Virus record (IMG/VR): IMGVR_UViG_3300033147_000423
Coordinates: 1 to 35,753 of that record
Strand: one strand, 5' to 3'
Length of the DNA stretch: 35,753 nucleotides
From: a virus
A program made the translations under genes and the position numbers. Positions 1 through 35,753 of the stretch are shown here, in pieces (position 1 is the stretch's first letter; the number at the start of each line of letters is the position of its first letter). Under the pieces are notes generated by a model. It saw only the letters and a list, made by a program, of their open reading frames with translations. It was not told the origin of the DNA and made no database searches.

Positions 1-1
1 G

Positions 2-1549
2 TCTGAGACCATAATAGAAACCGCAGTTAACATCACTAAAAAAGAACGTGATGAGGCTTATAGGGATTACCCTGGGCCTACTGATTTTGTCCACCTCCAT
101 AACCACACATTGTTTAGCCCTCTAGATGGAATCGCTACTCCAGATCAGTATTTTTCGGCATGTGCTGAACTTGGCAATCCGGCATTTAGTATTACAGACC
201 ATGGTAGTTTAGCTAATATTCCTGACGCTTATTGGTCGGCCCAAAAACATGGGGTTAAGTTTATCCCAGGTTGTGAAATTTATTATTCTCCTGATCATCC
301 AGAATTTAAAAGGCTGCAAAAAGACCCTGAATTTAAATTGACTGCGTTAAGACCTGATTACGGAAAATCCGAGTTTACTGTTGAAGACTTGGATACTGAG
401 GAGCGATATTCGGATTTTAGACGTCAAAGGCATCTTACAGTGTTGGCAATGAACATGGTTGGATACCGTAATCTTATTCAAATGACTACTGAAGCTTGGG
501 ATGATGGATTTTATTATAAGCCAAGGATTTGGTTTGATAAGATCAAGAAGTTTCATGAGGGTTTGATTATCTTATCAGGGTGTCTTAATGGGCCGGTTTC
601 CCATTATCTTAGGCGTGCGGAATTCTGGAAGGGCGTAGAGAAAAAGCAGATCCGCCAAATCGAGAGGCATATTAGAAAAGAGAAACGCATTATCGCTCTT
701 AGAATTTCTTCTAGCGCTGCAGCTATGCGTCGAAAGAAAAATCAAAAAATGGCAGTTGATGTCATTAAAAAATTTAGGGAATTACTCGGGGACCGATATT
801 ATCTTGAACTACAGATGCCCGGAGAAGAAATTCCATTTGGCAAGGGTGCTTTTAGGCAGACTGCCATGATTTCTGAGTCATTGGGAATTAGAGCAGTGTT
901 GAGTAATGATTGCCATTATTTATCTCGCAAAGATTTTAAAGTTCAAAAATGTATGATGGCAATTGATCAAGGGTTGTCGATTAACGATCCTAATTTATTT
1001 CATGTAAATTCGGATGAGCAATTTTTTAAAAGCCGAGCACAATTACGTAAGACTTTTATTGAGGGTGGTTATAATAAGTTTATCACACCTGCAAGATTTG
1101 AAGAGATTTGTGATAACACAGTGGCTTTATCTGAGCGTTGTTCTGGGTTTAAACCGGATCTCAGTCCGAAGTTACCTTTAGTCCCTGAAGCAGGTAAGAA
1201 GCTTCGAGACATTGTTTATCAAGCTTTAAAAGACAAAAGGTTATGGAGCAAGGAGGAAAAGTTTGTAATTGACGGGCGAGAAGTTACTTATAAACAGCAA
1301 GCTAATATTGAATTAGAGCGGTATATTGAAAAGGGGTTTGCATCTTATTTTCTTATCATTCGCGATTTGATTTCTCATTCTAAGAGCAGTGGCTGGGAGA
1401 TTGGTCCTGGTCGGGGCAGTGCTGGTGGATCTTTAGTTTGTTTTCTTGTAGGGATTCATTCAATTGATCCTTTGGCGTGGGGTCTTAGTTCAGTTCGGTT
1501 CATGGGTGATAGCCGTGGCGGGCGTTTATTAAACATCAAAATGGAGTAA
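2..1549 (+). CDS. dnaE: DNA polymerase III alpha (DnaE-type), N-terminal piece, 5' end outside window
   Basis: This is the N-terminal piece of a C-family replicative polymerase. The frame is open from base 2 with no ATG before the PHP motif, so the true start is upstream; a TTG at 110 lies inside the PHP motif and is not a start. The PHP domain opens with H-L-H-N-H (codons 31-35), then LDG, TDHG, GCE, an RHL histidine, SGC and ND.HY. By family comparison all nine metal ligands of an active PHP phosphoesterase are present, so metal-dependent 3'-5' proofreading is possible (inference). The piece continues into the polymerase module with GPGRGSAGGS (1403-1432), which contacts the incoming nucleotide in DnaE enzymes, and stops about 40 residues later, before the catalytic aspartates. 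Those are encoded by the gene starting at 2368. The stop lies 1 nt before the next ATG. Confidence 0.93.
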   Translation, partial: SETIIETAVNITKKERDEAYRDYPGPTDFVHLHNHTLFSPLDGIATPDQYFSACAELGNPAFSITDHGSLANIPDAYWSAQKHGVKFIPGCEIYYSPDHPEFKRLQKDPEFKLTALRPDYGKSEFTVEDLDTEERYSDFRRQRHLTVLAMNMVGYRNLIQMTTEAWDDGFYYKPRIWFDKIKKFHEGLIILSGCLNGPVSHYLRRAEFWKGVEKKQIRQIERHIRKEKRIIALRISSSAAAMRRKKNQKMAVDVIKKFRELLGDRYYLELQMPGEEIPFGKGAFRQTAMISESLGIRAVLSNDCHYLSRKDFKVQKCMMAIDQGLSINDPNLFHVNSDEQFFKSRAQLRKTFIEGGYNKFITPARFEEICDNTVALSERCSGFKPDLSPKLPLVPEAGKKLRDIVYQALKDKRLWSKEEKFVIDGREVTYKQQANIELERYIEKGFASYFLIIRDLISHSKSSGWEIGPGRGSAGGSLVCFLVGIHSIDPLAWGLSSVRFMGDSRGGRLLNIKME

Positions 1550-1550
1550 A

Positions 1551-1988
1551 ATGATTAAAGTTGAACATCTTGGGAAATTGGTAGAAGAGGCTTTTGGGTC
1601 TTATAAAATTTATTTAGAATTGTCGGGGGTTTTAACTGATCCGGGGGCTAAGTTGGCTTTATTAAAGTGGCCCGATATTGCTCAAATTGCTATTGAACAT
1701 ATTCAAGATCCTAGTGATGATAAATTAGATTTATTATATGCGGATTTGTGTATTGCTATCGTAGCTCCATTAGAGAAAATTTATGATTCAGTAGTTGAGC
1801 GTTTAGAACAGTTAACTGGTCAGAAACCCGCTGGTGTTGAGGAGATTAGCCATCTCATTATGAAACAATCTATTGTTAATCCAATTGATTTGAAATTTAG
1901 AATACTCTCAGAGTTAAATAAGATGTTTGTGACATTGCAGACCTTAACTGGTATTGAATATCCGTCACTTAAGGAAAGGGATTTATGA
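1551..1988 (+). CDS. Hypothetical protein between the two polymerase pieces
   Basis: A 145-residue protein that I do not recognise. It is acidic, mostly helical by composition, and has no cysteine cluster, signal peptide or membrane segment. It starts 1 nt after the stop of the polymerase N-piece and its own stop overlaps the next start (ATGA), so it is translated within the polymerase operon. Its place between two halves of one enzyme suggests a replisome-related or assembly role, but this rests on position only. No intein or homing-endonuclease motif is visible. Confidence 0.8.
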   Translation: MIKVEHLGKLVEEAFGSYKIYLELSGVLTDPGAKLALLKWPDIAQIAIEHIQDPSDDKLDLLYADLCIAIVAPLEKIYDSVVERLEQLTGQKPAGVEEISHLIMKQSIVNPIDLKFRILSELNKMFVTLQTLTGIEYPSLKERDL

Positions 1989-2362
1989 GAGCTTTAGTAG
2001 TTGGGTATGCGCCTGTAGGAAAACCTGCTTCGTTTGCTGTTGATATTGGCGGGGAGCATAAACGAGTTGTTCCTCTTAAAACGAAGTCTAAGTATCAAGC
2101 AGAGTTAGCTGGTATTAAGTATGTCTGTCAGGCCATCATAAATACAGATGTTGATCTTAATTTGAAGGTAACAATTAGCCATCTTCCTACAATTTTTGTT
2201 AAGGATAAAGATGGTAGTTTTAAAAAACGCAAGAAGAAAAACAAATTGGTTGATGAAGTACGTGAACTTAGTACTAAATTTTCTTCTTTTGTGTGTGAAA
2301 CTAATAAAGATACAGAGTCGGTTAATGTTTTAAAAGCGAAAGCAAAATCAGCTAGTATTTAA
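1985..2362 (+). CDS. Small basic hypothetical protein, possibly RNase H-like fold
   Basis: A 125-residue protein preceded by a good ribosome site (GGAAAGGG) and overlapping the previous stop by 4 nt. The N-terminal half (VVGYAP..FAVDIGG, then KYQAELAGIKYVCQAI) resembles the beta-strand/AEL-helix layout of RNase HI-like folds, but the full DEDD catalytic set is not evident, so this is only a hint. A lysine-rich stretch (KKRKKKNK) near residue 80 suggests nucleic-acid contact. The last codons (Ser-Ile-stop) lie inside the GTATTTAA box that precedes the next gene. Confidence 0.75.
   Translation: MRALVVGYAPVGKPASFAVDIGGEHKRVVPLKTKSKYQAELAGIKYVCQAIINTDVDLNLKVTISHLPTIFVKDKDGSFKKRKKKNKLVDEVRELSTKFSSFVCETNKDTESVNVLKAKAKSASI
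2355..2362 (+). promoter_or_regulatory. GTATTTAA box, 5 nt before start codon of polymerase C-piece
   Basis: GTATTTAA ends exactly 5 nt before the ATG at 2368, and no Shine-Dalgarno is visible. The same 8-mer (GTATTTRA) at the same spacing precedes four other genes in this window. The spacing fits a -10-like or T4-late-like promoter box whose +1 would fall on the start codon (inference). Confidence 0.45.
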
Positions 2363-2367
2363 ATCGC

Positions 2368-4851
2368 ATGGTAGTTGAGAGTTGGTCTGATTTAGCTAGA
2401 AAATCTATCCTTAATTGCGCTAAACAGAAGTTAGGGCAAGAATACAAGGATCGTCTCAAATTCGAGATTAAAGAGATTACTAAACAAGGTGCTAACAATT
2501 ATTGGGTCAGGCTCTATAATACGGGGGCAACCTTTGATCACAATAAGAATGGTTTGGTTTTCCCTTATTTGTTAGGGATTACTAATGTTGATCCTATTAA
2601 ATCTGGAAATAACCATATTATTCGATTCGATCCGGAATTTCCTGATATTGATATTGATTTGCTTCCTATTTCTAGGGATCCGATTAAAGAATACGCTGAA
2701 AAAACCTATGGATCTGAATATGTCTGCAATGTCGGTTTATGGTTAACTTATAAAGCTAGATTAGCGATTCAGGATGCAGCAACGGTTTTGGGGCATAACA
2801 GACATGAAGCTATCGCTATGTCGAAAGAACTCCCGACCGAGTTTGATGATATGTCTTATAATCAGGCTTATGAAGAGTTTAAAGAGTTTAAGAAATACGC
2901 CGATGAATTCCCGGAAGTTGTCGAATTAGCCTATCAAATGAAGGGGAAGATTAAATCCCAGGGCAAACACGCTGGTGGGTTGATTATTTCGTCAGTTCCA
3001 ATTCGTGATTTTGTTCCGCTTACTTTTATCGGTGCCAAAAACAACAAACAGTGGACGTCAGCTTGGACCGAGGGTATGGCAGCTTCTCAATTGTCCAAAT
3101 TTGGGCTGGTAAAATTTGATTTATTAGGGCTTTTAAATTTAGCTTATATTTATGATTGTAAGAATCTAATTAAAAAGACTAGAGGAATTGAAATTAACTT
3201 CGATGATATTCACCCAGGTGAGGATAAAGCTGGATGGATGGCCCAATCTAATGGAAAGAAAAAGAAGATTAAACTCAATGATCCTAAGGCTCTTAAGAAC
3301 GCCAATGACGTCAAATTAGAGTCTATTTTCCAATTTGACACTGATCTTCAGAAGAGCATCCTCGAAAAGGGTGGTGTTAAGTCTTTCATGGATCTTGTGA
3401 TTTATAATAGTTTAGGGCGTCCTGGGCCTTTGCCCATGGTTGATATCTATATTGGGAATCGGGATGGTAAGAATAAATGGAAAAGTAAACTTCATCCTAA
3501 AATGCTTGATATTCTTCAAGAAACCGAAGGTGTACTTTGCTTTCAAGAGCAGTTGTTACGCATATGGGTTGAAGTTTGCGGTTTCACAATGCCCGAAGCT
3601 GAGGCTGCGCAGAAAGCAGTTAAGAAGAAGAGGATTGAGATTCTGGACGAAATTGGGCCACGAGTTATTGAGGGAGCGGCAGTTCTGATTGGACACAAAA
3701 GCGCTCAAGAATTGTGGAATACCATGGTGTCTTTTGGTCGATACTGTTTTAATAAATCGCATGCGGTGGGTTATACTTTAATTGCTTATCGGTGTTTGTG
3801 GCTTAAGACTCACTTTCCTGCTGAATGGTGGGCAGCGGTTCTGTCTAAATGTCCGAACCACAAGACTCTTCAATTTATGGGCGCAGCTCGTTCGGAGGGG
3901 ATCGATTTTGGTTCGATTAATGTTAACCATCCAACAGCTGAATTTTCGGTTGAAGATGGCCGAGTCATCCCAGGTATTTTGAGTGTTAAAGGAATTGGGA
4001 AGAAATTTGGTCGAGCATTGGTCAAGGAAGTGGAAAATGGCAAATTTGCTGATCTAGATGAATTTGTCGAACGGATTGGTAAAGACAAAACCGCTATTGA
4101 AAGATTGATTAAGCTTGGCGGTTTTGATTCTTTTTATCCTAATCGAAAAGCATTGTGGATGTGGTATTACTATAAAAATTGTAGTGGTTCGGATGTCACT
4201 AAAACGCGTCGTCTAATGAATTTCTGTTATACATGGAGCATTGATGAAATTAATGCCGAGCGCATTAGACAGGCTAATGAATACGAGAGAGCATATCCGA
4301 AACGCAAGAAGATCCCACAGAAAATTTCAAAATGGGAACCATCGACGGTTACTAGTACTCCGCGCAAGTTCAATGCAGAGTTGGAGTTAAACAAAATTCA
4401 AGTCAGGTTAACTAACAGGTTGGATCTAACGTTAGAGCAGGTTGCCCAAATGTTTCCTAAGGATTTCAAGTTATCTGAGATTTTGGATTTTGAGAAGGAA
4501 TACTTAGGGTATTATTGGCATTCTCCTGTGGACATGTTTATCCATGATGAAAATACTAAGATTGAAAATGCCAAGAAAACTGGCATTTTAGAATGTGTAA
4601 TTGAAGAAGTTCATAAACGAAAAGGAACACGAGGAGAGTATCTAATACTTAACGTGAATGATGGAATTAATACAGCTAGAGTCAACGTGTGGACTAGTGA
4701 ATTAGATACTAATGATGAAGAAATCTTTGAAGCTGGTGTCGGAATTAGAACGAATGTTCGCTGGCAAGAAAGATGGAGAAGTTTTAGTGTTAAAAGGCAC
4801 TCTTTGATTATGCCACTAATGGACAAGGAAGATGAATATGAGCCAGTATAG
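2368..4851 (+). CDS. dnaE: DNA polymerase III alpha (DnaE-type), C-terminal catalytic piece
   Basis: 827 residues with the catalytic palm, fingers, helix-hairpin-helix region and C-terminal OB fold of C-family polymerases. Visible motifs are PDIDID (D93, D95; the first two catalytic aspartates), GKHAGGLIIS, LVKFDLLGL (D251, third catalytic aspartate), RPGPL, FQEQLLR, FNKSHAVGYTLIAY, a GI.SVKGIGK HhH motif and an OB-type tail near residues 740-800. The first 90 residues are a second, degenerate copy of the module that ends the N-terminal piece: Y-RL-EI-- helix, then LVFPYLLGITNVDP. The GPGRGS loop is missing in this copy. A working active site therefore probably needs both polypeptides (inference). 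The start is set by the ATG 5 nt after a GTATTTAA box; there is no Shine-Dalgarno. Confidence 0.95.
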   Translation: MVVESWSDLARKSILNCAKQKLGQEYKDRLKFEIKEITKQGANNYWVRLYNTGATFDHNKNGLVFPYLLGITNVDPIKSGNNHIIRFDPEFPDIDIDLLPISRDPIKEYAEKTYGSEYVCNVGLWLTYKARLAIQDAATVLGHNRHEAIAMSKELPTEFDDMSYNQAYEEFKEFKKYADEFPEVVELAYQMKGKIKSQGKHAGGLIISSVPIRDFVPLTFIGAKNNKQWTSAWTEGMAASQLSKFGLVKFDLLGLLNLAYIYDCKNLIKKTRGIEINFDDIHPGEDKAGWMAQSNGKKKKIKLNDPKALKNANDVKLESIFQFDTDLQKSILEKGGVKSFMDLVIYNSLGRPGPLPMVDIYIGNRDGKNKWKSKLHPKMLDILQETEGVLCFQEQLLRIWVEVCGFTMPEAEAAQKAVKKKRIEILDEIGPRVIEGAAVLIGHKSAQELWNTMVSFGRYCFNKSHAVGYTLIAYRCLWLKTHFPAEWWAAVLSKCPNHKTLQFMGAARSEGIDFGSINVNHPTAEFSVEDGRVIPGILSVKGIGKKFGRALVKEVENGKFADLDEFVERIGKDKTAIERLIKLGGFDSFYPNRKALWMWYYYKNCSGSDVTKTRRLMNFCYTWSIDEINAERIRQANEYERAYPKRKKIPQKISKWEPSTVTSTPRKFNAELELNKIQVRLTNRLDLTLEQVAQMFPKDFKLSEILDFEKEYLGYYWHSPVDMFIHDENTKIENAKKTGILECVIEEVHKRKGTRGEYLILNVNDGINTARVNVWTSELDTNDEEIFEAGVGIRTNVRWQERWRSFSVKRHSLIMPLMDKEDEYEPV

Positions 4852-5344
4852 TTCTTGGCGTTTACAGGGCGGAGCCCCAATAGTTTCGGCACACGAGCTT
4901 ACTTACTACACTCCACAAACTAATTATATGGTTTGTACATCGGGCGGATATGATCCGATTCACCCCGGCCATATTTCCTGTATGATGCAGGCTAAAAATT
5001 TCAATTATATTCTGGTTGTTATTGTAAATGGAGATACTTTCCTGAAAACCAAAAAGGGAAGACCGTTTCAAGATTTAAAAACTCGATGTCAGATTGTTTC
5101 AACTATTCGTGGTGTGGATTATGTAATCCCTTATGAAGTCGAAAATGATATGACGGTTTGCGGCGCTTTAGAGATTATCCGTCCGGGTGTGTTTGCAAAA
5201 GGCGGAGATCGCGTGGATATTGAGACTATCCCAGAATGGGAAGTATGTAGAAAAGGGAAAATCCGCATCGTTACTGGTGTTGGATTACCTAAAGATTGGA
5301 GCAGCTCGGACTTTTTAAATGACTGGGCAAAACATCGAGTATAA
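4838..5344 (+). CDS. HldE/RfaE-like cytidylyltransferase-family nucleotidyltransferase
   Basis: About 168 residues with the signature of the cytidylyltransferase-like superfamily: SGGYDPIHPGHI (the G.FD..H.GH nucleotide-binding motif) and KGGDR.. followed by IPE, the pattern of the C-terminal ADP-heptose synthase domain of HldE. Family members join a sugar- or polyol-phosphate to a nucleotide; the substrate cannot be read from sequence. I chose the ATG at 4838 because AAGGAA lies 7 nt upstream; an in-frame ATG at 4832 is the alternative. The gene overlaps the end of the polymerase gene. Two glycosyltransferases are encoded later in the window, so it may supply an activated sugar for them (inference). 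Confidence 0.82.
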   Translation: MSQYSSWRLQGGAPIVSAHELTYYTPQTNYMVCTSGGYDPIHPGHISCMMQAKNFNYILVVIVNGDTFLKTKKGRPFQDLKTRCQIVSTIRGVDYVIPYEVENDMTVCGALEIIRPGVFAKGGDRVDIETIPEWEVCRKGKIRIVTGVGLPKDWSSSDFLNDWAKHRV

Positions 5345-5360
5345 CCTCCAATTTTGGAGG
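5345..5360 (+). promoter_or_regulatory. Short hairpin covering a Shine-Dalgarno
   Basis: CCTCCA, a 4-nt loop, then TGGAGG. The right arm is the GGAGG ribosome site of the gene starting at 5365. The hairpin lies directly after the preceding stop codon, so translation of the next gene could be limited by this structure or opened by ribosomes terminating just upstream (inference). Confidence 0.4.
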
Positions 5361-5364
5361 GAAA

Positions 5365-5814
5365 ATGTTACTTCCTGATAAAGATGGGATTGCTTGTGAT
5401 TTTTGTGGCACATCCTATAAAGAACAATTCAAATATTATTCTACGAACGCGACTAAATTTCAAGTTAAACGACGCAAAGACAAAGTCTTGGTCAAGTCTC
5501 CTCCGCAGAAAGTAGACTTCAATCAAGACATGTGCGAAGTCTGTTATGATGAGCTACTTGATCAGGTGAAAACCAATGTTGCCCCAGCTAAACGCAACGC
5601 CATTAAATGCGATTTATCTAAGACGTATAAATCTGAAAATTTTGAATATTATTTAGTTTTATTTGATTTTATTGATGTTGATAAAAACGCAACTCAAGAG
5701 ATTAGAGTTGAACGAAACGTCATGGATCTTAACATCATTGTTGGCTTTGATCATCTATTAAAAAAATTGGAAGTAACTAGAAAGAAGATTCAGAAACAAG
5801 GTATGTGGACATGA
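5365..5814 (+). CDS. Small zinc-binding-type hypothetical protein
   Basis: 149 residues with two CxxC pairs (CDFC near residue 11 and CEVC near residue 57), probably one zinc site. The rest is basic and beta-rich and I do not recognise it. A strong GGAGGG ribosome site lies 4 nt before the ATG, partly inside a hairpin. The stop overlaps the next gene's ATG. It is one of several small Cys-rich proteins in this genome; a nucleic-acid-binding role is a guess. Confidence 0.78.
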   Translation: MLLPDKDGIACDFCGTSYKEQFKYYSTNATKFQVKRRKDKVLVKSPPQKVDFNQDMCEVCYDELLDQVKTNVAPAKRNAIKCDLSKTYKSENFEYYLVLFDFIDVDKNATQEIRVERNVMDLNIIVGFDHLLKKLEVTRKKIQKQGMWT

Positions 5815-6242
5815 CCGAATGTTATAAGTTAATTGACATAATGTGTGGAGGAGAGCAATTACAAGCTCGACCTGTTGATTGGGATAGAGAAGTAGTAGAT
5901 GGATTTGGTAACGACCAAAAGGGCGATCCTGTTAATGCCATTGGTTTCCATACTACTTGTCCGAGTTGCGGAAACCTTGTTGATTTTAAAAAATGTGATT
6001 TGTATGTTGGCAAAGACAAATCAGAAAATAACATAAAATGTGAATTTTGTGGTTGTGGAGCTGAATTTGATAAATCACAATATGAAGGAAAAGAGGGGGA
6101 AGAAGTCGTAGAAAAGAAGATTAAATTACCTTCTCTAAAAGCGAAGAGATTAGTTTTTAGAGATCCTATTACCGACGGGCTTTTTGATGAAGAAATTGAT
6201 TTGAAATTACTTAAAAAATTAGATTTAGCTAAATCTAACTAG
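5811..6242 (+). CDS. Small zinc-ribbon hypothetical protein
   Basis: About 143 residues with CPSC and CEFC (the latter followed by GC) near residues 45 and 77, a zinc-ribbon arrangement. The ATG at 5811 overlaps the preceding stop (ATGA), with AAGG 9 nt upstream; a GTG at 5805 is an in-frame alternative. The protein is acidic to neutral and has no other recognisable motif. Its last 18 bases overlap tail-to-tail with the minus-strand gene ending at 6225. Confidence 0.75.
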   Translation: MTECYKLIDIMCGGEQLQARPVDWDREVVDGFGNDQKGDPVNAIGFHTTCPSCGNLVDFKKCDLYVGKDKSENNIKCEFCGCGAEFDKSQYEGKEGEEVVEKKIKLPSLKAKRLVFRDPITDGLFDEEIDLKLLKKLDLAKSN

Positions 6243-6635
6243 GCGGTAGACCATGGTTTTGGAGCGTCGTTTTTTATCAACAGTCCATTTATCCTCAAGC
6301 CTTAAGCGTTTGCGGATTTGCATAGACAATTTATTTAAATTCTGAGGTGTAAGTTCAATGTTAGCAATTTCTAAAAGTTCGCCACTAGTAACCCAACGAT
6401 CAGGGGTTTTATACTCGGCTTCTAAAAATTCTATTACCCGTTGCACTCTAACATCTCTAGCATCCACCGCGAGTTTACGTTTGTTAGTTTTTTGTAATTT
6501 CATAGCGTTTTTTTGGATTACTTTCTTAGTATGTTCTAATAAATCTGAACTAAGTGAGTCAACACAATTTTTAATCTCTTCGGCTAGGTCAATGTCTAAA
6601 TCAACCTCAATAATTTCTACATTTTCATTATTCAT
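6225..6635 (-). CDS. Putative winged-helix DNA-binding protein
   Basis: 136 residues. The N-terminal third is acidic. The C-terminal half (about residues 65-135) reads as a winged helix: a first helix (VIEFLEAEY), WVTSGELLEIAN, a recognition-like helix (LNKLSMQIRKRL) and a basic wing (WTVDKKRRSKTMVYRL). No family could be assigned. It is divergent from the gene at 6647 and lies opposite to the surrounding operon, which would suit a regulator (inference). A minus-strand GTATTTAA box lies at 6695-6702, about 60 nt upstream. Confidence 0.7.
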   Translation of the reverse strand: MNNENVEIIEVDLDIDLAEEIKNCVDSLSSDLLEHTKKVIQKNAMKLQKTNKRKLAVDARDVRVQRVIEFLEAEYKTPDRWVTSGELLEIANIELTPQNLNKLSMQIRKRLRLEDKWTVDKKRRSKTMVYRLVRFS

Positions 6636-6646
6636 GGGAGCATCCG

Positions 6647-7507
6647 ATGCGAGATCTTAGCCAAAAGTGTATTTTTAGTAATACCACTAAAAATTTAAAT
6701 ACTGTCATGGAGGTACTCCTCGAAGGTGAACAATATAAAGTCGCCATAAGCGAAGATCATGAAGATGAAGCTACCCCCAAAAACATTCGAAGTCTCATCC
6801 CTGGTCGCTTAGCAGAATTAGATACTGAAGCGGGAGATCGCCTTAAAAAGCTAGAACAGCTTGCAGCCTTAGCTAAAGAATTGGGCGTAGAAATTGGCGC
6901 ACCTTCTGGTTCTGGTTCTGGTTTAGTGTTAGCGAAGAAAACAGAACAGTCTAAACAAAAACCGCAGCAGCCAACACGACAGCCTACCCCTGCGGATCCA
7001 AACGTGTTAAAAGATGCACCCACTGTTCAAATCGGTGGTCAACAATTTAAAATGCAGAAGAATACACGGAGCAGCAAGGGTTTAGGACTGTCAAAGGAGG
7101 AAACTGCTGCAGCCTTTGAGGCTGCAGAAAGACGAGTCTCAACCACCCCAACCACTGCGCGTCCTTCGTCGGGGGATGCGCCACGTTTCAATCCCCATTC
7201 CATCCCCGCCGTCGTTGAATCCAAAAATGGAGGATCGCTTGAAAAACCAACCATCTTTGCTAAACAGATGCAGACAATCAAAGGCCGCGAAGGAGTACCG
7301 GTCACTATTCCGAGGATTCTTACAGGGTCTGATGGAGAAACTGTTATAACCATCGTTAATACTGGCGGCGACAAAATGCTAAGAGAACGAACTAAAATGC
7401 TCGATAAATTGCCCGATTATTCAGAATCATGCAGACCATGCAGAGGCACAGGCGTTGTTAATCGTGTAAACTGTATTCATTGTAATGGTGTTGGGATTAT
7501 TATTTAA
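6647..7507 (+). CDS. Hypothetical protein with C-terminal DnaJ-like zinc centre
   Basis: 286 residues. There is an N-terminal beta/helical part to about residue 90, a long low-complexity Gln/Pro/Thr/Ser linker (about 100-200), and a C-terminal CRPCRGTG ... CIHCNGVG pair, two CxxCxGxG units as in the DnaJ cysteine-rich zinc domain. With only two units it can form one zinc site, unlike the four of DnaJ. The ATG at 6647 has GGGAG upstream; an in-frame ATG at 6707 lacks a ribosome site. The 3' end overlaps the minus-strand gene ending at 7500 by 8 bases. The linker suggests a tethered, scaffold-like protein; function unknown. Confidence 0.72.
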   Translation: MRDLSQKCIFSNTTKNLNTVMEVLLEGEQYKVAISEDHEDEATPKNIRSLIPGRLAELDTEAGDRLKKLEQLAALAKELGVEIGAPSGSGSGLVLAKKTEQSKQKPQQPTRQPTPADPNVLKDAPTVQIGGQQFKMQKNTRSSKGLGLSKEETAAAFEAAERRVSTTPTTARPSSGDAPRFNPHSIPAVVESKNGGSLEKPTIFAKQMQTIKGREGVPVTIPRILTGSDGETVITIVNTGGDKMLRERTKMLDKLPDYSESCRPCRGTGVVNRVNCIHCNGVGIII

Positions 7508-7994
7508 TCCCTCTAGCGCCGGGGTAACGATTTCCAAAACCAGTGTAGGTCTGTTTGCCAGGGGTTTCCGACGGACCTTGCAGTCGAGCTGGTGAATGTT
7601 TCTTAATTGATGGATGAATCGCCGCATCGTCCCCGACAACTGGGTCAATAATACCGCGTTCATGCCAGTGTCCTAGATTTTCTAAGCCTGAAGGATCATC
7701 TGATGGATCATTTACAGTTGGTTCGCCAACAGTGGTCTTTTTAGGTCGGACATTTTGGGCTTGTGGACGCCCTATTTTATCAGACATAGTAGCATGGGGA
7801 TTTTCTGGTTGGCCCATAAGCTTTCTATGTTGCGGATTTGTTAATGGGGTTTCAAGATTTCCAGAGCGTTCTGGGAATTTTTTAGCTTTACTAGAATTAG
7901 GAGCGTTTGCTTTGGATTTTTTAGCTGTCCGCGCGTCTGGTTCGGGGATAAGATTCAATTCCAGTAACAACCGCCGTTGAGGGGCTGTCCACAT
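7500..7994 (-). CDS. Hypothetical, disordered basic protein
   Basis: 164 residues rich in Pro, Gly, Lys, Asn and Ser, probably mostly disordered; not recognised. A GAAGGG ribosome site lies about 8 nt before the ATG, and the gene follows the 7998 gene with a 3-nt gap, so the two form a minus-strand pair. The short N-terminal helix (APQRRLLLELNLIPEP) could be a docking segment. Its orientation matches the virion genes at the right end of the window. Confidence 0.68.
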   Translation of the reverse strand: MWTAPQRRLLLELNLIPEPDARTAKKSKANAPNSSKAKKFPERSGNLETPLTNPQHRKLMGQPENPHATMSDKIGRPQAQNVRPKKTTVGEPTVNDPSDDPSGLENLGHWHERGIIDPVVGDDAAIHPSIKKHSPARLQGPSETPGKQTYTGFGNRYPGARGIK

Positions 7995-7997
7995 GAT

Positions 7998-8552
7998 TTA
8001 GAACCCTTCTAAAGAGCCCTTATCATAAGAGTCATTCTTTGGATAAAGACCGCCTCCAGTATGAGGATCGAGGGGCTTAGCTTGACGATTGTCTGCATTA
8101 GAAGTAAGGTCTACCAGATCTGACATATTAGGGTTCCAACCAGCATCAAGTTCGCCAGGATTCTTCTGAAGATCAGTAATTAAAGAATCGACGTGCCCTA
8201 ATGCATCTGCCATTTCATTGGTCGGAACTGCACGTTGACGTAACTCTCGCTCGAACGAGAGTTTAAAAGTTGGGTTGTCAAGATATTTATAAGTATGAGT
8301 CTGAAAAAAAGCTGAAGTTAGAGCATCTTCGTAGGGAGAACCAGCTACCTTTAATTTAAAAGTGTCATCAATCCCTTCCCAACGAAACTGAGAATGATGT
8401 GATGTTTCTTCAACATCATGCGCTACGTTATCAAGCATGCCCTGGAGGACGGTGTTATCTTCCGAGACTAGACTTTCATGTAAAGTGTGCCGGAACGCCA
8501 GGATTATTTTCTTCTCCAGAGGTTCCAATTTATCCTGGGAAGCATCAGACAT
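7998..8552 (-). CDS. Hypothetical acidic helical protein
   Basis: About 184 residues, helical and acidic over residues 1-140 with a Gly/Pro-rich tail. No known motif. I prefer the ATG at 8552, which has GGAG 6 nt upstream; the ATG at 8564 has only a weak site. It is first in a two-gene minus-strand unit and divergent from the gene at 8630. A TATAAATA sequence (the T4 late promoter consensus) lies upstream on the minus strand at 8621-8628, consistent with late expression, but in AT-rich DNA this is weak evidence. Confidence 0.7.
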   Translation of the reverse strand: MSDASQDKLEPLEKKIILAFRHTLHESLVSEDNTVLQGMLDNVAHDVEETSHHSQFRWEGIDDTFKLKVAGSPYEDALTSAFFQTHTYKYLDNPTFKLSFERELRQRAVPTNEMADALGHVDSLITDLQKNPGELDAGWNPNMSDLVDLTSNADNRQAKPLDPHTGGGLYPKNDSYDKGSLEGF

Positions 8553-8564
8553 ATTTGGCTCCAT

Positions 8565-8629
8565 TAATCTTCATTTGTAATTTTGATCGTGATTCCTATT
8601 TAGAAAGCATTCGAGTATTTTATTTATAT
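8565..8629. promoter_or_regulatory. Divergent promoter region
   Basis: An AT-rich gap between two divergent genes. On the plus strand GTATTTTA (8615-8622) ends 7 nt before the ATG at 8630, a near match to the GTATTTRA box. On the minus strand TATAAATA covers 8621-8628, about 70 nt before the start at 8552. The two elements overlap, so firing in one direction could exclude the other (inference). Confidence 0.35.
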
Positions 8630-9049
8630 ATGCTTAGACAATTTGATGTTATTCAGATTATTACAACCCGTCGAATTAGGTATTTATCTGCCCCTGCGGG
8701 ATCGGCTTCCAGCCCCCAAGGAGATTGGAACGTAATTGGGATGATAGGGTCTGATGTGATAGCAGCAAAAAATGACACTATGGTAAGAATTCCGATTCAA
8801 GATACTCGAAAAGTGGGTAGCTATAATTTAGATGCTTTTCTAGAGCAGTTGTTTAATGCAGGATATCGCCAAGTGGATGAATACAACGTAACTGATAATG
8901 TTGCAAAAATGTTGGACATAGATATAATGGAAGCTCGTCAATTTTTAATTGACCATACTTTAAGAACAATAGTAAAATCAATTTCAGAACGCGATCAGAT
9001 TTTAAGAAAGGTATTGCAACTGTGGCAGAAACAAGCAAAAAAAACATAA
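8630..9049 (+). CDS. Hypothetical protein upstream of recA
   Basis: 139 residues starting at ATG 8630; longer in-frame readings to 8399 run antisense through the minus-strand gene and are rejected. The N-terminal half is beta-rich with a [17 protein letters not shown] stretch. The C-terminal half is helical ([23 protein letters not shown]), resembling a small helix-turn-helix region. No family recognised. The 3' end overlaps the recA start by 28 bases, so the two are translationally linked, which suggests a recombination or replication context. Confidence 0.72.
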
Positions 9050-10035
9050 TCGATTTATTGTTAGAACAACTAACTAAAAATCACGGGGAAGGAGCGGCCC
9101 GCCAAGGAGTTAGTGTAGTAAAAGTTCCCGTTATCTCCACCGGAGCCTTAACACTTGATCTCGCATTGGGCATCGGTGGGATTCCTAAAGGTCGGATTAC
9201 TGAAATTTTTGGTCCTGAATCTTCTGGTAAAACCACACTTTCTCTTCAAGTTGCAGCAAATGCTCAAAAAGCTGGCGGCATTGTAGCATTCGTTGATGTT
9301 GAACATGCTTTAGATCCTAGCTATGCCGCCCAAATTGGCGTAAATATGGATACTCTTATTATTAGTCAACCTGATACAGGAGAACAAGCATTAGATATTG
9401 TAGATACTCTAGTATCATCCGGAGCAATTGCTCTAGTCATTGTAGATTCAGTAGCTGCTTTGGTTCCTAAAGCAGAGCTTGAAGGCAATATGGGAGATCA
9501 CCATATTGGTGCCCAAGCACGATTATTGTCTCAAGGATTACGAAAACTAAAAGGATCAGTCAATAAATTCGGTACCGCCCTAATCTTCATTAATCAGCTG
9601 CGTGAAAAAATTGGAGTTATGTTTGGCAACCCCGAAGTTACCTCAGGTGGGCGAGCATTAAAATTTTACTCCTCTATTCGAATTGATATTAGACGTGTTG
9701 CCACTATTAAAAAAGAACAAGACGGTGGCGTTGGCAACCACGTAAGAACTAAAATTGTTAAAAACAAGCTTGCTCCACCATTTCGCCAAGCTGAGTTTGA
9801 TATTATCTTCGGCAAAGGAGTTAGTCGAGCTGGATGTATCCTTGACAAGGGTGTTGAAACTAAATTGATCGACAAAAGAGGTAGCCATTTTAGTTATAAC
9901 AACCTAAAATTAGGTAATGGTAGAAATAACGCCTGTGATATTCTTAACGCTAACCCTGATGTTATGCAAGAAATCGAAAACAAGGTTCTAGGCAATCATA
10001 TTGTATTCGAGGGAGAAGATACGAAAGAGGATTAA
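9022..10035 (+). CDS. recA: RecA recombinase (bacterial type)
   Basis: 337 residues, near the usual RecA core length. Walker A is GPESSGKT (64-71) and Walker B is [10 protein letters not shown] (138-147). The [12 protein letters not shown] stretch matches the L1 loop region, NQLREK and the [10 protein letters not shown] segment match the L2 region, and the C-terminal domain is short. RecA forms filaments on single-stranded DNA and carries out strand exchange; in a phage it would drive recombination-dependent replication and repair. The start is GTG with AAAGG about 10 nt upstream. T4-like phages use UvsX in this role, so a bacterial-type RecA beside gp32-like and RNase H-like genes is a mixed system. 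Confidence 0.97.
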
Positions 10036-10668
10036 ATGCCATCAACAACACCTCTTTTTCGTAGAGGAGATACAGTTTATCTCCTAGAATCAGCCGAAAT
10101 TGGAAAGTTAGAAGCTTTTAAAATTACCTCGATTAAACAAGTCGTGGACGGCAGATGGGTATACGAAATCAATATTGGCAAAAAACCTCCAGCCCAAGGA
10201 TTAATTGGTGATACTTGGGACGCCCGCGTCAATGAATTAACCATCGCTTACTTAGAAAGCGAGTTGATTGGAGTGTGTGAAGCTCTAACAATAGTTGTGG
10301 CTAGAGCCCAAACACAAATTACCAACGTCCAAAATCGCGTTGGTGTTGTGTGTCCTGAAGATCCGGTTACAATTCCTCCCGACGCACCTCGATGGGCCAT
10401 TGGAGATCAAGTATTTTTTGATGCCTCCGCACGAATCGGTTTCTTTCAAAACGCTAAGGTAACTCAAATTTTCGAGGTTGGAATTCAACCTGGATCCAGG
10501 CGTACTAGATTTCTTTATGCTACCGATCTTCGGAACAATTGGGATCCTGAGTTGCGTTTTAGAGAAGATGAACTTATTACGTTTTGTGAAGCCGCTCCAA
10601 AAGCTCTAGCTAGTTTACAAAGAGATTTGGAAGAAGCGGAAGCCAAACAGGCTACTTTGTGTCCTTAG
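10036..10668 (+). CDS. Tandem-duplicated beta-rich protein next to recA
   Basis: 210 residues built from two copies of a unit of about 100 residues. Copy 1 (9-108) and copy 2 (119-210) both start with a GD-V-F/Y-- strand followed by IG, share a WD.R.-ELI block, continue into a helix and end in CP. The beta-rich start resembles KOW/SH3-like domains, but this is only a fold guess. The ATG follows the recA stop directly with no gap, so it is co-translated with recA. No function can be assigned; a RecA accessory role is possible from position. Confidence 0.75.
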   Translation: MPSTTPLFRRGDTVYLLESAEIGKLEAFKITSIKQVVDGRWVYEINIGKKPPAQGLIGDTWDARVNELTIAYLESELIGVCEALTIVVARAQTQITNVQNRVGVVCPEDPVTIPPDAPRWAIGDQVFFDASARIGFFQNAKVTQIFEVGIQPGSRRTRFLYATDLRNNWDPELRFREDELITFCEAAPKALASLQRDLEEAEAKQATLCP

Positions 10669-10670
10669 CA

Positions 10671-10678
10671 GTATTTGA
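10671..10678 (+). promoter_or_regulatory. GTATTTGA box, 5 nt before helicase start
   Basis: A one-base variant (GTATTTGA) of the GTATTTAA box at the same 5-nt distance from the ATG at 10684, with no Shine-Dalgarno. It supports ATG 10684 over the upstream TTG at 10675, which lies inside the box. Confidence 0.42.
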
Positions 10679-10683
10679 TAAAA

Positions 10684-12024
10684 ATGGCACACCGAGACGA
10701 AATTGAAGAAGTCGGAGACTCCACGCCTTTTGGGCCACATACCGAAAAATCCATCATTGCGTTAGCATTTGATAATCCAGAATTTTTCTCAACTATTGGT
10801 CGTTATCTTACCCACAAATATTTCAGGTTAACTGAAACTCAATATATTTACGGGATTATTGAAAAACTTTTTGAAGAAACTGAGCACATCCCAACTAGAG
10901 ATGTTGTCCGAGATGAAGTGCTTAAGGGCCTCACTGTCGACGATGATTACGAACCTATCCTAGAAATTATTGATAGAGAAGCAGATCGGCGAGAAATTCC
11001 CTTTATTAAGAGGGAAATGCTAAAATGGGCTCAAGATCGAGCTTTTGGCCAACTTTACAGCGAAGAGGGCATTAGTGCTTATGAACGCAATGATTATGTT
11101 GAATTGGAAAGATTATTTGAAGAAGCACGAAGAATTACAGATACTACTACAAATGGGTTAACTTTTTTTGACGAATTAAATGCCATATTCCAAAAAGACC
11201 ATCGAAATATTCTTACTAGTGGATTTCCTAAATTGGATAGGTGTATTGAAGGCAACGGACCAGCAAAAGGGGAAACTTTTTGTTGGATGGCTCCGACTGG
11301 TGTTGGCAAATCGATTTTGCTACCCCATTCGGGAATCGCTTGCCTAAAAAGAGGGGGCAATGTCCTACATGTTACGCTAGAATTGTCAAAATCCAAAACG
11401 GCCCTTCGTTATGCTGGAGCGATTTCTGATGTAGAAATTCATCGTCGATTTGAACCACAACATCGTCAAAAAATGATGGCAGCTTTAGAAAAAGCTCGAA
11501 ATATTTATAGCGGTGACTTAAAAATTTTCGAGTTTCCACCAGACGAAATCTCTGTAAACGAAATTTATCATCTGATTTCACAAATGCGCCGTCAACATAA
11601 CTGGCACCCAGACGTTCTAATAATTGACTATCTAGAGTTAATGATTTCACGACGTACAACAGATAATGCAAATGATTATACTCGTCAAAAACAAGTTTCT
11701 ACCCAAATCCGAGGAGTGGCTAAAAATGAAAATATATTGATCTTTACAGCTACTCAAACTAATAGATCAGATCCAAAAAGCAAAAATGCTGGCGGCGTAA
11801 TTGATGTTAACCGAGTGGCAGAATCCTATGGCAAGATGATGCCAATGGATTATGTAGTTAGTGCAAACCAAGATGTAGATGAATACAGCGCAGAGCATCC
11901 ACAATTAAGACTCTTTATCGCCAAAAACCGTAATGGTAAGAAAAATGAAATCGTGAGAGTTTCAATTAACTATCGTACAATGCGGATGGCTGAGATTAGC
12001 AACAACCGCTTGACTAAGAAATAG
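10684..12024 (+). CDS. dnaB: DnaB-type replicative helicase
   Basis: 446 residues. The N-terminal helical domain (to about residue 130) begins with TEKSIIALAFDNPEFF, the DnaB N-domain pattern. The RecA-like motor has Walker A APTGVGKS (about 203-210), a TLELSKSKTALR helix, Walker B VLIIDYLEL, the TATQTNR sensor segment and the AKNRNGKKNE arginine-finger region. It would unwind the fork as a hexamer. The start follows a GTATTTGA box; there is no ribosome site. A primase is not visible in the window. The motor is closer to DnaB than to T4 gp41 by eye, but that distinction is not firm. Confidence 0.93.
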   Translation: MAHRDEIEEVGDSTPFGPHTEKSIIALAFDNPEFFSTIGRYLTHKYFRLTETQYIYGIIEKLFEETEHIPTRDVVRDEVLKGLTVDDDYEPILEIIDREADRREIPFIKREMLKWAQDRAFGQLYSEEGISAYERNDYVELERLFEEARRITDTTTNGLTFFDELNAIFQKDHRNILTSGFPKLDRCIEGNGPAKGETFCWMAPTGVGKSILLPHSGIACLKRGGNVLHVTLELSKSKTALRYAGAISDVEIHRRFEPQHRQKMMAALEKARNIYSGDLKIFEFPPDEISVNEIYHLISQMRRQHNWHPDVLIIDYLELMISRRTTDNANDYTRQKQVSTQIRGVAKNENILIFTATQTNRSDPKSKNAGGVIDVNRVAESYGKMMPMDYVVSANQDVDEYSAEHPQLRLFIAKNRNGKKNEIVRVSINYRTMRMAEISNNRLTKK

Positions 12025-12046
12025 TCGTAATTAAGAAGAGGTTATA

Positions 12047-12496
12047 ATGCGTTATTATTATAAATGCGACAAAAGGCGTGCTGAGTGTTGTAAAATTTCG
12101 GATTTGCCCGACCGATTTTTTAAAACTGGTTTGTTTGAACAAGCCGAAATAGTGGTTGAAAACCGGTTGACAGAACTGACTGAAGATGGTTTAATTGATG
12201 GTGACAGCTCTCCTCTTATATGGGCGGTAGAGCATAAAATGATGGAAAAACCTGAGGTCAAGTGTCCGATTTGTGAAAGTGGAGCGGCAGTCATCATTAA
12301 TAAAGCGCCAAACTGGTACTGGCGAGGCGATTGTTATGCCAACAAAGCAGATTGCCAAAAACAGATGAATATTCACAAATTGAAGACCAATGATCCTTAT
12401 GGGTATATGAGACAACCAGGAGAGGTCGACGATATGATCAATAAAATTAAACGCGGAAACAAATCAAAGCCTAAGCACTTCCATTCATCGAAGTGA
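12047..12496 (+). CDS. Cys-rich hypothetical protein between helicase and polymerase genes
   Basis: 149 residues. Cysteines occur at the N-terminus (CDKRRAECC) and in a central cluster (CPIC ... GDCYANKADC), suggesting zinc binding. AGAGG lies 5 nt before the ATG. The stop overlaps the GTG of the next gene. In some phages helicase loaders or primase-like zinc proteins sit here, but no such domain is recognisable. Confidence 0.75.
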   Translation: MRYYYKCDKRRAECCKISDLPDRFFKTGLFEQAEIVVENRLTELTEDGLIDGDSSPLIWAVEHKMMEKPEVKCPICESGAAVIINKAPNWYWRGDCYANKADCQKQMNIHKLKTNDPYGYMRQPGEVDDMINKIKRGNKSKPKHFHSSK

Positions 12497-13641
12497 TTCA
12501 TTTATATTGTTATTTTGATTATCATAAGGGGAAACACCGTCCCTTATACGCTTGCTCCTATGACGATAAGAGTCAAAAAGCTGATTTCTATCCGCTTTAC
12601 TTCCCGATGCAAGGGCTTCCACTCTCCATTGCTTACGAAAACGAACAGAAGATTAAAGCTTTGTTCGATGGTCCTCTGATTTTATCAGGATTTAAATCGT
12701 TTGTCGGCGCATTCAAACTTGACCCTCTCAAAGAATATCAAATTTACGATGCATCGTTACCTATCGAAGCTACACCTAGATTCTCAGACATAAAGAAAAC
12801 CCTCCTTAAGAAAATTGCAATGTTGATAAAACACAAACCTTCAGAATGGTCGAAGGTTTTAGTGAACGCACAACTTGTCTACAAGACTCTAGAAGATCGC
12901 GGATATTATCATGGTAACCACAAAAAGTACCCGATTTATGATTTCGCATATACCGGCAGATCCAAATGCATCAAAAACAACATTCAAGGGGCAACAGTTA
13001 ACGACGAGATTTATCACATTAACGATGAATTTGACATTTTTCTCCATTTTGATTGGGTAGCTGCTGACTTTCGAGCAGCAAGTCTAATTAGTGGAGACGA
13101 GAGTCTTGAAGAATCTTTTAAAACCTCAGATCCTTATACCCGCCTTGCTGAGGAATTAGGAGATCCTGAAATTACCAGAGAGCAATGTAAATTAGAATTA
13201 TTTAGAAGTTTTTATTCTATGAATCCCGATGCTGCACCATTAGAGTTATATCCTCAATTCTCTGAATGGATGAGGAATAGTATTACTAAAATTGAAAAAG
13301 ATGGTTATAGTCTTTCATTACTTGGTCGGAAGTTTCAGATGGGGGCTGAGAGGACAATCAAAAGCGCTTTTAATGCGCAAGTTCAAGGCACAGTAGCACA
13401 CGCGATGCAAAATGTTATTTGGCGGGTACACCAGAAATTCCCGGAAAACATCTTGACTGAGGTTCATGATTCGCTTATCCTTTGTGCTAAGCCCAAAGAT
13501 ACCCCCGAAATAATTAGAGGGGTTAGTGAAGTTATGCTACATCCTCTCAATGGTATTTCAAATGTTAATGCGAAATTTCCTATTAAGATTAGCCTGGGCA
13601 CTAAATGGAAAAAATGGAAACCCTATAAGGAGCTTAGGTGA
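12493..13641 (+). CDS. polA: Minimal family A DNA polymerase
   Basis: 382 residues with the complete set of family A motifs. Motif A is D187..D192.R194 followed by SGDE. Motif B is R229, K233, F237, Y241 at exact four-residue spacing. Motif C is VHDSL (H325, D326). TGR and IQG sit near 154-166 and NAQVQGT before motif C. The usual Glu of motif A (E710 in E. coli Pol I) is Asp here and the Gly after the motif B Tyr is Ser. There is room for only about 150 residues before the palm and no 3'-5' exonuclease motifs are visible, so it is far smaller than Klenow-type enzymes. The 5' nuclease is a separate gene (15566). With DnaE as replicase, this could serve gap filling or Okazaki maturation (inference). 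GTG start overlapping the previous stop. Confidence 0.88.
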   Translation: MIHLYCYFDYHKGKHRPLYACSYDDKSQKADFYPLYFPMQGLPLSIAYENEQKIKALFDGPLILSGFKSFVGAFKLDPLKEYQIYDASLPIEATPRFSDIKKTLLKKIAMLIKHKPSEWSKVLVNAQLVYKTLEDRGYYHGNHKKYPIYDFAYTGRSKCIKNNIQGATVNDEIYHINDEFDIFLHFDWVAADFRAASLISGDESLEESFKTSDPYTRLAEELGDPEITREQCKLELFRSFYSMNPDAAPLELYPQFSEWMRNSITKIEKDGYSLSLLGRKFQMGAERTIKSAFNAQVQGTVAHAMQNVIWRVHQKFPENILTEVHDSLILCAKPKDTPEIIRGVSEVMLHPLNGISNVNAKFPIKISLGTKWKKWKPYKELR

Positions 13642-14132
13642 ACAAGAACGATAGACGAAGCCTCATAAAGAATTTAGATCAAGACATTAAAGATGTTTTG
13701 TTCATACTTCGTATTAAGCTCCCTGGTGGAAAATCTTTAAAACATGATTTTTCTGGGGATTTCACTCCTGAGTATGAACGTCTAGAAGAACAACTAGAGG
13801 AAACCCCTCAAATGTTAGCATTTTTTGGTTCCGTCCTTAGCGAACAAAAACATACTTGTAATGTTTTGGAGTTGAAGATCGCTCGAAGGCGCGCTGTAGT
13901 TTCTGAAGATGCACGGGAAACCGCTCAGCAATCTAATATGAAGATTGCTAAATATGTTCTCGACGAAATTGCTGATGGGGATAATGAATTATTAAAATTA
14001 CAAACTGAATTATTAGTGGCCCAACGAACTCTGGGGAAACTTTATTATTTTGTCGATTCGATCAGAATGAAAACCGATAATTTACGAAGTTTGGCTGGGT
14101 TTAAACGACAAGAAATGCGCGATTCGACTTAG
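13638..14132 (+). CDS. Helical protein, possibly UvsY-like recombination mediator
   Basis: 164 residues, almost entirely helical: a long charged helix (EYERLEEQLEETPQ), a basic KIARRRA segment and a C-terminal block (LGKLYYFVDSIRMKTDNLR, then LAGFKRQEM). The order and length resemble T4 UvsY, which loads recombinase onto gp32-coated DNA, and the neighbours (RecA, gp32-like protein) fit. The match is by eye and not conclusive. AAGGAG lies 5 nt before the GTG start, which overlaps the polymerase stop. Tail-to-tail with the minus-strand gene ending at 14129. Confidence 0.5.
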   Translation: MNKNDRRSLIKNLDQDIKDVLFILRIKLPGGKSLKHDFSGDFTPEYERLEEQLEETPQMLAFFGSVLSEQKHTCNVLELKIARRRAVVSEDARETAQQSNMKIAKYVLDEIADGDNELLKLQTELLVAQRTLGKLYYFVDSIRMKTDNLRSLAGFKRQEMRDST

Positions 14133-14455
14133 GCATCTTGCTGACGTTCTAAAGCATCAATTTTTTGTTCAATTTTCGACAACTTAGATGAAATTGCTTC
14201 TAAGCATCTCGTTTGAGCTTCAACACTATTAGCAAACGCTGTGATTGCATCGGCTAAACTTTGACGAATATACCAGACTTTTACCCCATCAGCATCTTCT
14301 TTATTATGCCAATCATGAAGATCTTTTAACATGGACCGTTCATCATATGTTAGAACGGACTTATTGCCATTGCTGAATTTTTTCATCGCGGCTTTTACTA
14401 CTTCGACTAACCCAATAGCCACCGCAACTAATCCTGCAATTAAGATTTCGTTCAT
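14129..14455 (-). CDS. Small membrane-anchored protein
   Basis: 108 residues. Residues 4-23 form one hydrophobic segment (ILIAGLVAVAIGLVEVVKAA), followed by a cytoplasmic-type region (LHDWHNKEDADGVKVWYIR) and a C-terminal coiled coil (residues 83-107). It is the only minus-strand gene inside the replication block. A single N-terminal membrane segment with a coiled-coil tail occurs in small phage holin-like or membrane-associated proteins, but nothing is decisive. Confidence 0.68.
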   Translation of the reverse strand: MNEILIAGLVAVAIGLVEVVKAAMKKFSNGNKSVLTYDERSMLKDLHDWHNKEDADGVKVWYIRQSLADAITAFANSVEAQTRCLEAISSKLSKIEQKIDALERQQDA

Positions 14456-14464
14456 AATTTAAAT

Positions 14465-14497
14465 TTGAACGATAAAAAAGAACGTATTTAATATAAT
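14465..14497 (+). promoter_or_regulatory. Promoter region of the single-strand binding protein gene
   Basis: The sequence holds TTGAAC (14465-14470), the GTATTTAA box (14484-14491) and a perfect TATAAT (14492-14497) running on from it. The start codon is 33 nt downstream with AAGG in between, giving a normal leader. The spacing between TTGAAC and TATAAT (21 nt) is too long for a classical sigma-70 pair. Confidence 0.42.
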
Positions 14498-14529
14498 AGC
14501 TACTACAGCTAAGAAACAAGGTAATAAAA

Positions 14530-15507
14530 ATGGCAACTAGCAAAGACAAATTAGAAAGACTTCGCAGAGTTCGAGAGAAGATGCTTAAGAAAAAGGGCGG
14601 TTTCAGGCGAGACCCAGGTGAATGGAAGCCGCCACAAGTAACGGTTGATCAAACCTGGAAGGCTAAAGCTTATATTCTCCCACCTCTTAATGCTGGCAGC
14701 AAGTGTGCTAGTGGCACAGCAGTGGCAGGGATGGACGATCTATTCTTCTTCCAAGCCGGTGACCACTGGGTAAACCGTAAGAAGCACCCTTGCCCCCGAA
14801 TTTATGATGGGGACCATTGTCCATTTTGTCAGTTAGGTTTCAACCTTTTGAGTGAAACTGATGACAAGAAGTCGCGTCGGGAGATTAGTCAAACTTATTT
14901 GCCGCGAACCCAGTATGTTATGAATCTGTATTTCCCCGACGTTTCGACTAACCCTGAAGAACTTCGAGGTCGCGTTGTGTTCTATGCCGCACCAAAGACC
15001 ATCTTTGATAAGTTAGACGAATGCTTAGTGCGGGATAGCGATGGTGGGGATCCTGATGATCCGCAACCATGGGGCCTGTTTTATGACGAAAATGATGCTT
15101 ACCCGCTTTCAATTTCGATTTGTAAACAAGGCGATTATAATAGTTATACGGAGACTAAGCTATTATCACGTAGTGGTCCGGTCGCTGATTCAGATGAGAA
15201 AGTTGAGGAAATTCTATCACAACGTTACGATATTCCTACCAAATATTCGAAACGTACTCAAGATAACCTCAAGATCCTTCAAGGTTTTGTTGATGCCCTA
15301 ATGGATGGTGTGGCCGAGGAGAGTGACGATGGATTTGATACGGATGAGGAGGAAAAAGCCCCAGAAAAAGCCCCAGCCGAATCAAAGCCTGTTTCAAAGA
15401 AAAAGTCTGCTCCGAAGGAGGAAACTCCTGCAAAGGTTGAAGAAGTAGTTGATGTTGATGACCCAGAGTTAGCGGCTCTGCTTAATGAAATCAAGAGCAA
15501 TAAGTAA
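14530..15507 (+). CDS. Single-stranded DNA-binding protein, T4 gp32-like
   Basis: 325 residues. A basic N-terminus (about 1-27, Arg/Lys-rich, the region that gives cooperativity in gp32) is followed by an OB-type core with a zinc site (H79, C88, C97, C100, the gp32 His-Cys-Cys-Cys order) and an Asp/Glu-Lys-Pro-rich acidic tail from about residue 265, as used for partner binding. It coats single-stranded DNA at the fork and in recombination. The gene has its own promoter-like region and is closed by a strong hairpin, as expected for an abundant protein. Confidence 0.88.
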   Translation: MATSKDKLERLRRVREKMLKKKGGFRRDPGEWKPPQVTVDQTWKAKAYILPPLNAGSKCASGTAVAGMDDLFFFQAGDHWVNRKKHPCPRIYDGDHCPFCQLGFNLLSETDDKKSRREISQTYLPRTQYVMNLYFPDVSTNPEELRGRVVFYAAPKTIFDKLDECLVRDSDGGDPDDPQPWGLFYDENDAYPLSISICKQGDYNSYTETKLLSRSGPVADSDEKVEEILSQRYDIPTKYSKRTQDNLKILQGFVDALMDGVAEESDDGFDTDEEEKAPEKAPAESKPVSKKKSAPKEETPAKVEEVVDVDDPELAALLNEIKSNK

Positions 15508-15524
15508 ATCGTCGTCTCCTCTCA

Positions 15525-15555
15525 CAATGAGCCCGGGAATCCCCCGGGCTCATTG
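15525..15555 (+). terminator. Strong hairpin after the single-strand binding protein gene
   Basis: A perfect 13-bp stem (left arm 15525-15537, right arm 15543-15555) with a 5-nt loop, GC-rich in its upper half. The bases after it (TCTATCAATT) are only weakly T-rich, so it may be a partial terminator or an mRNA-stabilising 3' end. Confidence 0.75.
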
Positions 15556-15565
15556 TCTATCAATT

Positions 15566-16474
15566 ATGAAAACTACACACTTAATTATTGACGCCAAGAA
15601 TATGCTTTATCGAGCGGTTTATTCTGCCCGGAGCGATAAACAATTTAAGAATTCTGAATATCATCCCATCAATATTGTATTACACATTTTAACTTATTAT
15701 CGTGAAAAGTTTAATCCAGAACAACTCCATGTTTTTTGGGATAGTCCTAGGGACGTTACTTGGAGAAGAAAGCTGAGCCCAACTTATAAAGGCAATCGTG
15801 GCTCGCATGACGAAAAGGTTGTTAATGGGCTAATTAATTTAACCGAAGTTTCCGTCATGTTATTTAGCAATATGGGCATAAGACAATACTATCGTTCAAT
15901 GATGGAGGCAGATGATTTAATTTATGCTTTTTGCAAATTAAACCCTAAAGAATCATCTGTAATTGTATCAAGTGACAGTGATTTAACTCAAATACCGTAT
16001 TGTTTTAAGAATGTATCGGTTTACCATCCATCTAAAAAACGTGATAAGATTGAACCTCGGCCTAAAAACGATCCAGTTATTCAAAAATGTTTAATTGGCG
16101 ATAAATCAGACAATATTGCTGGATATCATAGGGTTGGAAAAATAACTGCTAGTCGCCTAACTGAAAATACAGAAAAATTACACGAATTTTTCTTATCTGA
16201 AAAAGCTATTGCTCAAGATCGTAGTAGCGGCCAACGAGTTCTTGTAGGTCCTAAACGATTTTTGGAGAATTTACAACTTATTGATTTATCTTTATGTCCT
16301 TATCTTTTGGATAATTTAGAGTATGTATTAGGAAAGCAATTTAAACCCGTCAAATTTGATTTAAAAGCCGTTCGTAACTTAATCAGCAAATATAAATTGC
16401 GAGGAGTGACTGCGGACATTCCGAGGTATATATCTCCGTTTAAAAAGTTAGTTAGGGAATCAAATGCCAGTTGA
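15566..16474 (+). CDS. 5'-3' exonuclease / flap nuclease (T4 RNase H-like)
   Basis: 302 residues from ATG 15566; upstream in-frame readings run through the hairpin and are rejected. It has the FEN/5'-nuclease acidic cluster: IIDAKN (D9), FWD, EADDL (114-118), SSDSDLTQ (135-142) and GDKSDNI (178-184), followed by the helix-hairpin-helix GYHRVGKITASRL. It removes RNA primers and flaps during Okazaki fragment processing. In bacteria this domain is fused to Pol I; here the polymerase is a separate small gene (12493), as in T4-like systems. Confidence 0.9.
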   Translation: MKTTHLIIDAKNMLYRAVYSARSDKQFKNSEYHPINIVLHILTYYREKFNPEQLHVFWDSPRDVTWRRKLSPTYKGNRGSHDEKVVNGLINLTEVSVMLFSNMGIRQYYRSMMEADDLIYAFCKLNPKESSVIVSSDSDLTQIPYCFKNVSVYHPSKKRDKIEPRPKNDPVIQKCLIGDKSDNIAGYHRVGKITASRLTENTEKLHEFFLSEKAIAQDRSSGQRVLVGPKRFLENLQLIDLSLCPYLLDNLEYVLGKQFKPVKFDLKAVRNLISKYKLRGVTADIPRYISPFKKLVRESNAS

Positions 16475-16736
16475 AGTTCGTTTTGCCCATTATGGTTTAG
16501 TACAAGTTGGTCCCACAGGGGTCGTTCTAAGCGATAACGCTACTTTAAAAGAACGGACTGTTTCCTCTTCCGAATTCAGAGTATTTGATAATACTGATGG
16601 AAAAGAAGGTGGATCTCCCGCTCCAAACAGTGGCGGTTTTCCAACACTCGCAGCTTATTTAGAATTAGAAGCTACGGATCATTTTGCGATCGCAGTCTTA
16701 GACCAAACCCATATCATTACCCACATGATTACGTAA
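16464..16736 (+). CDS. Small hypothetical protein
   Basis: 90 residues, beta-rich with a Gly/Ser/Pro-rich middle (about 50-65); not recognised. AGGGA lies 5 nt before the ATG, and the gene overlaps the nuclease gene by 11 bases. No cysteine cluster or membrane segment. Confidence 0.68.
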   Translation: MPVEVRFAHYGLVQVGPTGVVLSDNATLKERTVSSSEFRVFDNTDGKEGGSPAPNSGGFPTLAAYLELEATDHFAIAVLDQTHIITHMIT

Positions 16737-16763
16737 TTCCTCTGTATATAGAGTGAGTTACTT

Positions 16764-17336
16764 ATGGCTAAAACTGATTACTCCGCAATAGGAAAACGTT
16801 CTAAAAGACGAGGGAATACTTACGAACGTCGGTGTGCTAAACTCCTGACTGAATTCACCGGAGTAGGATTCCGTAGAGTTCCAACTAGCGGAGCTTTTAA
16901 TAAACAAAGCGCTACGACCATTAGAGAAGAATTGTTTTATGGCGATTGTATTTGTGATCGCCAGGACTTTTTGTTTTGTATCGAAGTTAAAAACCAAAAA
17001 GTGTTCAATTTTCAAGCGATTTTAAAAAACCCTAATACTGCAGATTTCACGGCTTGGTGGTACCAATGTGTACGCGACTCCCATCAAGCTAAGAAGCTGC
17101 CTATGTTGTTTTTTAAACCAGATAACCAAGCTGATTTTATTGCGGTAGAAGAAAATTGGTATAATTTAGGATGGTATACAGGTCCTCATTTCAAAATTGA
17201 TTGTTACCGCAAGCCCGTAACGATAAAATTAAAAAGGGAAGATCCAATTACGGTTACTCTACCAACTCCATATGTTATAAATTGGAAGGAGTTAACTAAG
17301 AATGTTGTTCCAAACATATTGTTTAGAGGCGACTAA
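16764..17336 (+). CDS. PD-(D/E)XK nuclease, Holliday-junction-resolvase-like
   Basis: 190 residues. An Arg/Lys-rich start (SKRRGNTYERRCAKLL, E21) is followed by SGA, YGDCICD (D61) and FCIEVKNQ (E74, K76), the E...GD...ExK order of archaeal Hjc-type and phage resolvase-like PD-(D/E)XK nucleases. The C-terminal part is less conserved. It would cut branched recombination intermediates, which fits the RecA neighbourhood. Other roles, such as a restriction-like nuclease, are possible because the fold is widely reused. The stop overlaps the next start (TAATG). Confidence 0.75.
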   Translation: MAKTDYSAIGKRSKRRGNTYERRCAKLLTEFTGVGFRRVPTSGAFNKQSATTIREELFYGDCICDRQDFLFCIEVKNQKVFNFQAILKNPNTADFTAWWYQCVRDSHQAKKLPMLFFKPDNQADFIAVEENWYNLGWYTGPHFKIDCYRKPVTIKLKREDPITVTLPTPYVINWKELTKNVVPNILFRGD

Positions 17337-17518
17337 TGGCATGCTGCGGTAAGGGTAAAGGCAGATCAGGTGTAAGAGCGAATGGCAAGATTTGCCCCAA
17401 ATGCGGGTGGATCATGCATCGAGTTCATAAATACAATAACACTAAAAAGCAAGTATATAAATACTTTCAGTGCACTAATAAAACCCAAAAGTGTCATTAT
17501 AGAGAGAATATTTCATGA
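17336..17518 (+). CDS. Small zinc-ribbon protein
   Basis: 60 residues, basic. CPKCGW at 20-25 and two later cysteines (about 46 and 53) form a zinc-ribbon arrangement like the single-stranded nucleic-acid-binding ribbons found as topoisomerase or transcription-factor fragments. It is coupled to the nuclease gene by a 1-nt stop/start overlap and to the next gene by ATGA. Function unknown. Confidence 0.72.
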   Translation: MACCGKGKGRSGVRANGKICPKCGWIMHRVHKYNNTKKQVYKYFQCTNKTQKCHYRENIS

Positions 17519-17910
17519 TTAAGTTATTGTTGTTAATATTATTTGTTGAAGCTGTAACTGAAATTTTAGTAGAAAGCAGTATTTTTCAGAAACCCAGAGA
17601 GTTTGTTTATACTAGAAATGGGTTTTTAGGCGAGCTTGTAACTTGCGGATATTGTACTTCAGTGTGGGTCAGTGCCGCTGTAGCTTGGTTGGCTGTTTTT
17701 CCCATTAGTTCATGGTTTGTTATTAATTATATAATTACCGTTTTTGTTATACATCGGCTATCTAATTTATTACATGAATTGAACAATAAATGGTTAAATC
17801 GCAGACCGTTTTCAATGGCGCTTCATAAAACGGAAACAGTAATTATACCAGGAGAAATTAATGAGCCAAGACCAGGACCCCAAACGCTTCAAGGGCCGGA
17901 AGAGGATTAA
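17515..17910 (+). CDS. Membrane protein, possibly DUF1360-like
   Basis: 131 residues with two to three hydrophobic segments (about 1-17, 43-60 and 64-84). The TCGYCTSVWVS motif at the start of the second segment resembles the C..C...W signature of the DUF1360 family of small membrane proteins; family function is unknown. The tail after residue 95 is polar and Pro-rich. It overlaps the next gene by 50 bases in another frame. Confidence 0.65.
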   Translation: MIKLLLLILFVEAVTEILVESSIFQKPREFVYTRNGFLGELVTCGYCTSVWVSAAVAWLAVFPISSWFVINYIITVFVIHRLSNLLHELNNKWLNRRPFSMALHKTETVIIPGEINEPRPGPQTLQGPEED

Positions 17911-18472
17911 TGTAAGTCCTGAAGAAGCGACACGTTTGTTTCAAACTCCTCCACAAAAACAAAGCAAAAAACAAAAAGTCGATCACTCGTCAGGCATGGC
18001 ACGCCCAGCCGGTGTCGAACCGCCAGAACAAATTCATATTAACAATTTGGCCGATTTATATGAATTAGTTAAAAAATTGAAGCCAGAAAATTCAGTTAAT
18101 GATGTTAAATCTATCATTTATGATTCAAAAAACACTTCATTTGCAGATGAAAAATTTAATGGATATATTACAATCCCCCAGTCGGGTGGTGATTCTACAG
18201 TTAGACAATCAATCCTCGAAGGATTTGAAATGATCCGAAATCATCAAAAGTGTTACAAAGCGCAACTCACCGCCCATGAGTCACCCGAGGATTTTGGTGG
18301 CTATATGCCTGCCCGTGTTCCTGATCCTGAAAATCAGATCACGTGGCTAGACGGATTTATTACCCGACGTCTTGGGGGTAAACGTGAAGGTTTGCTCGTG
18401 GTGTGGGATTTGGTAGAAGGTAAGTATCAAATGGATCCATGGACTTGCGAGGTTAAATTAGTTGATGTTTAA
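17861..18472 (+). CDS. Hypothetical soluble protein
   Basis: 203 residues. A Lys/Gln/Pro-rich N-terminus (1-50) is probably disordered and is followed by an alpha/beta region I do not recognise. GGAG lies 7 nt before the ATG. The start lies inside the end of the preceding membrane-protein gene. No catalytic motif is evident. Confidence 0.7.
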   Translation: MSQDQDPKRFKGRKRINVSPEEATRLFQTPPQKQSKKQKVDHSSGMARPAGVEPPEQIHINNLADLYELVKKLKPENSVNDVKSIIYDSKNTSFADEKFNGYITIPQSGGDSTVRQSILEGFEMIRNHQKCYKAQLTAHESPEDFGGYMPARVPDPENQITWLDGFITRRLGGKREGLLVVWDLVEGKYQMDPWTCEVKLVDV

Positions 18473-18632
18473 CGTAGTTGTATATGGCGCAGCCTTAGCT
18501 GCTTTGTGGTATTGGTTCTACCTGATTGTCCGCAGGGATTTTAGTTCCAAAGCTTTGAAGCAATGGATCACAGTTATTGTTCCACAAGGTATTTTAATTG
18601 CTGTAGCGTTAATGCTGTTGGGGGTATTATGA
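18465..18632 (+). CDS. 55-residue two-helix membrane protein
   Basis: A short ORF, ATG 18465 to TGA 18632. Residues 3-21 (VVVYGAALAALWYWFYLIV) and about 36-55 (TVIVPQGILIAVALMLLGVL) are hydrophobic, separated by a basic loop (RRDFSSKALKQW), giving a hairpin topology. It overlaps the genes on both sides by 4-8 bases (ATGAA at its end), as true genes do here, and it fills what would otherwise be a gap. Size and topology suit a small holin-like or membrane-modifying phage protein, but no family was recognised. Confidence 0.68.
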   Translation: MFNVVVYGAALAALWYWFYLIVRRDFSSKALKQWITVIVPQGILIAVALMLLGVL

Positions 18633-18934
18633 ATCTGCAACAAGTTGATTTAGCTCATTATAAAAGTCTGAGGAAGTGGGATCCACAGATTGGTGATTGT
18701 GTAGTTTGGCACGGATGGTTGACTCACTATTTTGGAGTAATTTCAAGTGTTATTCGAGAAGAAAATCGAGTGGAAATTGTTAAACAAGGAATCCCCGCAT
18801 TATTATTTTCAATGACTCCAGAAGAACACAAGAAAAACAGTGTTAAAGTAGATATTGGTGAAATAAAAGGAAGTACAGGTGGTCGTTATGCAACAATTAG
18901 AGCCCAAGGGAACACCATCGTCTGGTTTGTCTGA
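18629..18934 (+). CDS. Small beta-rich hypothetical protein
   Basis: 101 residues from ATG 18629, with GGGGG 5 nt upstream; the longer in-frame reading from 18563 covers the membrane-protein gene and is rejected. PQIGDCVVWHGWLTHYFGVI resembles a KOW/SH3-like barrel start. No function assigned. It overlaps the genes on both sides. Confidence 0.66.
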   Translation: MNLQQVDLAHYKSLRKWDPQIGDCVVWHGWLTHYFGVISSVIREENRVEIVKQGIPALLFSMTPEEHKKNSVKVDIGEIKGSTGGRYATIRAQGNTIVWFV

Positions 18935-19505
18935 AATCCCAAGTTTAATAGCTTATCCGCGTGTCCTAGAGCTAAAACAGATTCCAGAGATCAAAGAGCA
19001 GTTTGTTTATGTAATTAAAGGATATGTCGAACAAGGACTCACGATAATGGTTTATCGTGATCTAAATTCCGGCGAAGTCTTCCTATCAATTGGCGATTTT
19101 GATGCTAACCCAATTGATTTATCAAATGAATCCAACCCACTACAAAAATTTGCAATCGAATTTGCACGAAACGATTCGCCAAGAATTATCGGATTAATGA
19201 AAGTTGCTCGAATTTCTAAGCTAATTCTATATATTGCAGTATATGGAGAAGAGCCAATCCTGGTCGATTTAAGAACATCCCAAAACAAGTTTTATGGCCC
19301 CGGAATGATTCGTGATTTATTTAGTAAAGTTTACCCAACACAAGAAGTTGTTAAAACAATTGCTTTAAACCAAAATACAATGGAGGCTATCAACAGAGGA
19401 GAAGGATCCTATCAAGGTGACTTAATTCTGAAAACCAGCGCATTTAAAACTATAACAAGAGGCAATGAATTATTGCCCATGTATGCTAAAGTGATTCGAA
19501 AATAA
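18888..19505 (+). CDS. Hypothetical protein
   Basis: 205 residues from ATG 18888, with GGTGG 5 nt upstream; a GTG at 18879 is less likely. The protein is mixed alpha/beta without recognised motifs. It overlaps the previous gene by 47 bases and ends 3 nt before the HNH gene. Confidence 0.68.
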   Translation: MQQLEPKGTPSSGLSEIPSLIAYPRVLELKQIPEIKEQFVYVIKGYVEQGLTIMVYRDLNSGEVFLSIGDFDANPIDLSNESNPLQKFAIEFARNDSPRIIGLMKVARISKLILYIAVYGEEPILVDLRTSQNKFYGPGMIRDLFSKVYPTQEVVKTIALNQNTMEAINRGEGSYQGDLILKTSAFKTITRGNELLPMYAKVIRK

Positions 19506-19508
19506 CAA

Positions 19509-20084
19509 ATGATGCATGCGTTAGTTCTTAATAAGAATTGGACCGCTATAAATGTGACTTCCGTAGAGCGCGCTCTGATGCTTATGTGTCGTGAATCGGC
19601 GAAAGCCTTATGCCCAGATACTTATGAATCATTCTCCATCGAGCATTGGATCGAACGATCAATAGATCGAGCCAAAAAACTACCAATTAGCAAATTTTTC
19701 AAAACTACAAGGTACCCTGTAGAACGGCCAGAAGTCGTTATCCTCTCAGCATATGGAGGAATACCATTTACAGAAGTTAACTTCTGTAGACGAAATCTGT
19801 ATAAACGTGACAGTTATGCCTGCCAGTATTGTAATATTTCATGTGCACCAAAGGAATTAACTATTGATCATGTTGTCCCCAAATCTCGTGGTGGCAAGAG
19901 CACTTGGAAAAATTGCGTTACTTCATGTCTGAATTGTAATAATAAGAAATCTAATACCCCACTGGCTAAAAGTGGTTTAAAATTATTTAAGGAGCCTAAA
20001 ATTCCTAAATGGCAACCAATTGCTGGAATGATTCCACAGAAACATCCAGATAGTTGGTTCAAGTTCCTTAAATATAAAATATGA
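19509..20084 (+). CDS. HNH endonuclease
   Basis: 191 residues. The C-terminal half holds an HNH domain with a structural zinc site: CQYC (105-108), IDHVVPKSRGG (catalytic H121), a conserved Asn at 135, then CLNC (140-143) and NKK. The YKRDSYACQYC lead-in matches the widespread McrA-like HNH family. The N-terminal 90 residues are typical of the free-standing long form found in bacteria and phages, which is not an intron-homing type. It could act in packaging, in host DNA attack, or as a selfish homing nuclease; context does not decide. An ATG at 19512 is an equal start choice. Confidence 0.9.
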   Translation: MMHALVLNKNWTAINVTSVERALMLMCRESAKALCPDTYESFSIEHWIERSIDRAKKLPISKFFKTTRYPVERPEVVILSAYGGIPFTEVNFCRRNLYKRDSYACQYCNISCAPKELTIDHVVPKSRGGKSTWKNCVTSCLNCNNKKSNTPLAKSGLKLFKEPKIPKWQPIAGMIPQKHPDSWFKFLKYKI

Positions 20085-20302
20085 GATTAACTGCCGTACA
20101 ACGTCGTCTTCTATCAGAAGATGGTGTTCTCGATTATAAGGGACCCGGCGCTACTAAAGCAACTCCTGATGCTGTTCCTCATGGGGCATTTAAAGGTACT
20201 TCTGAAAAACCTTCAGACAAATACATGTCGCTCTTAGACCGCATTGAGGAACTATTAAAAAAACGAGTGCAATCTAAAAAACAAAATTCTGCTGGTATTT
20301 AA
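20081..20302 (+). CDS. Small hypothetical protein
   Basis: 73 residues: a basic N-terminal helix (LTAVQRRLLSEDG), a Gly/Pro/Thr-rich middle and a C-terminal basic helix. Not recognised. The ATG overlaps the HNH stop (ATGA). Its last codons are the GTATTTAA box of the next gene, and its 3' end closely resembles the 3' end of the 1985 gene. Confidence 0.65.
   Translation: MRLTAVQRRLLSEDGVLDYKGPGATKATPDAVPHGAFKGTSEKPSDKYMSLLDRIEELLKKRVQSKKQNSAGI
20295..20302 (+). promoter_or_regulatory. GTATTTAA box, 5 nt before kinase start
   Basis: The GTATTTAA box ends 5 nt before the ATG at 20308; no ribosome site is seen. The surrounding bases (CAAAAT..., GCT before and GCATG after) also match those at 2343-2370, so a segment of about 28 nt is shared between two unrelated genes. 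Confidence 0.45.
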
Positions 20303-20307
20303 GATGC

Positions 20308-20847
20308 ATGATCTTATTCACCAGCGGATTCCCTTATGCGGGTAAAACAGAATTTGCTAAACGGCTTTGCCAACGTTTAGACCAACAACACCTAATACAT
20401 ATCAACCCCAAAGATCTTTATCCTGAAGATTTTGATGCACTATCTGAAGAGGAACAACAAGCTATAGGTATTGTAGCTTGGGAAATGGCCTTTGAAAAAA
20501 CTGACAAATGTATTGTTAAATTGCCTAACAAAGTACTAATTATTTTGGACACTTGTTGTAGTTCAGCATATCAAATGACTCAATTATTTATGGACGCAAA
20601 AGTTCGAGAGCATGATATTTATTTAGTTTACGTGAATGCTTCACTAGAAAAACGAACAGAACTAGCAGCAGATAAAAATATAAGTAAATTCGAGGGGAAA
20701 TATGCTTCAAATTTTCAACAAAGTTTGCCAGAACTCAAGCACATGTCAGATTATTTCTTAATCATAAATAATAATGGGAGTTTGTCGGAATTGGATGAAA
20801 ACATTTTACCGTTGGCAGCCACAATCATCGAATCAAGAAAAAACTAA
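20308..20847 (+). CDS. P-loop kinase (AAA_33/zeta-like)
   Basis: 179 residues. Walker A GFPYAGKT (7-14) opens the protein, followed by HINPKDL (a base- or substrate-specifying strand), VLIILDT as Walker B and a late Arg/Lys lid region. Length and layout fit small nucleoside, polynucleotide or zeta-toxin-type kinases; the acceptor cannot be named. Phages carry such enzymes for nucleic-acid end repair, nucleotide supply or modification pathways. It lies directly upstream of a glycosyltransferase gene with a 3-nt gap. Confidence 0.72.
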   Translation: MILFTSGFPYAGKTEFAKRLCQRLDQQHLIHINPKDLYPEDFDALSEEEQQAIGIVAWEMAFEKTDKCIVKLPNKVLIILDTCCSSAYQMTQLFMDAKVREHDIYLVYVNASLEKRTELAADKNISKFEGKYASNFQQSLPELKHMSDYFLIINNNGSLSELDENILPLAATIIESRKN

Positions 20848-20850
20848 TTT

Positions 20851-22782
20851 ATGGCTAGGATGATCGAATATATTAATCCCAAGGGCCATGCTGTACAATT
20901 ATCATCGCCAGACAAACGCATCATTAAAATCCCACCTAATACCAAAATTGTCTTATCTGATTGGTATATGAATTATTGCCCCAAATATCTTCGGGTAGTA
21001 CGGGTTATTGGAGAAGGTAAAACCCCACTCAAAACAAAAGACGCTAGGTACACTCCGACGACCACGCCCAGAGGCAGAATTGTGCCTGGTCAAAAACATA
21101 AGATTAAAATTCAAAACACAACAGGCCGAAATAAAAAACCCAAAGTTTTAACCCATGCTGGACATATTCGCGCTGAGCGTAGCATGACATCTCAGATTAG
21201 AACTATTAACAAAAGACCAACTGTAGGACGGAACTTACGCGAAAGTAAAAAACTATTCACTAGTTCTTGTCAAAAAAACAAATGGACCATTTCTAACAAT
21301 ATCGGCATTGGAATTTTAAGTTTTAACAGACTTAAATCATTACAACGTTTAATCTCCTCTATCCGAAGTTATACGGATCTAAAAAGGACTACTGTCTTCG
21401 TTAGCGATGAATCAACGAGCATTGATGTTCGTAATTGGTTACAAAAACAGACTGATATCGTGGTTCTTACCAACCAAGCTAGATTGGGGGTAGCAGGAAA
21501 TACCAACCGTTTATTACGATGTTTAAGTAGATTTAGATATGGTATTCTGATGAACGACGATGCTGAAGTTCTTCAACGTGGGTGGGAACAGTTTTATGTT
21601 ACGGCCCATCAGAAATCCAAATATCAACATTTTTGTTATCATCAAAGCGGTGTTTATGGTGCTAAACGAGTTAGAAGTTTACAACCGCTCGTTGGTGGAA
21701 TTGGTATTGAAACCATTACAGAAAAGCCACATGGGGCCGTAATGTTCTTTACAAATGCTGTTTTTGAAAAAGTTGGTTATTTTGATGAAAAGTTTGGAAT
21801 GTATGGAATCGAGCATGTAGATTGGTCTAACCGAGTTTCTATGGCCGGAATACAACCCGCAGGTTTTCATGACGTTTATGGTTCAGAAAGATATTTTAAA
21901 ATCCACCAAGATAAAAGTGCAGTTCCGCAACGAACCCAATCCTTACAACAAGCCCGTGAGATTTATTCGAAGATTAGTTCACATACAAGAATTTATGTTA
22001 ACGCTTCGGCGGAGACACAAGTGCCATCTATTTCGGTAATTATTCCAATAAGAAATATTGGTCGACAAGGTGCAGCAGAAACGGTAATCCAATCCATTAG
22101 ATCGCAATTATTCCCCCATATCGAGATGATTATTGCTGAGCAGGATCAAAAACCTACGTTTAATATGATTAACGTTAAACCATGTCGATATTTCTTCGCT
22201 AGAAACAAATACGAAACCCAACCATTTACCAAAGCAATGGCTTTTAACTTGGGTGTAGCGAACGCTTCCCACAATAAGATTGTTTTACAGGATGCCGATA
22301 TCATTTGCCCGTCAAATTATGTAAGTAAACTTTATGAATTGCTGGATACTCATACTGGCGTTCATATAGGTGCTAAAGTTCTTTATATAAGCCAAACGTC
22401 TTCAAATGAAATTGTTTCGAGGAAATTGATCAACGAGCAAAAAGTTTGTGAGAATGCCGTTGGTTATTTTGAAGGTGGATCTCTTGCTTGTACTAAAACC
22501 CTATACTTTAAATGCGGCGGATTTAATGAAATCTTCGAAGGTTATGGAGTTGAAGATTGCGATTTCTTTGATAGATTAAAACATACTGCCAAATTTTATA
22601 ATAACAGAAGCGAAGATTTTGTTCATCTGTGGCACGGACGGACTCCTGGATGGGATCGATTCCATGCACGAAACAAGAAAATTTATACTCAATTAAGAAA
22701 GAGATCTAATATAACACAATATGTTAGTTCTTTAATTGTAAAATTAAAAGCAATGTATCCTGAGGTTATGAAGAGGTTATGA
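20851..22782 (+). CDS. Two-domain glycosyltransferase (GT2-like, tandem GT-A folds)
   Basis: 643 residues. After an unassigned, basic N-terminal 150 residues come two GT-A domains. The first (about 150-370) has GIGILSFNR, an NDDAE metal-binding motif near 235, and YFDEKFGMYGIEHVDWSNR. The second (about 395-600) has SVIIPIRN, LQDADI near 478 and GGFNEIFEGYGVEDCDF, the acceptor-binding ED motif of chondroitin-polymerase-type and GT27C domains. Two different transferase domains in one chain suggest alternating sugar addition or two-step decoration. Targets could be virion proteins, DNA or host glycans. A coupled 38-residue zinc protein follows. Confidence 0.87.
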   Translation: MARMIEYINPKGHAVQLSSPDKRIIKIPPNTKIVLSDWYMNYCPKYLRVVRVIGEGKTPLKTKDARYTPTTTPRGRIVPGQKHKIKIQNTTGRNKKPKVLTHAGHIRAERSMTSQIRTINKRPTVGRNLRESKKLFTSSCQKNKWTISNNIGIGILSFNRLKSLQRLISSIRSYTDLKRTTVFVSDESTSIDVRNWLQKQTDIVVLTNQARLGVAGNTNRLLRCLSRFRYGILMNDDAEVLQRGWEQFYVTAHQKSKYQHFCYHQSGVYGAKRVRSLQPLVGGIGIETITEKPHGAVMFFTNAVFEKVGYFDEKFGMYGIEHVDWSNRVSMAGIQPAGFHDVYGSERYFKIHQDKSAVPQRTQSLQQAREIYSKISSHTRIYVNASAETQVPSISVIIPIRNIGRQGAAETVIQSIRSQLFPHIEMIIAEQDQKPTFNMINVKPCRYFFARNKYETQPFTKAMAFNLGVANASHNKIVLQDADIICPSNYVSKLYELLDTHTGVHIGAKVLYISQTSSNEIVSRKLINEQKVCENAVGYFEGGSLACTKTLYFKCGGFNEIFEGYGVEDCDFFDRLKHTAKFYNNRSEDFVHLWHGRTPGWDRFHARNKKIYTQLRKRSNITQYVSSLIVKLKAMYPEVMKRL

Positions 22783-22895
22783 TGGTATGTAGAGAATGTG
22801 GTAGTAATATTGAAGAAGAAGGCTATTGCATTTTATGCGATCATTTTCTGCGTGCGCAACCTATAGAAGAATTAGACCCTAAACCAGAGCAATAA
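22779..22895 (+). CDS. 38-residue zinc-ribbon microprotein
   Basis: A short ORF whose ATG overlaps the glycosyltransferase stop (ATGATG/TGA). CREC (4-7) and CILC (17-20) form a single compact zinc knuckle, followed by an acidic tail. AGAGG lies upstream. Too small for family assignment; its translational coupling and clean CxxC pairs argue that it is real. Confidence 0.6.
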   Translation: MMVCRECGSNIEEEGYCILCDHFLRAQPIEELDPKPEQ

Positions 22896-22974
22896 TTAGT
22901 ATACACCTTCCTGGTGGAAACCATCTTAACATAGGACAACGTTAAATAATAACAGGTCCACATCAGGTGTAATC

Positions 22975-23994
22975 ATGTCCAAAAAGTTAAACATTTTATG
23001 CTGTAATCCTAATGGAGGAGCGTTTCTTTATATTACTAGAGGATGGGAAGCCGCTTTTAAAGCACTTGGGCATCAATTTCAACGGTGGGACGGGACAGAC
23101 GCCCAACTAAAACGATTTAAACCCGACCTCTATCTTGGTTGTTCAGGATGGAGACAAAACTTTCCTCCATGGGCCAAGGCTGCTTTTAAAACCAAAGTTG
23201 CCATTCATGTTAACCCTTGGGGTACCATTAAATTAATTCCTAAACCTCGGGAACCTAATGTCAATGAAGCTCAAGGCGCAATTGATTGGGTTCGTAATCA
23301 GAAACCCAACTTTCTATATTGTTATGCCGTCGAAGAAGACATTAAGACGATGTGGAATAATTGGTTAAAAATAGCTCCTATTATTCCAATTCCCACAGGC
23401 GGTAACGCTGTTAGTCATACGCCTGCTCCTAAAGATTCTAAATTCACATGTGATCTTGGTTTTGTAGGAGGTAGATGGCCTTATAAAGCTATGAGTATTG
23501 ACCAATATCTTATGCCAGCAGTTAACAAACTGAATTCCCAAATTTATGGTTGGGGGGGTTGGCCTAAAGGTCCGAAATTTAGAGGTTCAATTGGAGATGC
23601 GGATGTCAACAAACTTTTCTCGTCTGCTAAAATTTGTCCGTCAGTAGTTGAACCCCATACTGCCAGATACGGAATCGATATTCCAGAACGGATGTTCAAG
23701 GTCCCCCTAGGTGGTGGATTTACTATTTGTGATCCTTGCAAGGGAATTGGACGTTATGTATCACCCGATGTGTTCCCATTAGCCCGCAACCCGTCGCATT
23801 ATTTTGAACTCTTAAAATTTTATTTGAAAAATGATGCTAAAAGGGAAGAATTGCGCAAGAAACAACGCAGAGCTATTTTAAAAGATCACACGTATTTCAG
23901 CCGTATTCAGGGTTTTTTGAGACTCTCAGGATATCCTCAAGAGGCTGCCGAGGCCCAAAAGAAAGTTGAGCAGCTCCTTAATGCAATGGTATGA
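22975..23994 (+). CDS. CgeB-like glycosyltransferase (GT-B type)
   Basis: 339 residues. The N-terminal half has the alternating strands of a GT-B donor/acceptor lobe (ILCCNPNGGAF, PDLYLGCSG). The C-terminal half has CDLGFVGGRWPYK and GIDIPERMFKVPLGGGFTI, close to the CgeB/DUF3880 signature seen in spore-coat and phage glycosyltransferases. CAGGTG lies about 6 nt before the ATG. The 80 bases upstream (22896-22974) hold no gene. It may act on the same target as the two-domain transferase upstream (inference). Confidence 0.78.
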   Translation: MSKKLNILCCNPNGGAFLYITRGWEAAFKALGHQFQRWDGTDAQLKRFKPDLYLGCSGWRQNFPPWAKAAFKTKVAIHVNPWGTIKLIPKPREPNVNEAQGAIDWVRNQKPNFLYCYAVEEDIKTMWNNWLKIAPIIPIPTGGNAVSHTPAPKDSKFTCDLGFVGGRWPYKAMSIDQYLMPAVNKLNSQIYGWGGWPKGPKFRGSIGDADVNKLFSSAKICPSVVEPHTARYGIDIPERMFKVPLGGGFTICDPCKGIGRYVSPDVFPLARNPSHYFELLKFYLKNDAKREELRKKQRRAILKDHTYFSRIQGFLRLSGYPQEAAEAQKKVEQLLNAMV

Positions 23995-24319
23995 AAACAC
24001 AATCGATGTAGATGGGACCGAAGTTTGTTTAAAAGGAATTTACTTAGAATCCGATTCTATAATTCTAATCACATATGATTTCAATCATGAAGGTAAGAGG
24101 GTATTCTTTTGCCCATGGAGTAAAACAGTTAATTTGTGGACTCATCAGGAGATTCTAGCAGAGGATATCCGTTCTAAATTTTTAGGAAAAATCAAGAAGA
24201 TCGAGCATAATTTACCTGTCCTGGTCGAAAAAGCGAAAACAAAGCAAGACGTATTTAAGATGACGGATCAAAAGACTGAAACTGACATAAGGAGAGAAAA
24301 TGACAACCACAGCAGTTAA
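23981..24319 (+). CDS. Hypothetical protein
   Basis: 112 residues from ATG 23981, overlapping the end of the glycosyltransferase gene. The first 60 residues are beta-rich and the rest is a charged helix. Not recognised. A GTATTTAA box for the next gene lies within it, and it overlaps that gene by 20 bases. Confidence 0.62.
   Translation: MQWYENTIDVDGTEVCLKGIYLESDSIILITYDFNHEGKRVFFCPWSKTVNLWTHQEILAEDIRSKFLGKIKKIEHNLPVLVEKAKTKQDVFKMTDQKTETDIRRENDNHSS
24251..24258 (+). promoter_or_regulatory. GTATTTAA box, 41 nt before a strong ribosome site and start
   Basis: The GTATTTAA box lies inside the end of the preceding gene, followed 41 nt later by the ATG at 24300 with a GGAGAG ribosome site in between. 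Together with the copy before the single-strand binding protein gene (38 nt), it suggests the box can also produce mRNAs with a normal leader. Confidence 0.4.
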
Positions 24320-24989
24320 AGCAACACCGACAAATACAGTAGAAGAAACTGAATTATCACCCAAGGCTACCGCATGGTGCCGAAAAGTAGCAGGAATCGC
24401 CCTAAGGCGTGCTTTCCGAGTTAAAACCCTCGAAGGGTTTCAAAATTCGCTTACTGAAAGCAAATTAAGGTTCTTCCTATTACCAAAAGTTTATCAACGT
24501 AGACGTATTAGCCATACTGATCGTGAAAGCAAGATTTTCCTACATCCCGAGTTTTTCGATGATAAAGGAAACATTCGCCGCAAGCTCCCCAAACCACTCC
24601 GAGAGGAGTTAAAAGCAGCTATTTACAAGGAAGTCGTACGTTTTGCTTTTAAACGTAACAACGCTAACTTTTATAAGGCGATGGTTCGTTGTTCATGGCG
24701 TGGTCCTCGTGTTGATGGAGCTTTTGGCTCCGCAACTGAAGCACGAACGGTCCTAGCAGAGAAAAAACAACGTAGGACTACACAACGCCGCAAGGTAGTT
24801 GAGGTTCCTACGGGCCTTACTGAGGATGTCAAAATGTGGGACCTTACGGCTGGGCGGCATGTTTTGGTTAAGGACGCTCAGATTTTCCTAGCCGATGGGA
24901 AAATCAAGATCGCTCGTGGCACCCATAATGGGAAGAAGCTCCGGACGATGCTTCCGGGCGGCGCGGAACTTGCAAAGCAACTAGCTTAA
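24300..24989 (+). CDS. Basic protein, probably abundant
   Basis: 229 residues, strongly basic throughout (for example VYQRRRIS and KKQRRTTQRRK) with a helical core (LREELKAAIYKEVVRFAFKR). No family recognised. It has the best ribosome site of its neighbourhood (AAGGAGAG), a GTATTTAA box upstream and a perfect intrinsic terminator downstream, so it is a separate, well-expressed unit. A DNA-binding or packaging role would fit the charge but is not shown by any motif. Confidence 0.72.
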   Translation: MTTTAVKATPTNTVEETELSPKATAWCRKVAGIALRRAFRVKTLEGFQNSLTESKLRFFLLPKVYQRRRISHTDRESKIFLHPEFFDDKGNIRRKLPKPLREELKAAIYKEVVRFAFKRNNANFYKAMVRCSWRGPRVDGAFGSATEARTVLAEKKQRRTTQRRKVVEVPTGLTEDVKMWDLTAGRHVLVKDAQIFLADGKIKIARGTHNGKKLRTMLPGGAELAKQLA

Positions 24990-24996
24990 TATCTTA

Positions 24997-25025
24997 GGGC
25001 GTCGGTTTTTACCGACGCCCTTTTT
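24997..25025 (+). terminator. Intrinsic terminator
   Basis: A perfect 10-bp GC-rich stem (24997-25006 with 25011-25020), a TTTT loop and a run of five T directly after it: a textbook rho-independent terminator. A GTATTTAA box begins on the next base. Confidence 0.92.
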
Positions 25026-25033
25026 GTATTTAA
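25026..25033 (+). promoter_or_regulatory. GTATTTAA box directly after a terminator
   Basis: The GTATTTAA box ends 5 nt before the ATG at 25039 and starts on the base after the terminator T-run. Transcription from upstream ends here, so the gene at 25039 needs a new start point. This is the best single argument that the box is a promoter, here giving a leaderless mRNA. Confidence 0.5.
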
Positions 25034-25038
25034 AAGTT

Positions 25039-25398
25039 ATGGCCAAAATCACCATTCAGTGCGTTGACTGCGACAAAGACCGGGAAATTCAATTCGCACA
25101 CCGGAGCCTAATTAAACGTTGCAAAGATTGTCAAATAGAATATAACCGAGATCAAGCCCGTAATCGATATCGAAAGAAACGTGGGATACCATTAGATAAA
25201 CCGATTATTACGCCTAAACCTCCAAAGAGGAAGAAAGAACCAAAACCCGAACGCCCGTACTTTACAACTAAAGAAATTCAGGTTGTCAAAAATCCCAAAA
25301 TTGTTCAAAGAACCCCTAAAGAGGAAAAACAACACCAAGAAGCTGTTGACTACCTATTCTCCCTTATAGATGACGACTCAACTACTGATGATTGGTAG
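25039..25398 (+). CDS. Small basic zinc-knuckle protein
   Basis: 119 residues from ATG 25039. CVDC (8-11) and CKDC (about 28-31) form a zinc knuckle, followed by an Arg-rich helix (RDQARNRYRKKRG), a Lys/Pro linker and an acidic C-terminal helix. Probably nucleic-acid-binding by composition; function unknown. There is no ribosome site, and the start follows a GTATTTAA box. It ends 1 nt before the end of the convergent Nudix gene. Confidence 0.72.
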   Translation: MAKITIQCVDCDKDREIQFAHRSLIKRCKDCQIEYNRDQARNRYRKKRGIPLDKPIITPKPPKRKKEPKPERPYFTTKEIQVVKNPKIVQRTPKEEKQHQEAVDYLFSLIDDDSTTDDW

Positions 25399-25399
25399 A

Positions 25400-25807
25400 C
25401 TAAGGAAAACCAGCAGCAGGCTTTTCTAAAATCTTAAGGACACCCGAATAAACGTCCTTCAAACCCCAAACCTCAGCAGGAGAAAACCAATTTAATTCAG
25501 TAAACTCATTATTAGGGTTAGCACACCCACCCGTTTTACGACAAACCACATAAGTCACACCCGTACGCCAATTGCAAATCTGACTATGGCCCTGAGGTTT
25601 AACCTCAAAGCCAGTTTCCTCAAAAGCTTCCCTAGTAGCTGTTTCACCAGGACATTCGCCATCTTCAGCATGGCCCGCTGGGAAACACCACTTTCCCTTA
25701 CGATCATCATTATTGGTTGCCTTGCCCAAAAGAACCCTGCCGCTGTCATCATAAATAACAGCAATTGAAGCTAAGTGTGGTTCTTCGACTAATAATAAGA
25801 GTTTCAT
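25400..25807 (-). CDS. Nudix hydrolase
   Basis: 135 residues with a full Nudix box at 45-67: GHAEDGE, seven residues, then REAFEETGF (G45, E51, R59, E60, E63, E64, G66). WCFPAGHAE before the box and the general length fit the MutT-like or ADP-ribose-type branch. Nudix enzymes hydrolyse nucleoside diphosphates linked to other groups; the substrate here is not evident. It is divergent from the NucS-like gene and shares an inverted repeat with it, so the pair is probably controlled together. A nucleotide-pool cleaning role would complement a mismatch endonuclease (inference). Confidence 0.92.
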   Translation of the reverse strand: MKLLLLVEEPHLASIAVIYDDSGRVLLGKATNNDDRKGKWCFPAGHAEDGECPGETATREAFEETGFEVKPQGHSQICNWRTGVTYVVCRKTGGCANPNNEFTELNWFSPAEVWGLKDVYSGVLKILEKPAAGFP

Positions 25808-25849
25808 TATAGACTTCTAATTTATTTTTGTACTAGTATATAGTCTATA
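25808..25849. promoter_or_regulatory. Symmetric control region between nudix and nucS
   Basis: The 42-nt gap begins with TATAGACT and ends with AGTCTATA, a perfect 8-bp inverted repeat whose arms touch the two start codons (ATG on minus, GTG on plus). The middle is AT-rich, with GTATATAG at 25836-25843. Each gene thus starts right after the same AGTCTATA word. This fits an operator or a symmetric divergent promoter; neither gene has a Shine-Dalgarno. Confidence 0.55.
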
Positions 25850-26494
25850 GTGGCAGCAAACATCCGAGTTGAACAATCCTTCGTCCTATATGCTTATTGT
25901 AGTGTCCAATATGACGGTCGTGCAAAATCCTACCTGGATCCAGGAAACTACCTAATCACCCATAAAAACGACGGTACTTTACGTATCGACGGTGGTGCCC
26001 TTTGTACCCCCCTAAACTACCAGCCCCCCGGAGCCATTCTTTATAAAAAAGGAAATCGATTAATTTCTAAACGAAAATGTGAAACGATTATTATCGAAAT
26101 TTTCAACATGCATCATTATCAAGAACTTAAAGATTGGTCTTTTAATAAAATCGAAATAACAAAAACCGAAGCAGAACTCCGAGATCGCTTGTACGATAAC
26201 ATCGAACAGGTTTTGAATATAAAAGTTAAGGAAATATTTAAGGAATTTAAAACACCTGTTGGTTTAATTGACATTTTAGTTATTGATGAACACGATACTT
26301 ATCATGTTATTGAAGTAAAGCGCGGAAAATCTAATCTTGCTACATGCAGCCAGCTAGAACGTTATACTTATTATTTCATTTCGATTATGAAAAATGTTCA
26401 AGATTATATTGCTAGTCCTGATATTAGTACAAATGCTCTTAACTTTGCTAATGAAAATTTTCAGAATTATTTAAAAGCTGAACACGTATCTTAA
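25850..26494 (+). CDS. nucS: NucS/EndoMS-type mismatch-specific endonuclease
   Basis: 214 residues covering both NucS domains. The N-terminal DNA-binding half has CSVQYDGRAKSYL (R24), LITHKNDGTLRIDGG, and PLNYQPPGA. The C-terminal RecB-like nuclease has GLIDILVID (D141) and HVIEVKRGKS (E155, K157) followed by SQLERY. The D...E-x-K triad and the QL.RY motif match archaeal EndoMS and actinobacterial NucS, which cut both strands at mismatches and act in a MutS-independent mismatch repair. The start is GTG without a ribosome site. The usual C-terminal clamp-binding peptide is not clearly visible. Such a gene in a phage-like replication context is unusual. Confidence 0.88.
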   Translation: MAANIRVEQSFVLYAYCSVQYDGRAKSYLDPGNYLITHKNDGTLRIDGGALCTPLNYQPPGAILYKKGNRLISKRKCETIIIEIFNMHHYQELKDWSFNKIEITKTEAELRDRLYDNIEQVLNIKVKEIFKEFKTPVGLIDILVIDEHDTYHVIEVKRGKSNLATCSQLERYTYYFISIMKNVQDYIASPDISTNALNFANENFQNYLKAEHVS

Positions 26495-26520
26495 AAACAG
26501 ATAATATTTAGAGGTTCCAA

Positions 26521-26820
26521 ATGAACGAAGAGATGAAGCTATTATTAGAAAAGTATGATGATGAGTTGGCTCAACTTAAAATTCTTCCGCATCGTTCTGA
26601 GGATTATTGTGGCGAAATCGGGATTCAGGGCCTCCAAGACAATATGAAACAAATGGCTCATGCCCGATGGATGATTAGTCAGATGGTTGATAAGCCTGAT
26701 GTTGAGGAGTGGTCTGATTGTAAGATTAATCGTTGGCGTGGGTTTATTCAGGGTGTTCTTTGGTGCAACAAAATTAGAGGCATTTTAGAAATGCGCGGTG
26801 AGGACCAGGACACCACCTGA
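26521..26820 (+). CDS. Small helical hypothetical protein
   Basis: 99 residues, acidic and helical throughout, with AGAGG 6 nt before the ATG. Not recognised. It lies between the NucS-like gene and a zinc-finger protein on the same strand and may belong to the same unit. Confidence 0.68.
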   Translation: MNEEMKLLLEKYDDELAQLKILPHRSEDYCGEIGIQGLQDNMKQMAHARWMISQMVDKPDVEEWSDCKINRWRGFIQGVLWCNKIRGILEMRGEDQDTT

Positions 26821-26822
26821 TA

Positions 26823-26830
26823 GTATTTAA
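26823..26830 (+). promoter_or_regulatory. GTATTTAA box, 5 nt before start codon
   Basis: The GTATTTAA box ends 5 nt before the ATG at 26836, in the short gap after the preceding stop; no Shine-Dalgarno is present. Confidence 0.45.
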
Positions 26831-26835
26831 ATTTC

Positions 26836-27315
26836 ATGACTAAAGTTAAATATCGCAAATGCCCTAAATGTGGCAAGAAGATGGCTCTTCGGAAGTCTCA
26901 TACCAAGGGGACTAAATTCTGGGGCTGTATGGCATTTAGGGAGGACGGTTGCGATGGAACGGCTCCATATTATGGGGCGGGCGCTCGTGCGGGGCTTGAT
27001 TTAGATATCCGAGAAATTGAAAACGGGTATGTTGTTGTGTCTGCCAATAAATATTGTGACAATGTTGAGGATGAAGAGGCTCCAGAGCATTATTGTGCTG
27101 ATCGTAGTGAACTTAGAGAGTTTTTATCTCAGGTTTTACAAGATGAAGTAGAGAATCTTTTAGCTCGAATTGAAACTTCGACTGAATTTGTAGATGAAAT
27201 AGATCAAAAAGTTGTTAAGGATGTTAAAGTAAAAGTCGCACAACGTGGCACCAAAAGCATCGACGAAATAATGAAGAAAGTCGCAGCAGCTAAGAAAAAA
27301 GCTGCTTCTGGTTGA
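26836..27315 (+). CDS. Topoisomerase-type zinc-finger protein
   Basis: 159 residues. CPKCGKKMALRK ... FWGC ... C (C9, C12, C31, C39) is the C4 zinc finger found at the C-terminus of type IA topoisomerases, here as a stand-alone protein. The middle is acidic with two further cysteines, and the C-terminal 60 residues form a charged helix ending in an Ala/Lys-rich tail. Likely binds single-stranded nucleic acid. It is the last plus-strand gene before the minus-strand virion block. Its start follows a GTATTTAA box. Confidence 0.78.
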   Translation: MTKVKYRKCPKCGKKMALRKSHTKGTKFWGCMAFREDGCDGTAPYYGAGARAGLDLDIREIENGYVVVSANKYCDNVEDEEAPEHYCADRSELREFLSQVLQDEVENLLARIETSTEFVDEIDQKVVKDVKVKVAQRGTKSIDEIMKKVAAAKKKAASG

Positions 27316-27341
27316 CTCCGCATGTGTGGTTCCACGGTTTA

Positions 27342-27359
27342 TCGATAAGGAAGTTATGG
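27342..27359 (+). repeat. 18-bp direct repeat, left copy
   Basis: TCGATAAGGAAGTTATGG, identical to the copy at 27750-27767, 408 bp away. The two copies bracket a GC-rich segment with one gene. Each lies just beyond the stop codon of a minus-strand gene. Confidence 0.85.
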
Positions 27360-27376
27360 AGATCAGGCTTTCACCG

Positions 27377-27727
27377 CTACCCGTCGTCCTGTTTTGTGGG
27401 AACCCAGGGCTCCACGACGTCCAGCCATCCCTCGTCCCCATTCGTCCTGATGACATGGACCACGAACAGGGGGCGTCGTAGAACCCGCGCAACTCGCAGG
27501 CGGTGGTTCCCGTCCCACAGAACGAAGATCCGGCGAACGCCGCACCAGGCGCCCACCACGTCGTGTTGGGGTACCTTGTTGTCCAAGACGCCGTCTGGAT
27601 CCAAGAGAATCCGCTCAATCTTGAGCGCGCGAGGCAGCTTGCTGCTGTTCAGGTAGACTAGCTCGGTGGGGACCAACCACGGTCCTGGCCGTAGCTGGCG
27701 AGAGCTGGTCGGAGGTTTCGCTGGCAT
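27377..27727 (-). CDS. ParB/Srx-like domain protein in a GC-rich cassette
   Basis: 116 residues. The C-terminal part reads as a ParB-like nuclease/CTPase fold: LPRALKIERILLDPDG, then VLWDGNHRLRVARVL followed by PLFVVHVI. The DGNHR..A motif is the phosphate-binding signature of ParB/Srx-type domains. It is far shorter than chromosomal ParB and has no helix-turn-helix region, so partitioning is unlikely; small ParB-like proteins of this kind are common in phages, with mostly unknown roles. AGGG lies about 7 nt before the ATG. Base composition is far more GC-rich than the flanking plus-strand genes, a sign of transfer, and the gene sits between 18-bp direct repeats. Confidence 0.6.
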   Translation of the reverse strand: MPAKPPTSSRQLRPGPWLVPTELVYLNSSKLPRALKIERILLDPDGVLDNKVPQHDVVGAWCGVRRIFVLWDGNHRLRVARVLRRPLFVVHVIRTNGDEGWLDVVEPWVPTKQDDG

Positions 27728-27749
27728 CTACACGCCCTGCATGAATTTC

Positions 27750-27767
27750 TCGATAAGGAAGTTATGG
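27750..27767 (+). repeat. 18-bp direct repeat, right copy
   Basis: Identical to 27342-27359. It lies 68 bp beyond the stop of the minus-strand fibre gene ending at 27835. The bases around it (27728-27834) contain no gene. Confidence 0.85.
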
Positions 27768-27834
27768 GGTTGATTCCGTAGACCGATTCTGGGGAGCCTG
27801 AATCGAAATTGATAATGGTTATTGCGGTCGGCTG

Positions 27835-29562
27835 TCAAGCTGGTGTCGGGGCTGCGGGGAATCCGATCACGTCAACCCAACCGTAGACCACGCCAAGGAC
27901 GGATGGAGATCCCCCAGCCGCGTTGCTCTCAAAAAAACCAGCACCGTCAATGGGAAGCTCAAACTCAACCGAGACCAAGCCCGCAGCGCCTCCCGTTCCT
28001 GTGTCGGCAGGAATGACCGTGCGTAGCCCACGATTCAAGCCCACTCCGGAGGAGTAGCCCTCTCCTGGTCGTCGGTAGTTCACTGCGCTCAAATCAGTCG
28101 CGTGGGAGTTTGATGCCTGGTAAGTTGTCAGAGCAAACCGCGCAGTTCTTGGAATGTCAGGTATTTCCAGCGGGGAGGACACGCAGGCTGCGGAGAAGGA
28201 AATTCCAACGGGAACACTGAATGATGCGAGGTTGGTACCTATTAGAGCCTTCCGCCGCCTCCCAGCATCCTCGTAAACCACGGGGCGAATCCCGCCGCCC
28301 TCGAAGCCCCCTCCATCTCTGACCCAGGCAACCCGCCGCCAGCTCGCACCATGGTCGTACAGGGGGCAGACGTGCTGAGTAGATACAACGGCAAAGCCAC
28401 CGTCGCTGACCCAAACCGCGAGCCAGCTCGGCGTCTGGACCGCTCCGTTGTCTTGCCGCACGCCTATCGTGAGCGCGGACGAGGCAGCCACGGTGCGGGA
28501 TGTAGGAACCACGACAACCGTGCCCGCTGCGCTCAACGTGTTGATCCGCTCCCGGTTGATGGTCGCGGTGTCCGGCTGGATGGTCGCGTTGTGAATGATG
28601 GAGTAAGTAGCTCCCGTGAGGTCCCCTCCCGGGATGGCTGCTACCAGCGTGCAGGCTTCTTCCCCAAGGATCTCAATGACGCGAGACCATCCTCCTGAGT
28701 CGTTACCGATCAGGTCTCCAAACGATATGGACCGGGCGATCTCGGAGCCTGCCGAAAACGTGGCAGCAGTCCCAACCGTGGTGAGGGTTCCGGTTCTCGG
28801 GTTGTAGGGCGTAAAAAAACCATCGCCCTCAGTGGCAGAGTAGATCGCGCCGGAAGCGGTGATGGTGTTCCCTGATTGCGAGCAATTCACAGACCCCGAT
28901 GCGAGGTTGTCCAGCCCGACCTCATCAATCCCAAGGTTTTGCGGGAACCCCGTTCCGCCAGCGTGCCCCAGGGTGATGTCAATGACTTTCTCGGCCGTGA
29001 CCGTGATGTCTGCCGAGTCGTTTCGGTCTCGGCAGGACCCAGGCAGAACATGGACATCATTCTCGCCGACGCCAACAGCACCAGCGCGGTTCCCCCAAAC
29101 CTGAAGCCCTTGGATGTAGTTCGTCGACAGGCCACCCCCTGTTAATCCCGTAACCGTTGCCCCAGCAAAATCCACCATACTGCCAGAGGGAAAGTCAGTA
29201 ACAGTGCCGCTTGCACCAATTGTAATAACACCACGTGTCCCAGAAACAACAGTACCCGGGACAATATTGATTGCGCCTGAATTTCCGCTCATACCACCTC
29301 CAGCTCCCGAGGTGATCGAGACGCCGCCACCGATACCAGTCGCTCCCCCCGCGCCGCCAGATGTAATAAATATAGCACCACCACCGCCTGTCGCCCCGCC
29401 TTGACCAGCAGTTAAAGCAAGCGTAGTTCCGGTTCCAGCTCCAGTCCCATCGGCGGAGTCAATCATTTCCGTGACGATTAGGGGCACATTAGCTGCATTT
29501 AATGTGTTACATTCAGTTAACTGACCAGTAAGATCATCCTTGCCATATAAAGTTGTAGACAT
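27835..29562 (-). CDS. Fibre or adhesin protein with Gly-rich region
   Basis: 575 residues. The N-terminal 40 residues match those of the fibre gene ending at 29613 (MS..L.G.D..TGQ.T pattern, then LN..P). A Gly-rich region (about 45-105, for example GGATGGGGAIFITSGGAG) may form polyglycine-type helices as in phage adhesins. The DFAGATVTGL segment near 130 is also shared with the paralogue. From about residue 140 to the end the DNA is strongly GC-rich and the protein is beta-rich, probably the receptor-binding part, acquired from another source. The ribosome site is TAGAGGG, 5 nt before the ATG. Role in host attachment is inferred. Confidence 0.75.
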   Translation of the reverse strand: MSTTLYGKDDLTGQLTECNTLNAANVPLIVTEMIDSADGTGAGTGTTLALTAGQGGATGGGGAIFITSGGAGGATGIGGGVSITSGAGGGMSGNSGAINIVPGTVVSGTRGVITIGASGTVTDFPSGSMVDFAGATVTGLTGGGLSTNYIQGLQVWGNRAGAVGVGENDVHVLPGSCRDRNDSADITVTAEKVIDITLGHAGGTGFPQNLGIDEVGLDNLASGSVNCSQSGNTITASGAIYSATEGDGFFTPYNPRTGTLTTVGTAATFSAGSEIARSISFGDLIGNDSGGWSRVIEILGEEACTLVAAIPGGDLTGATYSIIHNATIQPDTATINRERINTLSAAGTVVVVPTSRTVAASSALTIGVRQDNGAVQTPSWLAVWVSDGGFAVVSTQHVCPLYDHGASWRRVAWVRDGGGFEGGGIRPVVYEDAGRRRKALIGTNLASFSVPVGISFSAACVSSPLEIPDIPRTARFALTTYQASNSHATDLSAVNYRRPGEGYSSGVGLNRGLRTVIPADTGTGGAAGLVSVEFELPIDGAGFFESNAAGGSPSVLGVVYGWVDVIGFPAAPTPA

Positions 29563-29563
29563 A

Positions 29564-29595
29564 ATCGCCCTCTAATTAAAATTTGAATGTAGTTA
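29564..29595 (-). repeat. Duplicated leader of the two paralogous fibre genes (copy 1)
   Basis: 32 bp directly upstream of the fibre start at 29562, identical in 30 of 32 positions to 31758-31789 upstream of the other fibre gene. It includes the ribosome site TAGAGG and an AT-rich stretch that may be part of the promoter. The duplication covers leader plus the N-terminal coding region. Confidence 0.8.
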
Positions 29596-29612
29596 TGGAA
29601 TAATGAAAAAAC

Positions 29613-31754
29613 TTATACTAAATAATCTCGAACAAAATCCATTCCTAGATGATCACAGACGGCTCGAACAAATGCTTCCATGCGGACTTCTAAACCAGCC
29701 CCAGTAGCTGTATTTTCAGAACGATAAATCCATTCTCCAGTTGCAGTATCGTGTGGTGAGATTAATGTGATATTTCCCATCGCATCTCCGACCTTTACTT
29801 CACCTGCATCGGCGAATATGACACCACCGCTACCAGTAAGTGCGCCAACTGGAGCAGTAGTCGCATTAGCCATGTGGAATACACCTTCCCCATCCGTTGT
29901 TGCAGCAACACCAGGGTTAGAAAGGCCATAACCGAAATTGCCTCTTTGGCCAGACGCACCGGGGACCGTGCCATTTGATACCAGAAAATGCCCGCTACTT
30001 CCTGAGCCCTGGCCGCCGTCTCCTGTAGTGAAAGATATATTTCCACCATCACCAGTTCCACCTGAGAAACCACCGCCGCCAGCAGTTCCGAAAATGCCGC
30101 CACCATTGCCTGAACCGCCATCGGCAGCGTAAGCTGCTATAAGACCAACACCTCCTCCGGTCCCATTGCCAAATGGCTGGCCGCCATGCACCTCTCCAGC
30201 ACCACCTTGCTGGTTTCCAGCACCGGCACTGCCACCAACCACTTTAACAGTGGCACCAATGCCAGCCACAGTATTTGTACCACCGTCAATGCACAATACA
30301 GCATCCGCCGCATCCGCCAAGGTAATTCTAAAATTGCCACCCCCGCAAATTTTGATATTTGTAGGTATAGTAACATCATTACTGAGGGTAATACCACCAG
30401 CGCCAGCTATAGTTAAAAGGCCGGCCGAGGACAGGATCAGCGAACCCGAGACCGTGGTGCCCAGGGTCAGGCTGTTGCCCGTGACGTTGAAGCTCGACGC
30501 CAGGTCCATGTCGAATGTCGCTCCCTGGGTGCCGCTGACGGCGAAGTTCCCGGTCGCGTCGGTGACGATGGAACCGTCGCCCGTGTCGTACGCCTGCTGG
30601 AGGTCGTTGCCGGCGCCGCTCGCCAGGTTGCTGAAGCTGATCGGGGTCACGTCACCCCAGCCGACTTGGAAAGCCGTGCCCGCAGGGTTGGACTGCAGAA
30701 CTGCGACCTTAGTCTGGACCATCGTACCGGTCGGGGAGGCGTCGTCGGCCATGGTCGTGTTGACGATGCCACCGACCGAGGCGTCCGGGGAAGCGTCGAT
30801 CGTGATCGTGCCGCCAGCACCGGCCACGACGGCTGAGATCTCGTAGAAACCTGCATTGGTCGCCATGCTGGGATTCTGGTAGAGGATGATGTCGCCGACG
30901 GCGAACAGGGTACTCGGGTCCAAGGTGACGAACGTAATCACGTTGGACGAGATGTCCGACAGATCCGTGGTCCCGGCCGCAGCTGGATCGATATTAAATA
31001 CTATACCAGCAGACATAGCCGCGTCAGCAGTATATCCAGTGTTGCCGGATATAAACTGGGTCCCAGATGCAAATCCACCACTGGCCTGCAAATTACGAGC
31101 AATTTTTACGTCATTATCAAATATGACATCTTCCCCAAGCCCGCCAGTAGTATCACCCCCCGCAGTGATAATTTCAGCAAGGGTCGGCACCGGTGCTATA
31201 CCGTGGAAATGATCACTATGAGCATATGTAAGCGCGACCCCGGCGCTCGGCATGGACCCGGCCGCGTGGGTGGTTTCGGCTGGGGGAGCGAGGAGGCCGA
31301 ATGGGGCGATTAAGCTTAACTGACAGCTTTTCTTATTGTTGCCATCTGCGCTATCCTCGATAATAAAAAGGTCTGTCGCGACGGGGGCTCCCTTCGCAGT
31401 AATTGCCGCAATCTCACCAGCAGTGTCATCGTGAATAGCTGTTCCATCAGCACCATCATCGACTGTTGGATTGGGATAAGTACCACCTAAATCACCGCCA
31501 GCAGCACCATTTGGAGGAACTGATAAACCAGTAATTGTTGCTCCAGCAAAATCGAATGTACTACCAGGTGCAACAGTAGTGGTGATCCCAGAGCGAGCAA
31601 TGGTTAATGAGGTAGCGGTCGTTGTACCAAACGCCAGCGCGCCTGTTGAGTCAATATTGTCTGCTATAAGCGCAGGCATTAATCCTGGATTTAATGAACT
31701 GACGCTAGTTTTTTGACCGGTTATAGTATCCTGGCCTGATAGATTAATAGACAT
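29613..31754 (-). CDS. Large fibre protein with Gly-rich adhesin-like region
   Basis: 713 residues. The N-terminal anchor is shared with the 27835-29562 gene. GGDLGGTYPNP (about 85-95) is a motif common in phage tail proteins. The middle (about 255-445) is encoded by strikingly GC-rich DNA while both flanks are AT-rich. A Gly-rich region follows (about 515-590, GGGGFSGGTGDGG type). The C-terminus (HDTATGEWIYRSENTATG, then LEVRMEAFVRAVCDHLG) looks like a conserved fibre tail end. It is probably a trimeric tail fibre or side fibre that contacts the host surface. The ribosome site is TTAGAGG. Confidence 0.77.
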   Translation of the reverse strand: MSINLSGQDTITGQKTSVSSLNPGLMPALIADNIDSTGALAFGTTTATSLTIARSGITTTVAPGSTFDFAGATITGLSVPPNGAAGGDLGGTYPNPTVDDGADGTAIHDDTAGEIAAITAKGAPVATDLFIIEDSADGNNKKSCQLSLIAPFGLLAPPAETTHAAGSMPSAGVALTYAHSDHFHGIAPVPTLAEIITAGGDTTGGLGEDVIFDNDVKIARNLQASGGFASGTQFISGNTGYTADAAMSAGIVFNIDPAAAGTTDLSDISSNVITFVTLDPSTLFAVGDIILYQNPSMATNAGFYEISAVVAGAGGTITIDASPDASVGGIVNTTMADDASPTGTMVQTKVAVLQSNPAGTAFQVGWGDVTPISFSNLASGAGNDLQQAYDTGDGSIVTDATGNFAVSGTQGATFDMDLASSFNVTGNSLTLGTTVSGSLILSSAGLLTIAGAGGITLSNDVTIPTNIKICGGGNFRITLADAADAVLCIDGGTNTVAGIGATVKVVGGSAGAGNQQGGAGEVHGGQPFGNGTGGGVGLIAAYAADGGSGNGGGIFGTAGGGGFSGGTGDGGNISFTTGDGGQGSGSSGHFLVSNGTVPGASGQRGNFGYGLSNPGVAATTDGEGVFHMANATTAPVGALTGSGGVIFADAGEVKVGDAMGNITLISPHDTATGEWIYRSENTATGAGLEVRMEAFVRAVCDHLGMDFVRDYLV

Positions 31755-31757
31755 ATG

Positions 31758-31789
31758 ATCGTCCTCTAATTAAAATTTGAATGTAATTA
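31758..31789 (-). repeat. Duplicated leader of the two paralogous fibre genes (copy 2)
   Basis: 30 of 32 positions match 29564-29595. The 105-bp gap between the two fibre genes (31755-31859) holds this leader and nothing else I recognise. Confidence 0.8.
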
Positions 31790-31859
31790 ATGAGATAATT
31801 ATAATCGAAAAATCAAATTAATCGAGAAGCAATCCCTCTTCCTATTCTTCGATTGACTA

Positions 31860-34250
<2,391 letters not shown>

Positions 34251-34271
34251 TTATTCTACCTGTTTTTATAT

Positions 34272-34415
34272 TTAACCAACATTTTGTTCAGAAATTACGT
34301 CCTCTTTATAGAACGATTCAGGCCGAAAAGCAAGAGGCATCGATGTTTCCTTTTCAACAATAGTTGTGCCAAATTTAATTATTAAAAATTTGGGTTTAAT
34401 AGTTAAATTTGCCAT
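34272..34415 (-). CDS. 47-residue hypothetical protein
   Basis: A short minus-strand ORF filling the gap between the collagen-like fibre gene and the 34403 gene. The ATG overlaps the end of the upstream gene by 13 bases, with GAGATGGA as a possible ribosome site. The product starts MANLTIKPKFLII and has no known motif. Its compact fit between two same-strand genes is the main support. Confidence 0.55.
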   Translation of the reverse strand: MANLTIKPKFLIIKFGTTIVEKETSMPLAFRPESFYKEDVISEQNVG

Positions 34416-35161
34416 TTTCCATCTCGCATTTCGATTAGTGTTTTAACCCGGCTAGCACATCCTTCGATCATTAATTCTAATTGCGCAGCTATTACTTCAC
34501 TATTTGTGCTTTCTATAGTAACTAAATACTGGCGTACAGATTCCTTCTCAAGTTCGATACACCGTTCGAATTTATCCTCAAGCTTATCCTCATCCTCATC
34601 AGATCCTACCTCATTACGAGTGAAAAGAATGTCAGGATCCTTAAAACTAAGGTCCATCTCACTAATAATATCTTCTAAACGCTTATTAAAAGAATTCTCT
34701 TTAAAAGGATCTTTATCGTCTTTTTTCTTCTTCTTCTTTTTAGGTGTTCCCTTACCTTCTCCATTGTACGTGAAAGCAGTCTTATTGCGACGAAAGGAAC
34801 TAGGAAATTGGGATTGAACTCGGGCCATTTTGTTGGTCGGACCTTTAATTTGATCTTCTTGCATCTTATCCTCTTGGATTGGTTCTAATGTAAATTTAAA
34901 TAGTGGGTTATAAGTAGGCACTGTAAAGTCTGTTTGCTTTAAAGCATCATAGTTAACCGGTGTACCGTCGTAGCTCAAGTCGACCCATTTGTTTTTTACA
35001 AAGTTGCTCATATGGCGCAGAACATTTGTGATGTCTTTGCCATCCAAGAGACGATATCCTTGAACGTTAAAATAATCAGCATCTATGCTATAATCAACAT
35101 TGTTGATACGACAATGATGATCAAACTCATCGTAGACTTCTTTTAATCGTTCATGGATCAT
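34403..35161 (-). CDS. Hypothetical protein with Lys-rich linker
   Basis: 252 residues. The N-terminal alpha/beta region (1-95) is followed by a disordered linker with KGTPKKKKKKKDD and a C-terminal acidic coiled-coil-like helical region (about 160-245). Not recognised. It overlaps the upstream gene by 4 bases. Position and strand suggest a virion or assembly protein. Confidence 0.7.
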   Translation of the reverse strand: MIHERLKEVYDEFDHHCRINNVDYSIDADYFNVQGYRLLDGKDITNVLRHMSNFVKNKWVDLSYDGTPVNYDALKQTDFTVPTYNPLFKFTLEPIQEDKMQEDQIKGPTNKMARVQSQFPSSFRRNKTAFTYNGEGKGTPKKKKKKKDDKDPFKENSFNKRLEDIISEMDLSFKDPDILFTRNEVGSDEDEDKLEDKFERCIELEKESVRQYLVTIESTNSEVIAAQLELMIEGCASRVKTLIEMRDGKWQI

Positions 35162-35592
35162 CTTAACGTCTTGTATCTACCAAAATACTTGACCATAGCA
35201 TCAACTAAGGGACCAACCTGATTTGATAAATTAAGCGCATGACCGTTTTGACGCGTAAAACGACGTCCATGTGGATTACCATCAAACACCCACATCTGCT
35301 TCTCCAAATCAGGTTTACAACTCAAGTTAGTTGACCGATAATTTGCCGAACAACGTCCATCACTAAGATTTACCGACAACTGAGGCAATCGTTTACGAAG
35401 AGATTTAGCCAACTCAACATTATACTCCTCAATTGCATGTCGCAGGTTCATTTGAATTTCAGTCACACGATCCTGAGCATCCTGAAGATCCCTACGGAGT
35501 TCAGAAATAAGATCCAACTTCCCCGTTACATCAGAAGAGCCGAAATCATCAAGTTGTTCACTTAAAACATCAGAAAATTCACGTTTATTCAT
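35158..35592 (-). CDS. Hypothetical protein with N-terminal coiled coil
   Basis: 144 residues. A long helical region (about 20-70, ELRRDLQDAQDRVTEIQ) is followed by a Cys-containing basic region with VFDGNPHGRRFTR. Not recognised. The ATG lies 5 nt after the stop of the upstream partial gene, and the stop overlaps the next start (ATGA). Probably in the same operon as the fibre genes. Confidence 0.68.
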   Translation of the reverse strand: MNKREFSDVLSEQLDDFGSSDVTGKLDLISELRRDLQDAQDRVTEIQMNLRHAIEEYNVELAKSLRKRLPQLSVNLSDGRCSANYRSTNLSCKPDLEKQMWVFDGNPHGRRFTRQNGHALNLSNQVGPLVDAMVKYFGRYKTLR

Positions 35593-35597
35593 AATTT

Positions 35598-35753
35598 TTA
35601 CCCGCTTAATTGCAGCTGCCCGTGTACAAATTCATTGAATGAGATCAACTGATCACGAACTTCAACATTCCGAATTATAGCCCCCGGCCATAGACGGAAA
35701 CCCACCTTCCCAACTTCAATTTCAGGAGTAACAGGGAAATATGGAGTTGTAAT
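35598..35753 (-). CDS. C-terminal fragment of a gene running off the window
   Basis: 51 codons open to the window edge on the minus strand, ending in TAA at 35598-35600. The visible part (FPVTPEIEVGKVGFRLWPGA, then VRDQLISFNEFVHG) is beta-rich and not recognised. Its close spacing to the next gene supports it as the 3' end of an upstream operon member. Confidence 0.6.
   Translation of the reverse strand: MTTPYFPVTPEIEVGKVGFRLWPGAIIRNVEVRDQLISFNEFVHGQLQLSG

Follow-up and report, generated by a model that had tools for sequence, protein, structure and literature searches.

Two-gene polymerases of the DnaE type

To our knowledge, replicative polymerases almost always have a single catalytic chain. 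Cyanobacterial DnaE is a known split-intein enzyme. In bacteriophages, a minimal Pol III alpha subunit has been described in group 2.2 jumbo phages, where an NTP-binding N-terminal protein and a Mg2+- and template-binding C-terminal protein are predicted to come together as one enzyme (Iyer et al., 2021; PMC7824862). These split proteins comprise the catalytic core only, their genes lie far apart and a family B polymerase is present as well (PMC7824862). This was the only report of a two-chain phage Pol III found in the literature.

Here, we describe a family C (DnaE-type) DNA polymerase encoded by two genes, N (2-1549) and C (2368-4851), of a 35,753-base viral metagenomic contig with an open 5' end (the window). 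As in the minimal split Pol III, the residues are partitioned so that the N-piece represents the NTP side and the C-piece the Mg2+ side. In contrast to that system, the window pieces are full-sized, with PHP, fingers, helix-hairpin-helix (HhH) and OB domains, are encoded in one four-gene cassette instead of distant genes, and overlap by a duplicated, degenerate palm half. The principle of a two-chain Pol III is already known (Iyer et al., 2021), whereas domain content, gene arrangement and the duplicated module differ.

Other two-gene arrangements share fewer of these traits. The alpha subunit of some actinophages is likewise distributed over two adjacent genes (Gordonia phage Madi genes 64/65, Microbacterium phage FreddieHg genes 57/58), but there the PHP domain is split off and the second gene carries a whole palm, with RGSA and PDVDLD/PDIDLD on one chain. 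Split-intein DnaE of three phages (L077-L079) resembles the window in that the break lies in or near the palm and genes lie between the halves; however, intein halves flank the break, the window has none, and no duplicated module is found in L077. Compared to single-chain DnaE (E. coli; the 1183-aa protein of phage LR756511.1, L006), the two window pieces hold the same domains and active-site residues in sum, yet on two polypeptides with one-and-a-half palms instead of one polypeptide with one palm.

Anatomy of the two polymerase genes

The N-piece (2..1549, plus strand; 515 aa), delimited by its open reading frame, Pfam matches and relatives, carries a PHP domain followed by the N-terminal half of the palm, which includes the nucleotide-contacting loop. 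It is incomplete at the start codon only, where the contig ends (SETIIETAVN in the window, MSESVIETAVN in the relative L003). Pfam assigns PHP (PF02811, E 1.4e-37) and positions 5-98 of PF07733 (E 7.5e-22). The PHP domain extends over 92..814 (plus strand; Pfam and column check), and its metal-ligand positions H31, H33, D66, H67, E92, H144, C194, D303 and H305 are kept in 17 N-pieces, position 66 being D or E. Because all nine positions are kept, proofreading by this domain is possible. The palm module of the N-piece (N-palm; 1289..1546, plus strand) comprises the GPGRGS loop (1403-1420), the arginines R499 (1496-1498) and R505 (1514-1516), which align to R390 and R396 of E. coli DnaE, and a conserved tail, SRGGxMLxVxM. 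The motifs run from GPGRGSAGGS to GIHSIDPL..VRFMGDSRGGRLLNIKME and the stop codon, with VRFMGDSRGG located eight residues before the frame ends. An earlier note on this DNA had listed the N-piece motifs correctly except for one letter, having read the loop as GPGRGSAAGS.

Within the cassette, the N and C genes are separated by 818 bases, which hold the two intervening genes that the note had pointed out. Gene X (1551..1988, plus strand; 145 aa) and gene Y (1985..2362, plus strand; 125 aa) belong to no known family; X lies between N and C in nearly all relatives, and Y likewise occupies the N-to-C interval of the relatives. By eye, gene Y has a candidate resemblance to RNase HI.

The C-piece (2368..4851, plus strand; 827 aa) contains a degenerate palm copy, the catalytic palm, thumb, fingers, HhH and an OB-like domain. 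Pfam matches are PF07733 7-260 (E 4e-35), the finger domain PF17657 (E 8.5e-31) and HHH_6 (PF14579, E 2.5e-16). Its order is EYKDRLKFEI...NGLVFPYLLGITNVDPI...FPDIDID, and GRGS is absent. The degenerate second copy of the N-terminal palm half, termed palm1' (2368..2625, plus strand; hhalign, column check and dN/dS), leads into the PDIDID strand (2641..2658, plus strand) with the catalytic residues D93 and D95 (E. coli D401 and D403), followed by K249 and D251 (3112..3120, plus strand; E. coli K553 and D555). The loss of GPGRGS, the continuation into PDIDID and the aspartates D93, D95 and D251 are as the earlier reading had them. Downstream lie the finger domain (3136..3678, plus strand; Pfam), HHH_6 (3898..4155, plus strand; Pfam) and a C-terminal OB-fold domain (4543..4833, plus strand), the latter from VIA-align matches of model residues 726-822 to OB folds. 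Of the features of the DnaE type, the N-terminal PHP domain, three catalytic aspartates, fingers and HhH are found, with the GRGS loop and the palm arginines on the N-piece only; the palm itself is not on a single polypeptide, its halves occupying two open reading frames in the window and in relatives.

A duplicated palm half and reciprocal residue loss

PF07733 7-98 is encoded twice, once in the N-piece and once in the C-piece, and this anatomy recurs in relatives, which bears out the claim of a polymerase in two pieces with a junction module present in both. A profile of palm1' built from 19 C-piece N-termini matches an N-palm profile of 17 sequences with an hhalign probability of 95.5 and an E of 1.3e-8; compared directly, the two copies of the window match weakly (20.6% identity, E 0.22). 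Comparison at the level of the profiles indicates that the overlap is a genuine homologous duplicate. The palm1' profile had no match up to E 1 among PDB sequences. Relative to L003, dN is 0.15 for the N-palm and 0.17 for palm1', with dS saturated; overall, dN is 0.14-0.17 for both copies, again with saturated dS. Both palm copies are under purifying selection.

In E. coli DnaE numbering, R362, S364, R390 and R396, which we take to be contacts to the nucleotide or the primer end, have equivalents in 17/17 N-pieces and 0/19 C-pieces. Conversely, equivalents of D403, K553 and D555 are found in all 19 C-pieces and that of D401 in 17 of them; in the two C-pieces scored as lacking D401, the frame is broken at the motif and the residue is carried just upstream. 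None of the equivalents of D401, D403, K553 and D555 occurs in the N-pieces. In E. coli, D401, D403 and D555 are known catalytic residues (PMC8485763). This reciprocal loss across 17 N-pieces and 19 C-pieces agrees with the earlier observation that neither chain has both the loop and the aspartates.

Distribution of the split family

At least 20 related viral contigs, the longest of 408 kb, share the split, nearly all with the same N-X-Y-C gene order. These relatives, obtained by scanning viral contigs with the N- and C-pieces, show 36-81% protein identity (44-79% for the N-piece). Their N-pieces end 40-50 residues past the GRGS loop, mostly with SRGGxMLxVxM, and their C-pieces begin with a palm copy devoid of GRGS. 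A catalytic-core tree places 22 split C-pieces together on one side of a branch supported at 100/100, next to the intact polymerase of phage LR756511.1. Identities of N- and C-pieces correlate across 17 genomes (Spearman 0.64; none of 2000 permutations as high). Comparison of these sequences points to a clade-wide arrangement rather than a local break, and the expected recurrence of the split point in related phages thereby extends to a clade of at least 20 contigs.

The polymerases of GenBank phages are only distant: the C-piece matched 1272 records and the N-piece 1197, every one of them below 60% identity, with 28% for the best-ranked record of the C-piece. No family member emerged from a pattern-based search of 84,980 prokaryote genomes, which gave only two distant polymerases at 26% identity.

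Other polymerases and replication genes

PF07733 was also searched in ten related contigs for a third, full-length polymerase. Nine hold only the two split genes, whereas one (G006) carries a third PF07733 gene of 588 aa with RGSA and PDIDID on one chain. As far as these ten contigs, possibly fragments, can show, the family B partner of the Iyer et al. (2021) system is missing, none of them giving a PF00136 match. Nine of the ten carry a short family A-like gene (about 380-450 aa); in the window it is located at 12493-13641, and its product is without the usual motif C glutamate (EVHDS). The window further encodes RecA, a DnaB-like helicase, a gp32-like SSB and a 5'-3' exonuclease. The split enzyme is probably the replicase, but not certainly so, given that a family A-like polymerase gene coexists with it.

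Structure models

For a joint model, the N and C genes of L003, which lie in the same frame, were read through as one chain with stops converted to glycine. The chain spans the N-palm, the intervening bases and the C-piece, so that about 300 nonsense residues serve as an artificial linker. The AlphaFold2 alignment (A9) contained split-family sequences only, and AlphaFold2 itself has seen Pol III structures. The pLDDT is 83-97 for N-palm residues 1-110, 73-96 for most C-piece blocks (lowest 49) and mostly 20-37 for the linker. By VIA-align, the model superposes on Pol III from its residue 1, reaching E. coli 5fku residues 278-1026 (Z 30.6, 558 residues, 3.6 A), the Mtb structure 5lew from residue 306 (Z 37.1, 595 residues, 7.3 A) and Taq Pol III from residue 295.

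As a control, the window C-piece was modelled by itself from a comparable alignment (A11). Here, every alignment to Pol III (DnaE) begins at model residues 86-102, corresponding to E. coli 396-410, and the match to 5fku is Z 22.5 over 452 residues at 4.3 A. The canonical palm position is empty and the alignment begins at the catalytic strand. Around the DID strand, pLDDT falls from about 76-79 in the joint model to 49-56 in the C-piece alone, and around residues 201-250 from 58-81 to about 42-65, so that the core of the C-piece alone stands at 42-66. Since the alignments of the C-piece begin past palm1', this copy fails to fill the palm position even without a competitor. In these models, the palm is completed by the N-palm and not by palm1'. 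The question whether the N-piece module can reach the active site of the C-piece is accordingly answered in the affirmative at the level of the joint read-through model, in which the N-palm occupies the canonical palm position that the C-piece alone leaves empty.

Origin of the split and alternative explanations

We infer that the polymerase gene was partly duplicated, or that a second copy was acquired, and that reciprocal loss followed. One copy would have retained the PHP domain and the GRGS half, while the catalytic half would have stayed on the other, whose own GRGS half shrank. The site of the break is a hot spot. Phages L077-L079 carry a split intein at the same palm site (FLNPHR/C... 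and ...THN/SGAPDIDSD), a Hint-like tail is found at this site in L127, and five members of the split family have a Hint-like element, similar by eye, at the equivalent place of the C-piece. An intein-related origin of the split is possible; the window is without working intein parts. The Hint-like pieces of relatives were not borne out as inteins, Pfam giving neither an intein nor a Hint match at E up to 5. A group I/II intron between the parts was likewise rejected, as five relatives gave no Rfam match at the gathering score, and no RNA structure beyond that of shuffles was seen downstream of the relatives' frame breaks.

The inteins at this site bear on the proposal that the two chains are joined by protein trans-splicing, so that the enzyme would act as a single chain, divided only at the gene level. 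The elements of L077-L079 and L127 and the likeness of the N-piece tail SRGGxMLxVxM to the first strand of the Hint-like element in some relatives speak for it. The window C-piece, however, has no intein half but begins in palm1' and passes straight into PDIDID, no block A Cys/Ser motif follows SRGG in the N-piece tail, the Hint-like frames lack an intein or Hint match even at E 5, and a ligated product would carry two palm halves. Splicing is hence distinctly improbable. The view that the pieces are decaying remnants, with the gene at 12493-13641 replicating the genome, draws on the presence of the family A-like gene in the window and nine of ten relatives, but it is highly improbable given that the catalytic residues are all conserved at 36-81% protein identity with saturated dS and low dN, that the four-gene order is conserved and that the family A-like protein is without the usual motif C glutamate. 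For an assembly or sequencing artefact, only the nature of the window speaks, a contig from a metagenome whose 5' end is open; yet the same ends of both pieces and the same genes between them recur in independent contigs at 36-81% identity, by which this explanation is already refuted and its probability negligible.

A further alternative holds that the C chain is self-sufficient, with palm1' as a new solution for nucleotide binding and the N chain as a separate PHP nuclease or regulator. The attachment of palm1' to the catalytic strands, its homology to the palm half and its purifying selection would fit, but all four nucleotide-side residues are missing from palm1' in every member, the N-pieces retain them without exception, and in the model of the C-piece alone palm1' lies outside the palm position with a low-confidence core. 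We regard a self-sufficient C chain as improbable.

A probable active site shared between two chains

The reading we consider likely is that this DnaE-type alpha subunit is an obligate heterodimer with an active site across the chain boundary and a displaced or structural palm1'. A cross-chain active site is the best reading because the N-palm fills the canonical palm position that the C-piece alone leaves empty; the earlier suggestion that the site forms between two chains gains support from both the joint model and the residue partition. The N chain would supply the PHP domain and the palm half holding the incoming dNTP through the GRGS loop and the arginines equivalent to R390 and R396, and the C chain would supply the catalytic aspartates, thumb, fingers, HhH and OB domains. 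In the computed docking, the N-palm would attach to the catalytic strands of the C chain and complete the nucleotidyltransferase fold, whereby the active site would span the boundary. With half of the active site on each protein, neither is expected to copy DNA without the other. Palm1', out of the palm position, is probably a structural or docking element, and the note's other option, that one copy is structural, fits this C-piece copy as well. A more specific and rather doubtful proposal is that palm1' is a dedicated docking or gating element, which the N-palm engages or displaces, so that assembly of the chains switches the replicative heterodimer on. We infer polymerase activity and a role of the split enzyme in genome replication.

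Across a whole lineage of large, uncultured phages, the residues for holding the nucleotide and those for catalysis are kept on different proteins. Such a natural split polymerase may reveal how a palm active site assembles from two chains and whether this assembly regulates replication, and the split family would illustrate how a one-chain replicase can become a two-chain one.

Interruption of the C-piece in related phages

The C-piece of the split polymerase is interrupted precisely within its catalytic motif, at PDI|DID, in five relatives of the window (L005:5306, L022:8838, L093:5491, L101:6372, and L102:1658). The interruption consists of either a stop codon with a shift of 2–7 bases or an in-frame TGA, and for the frame of about 700 aa that lies 3′ of it, an ATG, GTG, or TTG start that would include the motif is not clearly present. 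The codon preceding the stop is often repeated where the frame resumes, e.g., ATA/ATA or GAC/GAC. Ribosome hopping or frameshifting, restart at a non-AUG codon, and a scar left by a nuclease are all candidate readings of the break. A Hint-like element, so called for its intein-like appearance by eye, is present in all five relatives with a broken C-piece and in none with an unbroken one.

Neighboring genes and an additional polymerase

In the window, the polymerase pieces are separated by two small genes (1551–1988 and 1985–2362), which occupy the same interval in nearly all relatives and possibly encode accessory subunits. By eye, the second resembles an RNase HI fold that lacks the RNase HI catalytic residues. 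Further downstream, the phage replication cluster includes a RecA close to the bacterial type (9022–10035; PF00154 and RecA_C). A short family A-like polymerase of 382 aa (12493–13641), which retains the motif A aspartate and carries HDS, not HDE, in motif C, is conserved in relatives, where it follows the split Pol III downstream at a distance of about 11–13 kb. On the related contig G006, a third Pol III-like protein of 588 aa (L097, minus strand of G006:C1:1-6000) lacks the PHP domain and carries both RGSA and PDIDID on a single chain; its gene is located near the contig end and could be the product of an assembly join.

Inteins and nuclease-like genes at polymerase sites

Among the relatives, a 133-aa intein lies in the PHP domain of L005:910-2856, at TND|CHY, further inteins occupy GRG|S in two N-pieces (L095:779-2731 and L096:1459-3537), and intein insertions of about 380–400 aa are found near FN|KSH in the C-pieces of L013 and L015. 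In three unrelated phages (L077, L078, and L079), a split intein (C...LVKT / THN|S) divides DnaE at the same palm site. In another (L127:4576-6360), DnaE is also divided there, and a Hint-like tail at the break precedes ORFs that are methylase-like and HNH-like. In L101 and L102, both halves of the Hint-like element flank a nuclease-like ORF on the opposite, minus strand (L101:5375-6290 and L102:660-1600); this ORF has DUF7487, a weak TnsA-like match, and an HTH. The layout resembles “fractured genes” in which the homing endonuclease is free-standing.
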